In this document: piece after piece, positions 1-64,000 of the stretch | How positions within the stretch are numbered: the stretch's first letter is position 1 | How the letters are laid out: every line of letters begins with the position of its first letter | Origin: Pseudodesulfovibrio pelocollis | GTDB taxonomy: Bacteria > Desulfobacterota > Desulfovibrionia > Desulfovibrionales > Desulfovibrionaceae | Length of the DNA stretch: 64,000 nucleotides | Direction: 5' to 3' | Assembly (NCBI RefSeq): GCF_030282845.1 | Contig: NZ_JASTWE010000001.1 | Span: forward strand, 1-64,000 | Notes under the pieces: model-generated | The model's input: the letters and a program-made list of their open reading frames with translations, nothing else | What the model was told of the DNA's origin: nothing | Databases searched by the model: none | Position numbers and translations under genes: made by a program

Positions 1-16
1 GGGGCTCCACAGAATG

Positions 17-54
17 AAAAAAAGGACTTCGGGCTGTTGCCGGAAGTCCTTTTT
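17..54. terminator. Bidirectional rho-independent terminator
   Basis: A ggacttc/gaagtcc stem (24-30 with 43-49) is flanked by an A run on the left and a T run on the right, so it could stop transcription from either side. On the minus strand it lies just downstream of the tRNA-Ser 3'-end copy at 62-81, in the same relative position as the terminator at 2368-2399 behind the intact tRNA. Confidence 0.7.
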
Positions 55-61
55 CTTTCCT

Positions 62-81
62 TGGCGGAGAGGGTGGGATTC
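62..81 (-). repeat. Direct copy of tRNA-Ser 3' end (att-like, outer copy)
   Basis: Twenty bases are identical to 2410-2429, the 3' end of tRNA-Ser(CGA) including CCA. Homology resumes after a 7-base insertion (caaggat region) through about 94, so nearly all of the T arm is represented. There is no anticodon or D arm, so this is not a tRNA gene. The pair is what site-specific integration into a tRNA 3' end leaves behind. Confidence 0.65.
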
Positions 82-161
82 AAGGATCGAACCCTGTACA
101 CACTGAAATCATTGGTATTATCTACTTGCTATTCTTACTCCAGTGTAGCAGTTGGCAAGCT

Positions 162-2216
162 CTATCCTTTGCGTCCCTCTTCGTAGGGGCCAAGGAAGCG
201 TCCACCATTAAAGTGGATCATGTGATCAGGGTTGTCTGCTACCCAAACTTCTGTCTCCCAGCTTATTTGTTTCGAATATTGAGCAAATTTTGCCATGGTT
301 AAAAAGGCAGTAACATATACACACCCAGCGGTGCTGCCACTAGTAAACCGTCTAAGGTTAAGATGGCGTAGTTTGTCGATAGGGCCAGAAGAGTGGACTG
401 CTTCAATGAGATAAAGCCAATTTGTTTCTGAGTCATAAGCAATAATATCAGGCAAGGCATTACGTGAGATGCCTTCTAAACCCAGTTTGTTTAGTTCTTC
501 CTCTTCGTGAAGAAGTATTTTTTTGGCTGTATCACCAACATAAAGCACATTCGGCTTCTTGGCATATCTAGTAAGAAATTCTTCAATGATCGCACATTGA
601 AGTTTGTTATGTGGACCTGGGGACAATGAGAATTTGCGGCCATCTGGAAGCGTTACTGGAACTCTTTTAAACTCCCTTGCACTGCTTATACGATCATTAA
701 ATTTTCCGACACTGTCACGAAATGTAATCAAGGAATCTTCCCAAGATTCAGTCCCATAGGTCTTAACTAGGCTGTATGCATTCTCAGTGAGAGAATATCC
801 TCTTGTCCCATCGTTGGTATCTGCTGAGGGGTTTGCTGCACTTTTCGCAACCAGCCCACCTTCAACAAGCCAAATCAAATCCTTACGTCTGACGTCATCA
901 TAAGAAGAATCCGCGATGTTCTCATCGTAATGCTTGTTCCAGAATCGAATGATTTCACGTGTAGTGATTGGTGGAGTTTTGTCAACAAACAGGCATCCAG
1001 CATCATTCCAAGATTGGTCAGCGGAGAGTCTCGCAACAGCCAAAAAAGCTTTTGCCACACGCTCTTGCCTTCGTTTTGTCATCTCTCTAGCCGGTATTCC
1101 AACACTTCGAATGATTGTTAACGCTTGATCAACTTTAATTTTTGCTGGCGTCGAATGATGAAGAGATGTCATTCTGAAGGTCTCCTTGTCTGGCTGTGAA
1201 CTAGCTGGGTTTTCTAAATAAAATTTAACCTGTCCGGCTACAGCATAGGCAAGTAACGGAGGCACAGCATTGCCGATTTGTTCGAACTGTTCGTATTCGT
1301 TGCCTACGAATTTATACCAATCTGGAAAACTCTGTAACCTTGCACCCTCACTTACTGAGAGCATTCGACGTCTACCGTCAGGGAGCTTGATGCGAAGCAT
1401 ATCTGATGTTGCCCCGCCGAGGTTTCTACAAGTAACCGTTCGACTCGGTTGATCAAAATATAAATCACGGGGATTTTTACAGTGGCTTTTTCGTTCATAT
1501 TCAGCAATGTAGCGGTCCATGTTGGGGGTTAAGAATTTTGATTCGTCATTCCCAGAAACCGCCGCAAGAGGGCCAAGGGCTATGCCGACAGAAATCGGAG
1601 TGCGTACTACAGGATTAGGCCAGCTCCACCCAACCGTTGACGCTACTATAACTACTCGTTCACGCTTTTGAGGAACACCAAAATCTACAGCCTTTAAAAG
1701 CCTTGCATCCACGTTGTAACCAAAATTCTCAAGTTCATTTGCTACAAGCCTAAGGTAGTCTTTGTTGCGGAATAGAAGACCCCTCACGTTTTCAATAATA
1801 GCAATCTTGGGGCGTATTCTACGTACTGCATCAAGAAGAATTGGGAAGCCATCTCGAGAATCTCTATTCCCTCGTTGGTAGCCTATTTGACTGAATGGCT
1901 GACAAGGCGGGCCACCGATGATGACATCAGCGATGCACGTTTCCGGCATTCCAATATCTAAAGTGGTTTTAATGCATTGCCCTGATAGATTGTTGTTATA
2001 GGTCTCAACGGCGGCAGGCTTCATTTCATATCCAACAGTATGAAATCCTTGAGCTTCAAATCCTAATGCAAGCCCTCCGCAACCTGCAAACAGGTCAAGT
2101 ACGACCAGAGACCCTTTGGGGACGGGGCGGTTAGGAAGAGTGTCGTGAAGCCAGCGATGCCAGCTTTCATGATCTGAAAACCACATCTTATCGAGAAGAT
2201 TCAACTGATGGGCCAT
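162..2216 (-). CDS. C5-cytosine DNA methyltransferase fused to BsuBI/PstI-type restriction endonuclease
   Basis: Numbered from the first possible Met (2324), residues about 72-370 are a C5-cytosine methyltransferase: motif I DLFAGCGG (77-84), motif IV PPCQPFS with catalytic Cys141, ENV (178-180), QKRERV (219-224), RLQSFPDWY (329-337) and QIGNAVPP (349-356). Residues about 410-525 resemble the helix-turn-helix domain, and 557-713 the catalytic domain, of BsuBI/PstI endonucleases (LSPGPHN, YVGDTA, PDIIAYD, LIEAV, HFNGGRFLGP). The gene would methylate cytosine and cleave unmodified DNA from one chain. I chose ATG 2216 because a candidate promoter at 2291-2318 overlaps the longer start, but no strong Shine-Dalgarno decides it. 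Base composition is AT-rich, indicating transfer. Known BsuBI and PstI partner methylases are adenine-N6 enzymes, so a C5 partner is unexpected. An internal start at 1172 could make the nuclease alone. Confidence 0.88.
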   Translation of the reverse strand: MAHQLNLLDKMWFSDHESWHRWLHDTLPNRPVPKGSLVVLDLFAGCGGLALGFEAQGFHTVGYEMKPAAVETYNNNLSGQCIKTTLDIGMPETCIADVIIGGPPCQPFSQIGYQRGNRDSRDGFPILLDAVRRIRPKIAIIENVRGLLFRNKDYLRLVANELENFGYNVDARLLKAVDFGVPQKRERVVIVASTVGWSWPNPVVRTPISVGIALGPLAAVSGNDESKFLTPNMDRYIAEYERKSHCKNPRDLYFDQPSRTVTCRNLGGATSDMLRIKLPDGRRRMLSVSEGARLQSFPDWYKFVGNEYEQFEQIGNAVPPLLAYAVAGQVKFYLENPASSQPDKETFRMTSLHHSTPAKIKVDQALTIIRSVGIPAREMTKRRQERVAKAFLAVARLSADQSWNDAGCLFVDKTPPITTREIIRFWNKHYDENIADSSYDDVRRKDLIWLVEGGLVAKSAANPSADTNDGTRGYSLTENAYSLVKTYGTESWEDSLITFRDSVGKFNDRISSAREFKRVPVTLPDGRKFSLSPGPHNKLQCAIIEEFLTRYAKKPNVLYVGDTAKKILLHEEEELNKLGLEGISRNALPDIIAYDSETNWLYLIEAVHSSGPIDKLRHLNLRRFTSGSTAGCVYVTAFLTMAKFAQYSKQISWETEVWVADNPDHMIHFNGGRFLGPYEEGRKG
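1170..1187 (-). promoter_or_regulatory. Internal Shine-Dalgarno and ATG at the methylase/nuclease junction
   Basis: On the minus strand AAGGAG (1187-1182) precedes ATG (1172-1170) by 9 bases, in frame with the fusion at residue 385. Translation from here would give about 336 residues covering exactly the BsuBI/PstI part; from family knowledge R.PstI is about 326 residues. This is a stronger initiation signal than the one at the gene's main start. Confidence 0.6.
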
Positions 2217-2290
2217 GGATGAATTTGTAGTTGGCCTCACTGAAAGGTTCAAGCGTTTTCTATTAAATCTATCTTGGCTGTTAAAAATGA

Positions 2291-2318
2291 CATATATACC
2301 CAAGAAAGAAACACGCAA
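2291..2318 (-). promoter_or_regulatory. Candidate promoter of the restriction-modification gene
   Basis: Minus strand TTGCGT (2318-2313), 16-base spacer, TATATG (2296-2291) in an AT-rich stretch. A start near 2284 would leave ATG 2216 as the first in-frame start. Weak match. Confidence 0.2.
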
Positions 2319-2367
2319 AGACAAAGCCCGTCCAGCAAGGTAGGCAGGACGGTTCTGGATTCAACGA

Positions 2368-2399
2368 AAAAAGCCCTGAGCGCAAAACTCAGGGCTTTC
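2368..2399 (-). terminator. Terminator of tRNA-Ser
   Basis: A perfect aagccctgag/ctcagggctt stem with a 7-base loop; on the minus strand it is followed by a T run. It lies about 11 bases beyond the CCA end of the tRNA. Confidence 0.8.
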
Positions 2400-2409
2400 A
2401 TACTTCCAA

Positions 2410-2429
2410 TGGCGGAGAGGGTGGGATTC
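2410..2429 (-). repeat. tRNA-Ser 3' end, inner copy of the att-like repeat
   Basis: The 20 bases shared with 62-81. This copy belongs to the intact tRNA gene, so integration would have preserved tRNA function here. Confidence 0.65.
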
Positions 2430-2505
2430 GAACCCACGTACGGGCTGTTAACCCGTAACTCGATTTCGAGTCGAGCGCGTTACGGCCGGACTTCGCTACC
2501 TCTCC
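2410..2505 (-). tRNA. tRNA-Ser (anticodon CGA), CCA encoded
   Basis: The minus strand folds as a class II tRNA. The acceptor stem GGAGAGG pairs with CCTCTCC, followed by discriminator G and an encoded CCA. The anticodon arm is CTCGA-CTCGAAA-TCGAG, giving anticodon CGA for UCG codons. A long variable arm (TTACGGG...CCCGTA) is diagnostic of tRNA-Ser. The T loop is TTCGAAT. The length is 96 with CCA. The 3' end is the integration target for the adjoining islet. Confidence 0.95.
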
Positions 2506-2541
2506 GTTTGGGACGGCGCGGGTGCGCCGACGTGGAAACGG

Positions 2542-2570
2542 GTTATAAACAGACTCGGCGCGACTGGCAA
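2542..2570 (-). promoter_or_regulatory. Promoter of tRNA-Ser
   Basis: Minus strand TTGCCA (2570-2565), 17-base spacer, TATAAC (2547-2542), about 37 bases before the tRNA 5' end. This is a near-consensus sigma-70 promoter with optimal spacing. Confidence 0.65.
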
Positions 2571-2591
2571 GAGGTTTTGCCAATCGCGCCG
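2556..2591. repeat. Inverted repeat overlapping the tRNA-Ser promoter -35
   Basis: Arms of 15 bases (2556-2570 and 2577-2591) with one mismatch and a 6-base loop. On the minus strand this lies between tadA and the tRNA promoter, and could end the purQ-tadA transcript, although only a poor T run (GTCTGTTTAT) follows. Its left arm contains the promoter -35, so it could also be an operator. Confidence 0.4.
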
Positions 2592-2783
2592 AACCGCTTG
2601 GGAATGCTGCCGCCGGGATCGAGGGGTATGGCGGCGTGGTCGTGGCCCGCCCCTATCAGGGGTGAGGCGGACACACTGGGGTTCAACACCCCTTGCATAG
2701 CATGATTGGAATAAATGTAAAGAAAATCAAGAATTTCAGAGCGTCGTGGTAGGAAATGCACGAAGCGGGTCACGCTGGCAGGG

Positions 2784-3272
2784 TCAAGGCTTTCTTCTTT
2801 CAAGGAAAAATCGTTTGAGCAGGGCGGAGCATTCCTCGGCCATGACCCCATGGACGGTCCACAGGCGATGGTTGGCAAAGGGCAGGGCGCGGCCATCGAG
2901 GTTGGAGAGTACGGCCCCGGCGCGCGGGTCCAGCGCACCCATGACCACGCCCGCCACCCGGGCGTGGAGGAGGGCACCGGTACACATCAGGCACGGCTCC
3001 AGGGTCACGGCCAGGATGCAGCCGGGCAGACGGTAATTGCCCAGCCGGGCCGCGGCCTGGCGCAGGCAGAGGATTTCCGCGTGGGCCGTGGGGTCGCTCA
3101 GGGCGATGGGCTGGTTGTGGGCCTTGGCCAGCAGTGCGCCGTCCGGGGCGAACAGGGCGGCCCCGACGGGTGATTCGCCCTCGCGGGTCGCCACGCACGC
3201 CTCGGCAAAGGCCACGTCCATGAGCGAGCGCCACGTGGTCCCGGCGGGCGGATCGGGCACGTTCAGGACCAT
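2784..3272 (-). CDS. tadA: tRNA-specific adenosine deaminase TadA
   Basis: A cytidine/deoxycytidylate deaminase fold protein of 162 residues that converts A34 to inosine in tRNA-Arg(ACG). The zinc and catalytic site is visible as HAE (64-66) and PCLMC (93-97), the PCxxC pattern of TadA. The length is usual for the family. It begins 3 bases after the purQ stop, so the two are cotranscribed, although their functions differ. Related guanine deaminases share the fold, but the AHAE and PCLMCTGA spacing favours TadA. Confidence 0.9.
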   Translation of the reverse strand: MVLNVPDPPAGTTWRSLMDVAFAEACVATREGESPVGAALFAPDGALLAKAHNQPIALSDPTAHAEILCLRQAAARLGNYRLPGCILAVTLEPCLMCTGALLHARVAGVVMGALDPRAGAVLSNLDGRALPFANHRLWTVHGVMAEECSALLKRFFLERRKP

Positions 3273-3275
3273 GGC

Positions 3276-4091
3276 CTACCTGTCTTGAAGGTAGCGCACA
3301 CCCGCTTCGAGCATGGCCAGCCCCAGCGGGATGGCGGGGTCGGTGCCACGCGTCCAGGAGGGGTGGTTGGTGGGGTGGTTGTATGCCTCGGGGTGGGGCA
3401 TCAGGCCGAGGATGCGGCCCGACGGGTCTGTCAGCCCGGCCACGCCCAGGGGGGAGCCGTTGGGATTGGCGGGATACTCCTGGGTCGGCTCGCCGGTGGC
3501 CGGGTCAACGTACTGCACGGCCACGAGGTTGCTGTCGAGAATGGCCTGGAAGGTGGCATCGTCCATGGGGATGATCTTGCCCTCGCCGTGGCGCACGGGC
3601 ATGTCGATGAGGTCGATGCCCTTGGTGAAGACGCAGGGCGAGGCCGGGTTGGCCTTGAGGCGCACCCAGCGGTCCTCGAAGCGGCCGGAATCGTTGTGGG
3701 AGAGGGAAATTTGGCGCTCGAAGTAGCGGCCGCCCACGGCTGGCAGCAGGCCGAGCTTGCACAGAAGCTGGAAACCGTTGCAGATGCCGAGGATGATGCC
3801 GCCGGAATTGAAGAAGGCCTTGAGCTGGTCGAGCACCGGCGAGCCATCGGCCGCGTTGGCCCAGCGCCAGCGCAAGGCGGCCGCCTGGGCCGCGCCCAGG
3901 TCGTCGCCGTCGAGAAACCCGCCGGGGCAGAGGAGATAGTTGTAGCTGTCCATGCGCACATGTCCGGCCACGAGATCGGAGAAATAGACGATGTCGGCGC
4001 TCTGCGCGCCAGCGGCTTTCAGTGCGTAAGCGGACTCGTTTTCGCAGTTTGTGCCGTATCCCGTGATAACGAGGGCGTTGACGCGAGCCAT
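3276..4091 (-). CDS. purQ: Phosphoribosylformylglycinamidine synthase subunit PurQ
   Basis: Class I glutamine amidotransferase of 271 residues that supplies ammonia for conversion of FGAR to FGAM in purine synthesis. The nucleophile is Cys104 in GICNGFQLL, and the His/Glu pair is MPHPEA (His233, Glu235). The N-terminal VLxTxGxNCExE-like segment (VITGYGTNCENES) is characteristic of PurQ. The length is slightly above the 225-260 usual for short PurQ. AGGAG lies 6 bases before the ATG. First gene of a purQ-tadA pair; purL and purS are not in the window. Confidence 0.92.
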   Translation of the reverse strand: MARVNALVITGYGTNCENESAYALKAAGAQSADIVYFSDLVAGHVRMDSYNYLLCPGGFLDGDDLGAAQAAALRWRWANAADGSPVLDQLKAFFNSGGIILGICNGFQLLCKLGLLPAVGGRYFERQISLSHNDSGRFEDRWVRLKANPASPCVFTKGIDLIDMPVRHGEGKIIPMDDATFQAILDSNLVAVQYVDPATGEPTQEYPANPNGSPLGVAGLTDPSGRILGLMPHPEAYNHPTNHPSWTRGTDPAIPLGLAMLEAGVRYLQDR

Positions 4092-4113
4092 GAAAATCTC
4101 CTCTTGCTGTTGA

Positions 4114-5907
<1,794 letters not shown>

Positions 5908-6717
5908 TTGGAAATTAGTGAACTCTACAAGGCCAGCCGATCCGGTCCCTTTGTCCTCGCCGGGCCGTGCGTCATCGAGAGCCGGGATATCACCCTGAAG
6001 ACAGCGGCCGCCCTGGCCGATGTGGCCGCGCGCTTGGGCCTGCCCCTGGTCTTCAAAAGCTCCTTTGACAAGGCCAACCGCACGGCTGTGACGAGTTTTC
6101 GCGGGCCGGGCATGGAAGAAGGGCTGGCCATCCTCGCGGAAGTCAAGCGCGAGACCGGCCTGCCCATCGTCACCGACATCCACAGCCCCGAGCAGGCGGC
6201 CCGGGTGGCCGAGGTGGCGGACGTGCTCCAGATTCCCGCCTTTCTGTGCCGTCAGACCGATCTGCTGGTGGCCGCAGCCAAGACAGGACGCATCGTCAAC
6301 ATTAAGAAGGGCCAGTTCCTCGCCCCGTGGGACATGAAAAATGTCGTGGACAAGGTCCGCGCCTCGGGCAATGACCAGGTCTGGCTGACCGAGCGCGGCT
6401 CCACCTATGGCTACAACAACCTGGTGGTGGACATGCGCGCCATCCCCGAGATGCGCAAATTCGACGTGCCCGTGGTCTTCGACGCCACTCATTCGGTGCA
6501 ACTGCCCGGCGGATTGGGCGGGGCGTCTGGCGGGCAGCGCGAATATGTGCCCGTGCTGGCGGCCGCGGCCGTGGCCGCCGGTGCCAACGGCATTTTCCTC
6601 GAAACCCATCCCGACCCGGACACCGCCCTGTGCGACGGCCCCAACAGCCTGCCCCTTGATCGGGTGGAATCCCTGCTGCGTCGGCTCAAGGCCATCTGGG
6701 AGCTGACCGATGCGTGA
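5908..6717 (+). CDS. kdsA: 3-deoxy-8-phosphooctulonate synthase KdsA
   Basis: Condenses arabinose 5-phosphate with phosphoenolpyruvate to Kdo-8-phosphate, the first committed step to the LPS inner core. The 269 residues match the family length. Diagnostic stretches are LAGPCVIES near residue 20, KSSFDKANR, and the C-terminal [13 protein letters not shown]. The start is a TTG directly following the pyrG stop, with GAAGGGGAAG upstream; no ATG is available. It overlaps kdsC by 8 bases, so the two are translationally coupled. Confidence 0.96.
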
Positions 6718-7237
6718 GGACGTCATGGAACGTGCCAGCCGCATCCGGCTGCTGGTGCTCGACGTGGACGGCGTGCTGACCGACGGCGGCCTCTACTACG
6801 ATGCCGATGGAATGGCCATGAAGCGGTTCAACGTCCAGGACGGGTTCGGCATCAAGCTGGCCCAGTCCGTGGGCCTTGAGGTGGGGGTCATCACCGGCCT
6901 GGACCAGCCGCCCGTGGCCAGCCGGATCAAGGAACTGGGCATTGTTCACTACTACCCCGGCAATCACGACAAGCTTCCCCATTTCCTTGAGATATGCGAG
7001 AAGGCCGGTGTCGAGGCGTCCGAGGCGGCCTTCATGGGCGACGACTGGATAGACCTCTCGGTCATGCGCGAGGCCGGGCTGGCCATGAGCGTGCCCAACG
7101 CCCTGCCCGAGGTGATCGAGGCGGCCCACTGGGTGTCCAGCCGCCCCGGCGGCCACGGCGCGGTGCGCGAGGCGGTGGCGCTGATCATGCGGGCCAGGGG
7201 GCTTGAGGACGGCGCGCTGAAACAGTGGGCCGGATAG
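6710..7237 (+). CDS. kdsC: 3-deoxy-D-manno-octulosonate 8-phosphate phosphatase KdsC
   Basis: HAD-superfamily phosphatase of 175 residues that dephosphorylates Kdo-8-phosphate. Motif I is [10 protein letters not shown] with Asp18 and Asp20; motif III is the lysine in NHDKLP and motif IV is FMGDDWID. The absence of a cap domain and the length fit the tetrameric KdsC group. Overlap with kdsA and immediate continuation into lptC (next base after the stop) support one transcript for Kdo synthesis and LPS export. Confidence 0.93.
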
Positions 7238-7858
7238 ATGAAAGGGCGTCCCGGGCTGCTGCTCGTTACGATTTTTCTGGTCGGTCTGCTGGCTGGCATA
7301 GTCATCAAGGCCGCCTTCTTCACCGAGGAGATCGTCGAGCCCACGGCCGTGCAGCCTGTGTCCGGAAAATCCCGTACCCAGTTGCTCGACGAGGCCGACA
7401 TCACGGCCGAGGACATCGAGCTGGTCCAGGGCCGGCTGGGCGCCATGACCTGGAAGCTGCTGGCCACCGAGGCCAGGTACAACCAGGAACGCAAGCTGGT
7501 GGGCGTGACCCGGCCGCAGCTCTCGGCCTATTTCGGCGAGGAGCGGCAGGAGGTCTACGTCAAGGCCGATAGGGGAGAGGTGGACCAGCCCAACGACAAC
7601 CTGACGCTGTACGACAACGTCACCGGTCGTTTCGGGGTCATGGCCCTTGATGCCGGGCACCTCGACTATGTCGGGGCCATCGACAAGGTGTATCTCAAGG
7701 GCGGTGTCACCGTGCGCCGCCCGGACATGACGCTCACGGCCGTGGCCGTGGAAATAGACTTGGTCAGTCTTGAACTCAAGGCGGCCGGGGGTGTTGAGGC
7801 GCTGTTCGCGCCCAAGGGATTTGACGCAAGCCCGTTCCAGGGCCAGGGCAGGGAGTAA
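7238..7858 (+). CDS. lptC: LPS export ABC transporter periplasmic protein LptC
   Basis: A 206-residue protein with one N-terminal membrane anchor (about residues 6-24) and a periplasmic OstA/LptC beta-jellyroll domain (for example YFGEERQEVYVKA, VTGRFGVMALDAG, LKGGVTV). LptC receives LPS from the LptB2FG exporter and passes it to LptA. Position between kdsC and lptA/lptB makes the assignment secure even though sequence conservation in this family is low. Confidence 0.85.
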   Translation: MKGRPGLLLVTIFLVGLLAGIVIKAAFFTEEIVEPTAVQPVSGKSRTQLLDEADITAEDIELVQGRLGAMTWKLLATEARYNQERKLVGVTRPQLSAYFGEERQEVYVKADRGEVDQPNDNLTLYDNVTGRFGVMALDAGHLDYVGAIDKVYLKGGVTVRRPDMTLTAVAVEIDLVSLELKAAGGVEALFAPKGFDASPFQGQGRE

Positions 7859-7865
7859 GCTTTTG

Positions 7866-8735
7866 ATGAACATGACACGATGGCTCACGGCGGCGATCTG
7901 CCTGCTCGTACTCGCATCCCCGGCGCTTGGCGCGGACTGGGGCGAGGTGCGCGAGGCCGCGAGCAACCTCAACGTGCGCGAGGCCCGTTCGCCGCGCAGC
8001 GAGCATGTGCTCACCCTGACCACGGGGCAGCGCGTCAGGGTCGATTTTCTCAAGGACGGCTGGTACGCGGTCTTTGATCTCACCGTGACCGAACGCAGCG
8101 AGAAGCGCGCCCTGGGCTATGCCAACGCCAGGTTCCTGGTTCCTGTGGCCGACACGGACACGGCTCCCTCTTCGGCGGCTGGCGAGCCCTCGCCCGGCAT
8201 CGTCGAAGAACCGGCGCAGGCGACAGGTCCCGCCCGGGGCGAGGGCGGGGTCAAGGCCCCGGCCGCGCCGACGCCGCCCGAATCTGTCAGGGTGGGCGTC
8301 GATCCCAGCCAGGTGCCGGTCAAGATCACCTCGGACCGCATGACCTACGACGAGAACGGCAAGGTCGTCTCCTTCGTGGGCAATGTGGTGGCCGTGCATG
8401 GCGAGCTGACCCTGTGGGCCAACCGGCTTTCGGCCTTTCTCTCGTCGAGCACCGGCAGACAGTTCGCGGTGGACGGCATCGAGCGCATCGTGGCCGAGGG
8501 GGCCGTGCGCGCCAAAAAGGGCAACACCGAGGGGACCTGCGGCAAGCTGACCTATTTCGTGGAGGAGCAATTGCTGCGCATGGAGGATGACCCCATGCTT
8601 CAGGACGGCCCCAACAGCCTGACCGGCGAGGTGATCAACTTCCATGTGCGCGAGAACCGCAGCGAGGTGGTGGGCGGCAAGGGCAAGCGTGTCCAGGCCA
8701 TCTTCCTGACTCCTGAAAAGATCAAGGTGCAATAG
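7866..8735 (+). CDS. lptA: LptA/OstA-family LPS transport protein with N-terminal SH3 domain
   Basis: 289 residues with a signal peptide (MNMTRWLTAAICLLVLASPA then a cleavage region at ALG). Residues about 30-95 look like a bacterial SH3 domain (SNLNVREARSP, GQRVRVDFLKDGWYAVF). A Pro/Ala-rich linker (about 97-145) follows, then an OstA/LptA domain (VKITSDRMTYDENG, VSFVGNVVAVHG, NRLSAFL). LptA forms the periplasmic bridge for LPS. An SH3 domain is not part of classical LptA and suggests anchoring to peptidoglycan. ATG 7866 was chosen because it gives the signal peptide; it lies 7 bases after the lptC stop. Confidence 0.85.
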   Translation: MNMTRWLTAAICLLVLASPALGADWGEVREAASNLNVREARSPRSEHVLTLTTGQRVRVDFLKDGWYAVFDLTVTERSEKRALGYANARFLVPVADTDTAPSSAAGEPSPGIVEEPAQATGPARGEGGVKAPAAPTPPESVRVGVDPSQVPVKITSDRMTYDENGKVVSFVGNVVAVHGELTLWANRLSAFLSSSTGRQFAVDGIERIVAEGAVRAKKGNTEGTCGKLTYFVEEQLLRMEDDPMLQDGPNSLTGEVINFHVRENRSEVVGGKGKRVQAIFLTPEKIKVQ

Positions 8736-9461
<726 letters not shown>

Positions 9462-9703
9462 CCCTCTTTTTCCCATGCATCCACTCTTGGCGATTTACAG
9501 CGGGGTGAATCGTTGGTACACTTTTTTCATGCGAATGGTTTTCGTCGAATAGTCGAAGTGTGTCAGATGGTTATCTGCACGGTGTTGCTTCCTGGCGCAA
9601 TGTGTGGCAGGGTTGGATGCAGGAATTGAACGAACCGTTGAAAAAAACTGTTGCGAACCCCCGGGGCGGACCGCTGTGGAGCCCGACCCGAGAGGTCTAG
9701 AAT

Positions 9704-11110
9704 ATGGGATTGGAACTCAGGCAGCAACTCAAGCTCTCCCAGCAGCTGGTCATGACACCGCAGCTGCAGCAGGCCATCAAGCTCCTGCAGCTCTCTCGCC
9801 TGGAACTGCTCGAAACCGTGCAGCAGGAACTCATGGAGAACCCGTTTCTCGATGAGGCCGAGGTGGAGACCGAGATTCGCGAGCCCGAGAAGCTGACCGA
9901 ATCCCAGGCCGAGGAGGAGCTTGTCCGCACTGCGGACTGGGAAAATTACCTCGGCGAGTTTTCGAGCACATCCAAGCAGTCCACGGCCCGGGACTCGGAG
10001 ATCCCGGAAGAGGGGCTCTCCCTTGAGGCCCGGCTGGCCTCCAAGCCGTCGCTGGACGGCCACATCGGCTGGCAGATGCGTCTCTCGAACTTCACCGAGC
10101 GCGAACTGGCCATCGCCGAAGTGATCGTGGGCAACCTCGACCACAATGGCTATCTCCAGGCATCTTCGGAAGAGATGGCGACCATGGTCAATGTCGCGCC
10201 CGAGGAGGTGGAATCGCTCATTCTGCGGATGCAGCGGCTCGATCCGGTGGGCATTGCTGCGCGGACCCCGCAGGAATGTCTGCTGGTGCAGATGGAGGTG
10301 CTCGGCTACGACGACCCCATCCTCGTCTCCCTGGTCCGCGACCATCTGGAAGACCTGGAGAAGAACCGGTTCAAGCCCCTGGCCCGCAAGTTCAAGATTT
10401 CCATGGACGACCTCAAGTCCTACATTGAGCTTCTCCAGACCCTCGACCCCATGCCCGGGTCCCATTTTTCAAGCATTGAGCCCCATTATGTGAGCCCGGA
10501 CGTCTTCGTCTACAAGTACGGGGACGATTTCGTCATCATTCTCAACGAGGACGGGCTGCCCAGGCTGCAAATGAACTCCTACTACATGGAGACCATGCAG
10601 GGGGCCAAGAACAAGGAAAAGGACTACTTTCAGGAAAAGATGCGCGCGGCCGCCTGGCTCATGAAAAGCCTGTACCAGCGGCAGAGAACATTGTACAAGG
10701 TAGTTGAGAGTATTGTCCGCTTTCAGCGTGAATTCTTTGAGGAAGGCGTGACAAAGCTCAAACCCCTGATCCTCAAGGAGGTGGCCGAAGACATCGAGAT
10801 GCACGAGTCCACCGTCAGCCGCATCACCACCAGCAAGTACGTGTCCACGCCGCACGGCATCTTCGAGTTGAAGTTCTTCTTCAACAGCGCGCTGGATCTC
10901 AACGACGGCTCCCAGGTAGGCTCCGAGAGCGTCAAGGCGCTCATCAAGCAGATGATTGCCGGAGAGGACCAGAAGAAGCCCTTGAGCGACGAGCGCATCG
11001 GCGAGATTCTCCAGGAAAAGCTGGAGGTGAACATCGCCAGGCGCACGGTTGCCAAATACCGCTCCGCCATGGGCATCGCCTCGTCCTCCAAGAGAAAGCA
11101 GTATTTCTAA
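9704..11110 (+). CDS. rpoN: RNA polymerase sigma-54 factor RpoN
   Basis: 468 residues. Region I (1-50) is Gln/Leu-rich (LRQQLKLSQQLVMTPQLQQAIKLLQ) and inhibits open complex formation until activated by an AAA+ protein. The core-binding region is central, followed by the HTH and the RpoN box ARRTVAKYR (about 445-453) that reads the -24 element. GAGAGG precedes ATG 9704. A 242-base gap from lptB may hold a promoter, but I found no convincing match. In these bacteria sigma-54 commonly controls flagellar and nitrogen genes; a possible target, fliM, is in the window. Confidence 0.97.
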   Translation: MGLELRQQLKLSQQLVMTPQLQQAIKLLQLSRLELLETVQQELMENPFLDEAEVETEIREPEKLTESQAEEELVRTADWENYLGEFSSTSKQSTARDSEIPEEGLSLEARLASKPSLDGHIGWQMRLSNFTERELAIAEVIVGNLDHNGYLQASSEEMATMVNVAPEEVESLILRMQRLDPVGIAARTPQECLLVQMEVLGYDDPILVSLVRDHLEDLEKNRFKPLARKFKISMDDLKSYIELLQTLDPMPGSHFSSIEPHYVSPDVFVYKYGDDFVIILNEDGLPRLQMNSYYMETMQGAKNKEKDYFQEKMRAAAWLMKSLYQRQRTLYKVVESIVRFQREFFEEGVTKLKPLILKEVAEDIEMHESTVSRITTSKYVSTPHGIFELKFFFNSALDLNDGSQVGSESVKALIKQMIAGEDQKKPLSDERIGEILQEKLEVNIARRTVAKYRSAMGIASSSKRKQYF

Positions 11111-11145
11111 GGCAGGCTTTCAGCACATTCAACCAGGAGGAATGT

Positions 11146-11685
11146 ATGAACATAAGCTTCACTTTCAAGAACTTTGAGCCGTCCGATCATCTCAAGGGCT
11201 ATGCGCAGAAGCGCTTTGAAAAGGTGGGCAAGTATGTTTCCGACGCGGAGGCCGACCTCCAGGTCAACCTGCTGGTGGACAAGTTTCGCCACAAGGCGGA
11301 TATCATCCTGAACGCCGACGGCATCCATATCTCCGCCTATGAGGATTCCGAGGACATGTACTCGACCATCGACATGGTCCTCGACAAGCTGGAGGCCCAG
11401 CTGCGCCGCATGCGCGAGAAGATCAAGGACCGCAGCAAGCAGGCACGCGGCAACAAGGTCCAGATGAACTTCATTTCCTATGAGAGCAAGGGCGGTGAGC
11501 CCGGCCCGACCATCGTGGGGACCGACACCTACGAACCCAAGCCCATGTCCGTTGACGAGGCGGCCCTGCAACTGGATTCCCTCGACAACGAGTTCCTCGT
11601 GTTTCGCAACGCGGAGACCGAGGGCGTGAACGTAATCTACAAGCGCAAGAACGGCGACTTCGGTCTGATCGATCCTGGAAACTAA
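11146..11685 (+). CDS. hpf: Ribosome hibernation promoting factor HPF, long form
   Basis: 179 residues: an N-terminal S30AE/YfiA domain (about 1-100; NISFTFKNFEPSD, LDKLEAQLRRMREK) and a C-terminal dimerisation domain (about 120-175; PMSVDEAALQLD, FLVFRNAETEGVNVIYKR). Long HPF alone produces inactive 100S ribosome dimers in stationary phase. A strong AGGAGG lies just before the ATG. Location between rpoN and ptsN is conserved in proteobacteria. Confidence 0.95.
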   Translation: MNISFTFKNFEPSDHLKGYAQKRFEKVGKYVSDAEADLQVNLLVDKFRHKADIILNADGIHISAYEDSEDMYSTIDMVLDKLEAQLRRMREKIKDRSKQARGNKVQMNFISYESKGGEPGPTIVGTDTYEPKPMSVDEAALQLDSLDNEFLVFRNAETEGVNVIYKRKNGDFGLIDPGN

Positions 11686-11687
11686 GC

Positions 11688-12137
11688 ATGAAACTCGGTG
11701 ATTACCTGGACAAGGATCTTGTCCTGTACGACCTCGCCTCCGGCTCCAAGCCGGAGGTGCTTGCAGAACTCCTCGTCCCGGTGGGCGTGAAGTATCCCGA
11801 AATGGACACGGACCACGCGGTCCGTGTCCTTCTTGATCGTGAAAACCTCGGCACCACGGGTATTGGCGATGGCATCGCCATCCCCCACGGCAAGCTCGAA
11901 GACCTGGAGCAGGTCATCGTGGTGGTGGGCCGAAGCGTTTCCGGGGTCGAGTTCGCGGCCCTGGACCACAAGCCGTGCACCATCTTCTTCCTCGTGCTTG
12001 CACCGGAGAAGGTGGCCGGAATGCATCTGCGCATCCTGGCCCAGGTCTCGCGCGTGCTCAAGGACGAGGCGTTTCGGCGCGAATTCATGGAAACCGAGAG
12101 CTTCGAGGCGCTGTGGAAGCTCCTCGAAGAGGTCTAG
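11688..12137 (+). CDS. ptsN: Nitrogen-PTS enzyme IIA (PtsN)
   Basis: 149-residue fructose/mannitol-type IIA domain. The phosphorylation site is His67 in AIPHGKL. It is cotranscribed with hpf (2-base gap) and rapZ. PtsN acts as a phosphate-accepting regulator rather than a sugar carrier, and its partner HPr and enzyme I are not in the window. Confidence 0.93.
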   Translation: MKLGDYLDKDLVLYDLASGSKPEVLAELLVPVGVKYPEMDTDHAVRVLLDRENLGTTGIGDGIAIPHGKLEDLEQVIVVVGRSVSGVEFAALDHKPCTIFFLVLAPEKVAGMHLRILAQVSRVLKDEAFRREFMETESFEALWKLLEEV

Positions 12138-12155
12138 GCCAGCCGGAGCCATGCC

Positions 12156-13037
12156 GTGACGCCTGCCAACACCTTCCCCGTGGTCGTGGTGACCGGCATC
12201 TCGGGCTCGGGCAAGAGCACCGCCCTCAAGGTGTTCGAGGATCTCGGCTTCTTCTGCATCGACGGCCTGCCGTCGGGCATGTCGGCCAAGATCGCTGGGC
12301 TGATCCTCAAGCAGGACACCAAGTATCGCGGTCTGGCCCTGGGCATGGACATGCGCCAGCCGGAATTCCTCGAAGGCTGGGACACCGCCTTTGAGGAAAT
12401 GGCTGGCATGGGCATCGTCCCCCAGGTGCTCTTTCTCGAAGCGAGGCTGGGCGAGCTGATGCGGCGCTACGCCACCACCCGCAGGCCGCACCCCCTGGAG
12501 AGTCAGTCCCTGGGCCTGGAGCAGGCGCTGGAGCAGGAAAAGGCGCTGCTCGAATCCATTCGCGCCAGCGCCGACCTCGTGCTCGACACTTCGGACTACT
12601 CAGTCCACGACCTGCGCCGCGTCATCCAGACCAAGTGGTCGGCCATCGAGGAACTGGGCCGGGGCATGCGGGTGCACATCATCACCTTCGGGTTCAAATA
12701 CGGGGTGCCCAGCGAGGCGGACTTCGTCTTTGACCTGCGCTTCTTGCCAAATCCCTATTTCAACGAGGCCCTCAGGCCCCTCTCCGGCCTGGACCCGACC
12801 ATCTCCGACTTCGTACTGGGCAGCCCGGTGGGGGCGGAGTTCAACGACAAGTTTCTGGATTTTCTGATGTATATCCTGCCGCTCTATGCGGACGAGGGCC
12901 GCTATCGGATTACCCTGGCCCTGGGCTGCACCGGCGGACGGCACCGCTCGGTGGCCGTGGCCGAATCGGTACTGGCGACGCTGAAGAAAAAAGGATATGC
13001 AGTCACCATCGAACACAGACACATGGAACTGGGATAG
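12156..13037 (+). CDS. rapZ: RNase adapter protein RapZ
   Basis: 293-residue P-loop protein. Walker A is GISGSGKST (14-22), and the C-terminal half has GCTGGRHRSVAVAE typical of the domain that senses glucosamine-6-phosphate or related ligands. In E. coli RapZ directs RNase E to GlmZ; here only homology supports that. The start is a GTG at 12156, because the nearby ATG (12151) runs into a stop after two codons. Placement after ptsN is canonical. Confidence 0.93.
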   Translation: MTPANTFPVVVVTGISGSGKSTALKVFEDLGFFCIDGLPSGMSAKIAGLILKQDTKYRGLALGMDMRQPEFLEGWDTAFEEMAGMGIVPQVLFLEARLGELMRRYATTRRPHPLESQSLGLEQALEQEKALLESIRASADLVLDTSDYSVHDLRRVIQTKWSAIEELGRGMRVHIITFGFKYGVPSEADFVFDLRFLPNPYFNEALRPLSGLDPTISDFVLGSPVGAEFNDKFLDFLMYILPLYADEGRYRITLALGCTGGRHRSVAVAESVLATLKKKGYAVTIEHRHMELG

Positions 13038-13057
13038 ACATGGTGGGATAGACATGG
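13030..13057 (+). repeat. Perfect 14-bp tandem duplication spanning rapZ stop and EIIA start
   Basis: The unit tgggatagacatgg occurs twice in tandem (13030-13043 and 13044-13057). The first copy holds the rapZ stop and an ATG that terminates after three codons; the second holds the EIIA start ATG. Confidence 0.9.
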
Positions 13058-13503
13058 CCGCGAAGAATGAGAACACCGCCATGGTGGGCGTGGTGCTGGT
13101 CACGCACGGCTCCTTTGGCGAGACCCTGCTTGAGGCTGCCGAGATGGTGCTGGGGCCGCAGCAGCACTGCTTGGCCGTGGGCGTGGACGTGGGCCGGGGC
13201 GTGGATGAATCCATGGAGGCCATCCGCAAGGCCATCAAGTCGGTGGAGAAGGGCAGGGGGGTCGTGGCCCTGACCGACCTCTTCGGCGGATCGCCCACCA
13301 CCATGAGCCTCTCGCTGATGAAATCCGAGCGGCTGGAGGTCATTACCGGCGTCAATCTGCCCATGCTGGTGGCCACGCTCCAGTCCCGGCTCATGGACCT
13401 GGACGCCCTGGCTGACAAGGCCATGGACGCCGGGATGCAGGGCATCAAGGTGGCCGGAGCCATGCTGCGCAAGCGGGCCGCGGCCAAGGACAAGGCGTCA
13501 TGA
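13054..13503 (+). CDS. PTS mannose-family EIIA component
   Basis: 149 residues. The phosphoacceptor is His18 in LVTHGSFG, and the ALTDLFGGSPT segment is a signature of the mannose-type IIA fold. It would take phosphate from HPr and pass it to the IIB encoded next. ATG 13054 is chosen because the longer reading runs back into rapZ. Its last codons overlap the IIB start by four bases (ATGA). Sugar specificity cannot be read from sequence; in these operons the system may be mainly regulatory. Confidence 0.9.
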   Translation: MAAKNENTAMVGVVLVTHGSFGETLLEAAEMVLGPQQHCLAVGVDVGRGVDESMEAIRKAIKSVEKGRGVVALTDLFGGSPTTMSLSLMKSERLEVITGVNLPMLVATLQSRLMDLDALADKAMDAGMQGIKVAGAMLRKRAAAKDKAS

Positions 13504-13964
13504 CCCTGGTGCGCATCGACAACCGCCTCATCCACGGCCAGATCATCGAGACATGGCTGCCCTATACGGGCGCGACCATGGTCGTCGTGGCCAACGACCA
13601 TCTGGCCGACGACATCCTCCAGCAGGAGATCATGTCCCTGGCCATTCCCCAGACCATCACCAGCACCTTCGTCGAGGTGGAGGCGGTGGTGGAGACCCTG
13701 GCGGACCTTGGTGCGAGCCGCGACAGGGTGTCCATCTTGGTCCTCTTCTCAAACTGCGCAGACGCCAGACGCGCCTATGACTGCGGCTTCGCCTTCGAGG
13801 TGCTGAACATCGGCAACGTCCACTACAGTCCGGGCAAGCGGCAGATATCGCCGAGCGTGGCCCTGTCCATTGATGACGAGGGATGCCTCAGGCACCTGTC
13901 GCGCAAGGGCGTGACGCTGGATTTCCGCTGCGTGCCCAATGATCCCGTGCAGGTGAGGTTCTAG
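13500..13964 (+). CDS. PTS mannose/fructose/sorbose-family EIIB component
   Basis: 154 residues beginning with the family-specific VRIDNRLIHGQI; His12 is the phosphorylation site. Other conserved stretches are VVVANDHLADD and LNIGNVHY. It is coupled to EIIA by a four-base overlap and ends two bases before the EIIC start. It transfers phosphate to a sugar imported by a IIC/IID pair; no IID is encoded here. Confidence 0.92.
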   Translation: MTLVRIDNRLIHGQIIETWLPYTGATMVVVANDHLADDILQQEIMSLAIPQTITSTFVEVEAVVETLADLGASRDRVSILVLFSNCADARRAYDCGFAFEVLNIGNVHYSPGKRQISPSVALSIDDEGCLRHLSRKGVTLDFRCVPNDPVQVRF

Positions 13965-13966
13965 TC

Positions 13967-14664
13967 ATGGCCCTGTCCAATCCCTTCCTCTGGTTCGCCG
14001 TGGTCGCTTTTTTTTTGCCCTGTTTTCCCTGTTCCGATTCTCGCTGACCATCGGGTTGCTTGAGCGTCCTCTGGTCATCGGCCTGTTCTGGGGGCTGGCC
14101 ACGGGCGATGTGGAGACGAGCCTGTGTATCGCCATCTTCTTCGAGCTGTTCTGGCTCGACCTCATCCCGGTGGGCACCTACATTCCCCCACACCTGACCG
14201 TGGCCACCTTCGCGGCCCTGTCGCTGACGACCTTCTTCGGTCTCGATCACCCCGGGCGCATCCTTTTCGTCCTCTTCGCCTCCATGCCCCTGGCGTGGCT
14301 GGGCACCAGGCTTGAGGCCCTGCTGCGGGAGCGGGATCAGGTCAACTACAACAAGCTGCTCACCTGGGTGCGTAACCCGGATTCGCCGCGCCTGCCATCC
14401 CTCATCGTCATGCGCTCGGTGGGCCGGACCTTTGTCTATTCGGGCCTCGCCTTCTACGCTGCCATGCTTGTGCTCGTGTACTTTTTCGAGATATTTTTCT
14501 CCCTCAATCCCTCTCTCTTCACCAAATTGGGCGTGACCTGGCCCTATCTTTGGGTGGCGGCCACCCTTGGCGGGCTCATGGCGCTTCGTGTCAGGCGCGC
14601 CTATGCCCTTCTCGCTGCCGGAATAATCCTTTTCATGTTTTTCACCCTGTGGTCTCGCTTTTAG
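13967..14664 (+). CDS. PTS mannose-family EIIC-like membrane component, interrupted by a one-base frameshift
   Basis: Reading from ATG 13967 gives MALSNPFLWFAVVAF and then, at a run of nine T residues (14008-14016), enters a frame that stops at a TGA about 10 codons later. Shifting by one base (as if there were ten T) joins ...VVAFFFALFSLFRFSL... to the long downstream frame (VIGLFWGLATGDVETSLCIAIFFELFWLDL...) and restores about 232 residues with several membrane segments. The homology across both parts shows one gene. The shift could be a sequencing error, a recent mutation, or transcriptional slippage/-1 frameshifting on the T run. It ends the kds-lpt-rpoN-PTS series; no EIID follows. Confidence 0.75.
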
Positions 14665-14678
14665 CTTGGCAGCCGGAG

Positions 14679-14708
14679 TTGATTGTGATATTCCTCACAT
14701 TCTATTTT
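14679..14708 (+). promoter_or_regulatory. Candidate promoter of ppaC
   Basis: TTGATT (14679-14684), 18-base spacer and TATTTT (14703-14708), about 50 bases before the ppaC ATG. Weak match, but the gap between convergent codon usage and a strong ribosome binding site suggests an independent promoter here. Confidence 0.25.
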
Positions 14709-14758
14709 GAGTGCGTACCATCCTGAGTTCAGGACAAAACAGATTAGGAGGACTTGAT

Positions 14759-15679
14759 ATGGCAATTTTGGTTGTAGGACACAAGAACCCCGATACCGAC
14801 ACCGTCGCTTCCGCGATCGCTGTCGCCGACCTGTTCACCAAGCGCGGCATGGAGTCCAAGGCGATCACCCAGGGCGCCATCGCTCCCGAGAGCGAGTTCG
14901 TGCTGAAGAAGTTCGGCCTCTCCGCTCCTGCCATCGTGACCGACGCCACCGATCAGAAGATCATCCTCGTCGACCACACCGACATCTCCCAGACCATCGA
15001 CAACCTGGACAAGGGCGAGCTGGTCGCCGTTGTCGATCACCACAAGCTGGGCGACGTCACCACCCCCAACCCGCTTGAGATGTGGGTCTGGCCCGTGGGC
15101 TGTACCGCCACCGTCATCAAGAGCATGTACGACTTCTACAATGTCGAGGTTCCGGCCAATATCGCCGGTATCATGCTGTGCGCCATCCTGAGCGACACCG
15201 TCATGTTCAAGTCCGTGACCACCACCGACGCCGACAAGGTCGCCGTGGACGCCCTGGCCAAGATCGCCGGTGTCAAGGATGTCATGGCTCTGGGCATGGA
15301 AATGTTCAAGGTCAAGTCCGCCGTTGACGGTGCTTCTCCCGAGTCCCTGGTCTTCCGCGACTACAAGGACTTCGACATGTCCGGCAAGAAGGTCGGCATC
15401 GGCCAGCTGGAAGTGGTTGACCTGTCCATGCTCGACGCCCACAAGGCCGCCCTGCAGGCCGAGATCGAGAAGGTCAAGGCCGATGGCCGCCACTCCGTCT
15501 TCCTGCTGCTGACCGACATCATGAAGGAAGGCACCGAGATGCTCATCGCGTCCGACGATCCTTCCGTGGTCGAGAAGTCCTTTGGCGTCAAGGCCACGGG
15601 CAAGTCCGTGTGGCTCGACGGCGTCATGAGCCGCAAGAAGCAGGTCGTTCCCTGCTTCGAGAAGGGTTTCAAGGCCTAA
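14759..15679 (+). CDS. ppaC: Manganese-dependent inorganic pyrophosphatase
   Basis: Family II (DHH) pyrophosphatase of 306 residues hydrolysing PPi. Metal ligands: His8, Asp12 and Asp14 in GHKNPDTD, Asp72 in VDHTD, and DHH at 93-95; the C-terminal DHHA2 domain ends with SRKKQVVP, whose Arg/Lys bind substrate. No CBS insert is present. TAGGAGGAC sits 7 bases before the ATG and codon use is strongly biased, as expected for an abundant enzyme; in sulfate reducers PPi from ATP sulfurylase must be removed quickly. A terminator follows. Confidence 0.96.
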   Translation: MAILVVGHKNPDTDTVASAIAVADLFTKRGMESKAITQGAIAPESEFVLKKFGLSAPAIVTDATDQKIILVDHTDISQTIDNLDKGELVAVVDHHKLGDVTTPNPLEMWVWPVGCTATVIKSMYDFYNVEVPANIAGIMLCAILSDTVMFKSVTTTDADKVAVDALAKIAGVKDVMALGMEMFKVKSAVDGASPESLVFRDYKDFDMSGKKVGIGQLEVVDLSMLDAHKAALQAEIEKVKADGRHSVFLLLTDIMKEGTEMLIASDDPSVVEKSFGVKATGKSVWLDGVMSRKKQVVPCFEKGFKA

Positions 15680-15716
15680 GGGCCGACAAATCCTGTTGGG
15701 TATTGCGCAAAGTCAG

Positions 15717-15746
15717 GCCCGCCAGCGTTGTGCTGGCGGGCTTTTT
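15717..15746 (+). terminator. Rho-independent terminator after ppaC
   Basis: Perfect 10-bp stem gcccgccagc/gctggcgggc with a 5-base loop followed by five T. Confidence 0.92.
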
Positions 15747-15844
15747 CGTGCGCGTCCGGCCGGTTGTCGACAGGGGATTGTGATATTGGGCACAAGTCCG
15801 TGGCGTGCAGCGCAGGAGGGGGCATTTTCGACAATGGGCTAGGC

Positions 15845-15883
15845 AAAAAAACGGGCGGGGCCGGTGCGCACCGGCCCCGCCCG
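15845..15883 (-). terminator. Rho-independent terminator after dapA
   Basis: A perfect 16-bp GC-rich palindrome (15852-15883) followed on the minus strand by seven T, 24 bases after the dapA stop. Confidence 0.88.
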
Positions 15884-15906
15884 AAGCGGCGTCGTGTGGC
15901 TGGGAA

Positions 15907-16788
15907 TCAGATCAGCCCGGCATCCTTGAGCACGGCTTCGAGCCTGGGCAGGTTCTCGTCGCGAAGGGGCACGATGGGCAGCCGGAACTCAGCCGTGGGG
16001 AAGATGCCCATGAGCTTGAGCGAGGTCTTGACCGGAATGGGGTTGGTCTCGACGAACATGGCGCGGTTGACCGGGGCCATCTTCAGGCTCAGGTTGAGGG
16101 CGCCGTCATGGTCCTTTTCCATGAACAGGCGGCACATGTCGCTCATGGTCTTGGGCATGATGTTGGAGACTACGGAGATGACGCCCTGGCCACCCACGGC
16201 GAGCAGGGGCAGCACGGTGAAGTCGTCGCCGGAAAGCAGCTGGAAGCTCTTGCCGCAGCATTCGATGACCTCGGCGGCCTGGCACATGTTGCCCGTGGCC
16301 TCCTTGACCGCGATGGCCTGGGGCACCGCGTCCACGATGCGCTTGAGGTCCGGCGGCAGCAGATTCAACCCGGTACGGCCTGGTACGTTGTAGATGACCA
16401 TGGGGATGGACACCTCGGCGGCAATGGCCTTGAAGTGGGCGATCAGTCCTTCCGGGGTCGGCTTGTTGTAGTAGGGCGTGATTTGCAGGGTGGCGTCCGC
16501 GCCGGCTTCCTTGGCCAGCCGGGTCAGCTCGATGGCCTCCCGGGTGCTGTTGGAACCCGCACCGGCGATGACCGGCACGCGCCGCCGGACCTGATCGACG
16601 CAGATGCGGATGATGCGGCCCTGCTCCTCGTGGCTCAGGGTGGCGGCTTCGCCGGTGGTGCCGCAGGGGACCAGGCCGTCGATGCCCTGGTCGATCTGCC
16701 ACTCGATGAAGTCCCGGTAGGTGGCCTCGTCAACGGCCCCGTCCCGGAACGGCGTAGAGAGAGCTGTGAACGCTCCTCTGAGTATCAT
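15907..16788 (-). CDS. dapA: 4-hydroxy-tetrahydrodipicolinate synthase
   Basis: 293-residue TIM-barrel lyase for lysine and diaminopimelate synthesis, condensing pyruvate with aspartate semialdehyde. The Schiff-base Lys162 is in AVKEATGN, Tyr133 in VIYNVPGRTG, and the GTTGE loop at about 43-47. Downstream of an AGGAGG ribosome site. It follows the putative selenoprotein gene with a 39-base gap, in the same direction. Confidence 0.95.
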   Translation of the reverse strand: MILRGAFTALSTPFRDGAVDEATYRDFIEWQIDQGIDGLVPCGTTGEAATLSHEEQGRIIRICVDQVRRRVPVIAGAGSNSTREAIELTRLAKEAGADATLQITPYYNKPTPEGLIAHFKAIAAEVSIPMVIYNVPGRTGLNLLPPDLKRIVDAVPQAIAVKEATGNMCQAAEVIECCGKSFQLLSGDDFTVLPLLAVGGQGVISVVSNIMPKTMSDMCRLFMEKDHDGALNLSLKMAPVNRAMFVETNPIPVKTSLKLMGIFPTAEFRLPIVPLRDENLPRLEAVLKDAGLI

Positions 16789-16827
16789 AAAACATCTCCT
16801 CCTGGGTATCTGTCCCGGCTGGCGCGG

Positions 16828-17685
16828 CTACTGAAGCACTGCGCCCACTTCCGGATTGTCGAAATAATCATCGCCAAGCCCCACGGTCACGGGAACGATG
16901 CTGCCCGGCTCCGTCCACCGGAAATCGCCCGAGCGATCAGGCCATGCGAGGACGCGCACCTCGCTCACGGTCTGTCCCTTGTCATAGGGACGAACCCAGA
17001 CGCAGCGCCCCTTTGCCTCGATGCGGCCGTTCACGCCCGATCCGCGCCCGCTCCCGAGCAGGATGTCCGGCACGAACCGCGGCCGTTGGGCCAGATATTC
17101 CCGCTCGCCAATCCAGCCCCAGTCGGACAGGGCCACCAGCAGGCGCACCGATTCGCGCTCGCGCTCGATTTTGCGGGATATGGCCTCTATCATGTCCTTG
17201 GACGGGATGTCCTTGCCCATGGGCAGGGAAGGGAGGCGAAGGAATCCGATCCTGTCTCCGGCCGTAGTCTCAAGCACGATGTAGGGTGCGGCCTCGGCTG
17301 TCTGCCTGAAGGGCTCGGACTCAAGGCCCATGCGGGCCAGATTTTCCGCCTCGAAGCGGCCGATCAGCCCGATGTCGTAGGGCATCATGCCAAAGGCCGT
17401 GATAAGCCGCTCGACAATGCGGGGATCGGGCATGGAGCCGTCGGGGTTCATGAATTCCCATCCGCCCGCGACCAGGAGCCTGGGCGATTCCGTTGATTGC
17501 AGGTCAAAAAAATATGTAGCCCGCCGGGCCACGCCTCCCAGGGTTCGCCCGCCTCAGGATGGACATGGCCGCACCGTGCCGTAGGTGTTGGCCGTGTAGA
17601 ATATGGTCAAAACGGGTTGCGCCTGCGCGGCGGTGCCCTGAAGCAGCCCGGCCAACAGCAGCAGGCAGAGGAAAAATCGCCGCAT
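16828..17685 (-). CDS. UshA-like exported protein with in-frame UGA (probable selenocysteine, CxxU)
   Basis: ATG 17685 begins a signal peptide (RRFFLCLLLLAGLLQG, cleavage near AQA) and then VLTIFYTANTYGTVRPCPS, where codon 44 is TGA (17556-17554). The same frame continues with GGRTLGGVARRATYFF and runs 241 more codons to the true stop, 285 residues in all. The ANTYGxxxxC and LGGVARRATY segments resemble the start of 5'-nucleotidase/UshA-type metallophosphatases, and the two halves belong to one protein. Read through, it gives Cys41-Pro-Ser-Sec44. GC-rich sequence just after the TGA can form a hairpin with GG in the loop, as bacterial SECIS elements do, but I have not folded it rigorously. I recall that UshA-like selenoprotein families exist. 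The start directly abuts the HU stop. The alternative is a nonsense mutation. Confidence 0.75.
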
Positions 17686-17961
17686 CTAGTTGTTGATGTA
17701 TTCCTTCAGCTCCTTGCCAGGACGGAAGAAGGGCAGTTTCTTGGAGCGGACCTGCACCACGCTGCCGGTCTTGGGATTGCGCCCGGTGTATCCTTCGTAG
17801 TCCTTGATCTTGAAGCTGCCAAAGCCCCTGATCTCGACCCGGTCGCCTCGCAAGAGCGCTTCCTTGATCGAATCGACGAAGGCGCCGACCACCTTGGTGG
17901 CGTCGTCCACATGCATTTTCTTCTGTTCGGAAAGAGCCTTGATCAATTCGCTCTTGTTCAT
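17686..17961 (-). CDS. HU/IHF-family DNA-binding protein
   Basis: 91 residues: N-terminal helices MNKSELIKALSEQ, then the signature GFGSFKIKDYEGYTGRNPKTG and the DNA-clasping arm ending FRPGKELKEYI. It bends DNA as a dimer. ATG 17961 gives the normal N-terminus and has GGGGGAAA just upstream; an upstream in-frame Met has no homology support. Whether it is HU or an IHF subunit is not decidable by eye. A second HU gene is at 29474. Confidence 0.93.
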   Translation of the reverse strand: MNKSELIKALSEQKKMHVDDATKVVGAFVDSIKEALLRGDRVEIRGFGSFKIKDYEGYTGRNPKTGSVVQVRSKKLPFFRPGKELKEYINN

Positions 17962-18050
17962 GGTTTCCCCCTGAAACATTGGGTTTGCCTTGGGCCGACA
18001 ATTCGGCCCGGACGGAATCAAAAACTCATTCTCCTGGATAATCCCAACTA

Positions 18051-18080
18051 ACTATGCCAAAAAATGACTCTTTTCGTCAA
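18051..18080 (-). promoter_or_regulatory. Candidate promoter of the HU/IHF gene
   Basis: Minus strand TTGACG (18080-18075), 18-base spacer, CATAGT (18056-18051), about 90 bases before the start codon. Confidence 0.45.
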
Positions 18081-18096
18081 CCCCTTATTTCATTTG

Positions 18097-18906
18097 TCAC
18101 AACGATGGAAAGTCCTTGAGGATGGGGCGGCCCGAGATGCGCTCACGATTGTCCTCGCGGTAGCGCATGATCTTCTTGGCAATAGCAGAAATATCTTTGC
18201 CTGCCGGGGAGTTCGGGGCGAATTTCATGAGCGGTGTCTGCCGCCGAACCGCCTCGACCAGGGTCCGGTCCTGATGGATGAAGCCGAGGTTGCGCAGTTC
18301 GATGCCGAGGAAATTCCGGCAGGCAGCAGCCAGTCTCTCGAAGGTCTGGGCAGCCTCGGCCGATGAGGTGGCTTGGTTGACGATGACCAGGAAATCCTTG
18401 ATGCCGCGTTGAGTGGCCAGGACCTTGATCATGGCGTAGCTGTCGGTCAGCGACGTGGGCTCGGGCGTGACCACCACGATGCGCAGCTGGGGCAGGGTGG
18501 CGAAGGAGAGCACCGTATTGCTGATGCCCGCGCCCAGATCAAGCATGAGATAGTCGTATTCTCCGGCCAGATTGATCAGCTTGCGGAACAGGATGTCCTG
18601 GAGATCCTCGTCCATTTCCACCAATTCGGGAATGCCGCTGGTGGCGGGCAGCATGTCGAACCCCTCCTCGATGCAGACCAGCACGTCCTCGGTGTCCACG
18701 CCGCTTTGGAGCAGGTCGTGCAGGTTGCGCTCGGGCGAGATGCCGAGCAGCACGTCGAGGTTGGCCAGCCCCAGGTCGCAGTCCATGAGCATGACCTTCA
18801 TGCGCTCCATGTTCAGGGCATAGCCGAGATTGAGGATGATGTTGGTCTTGCCGACACCACCCTTGCCGCTCATGACGGAAAGACTCAGCGTGTTGTTGCG
18901 GTTCAT
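18097..18906 (-). CDS. MinD/ParA-family ATPase, FlhG-like
   Basis: 269 residues with a deviant Walker A GKGGVGKTN (14-22), LMDCDLGLANLDVLLG and LMLDLGAGIS, the hallmarks of the MinD/FlhG subgroup. FlhG (YlxH) controls number and placement of flagella, and GLANLDVLLGI is typical of it. The gene is not next to flhF or flagellar genes but beside a diguanylate cyclase, so a broader polar or motility role is possible. It follows the cyclase with a 12-base gap. Confidence 0.82.
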   Translation of the reverse strand: MNRNNTLSLSVMSGKGGVGKTNIILNLGYALNMERMKVMLMDCDLGLANLDVLLGISPERNLHDLLQSGVDTEDVLVCIEEGFDMLPATSGIPELVEMDEDLQDILFRKLINLAGEYDYLMLDLGAGISNTVLSFATLPQLRIVVVTPEPTSLTDSYAMIKVLATQRGIKDFLVIVNQATSSAEAAQTFERLAAACRNFLGIELRNLGFIHQDRTLVEAVRRQTPLMKFAPNSPAGKDISAIAKKIMRYREDNRERISGRPILKDFPSL

Positions 18907-18918
18907 GTCCTGTCTCCG

Positions 18919-19752
18919 TTATTTCCCGCCGAACAGGAATTGCTTTTCGTTTGCGTGGACCAGCGTGTCGCTTGGGACGTTGTCGGCAAAGGGGAGTCTG
19001 GAGACCCTGACCTGATCCTTGCCCGCGTTTTTGGCCTCGTAGAGTGCCTCGTCCGCCAGACGCACCAGCTCCGCAGGCTCCATGTCCACGGCTCCCTTGA
19101 AGCAGGTCAGGCCCACGGAGCAGGTGACGTGGAAGGGGGGGCCTCCGGCGGGATCGCAAAAGGGCACGGCCCGGAACTCGGCCAGCAGCCGCTCCAGCAG
19201 CCGCTGGGCCTTGACCACGCCCGAACCGGCCATGACCAGGGCGAACTCCTCGCCCCCGAAGCGCGCGGCGAGGTCGTAGCGGCGCGTGGTCTGCTTGAGT
19301 CTGTCGGCAAAGGTGATCAGGACTTCGTCGCCAGCCTGATGGCCGTAAGTGTCGTTGATGCGCTTGAAGTCATCGAGGTCGAAAATGGCCAGGGAGAGAG
19401 GGGTGCGGGCGCGTTTGGTGCGCTCCATCTCGCTGTCCATTACCCGGTCGAAGGCACGGCGGTTGGCCAGCCCCGTGAGGGGGTCGTGCTCGGTCTGGTG
19501 GGCCAGTCGTTCCAGTGTCGCCTGGAACCACTTCAGGTGGGGAAAGGAGTCGCCGTCAAGGGGCAGGGTGAGCCATTGGCGCAGGTGGTGCTTGTCGGCC
19601 AGGGCCTGCCACTGGTCATGGGTCAGTCCCTCGATGAGGCGGAACACCCACACCGCGTCCGACGGGTTTCCATCGGGATTCTGGGCGCAGCGCAGTTCGG
19701 CCTGAAGTTCTGCCAGTTCGGCGATGATCGCCTCTTCGGGTATGTTAGTCAT
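18919..19752 (-). CDS. Diguanylate cyclase (GGDEF domain)
   Basis: 277 residues. A non-conserved N-terminal domain of about 85 residues precedes DPLTGLANRRAFD and the catalytic GGEEF (166-170), which makes cyclic di-GMP from two GTP. An RxxD inhibitory site (RRYD) stands five residues before GGEEF, so product inhibition is likely. No membrane segment is seen. ATG 19752 overlaps the prfB stop and is preferred over an ATG 7 codons upstream. Adjacent to a FlhG-like ATPase, which suggests a link to motility. Confidence 0.88.
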   Translation of the reverse strand: MTNIPEEAIIAELAELQAELRCAQNPDGNPSDAVWVFRLIEGLTHDQWQALADKHHLRQWLTLPLDGDSFPHLKWFQATLERLAHQTEHDPLTGLANRRAFDRVMDSEMERTKRARTPLSLAIFDLDDFKRINDTYGHQAGDEVLITFADRLKQTTRRYDLAARFGGEEFALVMAGSGVVKAQRLLERLLAEFRAVPFCDPAGGPPFHVTCSVGLTCFKGAVDMEPAELVRLADEALYEAKNAGKDQVRVSRLPFADNVPSDTLVHANEKQFLFGGK

Positions 19753-20864
19753 GCTTTCCCTGGGAGTGGACAAAGAGAAGGTGATTCCTGATCATGGCGT
19801 CGAGATCGCCGTCCAGAAAGGCGTCCACGTTGCCGGTCTCGCTGTTGGACCGGTGGTCCTTGACCAGCCGATAGGGCTGGAGGGTGTAGGTGCGGATCTG
19901 GCTGCCCCAGGCGATGGCACCCTTGGCCTGATAGTCCTGCCTGCGGCTCTCCTCGATTTTCTTGAGTTCCTGCTCGTAGAGCCGGGCCTTGACCAGCCGC
20001 AGGGCCGTGGCCTTGTTGCGGTGCTGGGATTTCTCGTTCTGGCACTGGGCCACGATGCCGGTGGGAATGTGGGTGATGCGTACGGCCGAACTGGTCTTGT
20101 TGACGCTCTGGCCACCCGGGCCGCTGGAGCGGAAGATATCGATGCGCAGGTCCTCGTCGCGCACCTCGATCTCGATGTCATCGTCCAGGTCCGGGTAGAC
20201 ATCCACCGAGGCGAACGAGGTGTGCCGCCTGCCCGAGGAGTCAAAGGGCGATATCCTGATGAGGCGGTGAACGCCGGTTTCGCCCTTGAGCAGGCCGTAG
20301 GCGTAGAGCCCTTCCACCTGAAGGGTCACGCTCTTGACGCCCGCTTCCTCGCCCGGCTGGTAATCGAGCTGGGTGACCTGGAACCCCTTGCGCTCGGCAT
20401 AGCGATTGTACATCCGTAGCAGCATCTCGGCCCAGTCCTGGGACTCGACTCCGCCAGCACCGGGGTGGATTTCCAGGATGGCGTTGTTCTTGTCATGCTC
20501 GAAGGCGAACATGGTGGCCATCTCGATGGTCACCAGCCGCTCCTCGAACACGTCGATCTGGGCGTCGAGGCCGCTCAGGGCCTCTTCCTCGCGCGACTCA
20601 TTGGCCAGTTCGATCCACTCTTCCATGTCGGCCCTGGCCTGGACGAGGCTGTCGTACAGGGCGAGCTTGTCGGCGAGCTGGGTTTTTTCGCGCAGCAGGG
20701 GGGTCAGGGTGCCGGGCTTGTCCCAGGCACCGGGCAGGGAGAGCTGCCTTTCTATGTCGTCGAGGCGGGATTTGGTCTGGGCATAGTCAAAGCCGCCCCC
20801 AAAGCGTCTCGAACTTGTCGATGAGCCCTGCGGAGACGGTCTTGAGTTCATGGTATTCAAGCAT
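19745..20864 (-). CDS. prfB: Peptide chain release factor 2 with programmed +1 frameshift
   Basis: ATG 20864 starts a 25-codon frame (MLEYHELKTVS...LWGRL) ending at TGA (20789-20787). The sequence there is CTT TGA C with GGGGG ending three bases upstream, exactly the known RF2 autoregulatory shift: when RF2 is scarce the ribosome skips one T and continues as LDYAQTKSRLDD. The product is 372 residues with the SPF stop-codon anticodon motif (RISPFDSSG) and GGQ (SSGPGGQSVNKT). It recognises UGA and UAA. The last bases overlap the start of the GGDEF gene. Confidence 0.97.
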
Positions 20865-20872
20865 GAGTCGCG

Positions 20873-22384
20873 TTATCCTTTCCTTTGTTTTCTCGCACGC
20901 AGGCCGACCAGGACAAAGCCGAGCATGGTCAGCGCATGGATGCCCGGGCCGATCCAGGGGTATGCCTTGTGGAAGAGGGTGGTCCCCTTCATCGGCGCGA
21001 TGGCGTGGCTCAGGGTCTCGGCCTCGAACTGGGCTCCCCTGGCCGCGATGCGCCCCACCGGGTCGATGAAGGCGGAGATGCCGGTGTTGGTGCAGCGGAC
21101 CAGCCAGCGGCCCTGCTCCACGGCCCTGAGCACGGTCAGGTTCAGGTGCTGCCTGGGGGCCGATGTGTCGCCGAACCATGCGTCGTTGCTCAGGTTGAGG
21201 AGCGCCGTGGCTCCCCTCGCCACCTGTTTCTGGGCAAGCTCCGGGAAGATGCCTTCATAACAGATGAGCACCCCCAGGGCAACGGTGTCCACCATCAGGG
21301 GACGATTTCCTGTTCCCGGTACAAAGTCGCCCACGGCCTGGACCAGCTTCTCGAAGGGCACCCATTCCTCCAGGGGCATGTATTCCCCGAAGGGCACGAG
21401 GTGCTCCTTGTCGTAGGAGCTGAGTATGCGGCCCGCGTCGTCCACCAGCCAGGCCCGGTTGTAGAGCACATAGGTGCCGCGCTCCATGTCGGTGACGCGG
21501 TAGGCGGGCGAGCCGGTGATGATGGGGGTGCGCGTGTCGCGGGCCAGGGAGCGCACCGCGTCGCTCAGGGGGCCGGGCTCCTGGAGATAGAAGGGCGCGG
21601 CCGTCTCGGGCCAGACCACCAGCGTGGGCGCGTGGTCGCGGATGGCACGCAGGGTCAGGTCTGCGTATTTTTCGATGGTCTCCCGTTGCAGGTCGGGTTC
21701 CCACTTGTGGCTTTGGTCCACATTGCCCTGGACCATGGAGACTGTGAATTCGGCTGGCCCGGTTTCGTGGGTGGACACCCGGTGCAGGCCGAAGCCGGTC
21801 AGCCCGAGGGTCAGGGCCACGGCCAGGATCAGGGCGGAGCGATAGGTGGAGTACAACAGCCAGGCCACGGCCAGGGCGGCCAGCAGGCCGGAGAGGCCGT
21901 AGGCGCCGATGACGGCCGCCCCCTGCACGGCAAAGGGCCAGGGCGCGAAGGCTGCGGCGAGGTTCATCCAGGGAAACCCAGACAGGACCACGCCCGTGAG
22001 CATTTCCATAGATGCCCAGGAAAGCCCGGCCAGCAGGCACAGGGGAACGCCGGTCACGAACCGTCCAGCGTGGTGCATGGCCAGGGAGAAGAGCCCGTAA
22101 TATATGGCGATGACCGCAGCCAGCAGCGCGGGACAGGGTAGGGCCACATACCAGGGCAGGCCACCGTAGAGCTGAACGGGGATGACCATCCAGTAGAAGC
22201 AGCCCGTGGCGGCCAGGGTTCCGGCCAGCCAGCCGGTGCGGAAGGCGCGGCGGCCCGAGGTGGCGCGCAGGCCTATCCAGGCGAGCCCCAGCGGAAAGGC
22301 CAGGGCCGCCAGGGGCAGGTGCAACAGGGGATTGGCAAAGCCGAGCCAGGCCCCCAGGGTGGCTAGCAGGACGAGGGTGGGCAC
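20873..22384 (-). CDS. lnt: Apolipoprotein N-acyltransferase
   Basis: 503-residue inner-membrane enzyme adding the third acyl chain to lipoproteins. An N-terminal part with about six membrane helices (1-200) is followed by a nitrilase-like domain with the catalytic triad Glu260 (WPETAAP), Lys326 (SYDKEHLVPFGEY) and Cys375 (LICYEGIFPE), and a C-terminal helix. The start is a GTG overlapping the corC stop region. The corC-lnt pair is widely conserved; prfB follows 8 bases after. Confidence 0.96.
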   Translation of the reverse strand: MPTLVLLATLGAWLGFANPLLHLPLAALAFPLGLAWIGLRATSGRRAFRTGWLAGTLAATGCFYWMVIPVQLYGGLPWYVALPCPALLAAVIAIYYGLFSLAMHHAGRFVTGVPLCLLAGLSWASMEMLTGVVLSGFPWMNLAAAFAPWPFAVQGAAVIGAYGLSGLLAALAVAWLLYSTYRSALILAVALTLGLTGFGLHRVSTHETGPAEFTVSMVQGNVDQSHKWEPDLQRETIEKYADLTLRAIRDHAPTLVVWPETAAPFYLQEPGPLSDAVRSLARDTRTPIITGSPAYRVTDMERGTYVLYNRAWLVDDAGRILSSYDKEHLVPFGEYMPLEEWVPFEKLVQAVGDFVPGTGNRPLMVDTVALGVLICYEGIFPELAQKQVARGATALLNLSNDAWFGDTSAPRQHLNLTVLRAVEQGRWLVRCTNTGISAFIDPVGRIAARGAQFEAETLSHAIAPMKGTTLFHKAYPWIGPGIHALTMLGFVLVGLRARKQRKG

Positions 22385-22385
22385 G

Positions 22386-23204
22386 TCAGCCTTCCGCGGG
22401 CTCTATGCGGATGGACCAGATCTGCCTGTCGTCTGACCTGATGATGGTGAACTTCCTGCTGTCAAATGTGAATATCTCGCCCTCGTGCGGGATGCGTCCG
22501 GCCATGGCCGCGATGAATCCGCCGATGGAGTCCACCTCCATGCTTTCAAGGGGCAGGGCACATTTTTCGCTGACCTCGTCGAGCAGGGCGCGGCCTGAGA
22601 CCACGAACACGCCGGGCTCGATCTCCAGCACCTCGTCGGGCCGCTCCTGGTCGTACTCGTCGGAGATTTCGCCCACGATCTCCTCCAGCACGTCCTCCAT
22701 GGTGACCATGCCCGAGGTGCCGCCGTATTCGTCCTGGACGATGGCCATGTGCAGCTTCTCGTGCTTGAAGGTGGCCAGTACCTGATCCAGGCGCATTTCC
22801 TCGGGGATGAAGAAAGGCGCGCGCATCAGGCTGGTTACGGGCATGTCGCCGCGCCCCTTGAGCAGCGGCTTGAGCAGGTCCTTGGCATGCACGACGCCGA
22901 GGATGTGGTCCCGGGTGTCCTTGTAGATGGGTATCCGGGAGTGCGCGCCCTGATTGATGATGATGTCGGCGATGTCGCTGACAGTGCTGGTCGCGTCGGC
23001 ACAGGCCATGTCTGTGCGCGGGACCATGATTTCAGAGACAGATTTCTCGTCGAAATCCAGAATGTTCAAGAGCATGGAGACTTCATCGCTCTCCAGCTCG
23101 CCTTCGGCTTTGGCATCGAGGATGTGCTCTTCGAGCTGTTGCCCGTTGGAGCCGAAAATTTTTTTGAAAAGGTTGGATATTCGACTGTCAGACCCTTCGT
23201 CCAA
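22386..23204 (-). CDS. corC: CorC/HlyC-family protein with CBS pair
   Basis: 272 residues: a short acidic lead, MVPRTDM at the start of a CBS pair (about 65-185, with GVVHAKDLL and IVQDEYGGTSGMVTMEDVLEEIVGEI), and a C-terminal CorC/HlyC transporter-associated domain (about 195-270). It is linked to magnesium and cobalt efflux or envelope homeostasis, and sits before lnt as in E. coli ybeX-lnt. There is no membrane domain. I chose the TTG at 23204 because AAGGAG ends 7 bases upstream; longer in-frame starts (23267, 23285) lack a ribosome site. Confidence 0.88.
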   Translation of the reverse strand: MDEGSDSRISNLFKKIFGSNGQQLEEHILDAKAEGELESDEVSMLLNILDFDEKSVSEIMVPRTDMACADATSTVSDIADIIINQGAHSRIPIYKDTRDHILGVVHAKDLLKPLLKGRGDMPVTSLMRAPFFIPEEMRLDQVLATFKHEKLHMAIVQDEYGGTSGMVTMEDVLEEIVGEISDEYDQERPDEVLEIEPGVFVVSGRALLDEVSEKCALPLESMEVDSIGGFIAAMAGRIPHEGEIFTFDSRKFTIIRSDDRQIWSIRIEPAEG

Positions 23205-23338
23205 GACCAGACTCCTTAGAAATAAGTTTCGGTTACGGTCTCCCTGCGGCAGGATGAAGTCCTGCATGCGGGAATGATTGCACAATCAGAATTAGTCTGC
23301 CCGGTGCTCCCTGTCAATACTTGCGGGAGCAAGTCGCG

Positions 23339-25222
23339 TTACAGGAGGCCGCGTTTTTTCAGGGCGATTTCGAGACAGGCCAGGGCCGCCGGGGTGACGC
23401 CGGAGATGCGTCCAGCCTGTCCGAGGGTCAGTGGCCGGATGGCGGTCAGTTTTTCCACCACCTCGCGGGTCAGCCCGGCCACGGCGGCGTAGTCCATGTC
23501 AACGGGCAGGGCCACGTCCTCAAGCAGCCTGGAGCGGGCCACCAGTTCCTCCTGCCTGACCAGGTATCCCTCGTAGCGGATGCGCGTCTCGGCCTCGGTC
23601 AGGACATCGTCTTCCATGTTGGCCAGCTCCGGGTGAAAGGGGGTCAGGCTTCGGATGTCCACCTGGGGCTGGCGAAGCAGGGCGGCCAGTTCCACGGCCT
23701 TGCCCGGCACGGCCGCGCCGATGCGCTCCATGATCCCGCGATTGGTCGCGTCGGGCCGCACCCGGATGGTCCGCAGGGCGTCGAGCACGCTGCGCAGCCT
23801 GTCCCGCTTTGCGGTGAAAAGCCGCCAGTGATTGTCGTCCACCAGTCCGATCTCGCGGCCCGTCGGGGTGAGGCGCTCATCCGCGTTGCCCTCGCGCAGC
23901 AGCAGCCGATGCTCGGCCCGGGAGGTGAACATGCGATACGGCTCCAGGGTGCCCCGAGTCACCAGATCATCCACCAGCACGGCCATGTAGGCCTGATCGC
24001 GCCGCAGCAGGAACGGTGCGCGCCCTGTAGCCCGGCAGACCACGTTGAGGGCGGCCCACAGCCCTTGGGCGGCGGCTTCCTCGTAGCCCGAGGTGCCGTT
24101 GATCTGCCCGGCCAGATAGAGACCGGGCAGGAGCTTGGTCTCCAGGGTGGGGTCGAGCTGGGTGGGGGGCGCGTAGTCGTACTCGATGGCGTAGCCGGGG
24201 CGCACGATCTGCGCCTTTTCCAGCCCGGCTATGGCCGCGATCATCCGCTTCTGGATATCGAACGGCAGGCTGGTGGGGATGCCGCTGGGGTACACTTCGG
24301 GATGGTCCAGTCCCTCGGGCTCGATAAATATCTGGTGGCGATCCTTGTCCGGGAATCGGGCCACCTTGTCCTCGATGGATGGGCAGTAGCGTGCGCCCGT
24401 GCCCTCGATGACCCCGGTGAACATGGGCGAGCGGTCGAAGCCGGAACGGATGGCCTCGTGGGCCTCGGGGTTGGTATAGGTCAGGTGACACGGAATCTGA
24501 GGCAGCGGCACGCTGGTATTGCGGAAGCTGAAGGGCTGTGGAGGGTCATCGCCCGGCTGGATCTCCATGCGGTCGAAATCCACGGATGCCCGGAGCAGCC
24601 TCGGGGTGGTCCCTGTCTTCAGGCGGCCCAGCTCAAGGCCGATGGCGCGCAGGTTGTCCGAGAGCGGGCCGGACGCCGGGTCGCCCATGCGGCCGCCGCT
24701 GAAATGTTCGAGCCCAACGTGAATGAGGCCGCGCAGGAAGGTGCCGGTGGTCAGGAGCACGGCCCGGGAGCGGATGGTCTCGCCAAGGTGGGTGCGCACG
24801 CCGCAGGCCCGGCCGTTTTCCACCAGCACGGCATCGGCCGTGTCCTGGAAGACCCAGAGCCTGTCCTGGCCGAAGATTGAGCGTTGGACCACGCGCATGT
24901 ACTCGGCGCGGTCGATCTGGGCCCGGGTGGAGCGCACGGCCGGGCCCTTGCGGGTATTGAGGATGCGGAACTGGATGCCTGCGGCGTCGGCCCACAAGCC
25001 CATCATGCCCCCCAGGGCGTCGATCTCCTTGACCATGTGCCCCTTGGCCAGTCCGCCGATGGCCGGATTGCAGGAGAGATGCCCGATACGGTCGAGGTTG
25101 ATGGTCAAAAGCAGGGTGGACAGGCCAAGGCGCGAGGCAGCCATGGCCGCCTCGCATCCGGCGTGGCCCGCGCCCACGACCACCATGTCGAAATTGTCCG
25201 GAAACGGCTCTTTTCGCTGCAT
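23339..25222 (-). CDS. mnmG: tRNA uridine-5-carboxymethylaminomethyl(34) synthesis enzyme MnmG
   Basis: FAD-dependent enzyme of 627 residues that with MnmE modifies wobble uridine. The FAD fold is [13 protein letters not shown] near the N-terminus; [39 protein letters not shown] and [12 protein letters not shown] are family signatures. ATG 25222 starts 11 bases after the M20 stop. mnmE is not in the window. Confidence 0.97.
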
Positions 25223-25233
25223 GCGCTCCGCGC

Positions 25234-26460
25234 TCACTCCCTGGCGAGGAGCATGTCCACGATGACTTTTGCATCGCCGATGGTGTTCTTGATGGAGGAC
25301 CACTCGTTGGGCTGATGCGCGTTGTGGTTCAGGGTGGCCCAGACCACGGCGTTGAAGCCCCGGCGGCGCAGAAAGGCTGCCACGGTGCCGCCGCCCACGC
25401 CCACCAGGCGCGGCGTGGAGCCGTACACCTTGACCACGCTGGCCAGGGTCCGCTGGACGATCTCGCTGTCCACCGGAGTGGCCGGGGCGGCCTGTTCGTA
25501 CATGGTCCGCTCGTAGGAGACGGTCACACCGTGAACATTTTCCACCTCGCGGCCGAACTCCTTGATGGTCTCGAGCACGTCGTCCAGGTCGTAGATCGGC
25601 AGCACCCGGGAATCCACATAAAAGACATCGCGACCTGGGATGGTATTGACGTTCTCCACGTTGGCCTCCTTCTTGGTGGGCTGGAAGGTGGAGCGGGGCG
25701 GATCGTAGATGGGGTCCTCGGCGTCGTAGATGCGCTCAAGCTCCCTGATGCGCAGGATGAAGTCTGCGGCGGCAACCAGGGTGTTGATGCCCTGGCCCGG
25801 GGTGGAGGCGTGGCACTGTCTGCCCTCGATGATGATCTTGAGCCAGAACATGGACTTCTCGGCCACCTCGATCATGCCCGAGTCCGGCTCGCCGAAGTCG
25901 GGCACCAGGAACAGGTCGTTGGGGGAGAAGATGTCGGTGTGCTCGCGCACCAGATAATCGAGCCCCTTGATGCTGCCTGTCTCCTCGTCGGCCACGAAGA
26001 GCATGCCGAAGTTGATCTCCGGCGTCACACCCTGATCAAGCAGCACCCGGGCCGCGATGAGGGAGGAGACGATGCCCTGCTGGTTGTCCTCCACGCCGCG
26101 CCCGATGAGGGTGTCGCCGTCGCGCTCGAGGATGTAGGGATCGGTCTTCCAGAGAGCGAGGTCACCCGGGGGCACGATGTCGGTGTGGGAAATGACCCAG
26201 AGGGTGCGGGACGTGTCTTTGCCGGGAATAACGGCGGCCACGCTCGGCCGGTAGCCGCAGGTCACGGAGTCGTCCGGGGCGCGGAACTCGCGGACATCGC
26301 CGATGCCCATGGATTTGACATACTCCATGAGGAATTCGGCCTTCTGCTTTTCGCCATCGCCGCCGTTCTTGGGTCCGAGGGCCGGGATGGCGGTCAGGCG
26401 GCGCTGGAGATCGTACACGGTCTCGGTCTGTCCATCGAGGGCTGCGAAGAGGGCGTCCAT
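25234..26460 (-). CDS. M20-family metallohydrolase (ArgE/DapE/CPG2 type)
   Basis: 408 residues. Probable zinc ligands are His in [12 protein letters not shown], Asp in [10 protein letters not shown], and the Glu pair in VADEETGS; the dimerisation lid contains the conserved HASTPGQG. It would cleave an amide of an acyl amino acid or peptide; the exact substrate is not readable. ATG 26460 has GGAGG four bases upstream. It sits between a PxxKW protein and mnmG, giving no functional clue. Confidence 0.88.
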
Positions 26461-26534
26461 GATTCCTCCGTGATCGGCGCGCGGGGCGGCTGGCCCGGAA
26501 TACCGGCAGGCGGTCTGGCCGGGAACCGGCACAA

Positions 26535-26564
26535 ACAAAAAAGGGCGGGGACAAGCCCCGCCCT
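26535..26564 (-). terminator. Rho-independent terminator after the PxxKW gene
   Basis: agggcgggg/ccccgccct stem with a 5-base loop; on the minus strand T6 follows. It lies between 26583 and the M20 gene, so that gene likely has its own promoter. Confidence 0.88.
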
Positions 26565-26582
26565 GACGAATACCTGTCTCGC

Positions 26583-26867
26583 CTAGCGGCCGCGGGCGGC
26601 GCGCTTGGAGGCCTTGAGCGGGTTGACCTTGGCCTTGCCGCCCTTGCCCGCCTCGTTGCGGGTGTGGGTGGCGAAGTTGCAGGCACCCTTGGCCCACTTG
26701 GCGGAGGGTTTGGCGTAGCTGGGGCAGTAGTTGCTGCTCTCAAAGGGAACGATGCGCTCACATCCTTCGCACTTTTCGATGACGGGCTCCATGATGACGC
26801 CTTTGTAGTTCAGACCGGCGTCGGTCATGACGGCACCTTCCAGGGAAATCGGGGTCTTCTTGGCCAT
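26583..26867 (-). CDS. PxxKW-family cysteine-rich protein
   Basis: 94 residues with Cys33, Cys36 (EKCEGCERI), a later YCPSYAKP and PSAKWAKGACNFATH, the PxxKW pattern that names a small cysteine-rich family seen mainly in Deltaproteobacteria. The four Cys could bind zinc or an iron-sulfur cluster. The C-terminus is basic (KASKRAARGR), suggesting nucleic acid contact. The function is unknown. AGGAGG precedes the ATG by 10 bases. Monocistronic by its own promoter and terminator. Confidence 0.85.
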   Translation of the reverse strand: MAKKTPISLEGAVMTDAGLNYKGVIMEPVIEKCEGCERIVPFESSNYCPSYAKPSAKWAKGACNFATHTRNEAGKGGKAKVNPLKASKRAARGR

Positions 26868-26947
26868 GGTGTGGCTTCCTCCTAATAATGATGCGGCTTG
26901 GAATATGCCGGTGGCATAAAAATCTAGTGTTGGTGCAAGAGCAGCAT

Positions 26948-26977
26948 TCGATATGCACCCGGGGCGGGTGTTGTCAA
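26948..26977 (-). promoter_or_regulatory. Candidate promoter of the PxxKW gene
   Basis: Consensus TTGACA on the minus strand (26977-26972), 18-base spacer, TATCGA (26953-26948), about 80 bases before the ATG. Confidence 0.45.
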
Positions 26978-27026
26978 GTTTTTTGCCGTTCTTTTTCGTT
27001 TTCGCGCCCGGATGAGGGGCACGGAA

Positions 27027-27770
27027 TCAGTCCATGGACGCGATGGTTTCCGTCAGGACCGAGGTGACCTTTTCCACATTGCCGCGGAACACCTCGATGA
27101 TGTCATCCCAGGAGACCGGCGGTTCGTCGGTCTTCCAGCAGTCGTAGTCCGTGCTCATGGCCACCGCGGCGTAGGGGATGCCCGCCTCGTTGGCCAGGAT
27201 GCATTCTGGCGCGACGCTCATGTTGATGACGTCCGCCCCCCACATGCGGAACATGTTGGACTCCGCCCGGGTGGAGAAGCGCGCACCCTCGATGGTCACC
27301 ACCGTGCCGACTTTGTGATGGACCACGCCCAGCCCCTCGCAGGCCTTGATGAGCCGTGAGCGCAGCGCGGCGTCAAAAGGCTCGGCCATGCCCGTGTGCA
27401 CCGGTTCGTGGGGGGGGAAGGTCTCGTGAAACGAGACATGGCGCAGCCGGGTGAAGTCGATGAACTGGTCGAGGATGATCAGATCCCCCCGGCCGATCTC
27501 CTGGCGCAGGGAGCCGCAGGCCGTGGTGGCGATGACGCACTCGCACCCGGCGTCCTTGAGGGCGCTGATGTTGGCCCGGTAGTTGACGTAGGTGGGGGGA
27601 ATGGTGTGCTCCCGACCGTGGCGGGCCAGGAGTATCACATCGCGCCCGGCGATGGTTCCCCGGTGAAGCGGGGCCGAAGGTTTGCCAAAGGGGGTCGTCA
27701 CCTCCACGTCGCGGGCATCGCGCAGGATGTCGGGGTTGTCCAGGCCGCTGCCGCCGATGATGCCTATCAT
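27027..27770 (-). CDS. mtnP: S-methyl-5'-thioadenosine phosphorylase
   Basis: 247-residue purine nucleoside phosphorylase family member that splits methylthioadenosine to adenine and methylthioribose-1-phosphate. Visible signatures: IIGGSGLD at the N-terminus, ARHGREHTIPP, TTACGSLR, TIEGARFSTRAES and MSVAPECILANE, with Asp in STDYDCW that favours 6-aminopurines. It directly follows apt (9-base gap), so the released adenine can be salvaged at once to AMP. Confidence 0.93.
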   Translation of the reverse strand: MIGIIGGSGLDNPDILRDARDVEVTTPFGKPSAPLHRGTIAGRDVILLARHGREHTIPPTYVNYRANISALKDAGCECVIATTACGSLRQEIGRGDLIILDQFIDFTRLRHVSFHETFPPHEPVHTGMAEPFDAALRSRLIKACEGLGVVHHKVGTVVTIEGARFSTRAESNMFRMWGADVINMSVAPECILANEAGIPYAAVAMSTDYDCWKTDEPPVSWDDIIEVFRGNVEKVTSVLTETIASMD

Positions 27771-27779
27771 GACGCGCTC

Positions 27780-28301
27780 CTAGTCCAGTTCCAGCAGGAA
27801 GCAGTGCTCCTGACCGGAATCCTTCATCTTGCGGGGTCCGTCCAGAAAGCCCAACTGGATGACAAAGCCGCAGCCCACGATGTCGCCGCCCGCCTCGCGG
27901 ACCAGCTTGAGCATGCCCTCGGCCGTGCCGCCGGTGGCCAGCAGGTCGTCGATGACGAGGACCTTTTCGCCCGGGGCGATGGCGTCCTCGTGCATGCACA
28001 GGGTGTCGGTGCCGTATTCGAGGTCATAGGTGACGCAGCGGCTCTTGTAGGGCAGCTTGCCCGGCTTGCGTACCGGCACGAAACCGATGCCCATCGCATA
28101 GGCCAGCGGCGCGCCGAAGATGAAACCCCGCGCCTCGGCGGCCACTATCTTGGTGGCCCCACAGTCCTTGAATCTCTCGGCCAGACAGTCCACGGTGTGG
28201 CGAAAGGCGTGCGGATCGCTCAAGATCGGGGTGATATCGAAGAAGACGATGCCTTCCTTGGGGTAGTCGGGGATGTCCCGGACGAAATCGCGAAGATTCA
28301 T
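27780..28301 (-). CDS. apt: Adenine phosphoribosyltransferase
   Basis: 173 residues. The PRPP-binding loop is VLVIDDLLATGGTAEG, and the family-specific AAEARGFIFGAPLA and RKPGKLPY are present. It converts adenine and PRPP to AMP. ATG 28301 is preferred over one four codons upstream because GGAGG stands five bases before it. Cotranscribed with mtnP, forming an adenine salvage pair. Confidence 0.96.
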   Translation of the reverse strand: MNLRDFVRDIPDYPKEGIVFFDITPILSDPHAFRHTVDCLAERFKDCGATKIVAAEARGFIFGAPLAYAMGIGFVPVRKPGKLPYKSRCVTYDLEYGTDTLCMHEDAIAPGEKVLVIDDLLATGGTAEGMLKLVREAGGDIVGCGFVIQLGFLDGPRKMKDSGQEHCFLLELD

Positions 28302-28420
28302 GCTTTCCTCCATTGAATAAATACCGCCGATTCATACGTTCGATTCGCGGTCCGTGTCAATGCGAGTTGCCATGCGCGGCCGCTTGGGCTAGGTGTCTGT
28401 GACCCTTTGGAGGGGGACGC

Positions 28421-29215
28421 ATGCGTGACGACACTTTCCGCCACAGGGCCAAGAAGAGCCTGGGCCAGAACTTCCTCATCGACGGCAATGTCAGCCGCCG
28501 CATCGTGGACGCCATTGCCCCCGGCCCCGGAGACACTATCATTGAAATAGGTCCGGGCCAGGGCGCGCTGACCGGGCTGCTGTCCGAGTCCGCCGCATCA
28601 CGGCTCATGGCCATCGAGCTTGACGAAACCCTGGCCGACAGGCTGACGGACCTGTTCCCGCGCATCGAGGTGGTCCGGGCCGATGCCCTCGACTTCCCGT
28701 GGGAGTCCCTCGATGTGGCCGGGCCGTACAAGATAATTGGCAATCTGCCGTACAACGTCGCCTCCAAGCTCATCTGGGACATCGTATCAAAAACGCGAAA
28801 CCTGGAGCGCGCCGTGTTCATGGTCCAACACGAGGTGGCCATGCGCCTGACCGCCGAGCCGGGCTGCAAGGCCTACGGAGGCCTGACCGCCTGGGTGCGC
28901 AACTTCGCCGACACCCGCTATCTCTTCAAGGTGCCGCCCACGGTGTTCCGCCCAAGGCCCAAGGTGGACTCGGCCGTGGTCGCCTTTACGCCGAGGCCCG
29001 CAGGGGAGCGGCCCGCCTCGCCCGAGGCGCTGGCCCGGCTCATCAAGATGCTCTTCCAGATGCGGCGCAAGCAACTCTCGACCATCCTCAAGCCATTGTG
29101 GACACTGGAGATCGACTCATGGTTCGATCAACAATCCATCTCTCCCTCGGCCCGGCCGGAGACGCTGACACCAGGGCAGTTTCGCGCACTCTCGGCCCTG
29201 ATCAGGGAAAAATAG
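28421..29215 (+). CDS. rsmA: 16S rRNA (adenine1518/1519-N6) dimethyltransferase
   Basis: 264-residue KsgA methyltransferase that dimethylates two adenines in the 3' helix of 16S rRNA. It begins with KKSLGQNFLID, has SAM motif I EIGPGQGALT and the catalytic NLPYNV, followed by FRPRPKVDSAVV. GGAGGG lies 6-8 bases before the ATG. Divergent from apt; probably ends at the weak terminator at 29298. Confidence 0.96.
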   Translation: MRDDTFRHRAKKSLGQNFLIDGNVSRRIVDAIAPGPGDTIIEIGPGQGALTGLLSESAASRLMAIELDETLADRLTDLFPRIEVVRADALDFPWESLDVAGPYKIIGNLPYNVASKLIWDIVSKTRNLERAVFMVQHEVAMRLTAEPGCKAYGGLTAWVRNFADTRYLFKVPPTVFRPRPKVDSAVVAFTPRPAGERPASPEALARLIKMLFQMRRKQLSTILKPLWTLEIDSWFDQQSISPSARPETLTPGQFRALSALIREK

Positions 29216-29280
29216 CGCCATCCCTTGGGGCACGGGGCTTTCCGCAGCAGGCGGGCAGGGGCGTTCATCCGACGCCTCGA

Positions 29281-29323
29281 GAAGCCGAAATCCCCCGGAA
29301 GCACCAACTGGCTTCGTTTTTTT
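29281..29323 (+). terminator. Possible terminator after rsmA
   Basis: gaagcc (29281-29286) can pair with ggcttc (29310-29315), or the nearer gaagc does, followed by GTTTTTTT. The stem is short, so confidence is modest. Confidence 0.35.
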
Positions 29324-29473
29324 CTGAATTTGAGGCCAACACACTGGACATGGCCGAAAAGTTCATTTAAAGCCCATTGAGTGAGTTGCTACGGATTCGA
29401 AGTGCGGGAGGCTCTCTGGGCCCGCCGCGCTCACACCCCATAGTCAGGTAATTTTAGTGAGGAGGAAGGACTG

Positions 29474-29746
29474 ATGACAAAGGCTGAGTTGGTTGTCAAA
29501 ATCGCTGAGAAGGCCAATCTGACCAAAGCGAATGCCGAACGTGCCCTGAACGCTTTCCTTGAGAGCGTTGAAGGCACCTTGGTGAGTGAAGGAAAGCTCA
29601 CCCTGACCGGCTTCGGCACCTTCGTGGTTGAGGAGCGCAAGGCTCGCGTGGGTCGCAACCCCCGCACTGGCAAGGAAATCAAGATTCCCGCCACCAAAGT
29701 GGTCAAGTTCCGTCCCGGCAAGCTCCTCAAGGATGCCATTAAGTAA
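29474..29746 (+). CDS. hup: HU-family DNA-binding protein
   Basis: 90 residues, MTKAELVVKIAEKANLT at the N-terminus and GFGTFVVEERKARVGRNPRTG in the arm, ending with KVVKFRPGKLLKDAIK. Abundant nucleoid protein; the strong AGGAGG upstream and biased codons fit high expression. The 258 bases before it likely contain the promoter, but no convincing hexamers were found. It probably shares a transcript with the small membrane peptide that follows. Confidence 0.95.
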   Translation: MTKAELVVKIAEKANLTKANAERALNAFLESVEGTLVSEGKLTLTGFGTFVVEERKARVGRNPRTGKEIKIPATKVVKFRPGKLLKDAIK

Positions 29747-29763
29747 CCTGGAGGAAATCTCTC

Positions 29764-29937
29764 ATGATGATCCACGGTGAAACCGTTCACAGTCCGCTCC
29801 CCCAGGATCTCCCTTGGTGGATGCCCGATCATTTCGTCTTTTTCGGCGTCCTGTATATCGTCCTGGCCGTCATCGGCATCGGGCTGACCTACACGATCGT
29901 CAAGTCCTGGTGTGACGCCAAGAAGGCTCAGCACTAG
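29764..29937 (+). CDS. Small single-pass membrane protein, unknown function
   Basis: 57 residues starting at ATG 29764, 17 bases after the HU stop with GGAGG upstream. Residues 1-23 are polar and Pro/Trp-rich (LPQDLPWWMPD), 24-46 form one clear membrane helix (FVFFGVLYIVLAVIGIGLT), and the tail KSWCDAKKAQH is positively charged with one Cys. Codon use is like the host. A strong terminator follows at 29955. I do not recognise a family; cotranscription with HU is the only context. Confidence 0.75.
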   Translation: MMIHGETVHSPLPQDLPWWMPDHFVFFGVLYIVLAVIGIGLTYTIVKSWCDAKKAQH

Positions 29938-29954
29938 ACGGAACAGTCCTTGAC

Positions 29955-29993
29955 GCAGCCTGCCGGAAACCAATCCGGCAGGCTGCTTGCTTT
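29955..29993 (+). terminator. Rho-independent terminator after the HU/small-protein unit
   Basis: Perfect 12-bp stem gcagcctgccgg/ccggcaggctgc with an 8-base loop followed by ttgcttt. Confidence 0.85.
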
Positions 29994-30032
29994 ACCCCTG
30001 CGCGGGGATTGTGCTGCCTTGGCTTTTTAAGG

Positions 30033-30061
30033 TTGCAATCCCTCATGACAGGGTGTATGCA
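30033..30061 (+). promoter_or_regulatory. Candidate promoter of the rpsU operon
   Basis: TTGCAA (30033-30038), 17-base spacer, TATGCA (30056-30061), about 62 bases before the rpsU start. Confidence 0.4.
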
Positions 30062-30122
30062 TTTTTTCTTATTTTCGCCAGCCTGCCATGGAGCGGGCGG
30101 TTCACCGAGGAGGTGATTTTCA

Positions 30123-30323
30123 TTGCCCGGAGTCTATTTGGACGATAGCGACAACTTCGATATCTCCCTGCGTCGTTTCAAGAAGCAGGTGGAGAAGGCC
30201 GGAATTCTTTCCGAACTGAAGAAGCGTCAGCATTACGAGAAGCCCAGCGTTCAGAAAAAGAAAAAGAAGGCCGCCGCCAAAAAGCGGCTTGCCAAGAAAA
30301 TGCGCAAAGTGCGCGGCATGTAG
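30123..30323 (+). CDS. rpsU: 30S ribosomal protein bS21
   Basis: 66 residues: [26 protein letters not shown] then a very basic tail ([19 protein letters not shown]), as usual for S21, which helps the 30S subunit engage mRNA. The start is a TTG, chosen because GAGGAGGTGA ends six bases before it and it gives the exact family N-terminus. First gene of the macromolecular-synthesis operon rpsU-yqeY-mutS2-dnaG-rpoD. Confidence 0.95.
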
Positions 30324-30325
30324 TC

Positions 30326-30775
30326 ATGAGTCTGCTCAAGAAGTTGGACCAGGACTACATTGAGGCCTACAAGGCCAAAGCGACGGTTAAAGTGGCCGTC
30401 TTGAGGCATCTCAAGACGGCCATACAAACGCGCATGGCCGAGGGCAAGGGTACCGAGGTCACGGACGACGACGTCCTCGACCTCATCGCCCGGCAGGTCA
30501 AGCAGCGCAAGGACTCCTTCGACCAGTACACCAAGGCGGGACGCGACGACCTGGCCAGGGTCGAGGCCGAGGAGCTTGTCGAACTGGAGCGCTATCTGCC
30601 TACCCCCCTTGGCGATGACGAACTTGCGGCCGCCATCGACAGGGCCGTGGCCGAGGTCGGTGCCGCCGGCATACAGGACATGGGCCGGGTCATGCAGGCC
30701 CTGCTTGGCACCCACAAGGGACAGGTTGACGGCAAGAAAGCCAGCGCCCTGGTCCGCTCCCGGCTTTCCGCCTAA
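30326..30775 (+). CDS. yqeY: GatB/YqeY domain-containing protein
   Basis: 149 residues of the YqeY family (MSLLKKLDQDYIEAYKAK, VAVLRHLKTAIQ, LVELERYLPTPLGDDEL, GRVMQALLGTHKGQVDGKKAS), which resembles the C-terminal tRNA-binding part of amidotransferase GatB. The role is unknown, perhaps tRNA-related. It starts two bases after the rpsU stop; rpsU-yqeY-dnaG-rpoD is a recurrent order. Confidence 0.92.
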   Translation: MSLLKKLDQDYIEAYKAKATVKVAVLRHLKTAIQTRMAEGKGTEVTDDDVLDLIARQVKQRKDSFDQYTKAGRDDLARVEAEELVELERYLPTPLGDDELAAAIDRAVAEVGAAGIQDMGRVMQALLGTHKGQVDGKKASALVRSRLSA

Positions 30776-30800
30776 ATTTCCAACCACACAGACGGCTCAC

Positions 30801-33128
30801 ATGGAGTCCAGATCGTTTCAGGTATTGGAGTTCCCGAAAATCCTCGGGGCGTTGTCCGGTTTCGCCGTGTCCGGCGCCGGGGCTTCCGCGTGCCTGAATC
30901 TTCAACCATTCAAGGATATTGATCGGGTCAGGGAAGCCCTTGGCCTCCTGGATCAGGCCGCGGCCTGGAGCGTGGAATCGGCCTTTGTCATGCGTGCCTT
31001 TCCCGAGCTTGACGGGCTTATCGCCTACCTTGAGGGGCCGGGCGCGGCCCTGGACCAGGACGCCCTGTTCGCCCTCAAGCAGGTGCTCGACGTGGCCCGC
31101 GAGGCCCGCGAATTCCTGGAGCGGTTCACGGACCGGGGCTGGGACGCCCTGGGTCGGACCCTCTTCGACTACCCTTGGCCTGCGCGGACGGTTTCGGGCA
31201 TCGGTCGCTGCCTGGATGCGGATGGCAACATCCGCGACACCAGTTCGCCGGAACTGCTGGCAGTGCGCCAGGAGATCCGGGCCATCCACCAGCGCTGCAC
31301 CAAGCGGGTCAAGGACTTCGTGCTGGCCGAGAGCCTGGGGCAGGCGCTCCAGGACGAGTTCATGACCATCTCGTCCGACCGCTACGTGCTGCCGCTCAAG
31401 GCGAATTTCAAGAACAAGATCAAGGGTATCATCCACGACTACTCCCAGACCGGGGAGACCTGCTATTTCGAGCCCATGTTCCTGGTGGAGACCAACAACC
31501 GCCTCCAGGAACTCAAGCGGGAGGAGCGTGAGGAAGAGTACAAGATACTCAAATTCCTCACCGAGCTTGTCCGCCAGGAGCGCGACGGCGTGGGCGGTGC
31601 GTACGACGGACTGGTCGCCCTGGACGTGCTCATGGCCAAGGTGGCGCTGGGCAGCGCGTTGGGCGGCCGGGCCATCGAGGTTGCCCCGGAGGGAGAGCCG
31701 AAGCTGTTGCGGGCGCGGCATCCGCTGCTGGCCCTCAGCGAGGGCAGCGTCCAGCCTGTGGACATCGAACTGCTCGACGGCCAGAAGGCGCTGATCATCA
31801 GCGGCGGCAACGCGGGCGGCAAGACCGTCTGCCTCAAGACCCTCGGCCTCATCGCCCTGATGACCTTCGCCGGTCTGCCGGTGCCCGTGGCCGAGGGGAG
31901 CGTGCTTCCGTTGTGGACGGACATCTTCGTGATCATGGGCGACGAGCAGAGCCTGGAGGAGAACGTCTCCACCTTCACCGCGCAGATCAAGTATCTGCGC
32001 CGGGTCTGGGATCAGGTGGGCGGCAGCACGCTCTTCATCCTCGACGAATTCGGCGCGGGCACGGACCCCACCCAGGGCGCGGCCCTGGCCCAGGCTGTGG
32101 TGGACAGTCTGGTGGAGCGCGGGACCACCTCGATCATCGCCACGCATTTTCCGGCCCTCAAGGCATACGCCATGGCGGCCGATTCAGTCAGGGCGGCCAG
32201 CGTGCTCTTCGATCCAGGGACCAAGCGGCCCCTTTTCCGGCTGGCCTACGACCAGGTAGGCGCGTCCATCGCTCTGGACGTGGCCCGGGAGCACGGACTG
32301 CCCGCCATCATCCTGGAGCGCGCCGAGCGCTACCTGCTGCTGGACGGGTCTGACACCAGTTCTGTGCTTGACCGTCTCAACGAGATGGCTGTCAGGCGCG
32401 AGCAGGAACTGGACGCCGTGCGGGCCGAGCGGCGCAGGCTCGAAGACAAGCGCGACAAGCTCGAAGCGCGTTTCGAGAAGGAGCGCGGCAAGGCGCTCAA
32501 GGATGTTCAGGCCCAGGCCCAGGCCATTGTCAGGCAGTGGCAGGCGGACAAGCTGGGCCGCAAGGAAACGCGCCGGAAACTGGCCGAGGTGCGCGAAAAA
32601 ATTGAGGAGTTGGGGTCGGAAGTATCCGCGTCCTCAGTGGCATCGGCGGTCGGGCAGAGTGGTGGAGTCCTGGCCTTTGCCGACATTGTGGCGGGCATGG
32701 CCGTGTCGTATCCGGCCTGGAACAAGTCCGGCACCGTGCTTGAAATGAACGCCAGGAAGAAGCAGGCCAAGGTGGATTTCGGCGGAGTGGCCATGTGGGT
32801 CGGGGCCGAGCATCTGGCCCGGGCCGACGCGCCCGGGACGGCATCGCCCAGAACAGGGATTTCCGCACCGGTCCCGCCGTCCGATCTGGTGGTCGAGGTG
32901 GACATCCGGGGCAACCGGGCGGACATGGCCTTGAGCATGCTTGAACGGGCCATGGACGACGCCCTGCGCAAGGGCGCGGGAAGGCTTGAGATAGTCCACG
33001 GGCGCGGGACCGGTGCCCTGCGCCGGGAGGTGCACGACTATCTGCGGCAGTATCCCGCCGTGGCCGACTTCTCCCTCGCCAACGAGGAGCGGGGCGGCGA
33101 CGGCATGACCGAAGTAACTCTCAAGTAG
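30801..33128 (+). CDS. mutS2: Endonuclease MutS2
   Basis: 775 residues. The MutS-type ATPase has Walker A GGNAGGKTV (about 333-341), the DEFGAGTDP Walker B and a dimerisation region, then a coiled coil rich in Glu/Arg/Lys (about 520-620) and a C-terminal Smr domain (VDIRGNRADMALSML, HGRGTGALRREV). MutS2 acts on recombination intermediates or collided ribosomes and is not a mismatch repair protein. ATG 30801 fits the family N-terminus (FQVLEFPKILGAL); longer readings overlap yqeY out of register. Confidence 0.95.
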   Translation: MESRSFQVLEFPKILGALSGFAVSGAGASACLNLQPFKDIDRVREALGLLDQAAAWSVESAFVMRAFPELDGLIAYLEGPGAALDQDALFALKQVLDVAREAREFLERFTDRGWDALGRTLFDYPWPARTVSGIGRCLDADGNIRDTSSPELLAVRQEIRAIHQRCTKRVKDFVLAESLGQALQDEFMTISSDRYVLPLKANFKNKIKGIIHDYSQTGETCYFEPMFLVETNNRLQELKREEREEEYKILKFLTELVRQERDGVGGAYDGLVALDVLMAKVALGSALGGRAIEVAPEGEPKLLRARHPLLALSEGSVQPVDIELLDGQKALIISGGNAGGKTVCLKTLGLIALMTFAGLPVPVAEGSVLPLWTDIFVIMGDEQSLEENVSTFTAQIKYLRRVWDQVGGSTLFILDEFGAGTDPTQGAALAQAVVDSLVERGTTSIIATHFPALKAYAMAADSVRAASVLFDPGTKRPLFRLAYDQVGASIALDVAREHGLPAIILERAERYLLLDGSDTSSVLDRLNEMAVRREQELDAVRAERRRLEDKRDKLEARFEKERGKALKDVQAQAQAIVRQWQADKLGRKETRRKLAEVREKIEELGSEVSASSVASAVGQSGGVLAFADIVAGMAVSYPAWNKSGTVLEMNARKKQAKVDFGGVAMWVGAEHLARADAPGTASPRTGISAPVPPSDLVVEVDIRGNRADMALSMLERAMDDALRKGAGRLEIVHGRGTGALRREVHDYLRQYPAVADFSLANEERGGDGMTEVTLK

Positions 33129-33155
33129 CCGGTTTCGACCGGCGCGGAGGCGCAC

Positions 33156-34917
33156 ATGGACAGGAGTGCTGTGGAGGCCGTCAAGGCCCGCATCAGCATC
33201 GCGGACATCGTACGCCGCTATGTGGATCTGAAGCCCGTCTCGGGCCGCTGGATGGGCGCGTGCCCGTTTCATCAGGAAACCAAGCCGTCCATGTCGGTCA
33301 ACGACGAGGAGGGTTTCTTCTATTGCTTTGGCTGTCAGGCGTCGGGCGATGTCTTTGATTTCTACGCGCGCATTAACGGCCTTGAGTTTCGCGAGGCGCT
33401 GGAGCAGCTGGCCGCCGAGGCCGGGGTGGATCTGGGCAATGTGCCCCACGACCCGCACGCGGCCGAGCGCAAGGCCCGGGCCAACCTGTTCCTCGACATG
33501 CACGACGAGGCCAACGCATGGTTCCAGCGCAACTTGACCATGGCTGCGGGCGAGACAGCCAGACGTTACCTGGAAAACCGGGGGATGACCCCGGACGTCA
33601 TCGCCAAATTCGGCCTGGGTTACAGCCCGGACGATTGGCAAGGCCTCGGGAATTTTCTCAAGGGCAAGGGGCGGACCCCGGAACAAGGTGTTGATGCCGG
33701 GCTCTTGTCGAAAAACGAGAAAGGCAATATTTACGACAGGTTTCGCGGAAGGCTCATTTTTCCCATTCAAAATTTATCGGGTCGGGTCATTGCCTTTGGC
33801 GGCAGAATCATTACAGATGGGGAACCCAAGTATCTCAACAGCTCGGATACGCCGATATACAAGAAGGGCGACCACCTGTACGGATTGAATCTGGCGAGGT
33901 CCACCATGACCCGCTCCAAGCGGGCCTTGCTGACCGAAGGATACATGGACGTCATCTCGCTCCATCAGTTCGGCTACACCGACTCCTGCGGCGTTCTGGG
34001 CACGGCCCTGACGCCGGAACAGGTCAAGCGGTTGGCCGGATTCTGCTCGCGTGTCGATCTGGTCTTTGACGGCGACGGGGCGGGGCGCAAGGCTGCGCTC
34101 AAGAGCAGCCGGATGATCCTGTTGCAGGGCGTGGCCTGCCGGGTGGTGCTCATGCCCGATGGAGAGGACGTGGACAGCCTGCTCCAGACCAAGGGCACCG
34201 AGGGCTTCGAGGTGTGCCTAGCGCAGGCCCCGGACGGCCTTGATTTCTGCATGAGCACCCTGCGCAGCGATTATGCGCCGCGCGAGATCATGGCCTGGGC
34301 CAAGGGTTTTTTGACGGACTTGCAGGACCCGTCGCTGCGCGCCTTCTACCTGCCGCGCATTGCCGGGGGGCTCGGCCTGTCCGAGGCCGACTTTCGGCGC
34401 GACGCGGGCGTATCAGGCCCGCCCAGGTCGGGCGGGGCGCCCCGGGGACAGCAGGCCGGTCCGGCGCGGACTAGGCAGGGCGGCCAGTCTGGCCAGGGGC
34501 TTCCCGCAGTGGGCAAGGAAGACAAGGACGACAGGTATTTATTGAAATTTCCCATCCAGTACCCGGACTATGTCCCGGCGCTGGTCGAAAGGGGATTCCG
34601 ACGCATCCTCGCCACACAGTGGGCAGGCACCCTCTGGGAGAAGCTCGTCAATGCGCAGCACGGCCACATCGTGAGCCAACTGGACGATCAGGAAAAGAGC
34701 TTCTATATCAGGTGCCGTGAGGAGGTGCGTGAATCCGCGCTCACGGGACGCGAACTGCTGGACGAATGGGAACATATCTGCAATAAGATCGCGTTTGGAC
34801 AGCAGAAAGAGAACAGGCGGCAGCTCAAAGAGGCCCTGCATCAGGCGCAACTCAGCGGCGACAGGCAGCGGATAGACGAGTGTTTTCGGGCCTTGGAAGA
34901 ATCTCTCAGGAGGGACG

Positions 34918-34931
<14 letters not shown>
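33156..34931 (+). CDS. dnaG: DNA primase
   Basis: 591 residues. The CHC2 zinc finger is Cys36, His39, Cys57, Cys60; the Toprim domain includes [13 protein letters not shown] and [16 protein letters not shown] Gly/Arg-rich low-complexity linker (about 425-460) precedes the C-terminal helicase-binding region. It synthesises RNA primers for replication. The stop lies 14 bases inside rpoD, so the two are coupled. Confidence 0.96.
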
Positions 34932-36663
<1,732 letters not shown>

Positions 36664-36670
36664 CATGACA

Positions 36671-36705
36671 GGGGCCGGGAGAGTTCGCTCTCACGGCCCC
36701 TTTTT
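36671..36705 (+). terminator. Rho-independent terminator after rpoD
   Basis: ggggccg...cggcccc with a ggagag/ctctc inner stem and ttcg loop, followed by five T. Confidence 0.88.
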
Positions 36706-36765
36706 CCGCCGCTCCATGCGGCCTTGCGCCCCGCGCGAAACATCGAGCCCAACGGGACCAGGACC

Positions 36766-37713
36766 ATGGAAATCCATTTCATCTTCATCGTTCCCGCAGC
36801 CGCCCTGATTCTCGACACCCTGTTCGGCGATCCCAAATGTCTGCCGCACCCGGTCCGGCTCATCGGCCGGGCGCTTGACCGCTACGAGGCGTCGGCCCGC
36901 CGGGTGGGCATCGATCTGCGCGCGGCGGGCTGGGGCGCTGTGATCCTGCTGCCCGCAGCCGCCTGGAGCGTGGCCGAATTCCTCATGGCCATCCCGTATC
37001 TGGGCCTGCTTATTGCCGTGTATCTGGCCTATGCCGGGCTTGCCCTGGGTTGTCTGGCGCGCGAGGCGTACCGCGTGGCCGCGCTGCTCGACACCGGCGA
37101 CCTGCCCGGGGCGCGCGCCGCGCTCTCCATGCTCGTCAGCCGCGATACCTCAACCCTGACCCCGGACGAGGTGCGGCGCACCCTGGCCGAGACCGTGAGC
37201 GAGAACCTCAACGACGGGCTGGTGGCACCCCTGTTCTACCTCGTCCTGCTGGGGCCGGGCGGCATGTGGGCGTACAAGACGGTCAGCACCATGGATTCCA
37301 TGTGGGGCTATCGCACGGAGCGATTCCGCGACCTCGGACGCGGCGCGGCCAAGGCGGACGACCTGCTGGCCTGGATTCCAGCCCGGATCACGGCCTGGGT
37401 GATGATCCTCGTGGGCTGGCGGCGTGGCCTGGATCACGCTGCGGCCCGGGCCAACCTCGCCCGCGACGCGGCCAGGGTGGAGAGCCCCAATGCGGGCTGG
37501 CCAATGGCCGCCGCCGCGTGGCTCCTGAATGGTCAGATGGGGGGCAAGGCGGTCTATTTCGGCGAGATCAAGGACAAGCCCGTGCTCGGCCCGGCCGGAG
37601 CGGTCTGGGACAGGCAGATGGTGCGTACCCTCATCCGCCTGTGCAAGTCCTCGGGCCATCTGGCCGGATGGCTCTTCATCGCGGTGCTGGGCTGCCTGCG
37701 CTGGGCCCTTTAG
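36766..37713 (+). CDS. cbiB: Adenosylcobinamide-phosphate synthase CbiB
   Basis: 315-residue membrane protein of the CbiB/CobD family that attaches aminopropanol phosphate to adenosylcobyric acid. Signatures: LDTLFGDPKCLPHPVRLIG near the N-terminus, ETVSENLNDGLVAPLFY, and MDSMWGYRTERFRDLGRGAAKADD. Several hydrophobic helices are seen. ATG 36766 gives the standard N-terminus. It is isolated here from other cobalamin genes. Confidence 0.95.
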   Translation: MEIHFIFIVPAAALILDTLFGDPKCLPHPVRLIGRALDRYEASARRVGIDLRAAGWGAVILLPAAAWSVAEFLMAIPYLGLLIAVYLAYAGLALGCLAREAYRVAALLDTGDLPGARAALSMLVSRDTSTLTPDEVRRTLAETVSENLNDGLVAPLFYLVLLGPGGMWAYKTVSTMDSMWGYRTERFRDLGRGAAKADDLLAWIPARITAWVMILVGWRRGLDHAAARANLARDAARVESPNAGWPMAAAAWLLNGQMGGKAVYFGEIKDKPVLGPAGAVWDRQMVRTLIRLCKSSGHLAGWLFIAVLGCLRWAL

Positions 37714-37742
37714 ATCGGATTCTGAGCGGGAGAGGTAGCGCC

Positions 37743-38480
37743 TTATCGGCTGCGCCCGGGACGAAAGATCGTTACGGCAGCGGTGAAGGCCGCCACGCCA
37801 ATGAGGCCGAACATCCACTGCTGCCCGCTGATGTAGAGCATGACGCGGATGCCGCTGCCCCAGAGGAAGATCAGGAACGCGGTCAGAATCAGCATGGTCC
37901 ATGCGGACACCCGGTCATCCAGGGCAAAGAGGTCCAGGAGTCGGGGCAAGGCGTGGCGGAAGAAGAGCCACAGCGCCCAGGCAAGCAGTGCGGAGCCGAG
38001 GATGAAAACCCACCAGGGCGAGAGGCCGGTGGCGCGATTGAAGATGCCGATGTCCCCATGGTCGGCAAAGGCGCGCATCCAGACATAGGCGACCAGTTCC
38101 ATGACATTGACCACCACAAGCCAGTAGACCGCGTGAAACGCCCATGGCCTCGTTGCAAGCTGGTGCCCGCGCATGAGGCCGATGCCAAGGCCGACGACCA
38201 GGGAGTGCATGATCAGCGGGCAGAACCCGATGATGGCCGCATGAAGGGTGTGTCCCTGGGCGAACATCCGCATGTACTCCACGCCTTCGTCCCACCCGGT
38301 CAGGGTCAGGGGATTGCCCCAGATGATGCCCAGCGGGCTTTGCTTCTCCCCGAGGAGCCAGGCCATGGTGCTGTGGGTGAATTCATGCGTCACCACCACC
38401 AGGGACTGGATGGCGAAAAAGGTGACAATGGCAATGACGAGGTAGGGCAGGGTGCCCATGGCGTGTTTAGCTTTGTCCAT
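37743..38480 (-). CDS. Integral membrane protein with HEFTH metalloprotease-like motif
   Basis: 245 residues with about six membrane segments. VVVTHEFTHSTMAWLLG (about residues 28-44) lies in or near the first or second helix and contains HExxH, as in M50-type intramembrane zinc proteases or DUF3267-like proteins. A clear second zinc ligand motif such as NxxPxxPLDG is not seen, so catalysis is not certain. The rest alternates hydrophobic helices with short loops. Start ATG 38480 has no strong ribosome site; ATG 38459 is an alternative. Convergent with cbiB and downstream of the proC terminator. I do not recognise a named family. Confidence 0.65.
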   Translation of the reverse strand: MDKAKHAMGTLPYLVIAIVTFFAIQSLVVVTHEFTHSTMAWLLGEKQSPLGIIWGNPLTLTGWDEGVEYMRMFAQGHTLHAAIIGFCPLIMHSLVVGLGIGLMRGHQLATRPWAFHAVYWLVVVNVMELVAYVWMRAFADHGDIGIFNRATGLSPWWVFILGSALLAWALWLFFRHALPRLLDLFALDDRVSAWTMLILTAFLIFLWGSGIRVMLYISGQQWMFGLIGVAAFTAAVTIFRPGRSR

Positions 38481-38560
38481 CTTTTTTCGATAGGCCGGGC
38501 TTGTCTGCGCCGTCAAGCCGGTCCTTTCGATGTGACCGTCTCCATGTCCTGCGGGCCATG

Positions 38561-38584
38561 AAAAAGGGCTCCTCGCGGAGCCCT
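38561..38584 (-). terminator. Rho-independent terminator after proC
   Basis: agggctcc/ggagccct stem with a 4-base loop; five T follow on the minus strand. Confidence 0.85.
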
Positions 38585-38610
38585 TGTGTCGTTGTATCCA
38601 GGTGGGAGCC

Positions 38611-39408
38611 CTATTCGCCAAGCTCCACGCTGCGCAGGTAGGATTCGAAGGCCCCGTCGATGATGGAGCCGCGCACGCCCTGGCGGTCGAAGTGGGTGAG
38701 GGCGCGGACTGTGGTGCCGCCGGGCGAGGTGACCATCTCACGAAGCTGGGTGATGGACAGGTCGCTCTCTGCGGCCAGCCGGGCCGAGCCCGAGAAGAGT
38801 CCCTTGACCATCTGCGTGGCCTGGGGCCGCGACAGGCCAAGGGCCACGGCCGACTCCACCAGCGCCTCCATGAAGTAGAAGACATAGGCCGGGCCGGAGC
38901 CGATGACCCCGGTGAAGGCGTCGAACAGCTTCTCGGGCAGGATGTGGACCTGTCCGATGCCCTCGAACAGGGCGGGGATGGCCGAGTGCATCGTGTCGGA
39001 GAGGTCCTTGTCGTCCAGGCAGACGGCGAAGACGCCCTCGTTCACCAAGGCAGGGATGTTGGGCATGACCCGCACCACCGGGCACAGCCCCTCGGTCCAG
39101 TCCTTGAACATGGCCTGGGTGATGCCCGCGCAGATGGAGACAAGGCACTTGGAGCCGTCAAGCTCAGTGGCGATCTCCTTGACCACGGGTTCCGCGTGCT
39201 GGGGCTTGACGGCCACCACGATGATCTCGCACTCGCGCGCCAGGTCGTGGGCCGAATGGTGCGCGATCAGTCCGACCTCCTCGACCATGGCGTGGAGCCG
39301 GGCCTTGTCGTGATCCACGCCGTGCAGGACCACATCGCGGGAGGCCAGCCCCCGGATAATGGCCGAGCCCATGTTGCCAACACCGATGAACCCGATTTTC
39401 CTGGTCAT
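38611..39408 (-). CDS. proC: Pyrroline-5-carboxylate reductase
   Basis: 265 residues; NADPH-binding GVGNMGSAIIRGL at the N-terminus, VVAVKPQ, VVRVMPNIPALV and the C-terminal signature TSPGGTTVRALTHFD. It performs the last step of proline synthesis. The ATG overlaps the ndk stop (TAATG). Confidence 0.95.
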   Translation of the reverse strand: MTRKIGFIGVGNMGSAIIRGLASRDVVLHGVDHDKARLHAMVEEVGLIAHHSAHDLARECEIIVVAVKPQHAEPVVKEIATELDGSKCLVSICAGITQAMFKDWTEGLCPVVRVMPNIPALVNEGVFAVCLDDKDLSDTMHSAIPALFEGIGQVHILPEKLFDAFTGVIGSGPAYVFYFMEALVESAVALGLSRPQATQMVKGLFSGSARLAAESDLSITQLREMVTSPGGTTVRALTHFDRQGVRGSIIDGAFESYLRSVELGE

Positions 39409-39830
39409 TATCCCACCAATTCGTCCTTGTTGAAGAAGTAGGCCACCTCGTTCCTGGCGGTGTCTGGACCGTCGGAGCCGTGGCAGGCGTTGTTCTGGAT
39501 GTTCTGGCCAAAGGCGGCGCGAATGGTGCCGGGCGCGGCGTCGGCCGGGTTGGTGGCACCCATCAGGGCGCGGTATTTTTCGATGGCGTTCTCGCCTTCG
39601 AGGCAGGAGACCACCACCGGGCCGGAGATCATGTAGTCCACCAGTTCGCCGAAGAAAGGGCGCTCCTTGTGCACGGCGTAAAAGCCCTCGGCCTTGGCGC
39701 GGTCCATGTGGATCATCTTCATTGCCTTGATGCGCAGGCCGGAGTCGGTGATCATCTTGAGGATGTCGCCGATGAGGTTGCGCTCGACGGCGTCGGGTTT
39801 GATGATGGAAAAGGTCTGTTCAATAGCCAT
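39408..39830 (-). CDS. ndk: Nucleoside diphosphate kinase
   Basis: 140 residues. The phosphohistidine is His117 in NACHGSDGP, and [13 protein letters not shown] marks the N-terminus. It balances NTP pools by ping-pong phosphotransfer. ATG 39830 is chosen over an upstream Met because it gives the exact family start with GGGAGG about 10 bases before. Coupled to proC. Confidence 0.97.
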
Positions 39831-39907
39831 GTGGGCCTCCCTTGGGTTTGCAATGTACATGTGTCGGACGGTTTTTGCCAGCGGCCCCAGCCCAGGCTGC
39901 GCGCAGC

Positions 39908-40702
39908 CTAGCAGAGCAGCATGCGGTCGGAAACGCCCTCGCCTCCGCGCAACTCGGAGAAGCGGCGGAGCAGATCCTCGACCTTGAGATTTCGTTTTTC
40001 CTCGCCGGCGATGTCGAGCACGATCTCGCCGCGGTGGAACATGACCAGCCGGTTGCCCAGGCTGATGGCCTGGGCCATGTTGTGGGTGACCATCAGGGCC
40101 GAGAGGTTCTGCGCCTGCACGATCTCGGCGGTCAGGTCGAGCACCATGGCCCCGGTCTTGGGGTCCAGGGCGGCGGTGTGCTCGTCGAGGAGCAGCAGGC
40201 GGGGACGCACCATGGTGGCCATGAGCATGGTCAGGGCTTGGCGCTGGCCGCCGGAAAGCAACCCGGTGGTGGTCTTGAGCCTGTCTTCGAGCCCCAGGCC
40301 CAGCACGGCCAGTTTCTCGCGGAACAGGGCGCGGTCGGCGGCCTTGACGCCGAGGCCAAGGCCGCGACGCTGGCCCCGCTTGAGCGCCATGGCCAGATTC
40401 TGTTCAATGGACGCGCCCGCGCAGGTGCCCAGCAGCGGGTCCTGGAAGACCCGGCCGATGAGAGAGGCGCGGCGATGCTCGGGCCAGCCCGTGACATCGT
40501 CATCACCCAGCACGATGCGCCCGGTGTCGAGGGGGAACGACCCGGCCAGGGCGTTGAGAAAGGTCGATTTCCCTGCGCCGTTGGAGCCGATGACGGTGAT
40601 GAAGTCGCCCTCGGCCATGTCCAGGCTGACGTTGGTCAGTGCCGCGACTTCATTGACGTCGCCCTTGTGGAACGCCTTGGTCACGCCGGTGATGGTAATC
40701 AT
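39908..40702 (-). CDS. ABC transporter ATP-binding protein (TrpX-type importer)
   Basis: 264 residues with Walker [10 protein letters not shown] (about 39-47), signature LSGGQRQAL, Walker [14 protein letters not shown] and the switch His in VTHNM. Together with the permease and binding protein just upstream it forms an importer of the family annotated as ABC-X0192/TrpX-YxeN-like (CUT2-type permease). It overlaps the permease stop by four bases. The DEHTAALD Walker B is characteristic of this group. Confidence 0.9.
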
Positions 40703-41607
40703 TTCGCCCTCCCGGCCACGGTGCGCTTCATCCTGGCCTTGAGTTGGGGCATGACCAGGGCGATGACCACCAGCAGCGCGGTGATCAGGTTCAGATCGCT
40801 CGGGGTGATGGCGAAGTCGCCCAGCCGCAGGCCCAGAGCCAGGGCGATGGCCACGCGGTAGAGGATGGAGCCGAGCAGGGCGGCGATGAGGGCGCGGGTG
40901 ATGGTCCTGTGGCCGAACACGGTCTCGCCGATGATGACCGAGGCCAGCCCGGCGATGATGGTGCCAACGCCCATGTTGACGTCGGCCGCGCCCTGGTTCT
41001 GGGCCACCAGCGCGCCCGAGGCGGCCACCAGGGCGTTGGACAGGCCCACGCCGAAAATGATGATGGTGTCGGTGTTCACGCCCTGACTGGTGATCATCTG
41101 CTTGTTGTCGCCGGTGGCCAGAAAGGCGAGGCCAAGCTCGGTGTGCAGGAACCAGACGAGCACGGCCACGACGACCACGCAGACGAGGCCGAAGAGCACC
41201 GGCGTGGAGACATGGGGCATGAGGCCGCTTGCTGAGGCGAACCAATCCACCACCGTGTCCTGGCCGAGCAGGGTCATGTTGGGCCGCCCCATGATGCGCA
41301 GGTTGATGGAATAGAGGGCGATCATGGTCAGGATGGAGGCCAGCAGATGGAGAATGCGGAATTTGGTGTTGAGCACGCCGGTGACGGCTCCGGCCATGAA
41401 TCCGGCCCCAGAGGCCATGAGGACGGCCAGGGCCGGGGAGTGCCCGGCCGTGATGGCCACGGCCGAGACCGAGGCGCCGAGCGGCAGGCTGCCGTCCACG
41501 GTCAGGTCCGGGAAATCGAGCACCCGGAAGGTCAGGTAAACGCCGACGACCATGAGGCCGTAGGCGAATCCCTGCTCGATGGCGCCGAGGAGTGCGTAGG
41601 TGGTCAT
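40699..41607 (-). CDS. ABC transporter permease (branched-chain/CUT2-like)
   Basis: 302 residues with about eight to nine membrane segments. FRVLDFPDLTVDGSLPLGA and TGVLNTKFRILHLLASILTM match the permease family of TrpX-type importers and LivH/RbsC-like proteins. ATG 41607 begins the hydrophobic N-terminus; the longer reading in this frame crosses the hairpin at 41661. The substrate is not identifiable by eye, though tryptophan and small nucleoside-like ligands are known for relatives. Confidence 0.9.
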   Translation of the reverse strand: MTTYALLGAIEQGFAYGLMVVGVYLTFRVLDFPDLTVDGSLPLGASVSAVAITAGHSPALAVLMASGAGFMAGAVTGVLNTKFRILHLLASILTMIALYSINLRIMGRPNMTLLGQDTVVDWFASASGLMPHVSTPVLFGLVCVVVVAVLVWFLHTELGLAFLATGDNKQMITSQGVNTDTIIIFGVGLSNALVAASGALVAQNQGAADVNMGVGTIIAGLASVIIGETVFGHRTITRALIAALLGSILYRVAIALALGLRLGDFAITPSDLNLITALLVVIALVMPQLKARMKRTVAGRAK

Positions 41608-41660
41608 ATTCCATCCCGAAGTCTGCGGCCCGCAAGCGGACCATGTGAGCCCGACAACGA

Positions 41661-41690
41661 ACAAGGCGCGTTGCGGACAACGCGCCTTGT
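41661..41690 (-). terminator. Intercistronic hairpin between binding protein and permease
   Basis: Perfect 13-bp stem acaaggcgcgttg/caacgcgccttgt with a 4-base loop but no long T run on the minus strand. It likely protects or partially terminates the transcript so that the binding protein is made in excess. Confidence 0.6.
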
Positions 41691-41720
41691 ATACTGTTGG
41701 CGTCAAATACGCAAATGCGG

Positions 41721-42671
41721 CTACTCGACGACCTTGGCCGCGCGGGCGATGGTGGCTTCGGGCAGGGTCACGCCCATGGCCGCGGCCGCCTTGATGTTGA
41801 CGTGCAGGTTGAGGTCTTCAAGGAATTCCACGGGCATGTCGCCGGGAGCCACGCCTTCCACGAGAATCCTGTAGGCCATGTCGCCGGTTTGCAAACCCAT
41901 CTTGTAGTAATCCACGGCCACGGCCGCGATGGCTCCGCGATCCACCGAATCCACATCCGCGACGATGAGCGGCAGGCGGCTCTGGGTACAGACCTTGACT
42001 GCGGACTCCAGGGCCGAGACAGCGGTGTTGTCAGTGGGGATGTAGATCACGTCGGCCCGGCCCACGAGGCTCCTGGCCGCCTGATACACGCCGCTGGAGT
42101 TGGCGATGGTCGCGCCCTCCACATTGATACCCGCCTTGGTCGCCTCTTCGGTCAGTTTTTCCACCAGGACCACGGAGTTGGGCTCGCCCGCGTTGTAGAT
42201 GACGCCGATGGTCTTGACCGAGGGCACGATCTCGCGAATCAGGGCCACATGCTGGTCCATGGGGCTGAAGTCGGACATGCCGGTGACGTTGCCGCCGCCC
42301 GAGTTCTGCAAATCCTTGACCAGCCCGGCAGAGACGGGGTCGGTCACGCCGGTGAAGAGGATGGGGATGTCCTGAATCTTCTGGGCCGCGGCCTGGGCCC
42401 CGGGGGTGGCGATGGCCAGCACCAGGTCGGGCTTCTCGCCCCTGATCTGGTTGACGATCTGGACGTTGGTGCCCATGTTGCCCTGGGCGATGTGGACGTT
42501 GTAGGAGACATCCGCGCCGCGTTCCTTGAGCCGGTCGGCAACCCCCTGACGCATGGCGTCCAGGGCGGGATGCTCGACGATCTGGGTGACCGAGACGGTG
42601 TACGGTCCGGCCGCCAGGGCGTTGACGGCCAGCAGGCATAGCAAGGCGACGGTCAGAAGAAGTCGTTTCAT
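41721..42671 (-). CDS. ABC transporter substrate-binding protein (TrpX-type)
   Basis: 316 residues with a signal peptide (MKRLLLTVALLCLLAVNALA). The mature part begins VSVTQIVEHPALDAMRQGV and continues IATPGAQAAAQ, ILFTGVTDPVSAGLV and YIPTDNTAVSA, all typical of the ABC-type uncharacterised (TrpX, PF04392-like) binding proteins, whose fold is that of periplasmic binding protein type 1. First gene of the three-gene importer. Confidence 0.92.
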   Translation of the reverse strand: MKRLLLTVALLCLLAVNALAAGPYTVSVTQIVEHPALDAMRQGVADRLKERGADVSYNVHIAQGNMGTNVQIVNQIRGEKPDLVLAIATPGAQAAAQKIQDIPILFTGVTDPVSAGLVKDLQNSGGGNVTGMSDFSPMDQHVALIREIVPSVKTIGVIYNAGEPNSVVLVEKLTEEATKAGINVEGATIANSSGVYQAARSLVGRADVIYIPTDNTAVSALESAVKVCTQSRLPLIVADVDSVDRGAIAAVAVDYYKMGLQTGDMAYRILVEGVAPGDMPVEFLEDLNLHVNIKAAAAMGVTLPEATIARAAKVVE

Positions 42672-42703
42672 GGGAGTGGTCCTCCGGAAGGGAATTTTGA
42701 CGG

Positions 42704-42733
42704 ATATTGGACCCGAAAACCGCGCCAAGTCAA
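42704..42733 (-). promoter_or_regulatory. Promoter of the ABC importer operon
   Basis: Minus strand TTGACT (42733-42728), 18-base spacer, CAATAT (42709-42704), ending about 33 bases before the ATG. Confidence 0.5.
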
Positions 42734-42755
42734 GGTGTATCAACCAGCTGATGAA

Positions 42756-42778
42756 ACAAAAAGGCCGCGTGAGCGGCC
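42756..42778 (-). terminator. Rho-independent terminator after fliM
   Basis: ggccgc/gcggcc stem with a gtga loop, followed on the minus strand by five T and GTTT. Confidence 0.75.
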
Positions 42779-42804
42779 CCTTGATTGCGGTGTGTGCGCC
42801 ATGG

Positions 42805-43782
42805 TCAGAAGCGGATTTCCTCTTCCTTGACCACCCGGAAGGATTTGTTGCCCTTGACCCGGCCCGGCAGTCCCTGGAACTTGCGCACACCCTCGATCTC
42901 GGCTTCGAGCAGTTCGTCCTCGTCGGTGTCGAGCAGAATGATGTCGCCTTCCTGGAGGTAGAGCAACTGGCGGCCGCTGATGGTCGTGCGGCCCATGCGC
43001 ACCACCATTTCCACCGGGGTCTCCATGAGCCGCTCCTTGAAGCGGTTGATCCAGACATGGTCCACCTCCAGCCTCTCGGACTGGAAGGAGGCGTGCAGCT
43101 TGGAGCGGATGGGCTCCATGGTGGCGTAGGGCAGGCAGACGACCAGGGAGCCGATGGCGTTCTCAAGCTCCACCTCGAAGGTGATGACGATGACCACGTC
43201 CGATGGCGGCACGATGGCCGCGAACTGGGGGTTGACCTCGGTGCGGATCATCTCCACATGCACCTCGTGCACCGGCTTCCAGGATTCCTCCATGTTGGCC
43301 AGGGCGATCTTGACCACGCGCTCGACAATGGCCTGCTCAATGGGCGTGAAGTCGCGCCCCTCCACCTTGGGCTGGCTGCCGGCGCCGCCGAAGAAGTTCT
43401 CCACCAGGGCGAAGACGAGACGGGAATCCACCACCAGCAGGGCGTTGCCGCGCAGGGGGTCCATCTTGAAGATGGAGATGGAGGTGGGCACCGGCAGCGA
43501 GCGCATGAAATCGCCGAACTTGGACATATCGATGGAAATGGGGTTGATGTCCACCCGCTTGCGCATGGTGTTGGCAAGCGCGTTGGTGCACAGCCGAGCA
43601 AAGCGGTCGTTGACGATCTCAAGGACGGGCATGCGGCCGCGAATGATCCTGTCCTGGTTGGCCAGGTCAAAGGAAACCACCCCGGAGTCGTCCTCCGGTA
43701 TCTCCGTCTCTGTCTCGACATCCCCCCCGGAAAGGCCCCGGAGCAGGGCATCCACTTCGTCTTGTTCGAGGATTTTGCTCAT
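42805..43782 (-). CDS. fliM: Flagellar motor switch protein FliM
   Basis: 325 residues. The N-terminal MSKILEQDEVDALLRG is the CheY-P binding segment; a central CheC-like domain (with IEMVQ-like LVVDSRLVFALVENFFGG) and a C-terminal SpoA domain (LVRMGRTTISGRQLLYLQEGDIILLDT) follow. FliM joins FliG and FliN in the C-ring that sets rotation direction. It stands alone, without other flagellar genes, with its own terminator and a possible sigma-54 promoter. Confidence 0.96.
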   Translation of the reverse strand: MSKILEQDEVDALLRGLSGGDVETETEIPEDDSGVVSFDLANQDRIIRGRMPVLEIVNDRFARLCTNALANTMRKRVDINPISIDMSKFGDFMRSLPVPTSISIFKMDPLRGNALLVVDSRLVFALVENFFGGAGSQPKVEGRDFTPIEQAIVERVVKIALANMEESWKPVHEVHVEMIRTEVNPQFAAIVPPSDVVIVITFEVELENAIGSLVVCLPYATMEPIRSKLHASFQSERLEVDHVWINRFKERLMETPVEMVVRMGRTTISGRQLLYLQEGDIILLDTDEDELLEAEIEGVRKFQGLPGRVKGNKSFRVVKEEEIRF

Positions 43783-44141
43783 CTGGAAAAAGCCTCTTTC
43801 ATAGGTCGCCTGGGCGGCCCGCTTGCCCCCGGCCGCGCCGGGATTTTGAACATCGTGAAACGATTAGCAAAAAGCGGGCCTGATTCGTCACTATTCCATC
43901 GGCCTGTCGCCAGTTTCGCTGTATGCCTCTGTAACATCCGCCCCGGCGGGAAGGCAAGAGCGGGCTGCGGGCAGCCGTCATTTGCCATGAAAAAGTCTAT
44001 AGATTTTCCAGAGTCGAGCTGCTGAGGATGATGATTCAATGTGAAATCAAGCTTTTGCAGCCAGTTCTGGCTCTGCATGAAGCAGCCCGTGGGCGACCAG
44101 ACGTCGAATGGGTCGGGCAGGGCGCAGGGCCTTGGGCCGGG
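43783..44141. other. Intergenic region upstream of fliM
   Basis: 359 bases between fliM and the deacetylase gene, both on the minus strand. No credible coding frame: the minus frame through 43779-44078 lacks homology and a ribosome site. The only signal seen is the candidate sigma-54 element at 43866-43881. No terminator with a T run was found behind the deacetylase. Confidence 0.6.
43866..43881 (-). promoter_or_regulatory. Candidate sigma-54 promoter of fliM
   Basis: Minus strand AGGCCCGCTTTTTGCT has GG and GC separated by 10 bases and a TTGCT -12 box, the sigma-54 layout. It would start transcription about 75 bases before fliM. rpoN is in the same window. The -24 half departs from TGGCAC. 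Confidence 0.4.
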
Positions 44142-45395
44142 TTACTCGGCTGCGAGTTCGGAAAGGGGAACCAGCCTGACCTGGGCATTTTTCCGGGACG
44201 ACCACTCCCTGAGGGCGGCCAGGGTTTCCGGGTAGGGGTGGCCGATGGCGATGGCCGAGCCCTTCTTGAGGGCCACGTTTTCCGCCTTGCGCAGTTGCAG
44301 GGTGATGGCCGACACATCCTTGACGTTGTCCAGAAAGATATCGCGCTCGTAGAAGGGGATGCCGACGTTGCGGGCCGTGGCGCGGGCCACGCTCCGGGAC
44401 GTGGTCAGGCTGTCGAGAAAGAAGAGGCCGCGTCGCCGCAGTTCGGTCAGGGCAACCTGCATGCCCGGGGCATGGGCGGTGAACCTGGACCCCATGTGGT
44501 TGTTGACGCCAATTGCCTCGGGAATGCGGTCGAGATTATCCGACACGCGCTGCCGGATGGCCTCGTCGTTCATGGTGGTGAAGAGGGCGTCCCCGCCCGG
44601 ATCGTAGGCCGGGTAGCCCATGGGCTCCATGGGAAAATGGACGATGAGGTCGTGCCCAGAAGCGCTGATGAGCCGGACCGAATCGCGGGTCTGGCTGGCA
44701 TTGGGCCACACGGCCAGGGTCACGGGGAAATCCAGCGCAAGGAGCCCCTTGAGCACGCGAATATCCTCGCCGATGTCGTCGATGACGATGGCCAGGCCCG
44801 GGCCGTTGGCCTTGGGCCGCGGCAGGGCCAGCGGAACACTCTCCAGCAGCAGGCGGTGCGAGGTCAGGCCGCTGATGGCGATGGTCGCCTCGGTCTCGCC
44901 GACCTCGGCCAGCACGGCTTCGGGCACACGCGTGTCCAGGCGCTCGCGCAGGGTGTCCAGAAAGGAGCGGCGCTCGCTGACCGGGGGAATCTGGAGCACC
45001 TGATAGTGATACGTGCGGCCGTCGAGCTTGCGCAGCTCAACATCGAGCAGGTCCAGGCCGGTCATGTCCATGCTGCTTGCACGCATGGCCTCGATGATGG
45101 CCAGATCGGCCTGGCGCACCCTGTCTTCCATGCCGCCCGTAGCGCCGCCCGCCGAGTCTTCCTCGTAGACCTTGGGCCGCGGTGAAGGCTGGATGGCACC
45201 GACCCGGGTGGACATGACGTCCGGCGGAGTGTCGTCGGTCAGGATGAAATAGCCCAGGGCGAGCAGACCGGCCACGCCGAGGACAAAGAACATCACAAGG
45301 GGACCGGGCCGGTACAGTCTCTTCAAGAGGCTGTCCGGACCGGTCCCTTCTTTTCCGGTTTCATCCCTGGTTTCGTCCCTGGATTGGTCGTCCAT
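44142..45395 (-). CDS. Divergent polysaccharide deacetylase family protein
   Basis: 417 residues: a charged cytoplasmic N-terminus, one membrane helix (about 33-53), a Pro/Ser-rich linker, a small alpha/beta region, and a C-terminal divergent NodB-like domain (about 205-410; LAIVIDDIGEDI, LDFPVTLAVWPNAS, DLIVHFPMEPMGYP, GVNNHMGSRFTA, AIGHPYPETLAAL). This family (YibQ-like) is repeatedly found next to envC and ctpA genes in cell-wall operons, as here. The substrate is unknown. Confidence 0.9.
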   Translation of the reverse strand: MDDQSRDETRDETGKEGTGPDSLLKRLYRPGPLVMFFVLGVAGLLALGYFILTDDTPPDVMSTRVGAIQPSPRPKVYEEDSAGGATGGMEDRVRQADLAIIEAMRASSMDMTGLDLLDVELRKLDGRTYHYQVLQIPPVSERRSFLDTLRERLDTRVPEAVLAEVGETEATIAISGLTSHRLLLESVPLALPRPKANGPGLAIVIDDIGEDIRVLKGLLALDFPVTLAVWPNASQTRDSVRLISASGHDLIVHFPMEPMGYPAYDPGGDALFTTMNDEAIRQRVSDNLDRIPEAIGVNNHMGSRFTAHAPGMQVALTELRRRGLFFLDSLTTSRSVARATARNVGIPFYERDIFLDNVKDVSAITLQLRKAENVALKKGSAIAIGHPYPETLAALREWSSRKNAQVRLVPLSELAAE

Positions 45396-45413
45396 CGGGA
45401 ACCGTATCGTCCT

Positions 45414-46697
45414 TTACTTGATTTCCTTGAGCTTGGGCAGGCTCTTGACCAACTCAAGGGCCATGCGCAACTGGTTGTCGCGCTCAAGCATTTCCTTGAC
45501 TTCTTTTTCAGCCATGGCCGCACTGCCCTTGGTCTTTTCACCGTTCTCAAGGTGGCGGCTCAGGTCCTGCTCCCTGACGGTGAAGCGATCGCGCATGGCG
45601 CGTTCCTCGTCCTTGGGCGGGGCCAGGAAGGCGATCTTCAGGTCGGGCTCAATGCCCATGGCCTGGATGGAGCGGCCACCCGGAGTGTAGTAGAGGGCCG
45701 TGGTCAGCTTGATGCCCGAGCCATCGGCCATGGGGATGATGGTCTGGACCGACCCCTTGCCAAAGGAGCGCTCGCCCACGATCAGGGCGCGCTTGTGATC
45801 CTGAAGCGCACCGGCCACGATCTCCGAGGCCGAGGCGGAACCGGCGTTGATGAGCACCACCAGCGGCGCCTTGATCTCGTCCGAGGTCTTGGAGGCGAAG
45901 AAGTCCTTGCGGCTGGCCTCGTCCTTGCCCTGGATGTAGACGATGGAACCATCGTCGATGAAGGTGTCGGCCACAGAGACCGCTTGGCCGAGCAGGCCGC
46001 CGGGATTGTTGCGCAGGTCGAGCACGATGCCCTTGATGGCGTGCTGTTTCTGGTATTGGGCGATCTCGTCGCGCATGTTCTTTGTGGTGGACTCGTGGAA
46101 CTTGGTCAGGCGCAGGTAGAGGAAGCCGTCTTCCAGCGAGTGGGTCTTGACGCTGGTGATGGGAATGGTGCCACGAACGATGGCCACTTCCTGGGGCTTG
46201 TTGGAGTCGCGGTGCAGGATGAGCAGGGTGACGGTGGTGCCCTTTTCGCCCCGGATGCGCTTGACCGCGTCGAGCAGGGTCATGTCCTGGGTTGATTCGC
46301 CGTCGATTTCGAGGATCAGGTCTCCGGCGAGGAGCCCGGCCTTGTAGGCAGGGGTGTCCTCAATGGGTGAGACCACGGTCAGCCGTCCCTGCTCAAGGCT
46401 GATCTCGATGCCGATACCGCTGAACTTTCCAGAGGTATCCATCTGCATTTCCTTGTAGTCTTCAGGAGACAGGAAGGCGGAATGGGGGTCCAGCTGTTCG
46501 ATCATGCCCTTGATGGAATTGTCGATGAGTTCCTTGCGGGTGATGGGCTTGACATAATAGCTCTCGACCATGTCGAGAACCTGCGAGAAGCGCTTGAGCG
46601 CCTCGAAGTGGTCGTCCTTCCCGGCCATGGTCGGGCCGGGGGCCACCGTGAGGGTGAAGAGAAGAAGAAACGTGACAATCCAGAGCGATATGCGCAT
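45414..46697 (-). CDS. ctpA: S41-family C-terminal processing peptidase
   Basis: 427 residues with a signal peptide (MRISLWIVTFLLLFTLTVAP). A PDZ domain (about 92-170) precedes the protease domain with the Ser/Lys dyad Ser289 (AGSASASEIVAG) and Lys314 (SFGKGSVQ). The C-terminal 60 residues are charged and helical. It processes periplasmic substrates, in many bacteria including cell-wall hydrolases, which fits the EnvC-like gene upstream. Confidence 0.95.
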   Translation of the reverse strand: MRISLWIVTFLLLFTLTVAPGPTMAGKDDHFEALKRFSQVLDMVESYYVKPITRKELIDNSIKGMIEQLDPHSAFLSPEDYKEMQMDTSGKFSGIGIEISLEQGRLTVVSPIEDTPAYKAGLLAGDLILEIDGESTQDMTLLDAVKRIRGEKGTTVTLLILHRDSNKPQEVAIVRGTIPITSVKTHSLEDGFLYLRLTKFHESTTKNMRDEIAQYQKQHAIKGIVLDLRNNPGGLLGQAVSVADTFIDDGSIVYIQGKDEASRKDFFASKTSDEIKAPLVVLINAGSASASEIVAGALQDHKRALIVGERSFGKGSVQTIIPMADGSGIKLTTALYYTPGGRSIQAMGIEPDLKIAFLAPPKDEERAMRDRFTVREQDLSRHLENGEKTKGSAAMAEKEVKEMLERDNQLRMALELVKSLPKLKEIK

Positions 46698-46746
46698 GAA
46701 GCCTCCCGCTTGACGCGCGACAAAAGCGCGCGTCTGGCATGATTCA

Positions 46747-47856
46747 TTATGGCGACGTTAACCAAACTTTCGGGTTAATTGGTTTTTGGTGAAAACGCAA
46801 TTCAAAATACAGCCCCGGGCCATCGGCCGCCGGGTAGTAGCCCACCACCCCCAGGGGCTCGTCTTTTTCGACCTCCTGGCCGGTGCTCACGTGCGTGTCT
46901 GACAAGTATGCGTACAAACTGTAATAATCGTGCCCGTGGTAGACGATGACCACATGCCCGAACCCGCGAAGGGTGTCGTTGTGCACCACCTTGCCCCAGA
47001 AGACGGAGCGCACGGTGTCCGCCTCCTGCGCCCCAAGGCCGAGGCCGCGCACCGGCGGGTTCGCGCCCGGGGCGTAGTCGGCCACGAGGCGACCGCGCAC
47101 CGGCCAGGGCAGGGTCCGCTTGTAGAGGTCGAACCGCTTGGTCTTCTGGGACTGGAGCTGGTACTTCAGGCTCTCGATGGACGAGAGGATGGCCGTCAGC
47201 TCTGTCTCTGCATCCTCGCGCTGCCGGGTGACGGCGCGCAGGTTGCGGCGCAGGGAGTGTTGCCGATCAAGCAGCCGGTCCTTGGTCTCGTTGACCCGGG
47301 CAAGCTGCGCCTCGGCCTCCTGCTCAAGGGTCCGTTGACGCTCCAGGTTCCTGGCGATGCGTTCCGCATTGATCCTGGCCTCCTCGAACCGCGCCCGGGT
47401 GGCCTCGTAGATGTCGGCCAGCCAGTTTTTGCGGCGGTCGAACTCGGCCCAGCTATCCACCCCTGCAAAGCGCGAGCGCGCTGATTGCAGATGCACCGGC
47501 CACAGCGAGCGGATCAGACCGGCCAGCTCGCGCGAGATGCGCTGCTTCTCCTCCTCCAGGGCGTAATGATCCTCACGGGCCGCGCGCTCGGATTGGCGGA
47601 TGGAGTTCAGTTCCGTTTCCTGGGTTGCGATCCGCTTGAGCAGGTCGGCCATTTCGCGCTCGATGCCCGAGATGCTCGTGGAGAGCTTTCCCGCCTGTTC
47701 CGTGAGCTTGCGCACCTCCTGCTCGCGCTGGTCGGCGCGACGATGCTCCTGTTGCAGGCTCTCGTGCAGCGATTGCCCGGCCTCCTCGGCCAGGACCGGT
47801 GTCCAGGCGAGGCAGAGGCAGAGCAGGGCATGCAGGAGGCGCGTCATAATGCTCAT
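46747..47856 (-). CDS. EnvC-like murein hydrolase activator with degenerate LytM domain
   Basis: 369 residues: signal peptide (SIMTRLLHALLCLCLAWTPVLA), a long coiled coil (about 30-250) and a C-terminal M23/LytM domain (about 265-369). The last HxH metal motif is replaced by LYFELRF and the first His/Asp pair is also not intact, so it probably does not cut peptidoglycan itself but activates an amidase, as EnvC does. ATG 47856 overlaps the stop of the upstream gene (ATGA). The start two codons later (MTRLL) is possible. Confidence 0.9.
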   Translation of the reverse strand: MSIMTRLLHALLCLCLAWTPVLAEEAGQSLHESLQQEHRRADQREQEVRKLTEQAGKLSTSISGIEREMADLLKRIATQETELNSIRQSERAAREDHYALEEEKQRISRELAGLIRSLWPVHLQSARSRFAGVDSWAEFDRRKNWLADIYEATRARFEEARINAERIARNLERQRTLEQEAEAQLARVNETKDRLLDRQHSLRRNLRAVTRQREDAETELTAILSSIESLKYQLQSQKTKRFDLYKRTLPWPVRGRLVADYAPGANPPVRGLGLGAQEADTVRSVFWGKVVHNDTLRGFGHVVIVYHGHDYYSLYAYLSDTHVSTGQEVEKDEPLGVVGYYPAADGPGLYFELRFHQKPINPKVWLTSP

Positions 47857-48506
47857 TGGCCGAGAAAGGGTTGTAACGGACAGGCTGCGCACAGCCCGGC
47901 CTGTTTCCGGCACCACTCCTTGCCCGTGCGGACGATGAGGGCGTGGAATTCGTTGTACAGTGCCACATCCTCGGGCAGGGCGTCCATGAAAAGGGCGCGC
48001 AGTTCGTGGTAGTCGATGCCTTCAAAGGCCAGCCCGTGGCGGCGCATCAGTCGATGGGTGTAGGCGTCAACAACAAATGTCGGCATTTCAAGAGCATAGA
48101 GCAGGATCGAGTCCGCCGTCTCCGGCCCGATGCCGCTGACCGCCAGGACCTTGTCGCGAAGTTCATCCAGTGGATGAGCTTTGAGGGATTCGATCTCGAA
48201 CTCAGCCTCATCCTTGAGGAAATTGAGAAAGTTGCGCAGCCTGACCGTCTTGAGGTTGTAGTAGCCCGCCGGGCGGATCAACTCGGCCAGCTCTGCCGGG
48301 TCCAGGGCGAGCATGGTCCTGGCCGAGAGCAGGTCGCGTACCTTGAGGTTGGCCATGGCCTTTTCCACGTTCCCCCAGTTGGTGTTCTGGGTGAGGATGG
48401 CCCCGACCGCGATCTCGAAGGGCGTGTCGCCGGGCCACCATCGGCTGGGGCCCAGCGCGGCGAGCATGGCCTCGTACATGGCAAGTATGGTCGCGGCCCG
48501 GCTCAT
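47853..48506 (-). CDS. Endonuclease III-like HhH-GPD DNA glycosylase, MagIII type
   Basis: 217 residues of the HhH-GPD fold. The helix-hairpin-helix is VSGIGPETADS (123-133), and the catalytic Asp is Asp147 in VVDAYTHRLM. At the position where endonuclease III has its catalytic Lys (GxGxKTA), this protein has Glu129, so it should be a monofunctional glycosylase. The Fe-S loop keeps Cys199-x6-Cys206-x2-Cys209 but the protein ends before the fourth Cys. The closest type I recall is the 3-methyladenine glycosylase MagIII/endonuclease III-related group. Start and stop both overlap neighbours by four bases. Confidence 0.85.
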   Translation of the reverse strand: MSRAATILAMYEAMLAALGPSRWWPGDTPFEIAVGAILTQNTNWGNVEKAMANLKVRDLLSARTMLALDPAELAELIRPAGYYNLKTVRLRNFLNFLKDEAEFEIESLKAHPLDELRDKVLAVSGIGPETADSILLYALEMPTFVVDAYTHRLMRRHGLAFEGIDYHELRALFMDALPEDVALYNEFHALIVRTGKEWCRKQAGLCAACPLQPFLGQ

Positions 48507-49378
48507 GCCCGCCTGTCGCCTCCCACCTGCTCCCAGACGAGGCAGGCCCATTCGCCCTCGATGGCGATGACCGGTGTGCCGATGCCCCGGCGCTCGTAAG
48601 CTTCGGCCACGGCGTCCTGTTGCTCCCCGGCAAGGATGCCCGAGAGGATCAGGCAGCCGCCCGGCCGGACATGGGCCAGGATGTCGCCCGCCATCTCGAT
48701 GAGCGGCCCGGAGAGGATGTTGGCTACCACGATGTCGAAGGGCAGGCCGGGCTCCAGGCTGTCGATGCTGCCCACGGCCGTGCGCATGGCACCGGCCACG
48801 TCGTTGGCCTCGACATTTTCCCGGGCGCAGACGATGGCCTGGGGGTCGATGTCCAGGCCGATGCCGGTGAGTCCGAGCTTGGCCAGGCCAATGCCCAGGA
48901 TGCCGGAGCCGGTGCCCAGGTCGAGGAAGGTGTCGCCCGGGGCGATGGCGCTCCTGCCGACAAGCTCGCCGATGGTGGTCAGGCAGAGGGAGGTGGTGGG
49001 GTGGTGGCCGGTGCCAAAGGCCATCTTGGGCTCGATGACGATGTGGGTGGTGCCGTTCTCCTTGCCGTCCTCCAGCCAGGGCGGCAGGATGGTAAAGGTC
49101 CCGCCGCAGTTGACAGGGTTGAAGAAATCCTTCCAGGCCATGGCCCAGTTCTCGGATTCCTGCTCGGACCAGCGCACGCCTGAGCCGGGAAAGCGCGCCT
49201 CAAAGGCCCGGACCATCTCCATGGCCAGGGGGTGGTCCTCCAGATAGAGGGTGAAGCGGCGCACGCCTTCGCCCGGGGTTTCCTCCCAACCGTGGGGCAC
49301 CCGGGCGGCGATGAAGACCCCGGCCTCGTCGGCCGCGTCCTCGGCAATGGTGAATTCGATCTTGAGAAGAGTGGACAT
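48503..49378 (-). CDS. prmA: Ribosomal protein L11 methyltransferase PrmA
   Basis: 291 residues. N-terminal substrate domain, then a SAM methyltransferase domain with KMAFGTGHHPTTSLCL, FLDLGTGSGILGI and VVANILSGPLIEM, all diagnostic of PrmA. It trimethylates ribosomal protein L11. ATG 49378 was chosen because it matches the family N-terminus (LKIEFTIAEDAADEAG); the upstream extension overlaps a palindrome. Confidence 0.94.
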   Translation of the reverse strand: MSTLLKIEFTIAEDAADEAGVFIAARVPHGWEETPGEGVRRFTLYLEDHPLAMEMVRAFEARFPGSGVRWSEQESENWAMAWKDFFNPVNCGGTFTILPPWLEDGKENGTTHIVIEPKMAFGTGHHPTTSLCLTTIGELVGRSAIAPGDTFLDLGTGSGILGIGLAKLGLTGIGLDIDPQAIVCARENVEANDVAGAMRTAVGSIDSLEPGLPFDIVVANILSGPLIEMAGDILAHVRPGGCLILSGILAGEQQDAVAEAYERRGIGTPVIAIEGEWACLVWEQVGGDRRA

Positions 49379-49407
49379 GGAAACGCCTCCGGCTGTGAAA
49401 CATGACG

Positions 49408-49433
49408 CGGCCGGGAACGCGCGTTCCCGGCCG
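49408..49433. repeat. Perfect 26-bp palindrome between prmA and a small gene
   Basis: cggccgggaacgc is followed directly by its reverse complement, with no loop. It lies in the 81 bases between two minus-strand genes and lacks a T run, so it is not a standard terminator; RNA would fold to a strong hairpin. Confidence 0.7.
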
Positions 49434-49459
49434 GATTGTCGTTGCGATGTTGCGGTCAT

Positions 49460-49687
49460 CTAGAACACCTTGTCGATGAACGCGCCTTTTCCGGTGTACT
49501 GGAATTGCTGCACCGTGGTCTGCTGGTCCCGGCTCTCCGCCCTGGCTCTGGCCAGGGGGGCCAGGGTCTGCTCGTCGGGCATGGTGCTCTCCGGCTTGCG
49601 CAGGGCGGGCGAGAGCATGGCCTTTCGCTCCTCGGCGGCCAGGGGGGCGTATCCGCCCGTGGGGTCGATGGGATCAATGGTGCTCAT
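49460..49687 (-). CDS. Small protein of unknown function
   Basis: 75 residues, start ATG 49687 with AGGAG about 8 bases before. Composition is charged, Ala/Pro-rich N-terminus (DPIDPTGGYAPLAAEERKAML), a short helix rich in Ala/Arg, and a C-terminus QFQYTGKGAFIDKVF. There is no signal peptide or membrane segment. Codon use is host-like. It stands alone between argD-type and prmA genes; no family recognised. Confidence 0.6.
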   Translation of the reverse strand: MSTIDPIDPTGGYAPLAAEERKAMLSPALRKPESTMPDEQTLAPLARARAESRDQQTTVQQFQYTGKGAFIDKVF

Positions 49688-49755
49688 GCCGTGCTCCTGC
49701 CTCAATCTCTACGCGCTCGTCCCGACAGGGTCAAGGCGGGCCGGGACGCGAGGAA

Positions 49756-50970
49756 TCAGGCCGCCGGGTCCACGGTGCCCAGCACCTCGTCCAGGGCGGC
49801 CATGAACGCCTCGATGTCCGTCTTTTCGATGGTCAGGGGCGGCACCAGACGCAGGACCGTGCCCTGGGCCAGATTGCAGACCATGCCCCGCTCAAGCAGC
49901 CCCTTCCACACGGCCGGGCCGTCGCAGGACAGCTCGATGCCAAAGAGCAGGCCAAGGCCGCGCGTCCCCACGATCTTGCCCGGGTGTTTGACCATGAGCC
50001 CCTCGGCCCGGGCACGGGCAAAGGCGCCCATCTCAAGGGCGCGTTCGGCCATTTTTTCCTGGACCATGATGTCCACGACCCTGGCGGCCACGGCCGAGAC
50101 GACCCCGCCGCCGCCAAAAGTGGTGGCGTGGGAGCCGGGCGTGAACCCTTTGGCCACCTCGTCGGAGCAGAGGACCGCGCCCATGGGCAGGCCGTTGGCC
50201 AAGGCCTTGGCCGAGGTGAAGATGTCCGGGACCAGGCCGTAATGCTGGTGCGCCCAGAAGCGGCCGGTGCGGCACATGCCGGTCTGGACCTCGTCCACGA
50301 TGAGCAGCAGGCCGTTCTCCCGGCACAGGGCCGCGATGTCGGCCGCGTAGTCCGAAGGCAGGGGACGCACACCGCCCTCACCCTGGACCATCTCGATCAT
50401 GATGGCCGCCGTGTTGGCACCGATGGCTCCCCGCAGGGCGTTGACATTGCCAAAGGGTACGGTGACAAACCCCTCGGGCAGCGGATCGTAGCCGTCCTTG
50501 ATGGGACCGCTCTGCCCGGTGGCGGTCAGGGTGGATAACGTGCGGCCGTGAAAGGATTTTTCCAGGGTGATGATCTCGTGGCGGTCCTCGTTCCTGACCC
50601 GGTGCATGTAGCGGCGGGCGAGCTTGATGGCCCCCTCGTTGGCCTCGGCCCCGGAGTTGCAAAAGAATACCTTGCCCGCCGCGCAGGTGGCCAGCAGCTT
50701 TTCGGCCAGATCAAGCTGCGGTTCCTGGTAGAAGAGATTGCTGACATGGACCAGCGTGCGGGCCTGCTCGGCCATGACGTCGGCCAGATCCTCGCGGCTG
50801 TGGCCCAGGCTGCACACGGCGATGCCCGAGAGAAAGTCGAGGTATTCCCGGCCGTCCAGATCGTACAGCCTGCTCCCCTGGGCCTTGGACACGGCCAGCG
50901 GATACCGGCCGTAGGTGTTGCACAGAAGCGATTGTTCTCTTTTGACTATGGCGTCGAATTTATTGCTCAT
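49756..50970 (-). CDS. argD: Acetylornithine/succinylornithine-type aminotransferase
   Basis: 404-residue class III PLP aminotransferase. The PLP lysine is in FTSAKALANGLPMGAV, the cofactor Asp in LLIVDEVQTGMCRTG, and FCNSGAEANEGAIKLAR and GEGGVRPL are typical of acetylornithine aminotransferase. It would act in arginine synthesis. No other arg gene is adjacent. 18 bases downstream of dut, so likely cotranscribed. Confidence 0.88.
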   Translation of the reverse strand: MSNKFDAIVKREQSLLCNTYGRYPLAVSKAQGSRLYDLDGREYLDFLSGIAVCSLGHSREDLADVMAEQARTLVHVSNLFYQEPQLDLAEKLLATCAAGKVFFCNSGAEANEGAIKLARRYMHRVRNEDRHEIITLEKSFHGRTLSTLTATGQSGPIKDGYDPLPEGFVTVPFGNVNALRGAIGANTAAIMIEMVQGEGGVRPLPSDYAADIAALCRENGLLLIVDEVQTGMCRTGRFWAHQHYGLVPDIFTSAKALANGLPMGAVLCSDEVAKGFTPGSHATTFGGGGVVSAVAARVVDIMVQEKMAERALEMGAFARARAEGLMVKHPGKIVGTRGLGLLFGIELSCDGPAVWKGLLERGMVCNLAQGTVLRLVPPLTIEKTDIEAFMAALDEVLGTVDPAA

Positions 50971-50988
50971 TGTATTGCTCTTTGGCGA

Positions 50989-51447
50989 TTAGAGTTTCCC
51001 TGTGGACCCGAAGCCCCCGGCCCCGCGATCCGTTGCGCCCAGTTCGCCGACCGCATTGATGACGGCCTGGAACACGGGCATGAACACCAGCTGGGCGATG
51101 CGCTGTCCGCGCCTGATTCGTCGGACCTCGCCCGAGGTGTTGAGCAGGGAGACCTTGATCTCGCCACGATAATCTGGGTCGATGACGCCCACCCCCTGGC
51201 TGACGGTCAGCCCGTCCTTGGTGCCAAGACCGCTGCGAGAGAATACGTACGCGGCTACGCTCGGCTCGCGGATCTCGATGGCCAGCCCGGCGGGAATGGT
51301 CTTCTTCTCGCCGGGGCCGAAGACAAGCTCGTTCTCGTCGATGCAGGCCCTGAGGTCCAGCCCTGCGGAGAATTCCGTGGCGTAGGCAAGGTCGTGCTCT
51401 TTCCAGACGGAGTGCGAGAATGTGACGTTGACATCGATTTTCTTCAT
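50989..51447 (-). CDS. dut: Deoxyuridine 5'-triphosphate nucleotidohydrolase
   Basis: 152-residue trimeric dUTPase. Conserved motifs: AGLDLRA (motif 1), SRSGLGTKDGLT (2), GVIDPDYRGEI (3), RGQRIAQLVF (4) and the C-terminal GGFGSTG (5). It hydrolyses dUTP to dUMP, keeping uracil out of DNA and feeding dTMP synthesis. Followed by the aminotransferase gene. Confidence 0.97.
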   Translation of the reverse strand: MKKIDVNVTFSHSVWKEHDLAYATEFSAGLDLRACIDENELVFGPGEKKTIPAGLAIEIREPSVAAYVFSRSGLGTKDGLTVSQGVGVIDPDYRGEIKVSLLNTSGEVRRIRRGQRIAQLVFMPVFQAVINAVGELGATDRGAGGFGSTGKL

Positions 51448-51523
51448 GGCTGTCGGTCCTTGCGCGGTCCTTGAGTTTTGATGCGTTGTTTATTGGGCCG
51501 AATCCGCCCGGCTGTCAATTGTG

Positions 51524-51564
51524 GAAACAAAAGGGAGCGCCGGGCTGTCATGCTCCGGCGCTCC
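51524..51564 (-). terminator. Rho-independent terminator after the symporter
   Basis: ggagcgccgg/ccggcgctcc stem (51534-51543, 51555-51564) with an 11-base loop; CTTTTGTTT follows on the minus strand. Confidence 0.85.
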
Positions 51565-51588
51565 TGTTGTGTCATCAATGGCAACAGA

Positions 51589-53196
51589 TCAGCACAGGCC
51601 GTCCCAGCAGAGGTCGAGGTGTTTGCTCTCCATGCGTCGGGTGGCCAGGCTGACGCCCACGGCCAGGGCCATGGACACGGGCAGGGCGACCACATTGGGG
51701 TCCACCCACTGCATCAACCACAGCCACGAGCCCTGTTCGCCGCCAGCGGCCAGGGAAGACTGGCCGGTCAGGGCCTGGCACAGGCCGATGGCCGCCGACT
51801 CCTGAAGATGGACAAAGAGCAGCCAGAACATGGAGGCCGCGAACCCGCCGACCATGGAGACCTTGGCCGCAATCTTGGTCATGCCCTTCCAGTACAGGCC
51901 GAGCAGGTAGATGGGCAGGAACGAGGCCGCGCAAAGGCCGAAGAAGAAGGCCGTGGCCCGGGCGATGATGTTGCCCGGCAGCACCCAGGCCCAGACCAGG
52001 GTGGCAAAGACCGCGATGATCACGCCCAGTTGGTTCAGCTTCATCGACGAGCCCCCGTTGCCGATGCTCACGTGCTGCTCGAGGAAGTCGCGGGCCAGGG
52101 ACGTGCCGCTCACATGGTACTGCGAACTCATGGTGGACATGGCCGCCGCGAACATGGCCACCAGGAACAGCCCCGAGAACCAGCCGGGCATGATCCTATC
52201 GATGTACATGGGAATGATCCGGTCGAAGTTGCCGCCCGCCGTGGTGATGGCGATCTCGCCGAACCTCTCGTAAAAGACCACGTTTGACAGGGCGCCGACC
52301 ACAAAGGCCACGCCGGTCAGCAGCAGGATGAAGATGCCGCCGATGGCCACGGCCCGGTTCAGTTCGCGGTCCGAGGGCACGGTCATGTAGCGCACGGCCA
52401 GCTGGGGCTGGGCCAGCACGCCAAGGCCCACGCCGTAGACCAGTGTCGTGTAAATGGTCAGGCCGATGGGTGACTTGATGTCCGGCCCCTGGGTCCAGCC
52501 GTTCATGCCGCCCGCCGTGAGCTTTTCGGGCACCAGGGCGGCCATGTCGGTCAGGGCCTGATGGGCGTCGCCCACCCCGCCGAGCAGGGTGTAGGTGGTG
52601 ACGATGAGGATGAGCATCATCACGGCCATGATGCTGCCCTGGAAGGCATCGGTGTACATGACCGCCCGCAGGCCGCCGGTGACGACGTACATGGCCACTA
52701 GCGCGGTGACCACGAGCAGCCACGCGCCATAGCTGACCATGGGGAAGGCCACTTCGAGCATGCGGCAGATGCCGATGAGCACGGCTGCGGCGTAGACGGG
52801 CATGAACAGGAAGATGAGCACGCCCGAGAACTGCTGGATGAATTTGGAGCGGTAGCGCCTGCCGAGCAGTTCGGGGAAGGTCTGGCAGTTGAGGGCCAGC
52901 CCCATGCGCCGGGTGCGCTTGCCGAACACCACCATGGCCAGGAAGACGCCCACGAAGATGGTCAGGAAGGTCAGCCAGAGCATGGACATGCCGAACATTC
53001 CCGACACGCCGCCAAACCCGATGATGGCCGAGGTGGAGACAAAGGTGGCCCCGTAGGACATGGCCAGCACAAAGGGGCTCATCTGGCGCCCGGCAAGCAT
53101 GTAGTCGGTGGGTTTTCTGGTGACCTTCCACGCCTTGTAGCCAAGATAGAAGATGCCGACGAGGTAGACGAGGATGCCGAGGATCTTGCCTTCCAC
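51589..53196 (-). CDS. Sodium:solute symporter (SSS) family transporter
   Basis: 535 residues with about 13 membrane helices. SSS signatures: YKAWKVTRKPTDYMLAGRQMSPFVLAMSYGATFVST near the N-terminus, VYAAAVLIGICRMLE, YVVTGGLRAVMYTDAFQG and AAMSTMSSQYHVSGTSLARDF. The start is GTG 53196 with GAGGAGG close upstream inside the accessory gene. Relatives carry acetate, proline, pantothenate or other solutes; the substrate is not fixed by sequence. The Phe-rich leader and attenuator upstream suggest a link to phenylalanine or aromatic compounds. Confidence 0.93.
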   Translation of the reverse strand: MEGKILGILVYLVGIFYLGYKAWKVTRKPTDYMLAGRQMSPFVLAMSYGATFVSTSAIIGFGGVSGMFGMSMLWLTFLTIFVGVFLAMVVFGKRTRRMGLALNCQTFPELLGRRYRSKFIQQFSGVLIFLFMPVYAAAVLIGICRMLEVAFPMVSYGAWLLVVTALVAMYVVTGGLRAVMYTDAFQGSIMAVMMLILIVTTYTLLGGVGDAHQALTDMAALVPEKLTAGGMNGWTQGPDIKSPIGLTIYTTLVYGVGLGVLAQPQLAVRYMTVPSDRELNRAVAIGGIFILLLTGVAFVVGALSNVVFYERFGEIAITTAGGNFDRIIPMYIDRIMPGWFSGLFLVAMFAAAMSTMSSQYHVSGTSLARDFLEQHVSIGNGGSSMKLNQLGVIIAVFATLVWAWVLPGNIIARATAFFFGLCAASFLPIYLLGLYWKGMTKIAAKVSMVGGFAASMFWLLFVHLQESAAIGLCQALTGQSSLAAGGEQGSWLWLMQWVDPNVVALPVSMALAVGVSLATRRMESKHLDLCWDGLC

Positions 53197-53343
53197 TTAT
53201 GCATCCTCCTCAGGCACGGCCTTGCCCGGTTCCGCGCCCTTGTTGTTCCAGTTCACAATTCCGTAAACGACGCACAATACCGCCGATCCAATGCTCAGCC
53301 AGAAGGCCAGGGCTATCTCGACGCTGCCAAGTCCCATCATCAT
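53197..53343 (-). CDS. Small membrane protein paired with the symporter
   Basis: 48 residues, MMMGLGSVEI then one membrane helix (about 7-31; LAFWLSIGSAVLCVVYGIV) and a short acidic/basic tail ending EEDA. GAGGAG lies 9 bases before the first ATG. It ends at the base before the symporter GTG start, so the two are made together. Small accessory proteins of this type accompany some SSS symporters; the role (assembly or gating) is not established from sequence. Confidence 0.82.
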   Translation of the reverse strand: MMMGLGSVEIALAFWLSIGSAVLCVVYGIVNWNNKGAEPGKAVPEEDA

Positions 53344-53390
53344 GCCCGATCGCTCCTCGTGTTGCGCGCCCCGGTCCGGTCGGCGGAACC

Positions 53391-53428
53391 ATAAAGAAAA
53401 GGGCCGCCGGCTGTATGCCCGCGGCCCT
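53391..53428 (-). terminator. Candidate attenuator terminator upstream of the symporter operon
   Basis: agggccgc (53400-53407) pairs with gcggccct (53421-53428) with an inner ggc/gcc pairing; TTTTCTTTAT follows on the minus strand. It sits after the Phe-rich leader frame and about 48 bases before the accessory gene, so it would stop that operon's own transcript unless prevented. Confidence 0.7.
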
Positions 53429-53455
53429 CGTTGTGTCTGTAAATCCTTTTAGTGA

Positions 53456-53545
53456 CTACTCGCACACCCCAAGACCGCTGGCGCTTCTAAAAAAGCGAAA
53501 GCCAAAAAAGAAAAAGAAGCCAAAGCGGTTGTGGTGGGAGTTCAT
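53456..53545 (-). CDS. Phenylalanine-rich leader peptide
   Basis: 29 codons from ATG 53545 to TAG. Nine residues are Phe (8, 10-14, 16, 18, 19), including five in a row, and the rest begins MNSHHNRFG and ends SGLGVCE. Such clustering is the hallmark of amino-acid attenuation leaders such as pheL. A terminator follows 28 bases after the stop. Ribosome stalling at Phe codons when charged tRNA-Phe is scarce would allow read-through into the symporter. The ATG is at or next to the predicted transcript start, so translation may be leaderless. The size of the leader RNA (about 150 bases) fits known attenuators. Confidence 0.65.
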   Translation of the reverse strand: MNSHHNRFGFFFFFGFRFFRSASGLGVCE

Positions 53546-53552
53546 GGGCTGG

Positions 53553-53581
53553 TCTCTACACAAAGCAGCCCTCCGTGTCAA
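53553..53581 (-). promoter_or_regulatory. Promoter of the Phe leader/symporter operon
   Basis: Minus strand TTGACA (53581-53576), 17-base spacer, TAGAGA (53558-53553). Predicted start falls at or just before the leader ATG (53545). Confidence 0.5.
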
Positions 53582-53903
53582 GGGCGGATTTCAGTCCAGT
53601 GAGACAATATCATTGCCTTCTTCGTCATGAGGCCCATTACTGTATATAATATTGAGCAGAGGAGGGAGGAGGGCGATGAGGTGGTCCGAAAACGACAAAT
53701 ATGTAGCATGGGCCACCGAATCCTGACCCAATCGACCAGCGCGACAGAGATGAGGCCAGGCCTTAGCCCGCTGGCGCCAAGACGGAACGTCATCGAAACC
53801 CCCTCGCCAGGAGTGAAATTGACAAGATTATCTCTTTATATTTCAAGCAATTAAAACTTTTCTTGACAGCTTTGGTCCAGTTGTGCTTTTGTTGCTCCCC
53901 TTG

Positions 53904-53927
53904 CAATTCAGGTTTTTGCCCGAATTG
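53904..53927. repeat. Inverted repeat upstream of the glutamate synthase operon
   Basis: CAATTC (53904-53909) and GAATTG (53922-53927) flank agg-ttttt-gcc, giving further GG/CC pairing inside. About 80 bases before the start codon; could be an operator or RNA hairpin. Confidence 0.4.
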
Positions 53928-54008
53928 TGAAAAGCCAGAAACGGTGCCGCCGTCATTCGGTGCAAACGATGACTTTTTTGGCAACCAAACGCAAAGAGGA
54001 TACCCGCC

Positions 54009-55535
54009 TTGCTGTTTCAACCCGTCAACAAGAACTACCATGAGTTTTGCATTGATCGCGATCCGGACCTGTGCATCAGCTGCAAGGTCTGTGTGCGTCA
54101 ATGTTCCTACCAGGCCCATTTCTTTGACGAGGCCCGGCAGAAGGTCGTGCACGACAACACCAAGTGCATCGGCTGCCACCGGTGCGAGGCGCTGTGTCCC
54201 ACCGCCGCGTTGAACATACGCAACAAGCCCTCGGATTTCAGGACCAACAAGCTGTGGCGGCCGGTCTTTCTCCAGAACATCTACAAGCAGGCGGACACCG
54301 GCGGCGTGCTGCTGGCGGGCATGGGTTCGCCCGTGGACATTCCGGTCTACTGGGACCGCATGCTCCTCGACGCCAGCCAGGTGACCAACCCGTCCATCGA
54401 CCCCCTACGCGAGCCCATGGAGCTCAAGACCTTCCTCGGGGCCAAGCCCAGGAAGATTTCTGTTGAAAATGACAAAAACGGTAAACCGTCCCTGAAGACG
54501 AAGCTGTCGCCACAGATCGAGCTTGAAGTGCCCATCATGTTCGCGGCCATGAGCTTCGGGGCCATCAATTTCAACTTGCATCAGGCCATGGCCCGGGCGG
54601 CCACGGAAACGGGCGTGGTCTACAACACCGGCGAGGGCGGGCTGCACAAGTCCCTGTACAAGTACGGCAGGAACACCATCGTCCAGGTGGCCTCGGGCCG
54701 CTTCGGCGTCCACCTTGACTACCTCAAGGCGGGTGTCGGCATCGAAATCAAGGTAGGGCAGGGGGCCAAGCCCGGCATTGGCGGCCATCTGCCCGGCGAA
54801 AAGATCAACGACAAGGTCTCGGAGACGCGCATGGTGCCCATCGGGTCCGACGCCATCTCCCCGGCCCCGCATCACGACATCTATTCCATCGAGGACCTGC
54901 TCCAGCTCATCTTCGCCCTCAAGGAGGCCTCGGAGTACAAGGTGCCTGTGGCGGTCAAGATCGCGGCGGTGCACAACGTGGCCGCCATCGCCTCGGGCAT
55001 CGTCCGGGCGGGCGCGGACATCGTGACCATCGACGGCATGCGCGGCGGCACGGGCGCGGCCCCGGCCATGATCCGCGACAACGTGGGCATTCCCATCGAA
55101 CTGGCCCTGGCCCAGGTGGATCAGCGCCTGCGCGACGAAGGCATCCGCAATCAGGCGTCCATCGTGGCCGCGGGCGGTATCCGCTGCTCGGCCGACGTGG
55201 TCAAGGCCATCGCCCTGGGCGCGGACGCCGTGTACATCGGCACCGCCACCCTCATCGCCGTGGGCTGCACCATCTGCGGCCGCTGCTACACGGGCAAGTG
55301 TCCCTGGGGCATCGCCACCAACGATCCCAAGCTCTCCAAGCGGCAAAATCCGGACATCGCGGCCAAGAAGCTCACCAACCTGATCCACGCCTGGGGCCAC
55401 GAGATCGAGGAGATGCTCGGCGGCATGGGGCTCAATTCCATCGAGAGCCTGCGCGGCAACCGTGACAAGCTGCGCGGGGTGGGCCTGTCCGACACCGAAC
55501 TCGACATCCTCGGCATCAAGCACGCCGGGCGCTAG
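54009..55535 (+). CDS. Glutamate synthase, FMN-binding subunit with N-terminal ferredoxin domain (archaeal type)
   Basis: 508 residues. Two [4Fe-4S] ferredoxin motifs (CISCKVCVRQC, about 22-32; CIGCHRCEALCP, about 53-64) precede the FMN/2-oxoglutarate TIM-barrel domain (MFAAMSFGAIN, NTGEGG, GAKPGIGGHLPGEK, IDGMRGGTGAAP). Cys420, 423, 426 and 430 would bind another cluster. It makes glutamate from 2-oxoglutarate and ammonia passed from the glutaminase. The start TTG 54009 has AGAGGA upstream. In this cluster the classical GltB is split into separate proteins. Confidence 0.92.
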   Translation: MLFQPVNKNYHEFCIDRDPDLCISCKVCVRQCSYQAHFFDEARQKVVHDNTKCIGCHRCEALCPTAALNIRNKPSDFRTNKLWRPVFLQNIYKQADTGGVLLAGMGSPVDIPVYWDRMLLDASQVTNPSIDPLREPMELKTFLGAKPRKISVENDKNGKPSLKTKLSPQIELEVPIMFAAMSFGAINFNLHQAMARAATETGVVYNTGEGGLHKSLYKYGRNTIVQVASGRFGVHLDYLKAGVGIEIKVGQGAKPGIGGHLPGEKINDKVSETRMVPIGSDAISPAPHHDIYSIEDLLQLIFALKEASEYKVPVAVKIAAVHNVAAIASGIVRAGADIVTIDGMRGGTGAAPAMIRDNVGIPIELALAQVDQRLRDEGIRNQASIVAAGGIRCSADVVKAIALGADAVYIGTATLIAVGCTICGRCYTGKCPWGIATNDPKLSKRQNPDIAAKKLTNLIHAWGHEIEEMLGGMGLNSIESLRGNRDKLRGVGLSDTELDILGIKHAGR

Positions 55536-55547
55536 ACGGAGCAAGCC

Positions 55548-55994
55548 ATGAAAAGAGTCTACCCGGACAAGGAATACTGTATCGGCTGCCACCTCTGCGA
55601 GCTGGCCTGCATCACCGCCCATTCCGCAAGCAAGGACCTGATCATCGCCTACCGCGACGAGCGCGCGGCCAGCGGGCTTTCGCCCTGCAAGCGCGTCTTC
55701 GAGAAGGGCGACACCTGCGTGGCCATCAGCTGCCGCCACTGCGACGAGCCTTCCTGCGTGGCGGCCTGCATCTCGGGCGGGCTGCACAAGGACCCGGAGA
55801 CCGGGCGCACCGTGTACGACCGCGACAAGTGCGTGGGCTGCTGGTCCTGCCTCATGGCCTGTCCCTACGGGGCCATTCGCAGGCACCCCATCGAGAACAA
55901 GATCGTCAAGTGCGACCTGTGCGAGGGCAGGGCTGAAGGCCCGGCCTGCGTCCAGGCCTGCCCCAACGCGGCGCTCAAGTACGAAGAACGCTAG
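55548..55994 (+). CDS. 4Fe-4S dicluster electron-transfer protein
   Basis: 148 residues with four cysteine motifs of the HycB/DmsB ferredoxin type: CIGCHLCELAC (about 9), CRHCDEPSCVAAC, CVGCWSCLMACPYG and CDLC with PACVQACP. It can hold up to four [4Fe-4S] clusters. Located 12 bases after the synthase gene, it probably carries electrons from the FAD subunit encoded next. Confidence 0.9.
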   Translation: MKRVYPDKEYCIGCHLCELACITAHSASKDLIIAYRDERAASGLSPCKRVFEKGDTCVAISCRHCDEPSCVAACISGGLHKDPETGRTVYDRDKCVGCWSCLMACPYGAIRRHPIENKIVKCDLCEGRAEGPACVQACPNAALKYEER

Positions 55995-56023
55995 CCCGAC
56001 GACAGCAACCCGCGAGGTCATCA

Positions 56024-57304
56024 ATGAAATACGTCATCATAGGCAACGGCATCGCCTCCATCGGAGCCATCGAGGGCATCCGCAAGGTCGATGCGGCAAG
56101 CGAGATTCTGGTCATCGGAGCCGAGGATTCCCCGGCCTACGGGCGTCCCCTCATCTCCTACCTGCTGGCGGGCAAGATCGGCCCGGACAGGCTCGCGCTG
56201 CGGCCTGCGGAATTTTACGAGAAGAGCAACGTCACCCTCAAGCTCGGCACCACGGTCACGGCCATCGACACCGAGGCCAAAACCGTGACCACCGACGCGG
56301 GGGAAACCATCGGCTACGAGAACCTGCTCATCGCCACCGGCGGCATCCCGTTCACCCCGCCCATTCCCGGGGCCGATGGGCCGGACGTCTACAACTTCAC
56401 CAATCTGGCCCATGCCCAGACCCTCATCTCCAAGGCCCGCGAGATCAAGCGGGCCGTGGTCATCGGCGGCGGGCTCATCGGCCTCAAGGCGGGCGAGTCG
56501 CTCTTTGACCGGGGCGTGGAGGTGACCATCCTCGAACTCTCGCCGCGCATCTTGAGCCTCGCCTTTGACGAAAACGCGGCATCCCTCGCGGGCGGCAGGC
56601 TGGCCGAGGTGGGCCTGGCCGTGCGTTGCGGGGTGTCGGCCAAGGAAATCCAGCGCGACAGCGCGGGCAACCTCAAGGGCGTGCACCTGACCGATGGCGA
56701 CTTCCTCCAGACCGACGTGGTGGTCATCGCCATCGGCGTGGTGCCCAACTACGGGCTGGCCAAGGAATCCGGCCTCGAGGTGGACCGGGGCATCAAGGTG
56801 GACGACCACATGCGCGCCAGCGCGCCGGGCGTGTTCGCGGCGGGCGACGTGGCCCAGGCCAGGGACCTGCTCTACGGCGACGACCGGGTCATCCCCATCT
56901 GGACCAACGCCTACAACCAGGGGTTTTGCGCGGGCAAGAACATGGCCGGGGCGGATGTCCGCTTCCTGGGCAGCCTGGCCATGAACTCCATCAGCTTCTA
57001 CGGGTTGCCGACCATCTCGGTGGGCATGGTCAACCCGCCCGAGGACGACGCCTCCTACGAGGTGACGGCCGTTCTGGACGAGAAGAAGAAAAGCTATCGC
57101 AAACTCGTGTTCCAGGACGATCACCTCGTGGGCTACGTCCTGGTGGGCGACATCGACATGGCGGGCATGTACACGGCCTTTGTCAAATTCCAGATGCCCA
57201 TCCCCGAGGAGGCGCGCAGGCAACTGGTGGCGGGCGAGCCGGACGTGCTCATGTGGCCCGACGATTTCTTCCAAGAGACGTGGAACCCCGGGACTCCCGA
57301 GTAA
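56024..57304 (+). CDS. NAD(P)/FAD-dependent oxidoreductase
   Basis: 426 residues. FAD-binding IIGNGIASIGAIEG at the N-terminus, a second nucleotide fold VVIGGGLIGLKAGESL near 146, and GVFAAGDVAQA, the pattern of NADH-dependent rubredoxin/nitrite reductase-like flavoproteins. In this cluster it likely oxidises NAD(P)H and passes electrons to the iron-sulfur proteins, replacing GltD. Confidence 0.9.
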   Translation: MKYVIIGNGIASIGAIEGIRKVDAASEILVIGAEDSPAYGRPLISYLLAGKIGPDRLALRPAEFYEKSNVTLKLGTTVTAIDTEAKTVTTDAGETIGYENLLIATGGIPFTPPIPGADGPDVYNFTNLAHAQTLISKAREIKRAVVIGGGLIGLKAGESLFDRGVEVTILELSPRILSLAFDENAASLAGGRLAEVGLAVRCGVSAKEIQRDSAGNLKGVHLTDGDFLQTDVVVIAIGVVPNYGLAKESGLEVDRGIKVDDHMRASAPGVFAAGDVAQARDLLYGDDRVIPIWTNAYNQGFCAGKNMAGADVRFLGSLAMNSISFYGLPTISVGMVNPPEDDASYEVTAVLDEKKKSYRKLVFQDDHLVGYVLVGDIDMAGMYTAFVKFQMPIPEEARRQLVAGEPDVLMWPDDFFQETWNPGTPE

Positions 57305-57343
57305 GACCCCAGTGTCCCGCACGGGACGAATGGAGACAATAGA

Positions 57344-58441
57344 ATGAAAGCGCCTGAACGATATTATGATTTTCAGAAGGATATTTCCGGCTGCGGAATA
57401 TTCGGCGTCATCCACAAGAAGCGCGGCCTGATTCCCGGCGAGATGCCCATCGCGGCCATGACCTGCATGCACGACCGGGGCAACGGCTTGGGCGGCGGGT
57501 TCGCGGCCTACGGCATCTACCCGGACCACGCTGAAAAATACTGCTTCCACATGATGTGCGACGACGATTCCGCCATCGAGGGGTCCGAGAAGCTGCTGCG
57601 CGCCTATTTCGACCTGCACCACTTCGAGCCCATCCCCACGCGCCGGGTGCTCTCCATTCCCCGGCCGCCCAAGTTCAACCGCTATTTCGTGACCGTGCCC
57701 GAGAAGCCGGTCAACGAGTTCTCCGAACTGCCCGAGGAGGACTACGTGGTGGCCGTGGTCATGAAGATCAACACCTCGGTGCCCGGCGCCTTCGTGGTCT
57801 CAAGCGGCAAGAACATGGGCGCGTTCAAGGGCGTGGGCTATCCCGAGGACATCGCCGACTTCTTCCGCCTGGAGGAATACAGCGCCTATATCTGGACCGG
57901 CCACAACCGTTTTCCCACCAACACCCCGGGCTGGTGGGGCGGGGCGCACCCCTTCACCATCCTCAACTGGTCCATTGTCCACAACGGCGAGATATCGTCC
58001 TACGGCATCAACCGCCGCTACCTGTGCGAGAATGACTACCTGTGCACCATGATGACCGACACCGAGGTGGTGGCCTACGAGCTGGACATGCTCATCCGCA
58101 AGCACGGCCTCTCCTGGGAGATGGCCGCCAAGTGCTTTGCCCCGCCTTTCTGGGACGAGATTGCGCGCATGGACGAGGGCGACAGAGAGCTGTACACCGC
58201 GCTGCGCGCCACCTACGGCCCGGCCATGCTCAACGGGCCCTTCGCCATCCTGGTGGCCGACAACACCCGGCTCATGGGGCTCAACGACCGCATCAAGCTG
58301 CGCCCCCTGCTGGTGGCCGAAAAGGACGACATGGTCTTCATGTGCAGCGAGGAATCGGCCGTGCGCGACGTCTGCCCCGAGCTGGACAGGGTCTGGATGC
58401 CCAAGGCGGGCGAACCGGTTATCGTGGATCTGGAGGGCTAG
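57344..58441 (+). CDS. Glutamate synthase glutaminase (class II amidotransferase) subunit
   Basis: 365 residues. An Ntn amidotransferase domain with SGCGIFGVIHKK, nucleophile Cys17, and the glutamine-binding TGHNRFPTNTPGWWGGAHPF and IVHNGEIS. Because Cys17 is not next to the initiator Met, residues 1-16 must be removed to expose its amino group, as in GltB propeptides. It releases ammonia for the FMN subunit. Standalone version of the N-terminal domain of GltB. Confidence 0.92.
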   Translation: MKAPERYYDFQKDISGCGIFGVIHKKRGLIPGEMPIAAMTCMHDRGNGLGGGFAAYGIYPDHAEKYCFHMMCDDDSAIEGSEKLLRAYFDLHHFEPIPTRRVLSIPRPPKFNRYFVTVPEKPVNEFSELPEEDYVVAVVMKINTSVPGAFVVSSGKNMGAFKGVGYPEDIADFFRLEEYSAYIWTGHNRFPTNTPGWWGGAHPFTILNWSIVHNGEISSYGINRRYLCENDYLCTMMTDTEVVAYELDMLIRKHGLSWEMAAKCFAPPFWDEIARMDEGDRELYTALRATYGPAMLNGPFAILVADNTRLMGLNDRIKLRPLLVAEKDDMVFMCSEESAVRDVCPELDRVWMPKAGEPVIVDLEG

Positions 58442-58442
58442 C

Positions 58443-59201
58443 ATGACCAAGAGAGAGCAGAGGACCCTGGCGGCGGGCCGCACCTACTACAGGCAGTTCA
58501 ACGAGGAGATCCGCGCCCTGGTCCGCGAGGGGGTCACGGATTTCGTCATCAGGGAGTGCAACGGCCAGCGCTATCTGGCCACGGCCCTTGAGGGCGACCT
58601 GACCTTCGACATACACGGCGTGCCCGGCCAGGACCTGGCCGCCTTCATGCGCGGGCCGAAAATCCGCGTGCGCAATAACGCCCAGGACGGCGTGGGCAAC
58701 ACCATGGACGGCGGGCGCATCATCATCGAGGGCCTTGCGGGCGACGTCATCGGCTACGCCATGCGCGGGGGCGAGATATTCATCAAGGGCGACGTCGGCT
58801 ACCGGGTCGGAATCCACATGAAGGCGTACCTCGACCACCAGCCCAAGATAGTGGTCGGCGGCAAGGCCGGGGACTTCCTCGGAGAATATATGGCTGGCGG
58901 AATTATTTTGCTCTTGGGGATGTTTTCTGATAAGCCTGATGCGCCTGTTGCCGGACGGAGTCTGGGCACGGGCATGCATGGCGGCGTGATATATGTCCGC
59001 GGCGAGGTGCCCGAACACCAGCTCGGACCCGGCCTGCACGCGCAGCCCGTGGACTCCGAGGACCTGAAAGTCATCGGTGCCCTGGTCGAGGATTACGCCA
59101 AGGAATTGAAGCTGGACAGCAAGGAAATTATGAGCGAGAACTTCGTCAAAATTCGACCGTTCTCGCATCGGCCCTACGGGAACCTTTACGTTCCCTGCTA
59201 G
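58443..59201 (+). CDS. Glutamate synthase GXGXG-domain subunit (GltB C-terminal domain)
   Basis: 252 residues of right-handed beta-helix with repeated G-x-x-G turns (NTMDGGRIIIEGLAGDVIGYAMRGGEIFIKGDVGYRVG, GKAGDFLGEYMAGGI). In GltB this domain has a structural role between glutaminase and synthase. Its start follows the glutaminase stop by one base. It completes the five-gene split glutamate synthase. Confidence 0.9.
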   Translation: MTKREQRTLAAGRTYYRQFNEEIRALVREGVTDFVIRECNGQRYLATALEGDLTFDIHGVPGQDLAAFMRGPKIRVRNNAQDGVGNTMDGGRIIIEGLAGDVIGYAMRGGEIFIKGDVGYRVGIHMKAYLDHQPKIVVGGKAGDFLGEYMAGGIILLLGMFSDKPDAPVAGRSLGTGMHGGVIYVRGEVPEHQLGPGLHAQPVDSEDLKVIGALVEDYAKELKLDSKEIMSENFVKIRPFSHRPYGNLYVPC

Positions 59202-59246
59202 TCGCTTCGAGACAGTGAAACCCCTTATCCCTTCCCGGGAGGAACC

Positions 59247-59597
59247 ATGTTCTTCGATTCCATAGCCTACGCAATGGCCCCGCCCTCTGGCGGCGGAGAG
59301 TCCGGCGGCCTCGGCGGCATCCTCGGCGGCCCGCTGCCGATGCTGGTGCTCATGTTCGCCATTTTCTACTTCCTGCTCATCAGGCCGCAGCAGAAGAAAC
59401 AAAAAATGCACCGGGCCATGCTCGATTCCCTCAGAAAGGGCGACAAGGTGTGGACCAACGGCGGCATTCTCGGCTCCATCGTCGATATCGACGGCGACAA
59501 CCTCACCATCGAGATCGCCCCCGGTGTCAATGTCGTGATCAAGCGCGGTTTCGTCGCCGACAAGGACGGCGTTTCCGCAGCAGACAACAAGAAGTAG
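59247..59597 (+). CDS. yajC: Preprotein translocase subunit YajC
   Basis: 116 residues. After a short Gly/Pro segment, one membrane helix (about 33-48) and the family motif FYFLLIRPQQKKQKMH, then a soluble SH3-like domain (LRKGDKVWTNGGILGSIVDI). It associates with SecDF. GGGAGG precedes the ATG. Followed by secD and secF. Confidence 0.95.
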   Translation: MFFDSIAYAMAPPSGGGESGGLGGILGGPLPMLVLMFAIFYFLLIRPQQKKQKMHRAMLDSLRKGDKVWTNGGILGSIVDIDGDNLTIEIAPGVNVVIKRGFVADKDGVSAADNKK

Positions 59598-59722
59598 GCT
59601 TGACAGCCGGCAATCCGGACTTCCGTGCGGACCGGACCACGACCGACGTGGCCCGGTCCGCGCTTGTGTTTGTCCACGCCCCTCGCTCCGGCTGCAACGT
59701 GTTCGCATCATAGGGAGTTTTC

Positions 59723-61318
59723 ATGCAGAGTCTGCGCCTAAGAATCTTCACAACCCTGGTCGTTCTGGCCCTTGGACTGGCCTACATGCTGCCGTCCATC
59801 CCCGGCGTCAAGGAATCGCCGCTGGGCGCGCTGCTGCCGGGCGACTCGGTCAGCCTCGGCCTCGACCTCAAGGGTGGCATCCACCTGACGCTGGGCGTCG
59901 ATATGGACACCGCCATGCACAACAACCTCTCGCGTCTGGGCGACGACCTCAGGGCCGCGGCCCGGGACGAGGAGATATTCGTTCTGCGCCCGACCGTGCT
60001 CTCGTCATCCAGGCTGGAGATGGTGTTGATCAAGGGCGATCAAAAGAGCGGCTTTGACTCGGTGATCGACAAATACAGCCCCTTCACCATCGAAGAGACG
60101 CAGAACATGGGCGACGGCAAGGTCAGATACCTTCTCTCCGTCTCCCCCCAGTACCGGGACGAGTTGACCAAGCTGACCATGGATCAGGCCATCAAGACCA
60201 TACGCAACCGCATCGACCAGTTCGGTGTGGCCGAGCCGGACATCCGCCGCCAGCAGGACAACCGCATCCAGGTGCAGTTGCCCGGACTCCAGGACCCGGA
60301 ACGGGCCATCAACATCGTCGGCCAGACCGCCCACCTCGAATTCAAGATGGTGGACGACGCGGCAGACATCGAGAAGGCCCTTGGCGGCGTACTCGCCCCT
60401 GGTCGCGAGCTTTCGACCCTGATCACCACCCACCCGGGCGGCGGCCAGAGCGAATCGCCCATTGTCCTCAGGCGCGAGGCCGTGCTCACTGGTGAATACA
60501 TCACCGATGCCCGCGTGCAACTCGACCAGTGGAACAAGCCCTACGTCGCCATTTCCTTCAACGCCCGCGGCGGCACCATCTTCGCCAACCTGACCGGTGA
60601 GAACGTCAACAAGCGCATGGCCATCGTCCTCGACGGCAAGGTCCACTCGGCCCCGGTCATCCAGGAGCGCATCACTGGCGGCAAGGCGTCCATCACCGGC
60701 AACTTCAGCAACGAAGAGGCGCGCGATCTGGCCGTGGTCCTGCGGGCGGGCTCGCTGCCTGCGCCGGTGGTCATCCTGGAGCAGCGCACGGTCGGCCCCT
60801 CCCTTGGCCAGGAGTCCATCGACAAGGGCGTCACCGCGGCCCTGGTGGGCATGTGCCTCGTACTCGTCTTCATGGTCGTCTATTACGGCTTTGCCGGATT
60901 TGTGGCCGACATCGTGCTGTGCCTGAACATCATGCTGATCATGAGCGGCCTGGCCCTGTTCGGCGCGACCCTGACCCTGCCCGGCATCGCGGGCATCATC
61001 CTGACCATAGGCATGGCCGTGGACGCCAACGTCATCATCTTCGAGCGCATCCGCGAGGAGATGCGACGCGGGCTGACGGTCCGGGCCGCCATCGCGGAAG
61101 GATACGAGCGCGCCACCCTGACCATTCTCGACGCCAACGTGACCACAGTCATCGCGGCGATCATCCTCTACCAGTTCGGAACCGGCCCGGTTCGCGGCTT
61201 TGCCGTCACCCTGACGCTGGGCATCCTCTCGTCGATGTTCACGGCCATCTTCGTGTCGCGCATCTTCTTCGACCTGTACACCAAAAGCCGCTCCGAAACC
61301 GCCAAGCTGAGCATTTAA
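59723..61318 (+). CDS. secD: Protein translocase subunit SecD
   Basis: 531 residues with one N-terminal helix, a large periplasmic part starting GLDLKGGIHLTLGVD, the conserved DxRV-like region IRNRIDQFGVAEPDIRRQ, and five C-terminal helices including GMAVDANVIIFERIREE. It uses the proton motive force to pull substrates out of SecYEG. Nine bases before secF. Confidence 0.97.
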   Translation: MQSLRLRIFTTLVVLALGLAYMLPSIPGVKESPLGALLPGDSVSLGLDLKGGIHLTLGVDMDTAMHNNLSRLGDDLRAAARDEEIFVLRPTVLSSSRLEMVLIKGDQKSGFDSVIDKYSPFTIEETQNMGDGKVRYLLSVSPQYRDELTKLTMDQAIKTIRNRIDQFGVAEPDIRRQQDNRIQVQLPGLQDPERAINIVGQTAHLEFKMVDDAADIEKALGGVLAPGRELSTLITTHPGGGQSESPIVLRREAVLTGEYITDARVQLDQWNKPYVAISFNARGGTIFANLTGENVNKRMAIVLDGKVHSAPVIQERITGGKASITGNFSNEEARDLAVVLRAGSLPAPVVILEQRTVGPSLGQESIDKGVTAALVGMCLVLVFMVVYYGFAGFVADIVLCLNIMLIMSGLALFGATLTLPGIAGIILTIGMAVDANVIIFERIREEMRRGLTVRAAIAEGYERATLTILDANVTTVIAAIILYQFGTGPVRGFAVTLTLGILSSMFTAIFVSRIFFDLYTKSRSETAKLSI

Positions 61319-61327
61319 GGGGACGAT

Positions 61328-62395
61328 ATGGGACTTCAGATAATCAAACCCGGTACGCGCATCGACTTCATCGGCTTAAGGAAGATCGCCTTCGTCCTGT
61401 CGGCCGTGCTCGTGCTGGCCGGTCTGGGCTCGCTGCTCGCCAAGGGCGGCCCTCAATACGGCATCGACTTTGCGGGCGGCATGATCGTCCAGATCAAGGT
61501 GCACAAGGACGTGGAACTGGCCAAGCTCAAGGGAGCGCTGGAAGAGACCCGGCTGCCCGGGCTGATTGTCCAGACCCTGGGCATGGCCGATGACCACGAA
61601 TACCTCCTGCGCACTTCAAGCTCGGACATCTCCTCGCAGCAGGTGCGGACCATGGTGGCCGACGCCCTGGCCGGGCCTCTGGGCGAGGGCGGATACGAAA
61701 TCCAACGCCTGGAAATGGTCGGCCCCAAGGTGGGCGCGGACCTGCGCGCCCACGCCCTGGAAGCGCTGTTCTACGCCGTGCTGATCATCGCGGTGTACAT
61801 CTCCGGGCGCTTCGAGCAGCGCTGGACCGTGGCCGCCATCATGGCCGCCGCCCTGGGCGGGAGCATCTACGGCATCGGCCTGCTCGGGCTCGACATGGGC
61901 TGGCTCATCGTCATGGCCATGCTCATCACCGTGGGGCTGTGCTGGTACCTCAAGCTCAATTACGCCCTAGGGGCGGTGGTCGCGCTCATCCATGACGTGG
62001 CCATCACCGTGGGCGTGTTCTCGATCCTGGGCAAGGAGTTCGACCTGACCATCATCGCCGCGCTCCTGACCATCATCGGCTACTCCCTCAACGACACCAT
62101 CATCGTCTTCGACCGCATCCGCGAGAACACGCGGGCGCAGCAGGACCCCCGGCGGTTCCGCTCCATCATCAACGAGAGCATCAACCAGACCCTGTCGCGC
62201 ACCCTCATGACCTCGCTGACCACCCTCATGGTGGTGGCCTGCCTGTTCGTGCTGGGCGGCAGCGTCATCCACGACTTCGCCCTGGCCCTGCTCATCGGCA
62301 TCGGGGTCGGCACCTACTCCTCCATCTTCGTGGCCAGCCCCATCCTCATGGGCTTTGGCCCCTCGATGGTGGCGGAGGGCGAAGGCCAGGCCTAG
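61328..62395 (+). CDS. secF: Protein translocase subunit SecF
   Basis: 355 residues; IDFIGLRK at the start, YGIDFAGGMIVQIK in the first periplasmic stretch and GYSLNDTIIVFDRIREN in the membrane part, as in SecF. Six helices. It pairs with SecD. Followed by a terminator. Confidence 0.97.
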   Translation: MGLQIIKPGTRIDFIGLRKIAFVLSAVLVLAGLGSLLAKGGPQYGIDFAGGMIVQIKVHKDVELAKLKGALEETRLPGLIVQTLGMADDHEYLLRTSSSDISSQQVRTMVADALAGPLGEGGYEIQRLEMVGPKVGADLRAHALEALFYAVLIIAVYISGRFEQRWTVAAIMAAALGGSIYGIGLLGLDMGWLIVMAMLITVGLCWYLKLNYALGAVVALIHDVAITVGVFSILGKEFDLTIIAALLTIIGYSLNDTIIVFDRIRENTRAQQDPRRFRSIINESINQTLSRTLMTSLTTLMVVACLFVLGGSVIHDFALALLIGIGVGTYSSIFVASPILMGFGPSMVAEGEGQA

Positions 62396-62415
62396 GCCAA
62401 CATCGCACACACCCC

Positions 62416-62452
62416 AAGGGGGAAGGGCCGCTTGGTCCTTCCCCTTTTTTTT
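62416..62452 (+). terminator. Rho-independent terminator after secF
   Basis: ggggaagg (about 62419-62426) pairs with ccttcccc, followed by at least eight T. Confidence 0.85.
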
Positions 62453-62524
62453 CTTTTGGTCTTGACCTGTTGCGAAGAACCCCGAGACTCCCTGCCCGGC
62501 AGGGGGCGCAGCCCAGACGACGTG

Positions 62525-62556
62525 AAAAAGCCCCTCCGGCATGTCGCCGAAGGGGC
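62525..62556 (-). terminator. Rho-independent terminator after adk
   Basis: gcccctccggc/gccgaaggggc stem with one mismatch and a 5-base loop; five T follow on the minus strand. Confidence 0.82.
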
Positions 62557-62580
62557 CGATACAGTCTGTGTCTGATCGAA

Positions 62581-63249
62581 CTAGACGAGCTTGCTCATCA
62601 GGTATTCCTTGATGGCGGTGATGGAATCCTCGCCGTCAAGCTCGATGTACTTGAAGCCGCCGTCCTTCATGTTCTTGTAGAAGTTGCAGGCGGCCATGGT
62701 GCCGGTCTTGTCGTCGTAGTAGATGTCGTGGCGCTGGTCGATGGCTGCCGCGTCCTGGTCGTCCTGGCGGGCGGAGAGGGCGCCACCACAGACACGGCAC
62801 TTGTCGCCGTCAGGGGCGATGGCCGGGATGCCGACGTTGTTGGGGTGATTGGGATTGTTTTCACACAGGCGGCGACCCATGATCCGGGCCTTAGCGATCT
62901 CGCGGGGCAGCTTGATCTCGATGACGTAGTCGAGCTTCTCGCCGCTTTTCTGCAGGGATTCCCAGAGTTTTTCGCCCTGGACCAGGGAGCGGGGGAAGCC
63001 GTCGAGCAGCCAGCCGTTCTTGTCGGAGCTTGCCAGGACATCGAGGACCATGGGGATGGTGATGTCATCGGGAACCAGCTCGCCCTTGTTGATGTATTCC
63101 TTGGCCTTCATGCCCAGCTCGGTGCCGCCGCCGATATGCTTGCGGAAGATGGCACCGGACTCGATGTGATCCAGGCCGTACTTGTCCCTGGCCAGGGTGC
63201 CTTGGGTGCCTTTACCGGAGCCGTTGGGGCCGAAAATCAGAATATTCAT
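62581..63249 (-). CDS. adk: Adenylate kinase
   Basis: 222 residues. P-loop GPNGSGKGT (7-15), SGAIFRKHI, GWLLDGFPRS and the LID region with CRVCGG and further ligands that may bind zinc. It interconverts AMP+ATP and 2 ADP. ATG 63249 is preceded by AGGAGG. The form resembles deltaproteobacterial Adk more than E. coli Adk. Confidence 0.94.
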   Translation of the reverse strand: MNILIFGPNGSGKGTQGTLARDKYGLDHIESGAIFRKHIGGGTELGMKAKEYINKGELVPDDITIPMVLDVLASSDKNGWLLDGFPRSLVQGEKLWESLQKSGEKLDYVIEIKLPREIAKARIMGRRLCENNPNHPNNVGIPAIAPDGDKCRVCGGALSARQDDQDAAAIDQRHDIYYDDKTGTMAACNFYKNMKDGGFKYIELDGEDSITAIKEYLMSKLV

Positions 63250-63343
63250 GGAAACTCCTCCTGGTGATGAATCGCTATGCCGCACTGGCGGCAAGTACAT
63301 TGTGCAAAAGATCACATGCTTTTATACCGCGCAACCGTGGAAG

Positions 63344-64000
63344 TCAATGCTTGGCGGAGAAAACCACTCCAGAACCAGTGACAACGGCCGTCTTTTCGCC
63401 GGGAAACTGGAAGAGCGCGCCCGTGCGCCGATCCTGCCACGCCCGGTCAAGGGCAAAGAGGGTGTCGGCCAGCGCCTGCCCCGGGCCGAGACGGTCCAGC
63501 GCCGCCTTGTACAGGCGCAGCCGCAGGGCGCGATGAGCAACGGCCAGGGTCGCATCCGGGATATGCTCGCCCACTGCGGCGGTCTGGCCCGACCAGTAGT
63601 CGCGATCGGCCTCGGCCACCCGCCACAGCCGGGCCATGGAGTCGAGAAAGTTGGGGTTTTCGCGCAGAAGCAGGGGCATGAGGGAGGCGCGCATGCGGTT
63701 TCGCGACCAGCGCTGGTCCGCATTGGTGGCGTCCTCGCGCCAGGGGACGCCGAGGTCTGTCAGGAAACCGACCAGTTCGGCCTTGGGGGTCAGGAGCAGG
63801 GGGCGCAGCAGGCGACGGGTGTCGTCACGTCCGGGCATGCCCGCCAGTCCGGGCCAGGCAGTGCCCCGGGCCAGCCGCATGAGCACGTCCTCGGCCAGGT
63901 CGTCCAGATGATGCCCAAGGACCACGAAATCCACCCCGTGGTCGGTCAGGACATCGGCATACAGGGCGTAGCGGGCTTCGCGCCCGGCCTCTTCGATCCC
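63344..64000 (-). CDS. tilS: tRNA(Ile)-lysidine synthase TilS, 5' part outside the window
   Basis: The frame stays open to position 64000, so the N-terminus with the SGGxDS P-loop is missing. The visible 218 residues start EEAGREARYALYADV and include VLGHHLDDLAEDVLMRLARG, RPLL and WREDATNAD, which fit the N-type ATP pyrophosphatase domain of TilS, then a C-terminal region. TilS converts C34 of tRNA-Ile(CAU) to lysidine. It lies 94 bases upstream of adk. Confidence 0.88.
   Translation of the reverse strand, partial: GIEEAGREARYALYADVLTDHGVDFVVLGHHLDDLAEDVLMRLARGTAWPGLAGMPGRDDTRRLLRPLLLTPKAELVGFLTDLGVPWREDATNADQRWSRNRMRASLMPLLLRENPNFLDSMARLWRVAEADRDYWSGQTAAVGEHIPDATLAVAHRALRLRLYKAALDRLGPGQALADTLFALDRAWQDRRTGALFQFPGEKTAVVTGSGVVFSAKH

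Follow-up and report, generated by a model that had tools for sequence, protein, structure and literature searches.

The operon for a small accessory protein and an SSS-family sodium/solute symporter, in the stretch of Pseudodesulfovibrio pelocollis DNA analysed here (64,000 nucleotides, hereafter the window), is preceded by a leader that very probably acts as a ribosome-mediated attenuator. On the sequence evidence, and with a probability that we put at roughly 0.87, this attenuator would sense charged tRNA-Phe, control the accessory-protein/symporter operon and belong to an aromatic supply regulon. Attenuation by phenylalanine had been proposed in a preliminary description of the same DNA, and the proposal is now supported both by a Phe frame that is conserved beside a variable remainder and by an alternative RNA fold that extends across genera. 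Three features described below were absent from that description: the probably leaderless start, the position of the antiterminator half within the leader codons and the recurrence of the element before other genes.

Organization of the locus

The preliminary description had listed a promoter, a 29-codon frame in which nine codons specify Phe, a terminator, a gene for a 48-residue protein and a symporter gene. Inspection of the sequence located every one of these parts on the minus strand, where they follow each other from 5' to 3' as TTGACA, TAGAGA, leader frame, hairpin with T tail, accessory gene and symporter gene. This layout, like the conservation, the pairing potential and the codon menus described below, is read directly from the DNA, and its parts lie at the following positions.

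53581-53576, minus strand: leader promoter, -35 box (TTGACA, a perfect match in the sequence)
53553..53558, minus strand: weak -10 box TAGAGA (3/6 match), with a spacing of 17 to the -35 box and then 7 nt to the ATG
~53546, adjoining the leader ATG, minus strand: putative transcription start, placed from the spacing
53545-53456, minus strand: leader frame with ATG at 53545, 29 codons, nine Phe (five consecutive) and stop TAG, from sequence and conservation
53489..53524, minus strand: Phe codon block (codons 8-19), proposed ribosome stall site, in which Phe is kept with synonymous TTT/TTC variation
53515..53529, minus strand: strand 1, with the potential to pair to AGAAGC and GCGGT within 53488-53474 (weak covariation)
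53471..53482, minus strand: strand 2 (codons 22-25, GCC AGC GGT CTT), the antiterminator half within the frame, which pairs with the terminator 5' arm
53429-53399, minus strand: G+C-rich terminator hairpin, with the 5' arm (strand 3) at 53429-53417 and the 3' arm (strand 4) at 53411-53399
53391..53398, minus strand: T-rich terminator tail, from the sequence
53343-53197, minus strand: small accessory protein of the symporter, 48 aa (NF045580, 54.9 bits, cut-off 35)
53196-51589, minus strand: 535-residue sodium/solute symporter of the SSS family, a predicted transporter of Phe (aromatic), matched by Pfam SSF at 170.4 bits against a cut-off of 22.8

The peptide encoded by the window leader is MNSHHNRFGFFFFFGFRFFRSASGLGVCE. 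The symporter stays under the cut-offs of all eight NCBIfam models that it matched, PutP and PanF included; its bit scores against the cut-offs of the named SSS equivalogs are 182.3/515.5 for PutP, 165.8/328.05 for PanF and 48.9/1099.25 for ActP. A promoter and terminator consensus scan picked up neither the leader promoter nor its terminator. Similarly, Rfam gave no family at gathering score over 53100-54100, where the sole match up to E = 1 was a snoRNA family (E 0.95).

Distribution and conservation of the leader frame

Relatives of the symporter were taken from searches of the family, the order and the phylum (288, 297 and 395 genomes, respectively) and from one scan of named genomes. The latter gave six relatives with 80-86% identity, five named Pseudodesulfovibrio and one labelled Desulfovibrionaceae. 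All relatives together occupy 121 places, the window included, with 44-100% identity, and 700 nt of upstream DNA are available at 118 of them. A short ATG or GTG frame with at least six Phe in 12 codons was found within these 700 nt at 54/118 symporter loci, as against 0/118 on the reverse strand, 2/1180 in dinucleotide shuffles and 4/2412 in other windows of the same loci. When the threshold was relaxed to five Phe, the counts were 61/118 for the symporter loci versus 4/118, 26/1180 and 30/2412 for the respective controls. Judged locus by locus, 69 of the 83 symporter loci within the order that have 700 nt upstream carry an aromatic leader (65/79 when four loci repeating already counted genomes are excluded). 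Because the aromatic frame is this frequent in the order and Phe-rich frames are rare in the controls, the frame before the symporter is, by these sequence counts, not due to chance.

In Pseudodesulfovibrio the leader was present in 30/30 genomes with readable upstream DNA, out of 32 with the symporter (E up to 1e-100); two second symporter copies in this genus, L105 and L106, are without it. The remaining loci without a leader among the 14 of 83 within the order are L048, L050 (a second tandem copy), L052, L053, L056-L061, L108 and L111. The leader is also absent from all 35 symporter relatives of the phylum sample (L112-L146). An Rfam search at gathering score, which covered 17 of the 49 places without a leader, gave no match, so that no T-box or other curated element was found in these 17.

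In the Phe columns of 22 Pseudodesulfovibrio leaders, 184/195 codons are TTT or TTC (133 and 51, respectively), with 60 occurrences of C at the third codon position and 6 at the first two. Leaders of other genera keep the Phe run and have changed most other residues, as in MNTNSPIFFFFSYFIFTSPVAWWCSLA and MFKNLFFFFFSFIFFFFGRLKPAARKGG; length, N-terminus and C-terminus differ among genera and the aromatic codons persist. The Phe frame is thus conserved and its remainder variable. TTT and TTC consist of pyrimidines only, and the run might therefore have arisen by chance or low complexity, or be an RNA site bound by a protein, and read as Phe by accident. Such an origin appears exceedingly improbable to us, given the changes at third positions, the rarity of Phe-rich frames in the controls and the replacement of Phe by Tyr (TAT/TAC) and Trp (TGG) codons in the related elements described below; low complexity by itself is an unlikely cause, since codons for Tyr do not form runs of pyrimidines.

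Promoter spacing and leader translation

In 57 of 58 symporter leaders, the last base of a TTGACN hexamer lies 29-32 nt upstream of the ATG. A Shine-Dalgarno-like motif precedes 7/58 of the leader starts versus 37/44 of the accessory-gene starts (those that could be placed by script). Given the constant distance from promoter to ATG and the scarcity of Shine-Dalgarno signals, the leader is probably translated as a leaderless message; a promoter spacer of usual length would place the 5' end of the mRNA at the ATG or within about two bases of it. In enteric examples of attenuators, translation of the leader starts from a Shine-Dalgarno sequence. Not every attenuator needs one, since the accessible part of a study on Corynebacterium glutamicum describes leader peptides without a ribosome binding site (PMC4046766).

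Terminator and antiterminator pairing

The terminator hairpin is paired in 95.1% of cells in the alignment of the 22 Pseudodesulfovibrio leaders, and 10 cells have changed on both sides. The codons GCC TGC GG(T) near the end of the leader can pair with the 5' arm of this terminator, GGGCCGCAGGC, and so provide an alternative antiterminator fold, which was found to be kept across genera with paired changes. In an alignment of 42 leaders of all groups, 90.4% of the antiterminator cells are paired, compared to 31-43% in slid versions, and five pairs show changes on both sides. Values as high were reached by 0, 2, 1 and 3 of 500 shuffles on four measures and by 40/500 on a fifth; the count of cells changed on both sides, 21, is equalled by the alignment slid by -1. 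Within Pseudodesulfovibrio alone, antiterminator pairing is 97.7%, with covariation no greater than in shuffles. Strand 1:2 pairing reaches 97.9% of cells in the 22 Pseudodesulfovibrio leaders, with weak covariation, and the folds do not need it.

The codons of each leader were also shuffled. In 46/55 leaders, no more than 10 of the 200 shuffled versions match the real codon order in pairing with the terminator arm. The window leader, for which 16/200 do, and eight others exceed this number, two of the eight through a miscalled terminator (the Tyr leaders of the second copies in L054 and L055); L066, L083 and L086 had no terminator call in this test. Codon 23 is AGC in the window and TGC in 19 of the 22 Pseudodesulfovibrio leaders. 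The window copy of the antiterminator consequently loses one pair and has one mismatch, as it reads GCC AGC GGT.

The conserved Ala-Cys-Gly codons of the leader coincide with the antiterminator half. This position bears on the possibility that the product of the Phe-rich frame is a small hydrophobic protein with a separate role, next to which the terminator would be incidental. The frame is indeed well conserved in Pseudodesulfovibrio, its C-terminal end included, as would be expected of such a protein. However, among genera the length and both termini vary while the aromatic codons stay, the conserved Ala-Cys-Gly codons are those that fall on the antiterminator half, and the type of the repeated residue switches with the downstream gene (see below), so that we consider a separate protein function very improbable.

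Folding with a ribosome mask and proposed mechanism

Folding with a ribosome mask was carried out for 53 leaders; five (the second copies of L054 and L055, L066, L083 and L086) were omitted, their terminator call being wrong or missing. For the window transcript up to strand 3, the expected number of antiterminator pairs was 10.3 for the bare RNA, 10.9 when the mask covered the beginning of the Phe block and 0.0 when it lay at the stop codon. The corresponding means over the 53 leaders were 8.7, 9.4 and 4.5. The stalled state exceeded the stop state by more than one antiterminator pair in 39/53 leaders, and exceeded the bare RNA in 10. In L110 the antiterminator was absent from the fold, though 9 bases match. 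The antiterminator also forms without a ribosome, which makes strand 1:2 dispensable in these folds, and the means indicate that the switch predicted from energies is the masking of strand 2 at the stop codon, more than a contest with strand 1:2. Full-length RNA at equilibrium was mainly in the terminator form in every ribosome state (means of 11.4-11.9 pairs), so that the choice between terminator and antiterminator must be kinetic.

From these data we infer both ribosome stalling and the resulting regulation, as well as the start site and the substrate discussed elsewhere in the text. The leader would very probably let the transporter be made only when phenylalanine runs short. Under shortage, a ribosome would stall in the Phe block and leave strand 2, formed by the last leader codons, free to pair with the terminator 5' arm; with the antiterminator formed, transcription would continue into the symporter gene. 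With ample phenylalanine, the ribosome would proceed to the stop codon, four codons past strand 2, and partly cover this strand, which would allow the terminator to form.

Related leaders upstream of ADH synthase genes

A covariance model built from the 42 leaders gave matches with E up to 0.01 in 262 of the 288 genomes of the family, many of the matches being weak, whereas the symporter is present in far fewer of these genomes (67/288). In all of the 19 extra model matches that were inspected, an aromatic leader is present and the gene behind it is ADH synthase-like. Two representative ADH synthases pass TIGR01949, and the gene next to one of them passes the 3-dehydroquinate synthase II model. 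The genome to which the window belongs has three full-length matches: the symporter leader (E 3.0e-27), the leader of a stand-alone ADH synthase, MTRTTARFFFFSFFYRNACGLGVR (E 1.9e-13), and the leader of the aro operon, MNSTTPLANSFTVFYFGYWYSRARGLGRGVL (E 3.6e-9). Six more matches up to E 10 in this genome are partial and of about the length of the terminator, and its third ADH synthase copy (L254) is without such a leader. In a sample drawn independently of the model, namely the 30 ADH synthase loci most similar to the genome's own stand-alone protein among 99 genomes searched, an aromatic leader precedes the first ADH synthase at 30/30 loci.

The codon content was compared in 44 distinct leaders from 49 ADH synthase loci (L198-L215, L217 and L224-L253), 18 of which had been picked by the model. 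Trp is found in 21/21 leaders where 3-dehydroquinate synthase II follows the ADH synthase, and in 4/23 others. These four belong to aro operons too, as they precede tandem ADH synthases with 3-dehydroquinate synthase II directly behind the second copy. Counted in this way, Trp occurs in 25/25 leaders of aro operons and in 0/19 leaders of stand-alone ADH synthases, the latter containing 132 Phe and 9 Tyr. The aromatic block of the symporter leaders, defined as the densest 12 codons, has Trp in 0/58 cases; 11/58 have Trp after the Phe block, around strand 2. For Trp in aro versus Phe-type symporter leaders, compared in 14-codon windows, the Fisher value is 2.8e-17, with relatedness ignored. Eight of eleven third-copy ADH synthases (L254-L264) have no clear leader; two of the others have Tyr runs (PYYYYG in L260 and QYYYSYG in L263) and one is mixed Phe/Tyr (L264). 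The promoter pattern is present for L260 and L264 and not for L263.

Three codon menus can thus be distinguished: Phe or Tyr before symporters, Phe, or occasionally Tyr, before ADH synthases outside the aro operon, and Phe, Tyr and Trp together before the aro operon. In these sequences the leader codons tend to track the end product of the controlled gene. The symporter leader is best explained as part of a regulon in which the Desulfovibrionales control aromatic amino-acid supply by attenuation.

Tyr leaders and tandem symporters

The 58 symporter leaders comprise 51 of the Phe type and 7 rich in Tyr, the latter made up of six Tyr-type leaders and a mixed one, MNNQVVSSFYFYGYYFFGRYRTAAK, at L109, a locus of another family. 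The six Tyr-type leaders come from six genomes of one genus with two tandem symporters, the first preceded by a Phe leader (e.g. MNKLTTIIFFAFFGFRGIQACGSVECVRT) and the second by a Tyr leader (e.g. MNTINRHMNSYFYAYYGYRVSKTCGSVECA). The same genus includes exceptions: L099 has two Phe leaders, and L050 is a second copy without a leader. The symporters with Phe leaders and those with Tyr leaders in the tandem sets form sister clades (SH-aLRT 100 and 98, by a quick tree method). At one antiterminator pair the six Phe leaders of these tandem sets have G-C, and the six Tyr leaders have A-U; this switch is one event, not six. Residues that separate the Phe-leader from the Tyr-leader paralogs include those at positions 294, 295, 298 and 422.

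Substrate of the symporter

The symporter most likely imports Phe, as the codon menu of the regulon follows the product; the company of the ADH synthases and the Phe/Tyr paralogs point the same way. On this indirect evidence we regard Phe as the probable substrate, and another aromatic or an unrelated solute as less likely. Prephenate dehydratase was found in 19/19 genomes tested and Phe biosynthesis is likely present, so that uptake of Phe would supplement it.

The attenuator could also be real and sense Phe while the symporter carries some other solute (a different nutrient, a carbon source or an aryl acid, for instance), with Phe shortage serving merely as the signal. We judge this unlikely, if far from negligible. 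The substrate is deduced from the leader, and the nearest NCBIfam models, PutP and PanF, both remain below cut-off; moreover, some relatives without a leader lie beside acetyl-CoA-synthetase-like (L111) or CO-dehydrogenase-like (L057) genes, named by reading. However, the tandem symporters with Phe and Tyr leaders in six genomes would make little sense if the two transporters did not differ in the corresponding amino acid, and the other inspected targets of the element are ADH synthases of the aromatic pathway.

Operon neighbours were considered as a clue to the substrate and rejected. In Pseudodesulfovibrio they are uninformative (dut and a glutamate-synthase-like gene), and in relatives without a leader they are mixed; phenylacetate-CoA-ligase-like (L056) and TrpB-like (L133 and L134) genes are among those listed, again named by reading.

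Comparison with known systems

Judged by titles and the opening of abstracts, the open-access literature yielded no report of aromatic attenuators in Desulfovibrio or the Desulfovibrionales, and none in which a leader peptide for an amino acid precedes an SSS symporter; as both results cover few subscription papers, they are weak evidence of absence. The main text of a genome-wide attenuator study, as far as it was accessible, does not contain 'desulfo', 'symporter' or 'phenylalanine' (PMC2965389). Ribosome-mediated attenuation itself is already known, a transporter case included (BmrCD, in the accessible part of PMC4191407).

What the present sequences suggest, with fair likelihood, is that the Desulfovibrionales use one leaderless scaffold with swappable cassettes (Phe; Tyr; Phe, Tyr and Trp) to govern aromatic amino-acid supply through ADH synthase isozymes, the aro operon and sodium symporters, that a transporter's cassette reveals its substrate and that duplicated transporters change both together. 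The range of leader-peptide attenuation would thereby grow to include an SSS symporter as well as the aromatic pathway in its ADH synthase version, the ADH synthase isozymes of which seem to be distinguished by their leader codons. A group of transporters would gain a testable substrate from DNA alone, with a Tyr-specific sister predicted, and the tandem symporters with Phe and Tyr leaders would represent a natural experiment in which a regulatory codon cassette changes alongside protein function.

The accessible part of the C. glutamicum study describes a putative aroF leader with Phe-Tyr-Phe and an ilvBNC leader without a ribosome binding site (PMC4046766). Leaders lacking this site, and mixed aromatic codons before a gene of the aromatic pathway, are shared with the system described here. 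However, C. glutamicum belongs to the Actinobacteria, and that part of the study presents neither a transporter target nor Phe, Tyr and Phe/Tyr/Trp leaders that share a scaffold (PMC4046766). In Bacillus subtilis the BmrB leader mediates ribosome-dependent attenuation of the BmrC/BmrD transporter operon, according to the accessible part of the report (PMC4191407). A transporter operon is under ribosome-mediated attenuation there too, but the response is to protein-synthesis antibiotics, not to one amino acid, and the target is an ABC multidrug transporter (PMC4191407).

SSS-family members with an NF045580 partner have the same small partner gene as the window symporter and belong to the same family, whereas the window symporter does not reach the cut-off of any named SSS model that it matched. 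In enteric bacteria, pheA and pheST have a Phe-rich leader peptide, an intrinsic terminator and an alternative antiterminator before genes of Phe supply. The Phe-rich leader, the terminator and the antiterminator are common to these systems and the symporter leader. They differ in that the target here is a sodium symporter, and elsewhere in the regulon ADH synthases, and in that the leader is probably leaderless.

Further copies of the leader element

Beyond the symporter leader, the window's own genome (G000) carries two additional leaders of this element, one a Phe-rich leader with a stand-alone ADH synthase downstream and the other a Phe/Tyr/Trp leader with an aro operon downstream. Another match of the covariance model was partial, and no leader was seen there; the gene on the opposite strand presumably codes for a chorismate-binding (PabB/TrpE-type) enzyme, judging from our reading.

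Matches of the leader model in G000
G000:C5:4836-4974, leader of the same element (L216), outside the window
G000:C48:23065-23239, leader of the same element (L217), outside the window
G000:C34:39098-39137, partial match (L218), terminator part only

Two further ADH synthase copies, L260 (G025) and L263 (G009), are preceded by Tyr-run leaders (PYYYYG and QYYYSYG, respectively), which suggests a Tyr-specific isozyme control of this enzyme.

Symporters with and without leaders

Some symporter relatives lack the leader and have upstream genes that we take to be TrpB-like (L133 and L134) or phenylacetate-CoA-ligase-like (L056). The second tandem symporter of L050 (G021, at 7930) also lacks its own leader and, in contrast to the Phe/Tyr pairs, lies a short distance behind the first copy.

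The Phe-leader and Tyr-leader tandem paralogs differ at positions 294, 295, 298 and 422 (window protein numbering), each occupied by the same residue throughout 45 other leader-bearing symporters. From sequence comparison, these four residues are candidate determinants of substrate choice.
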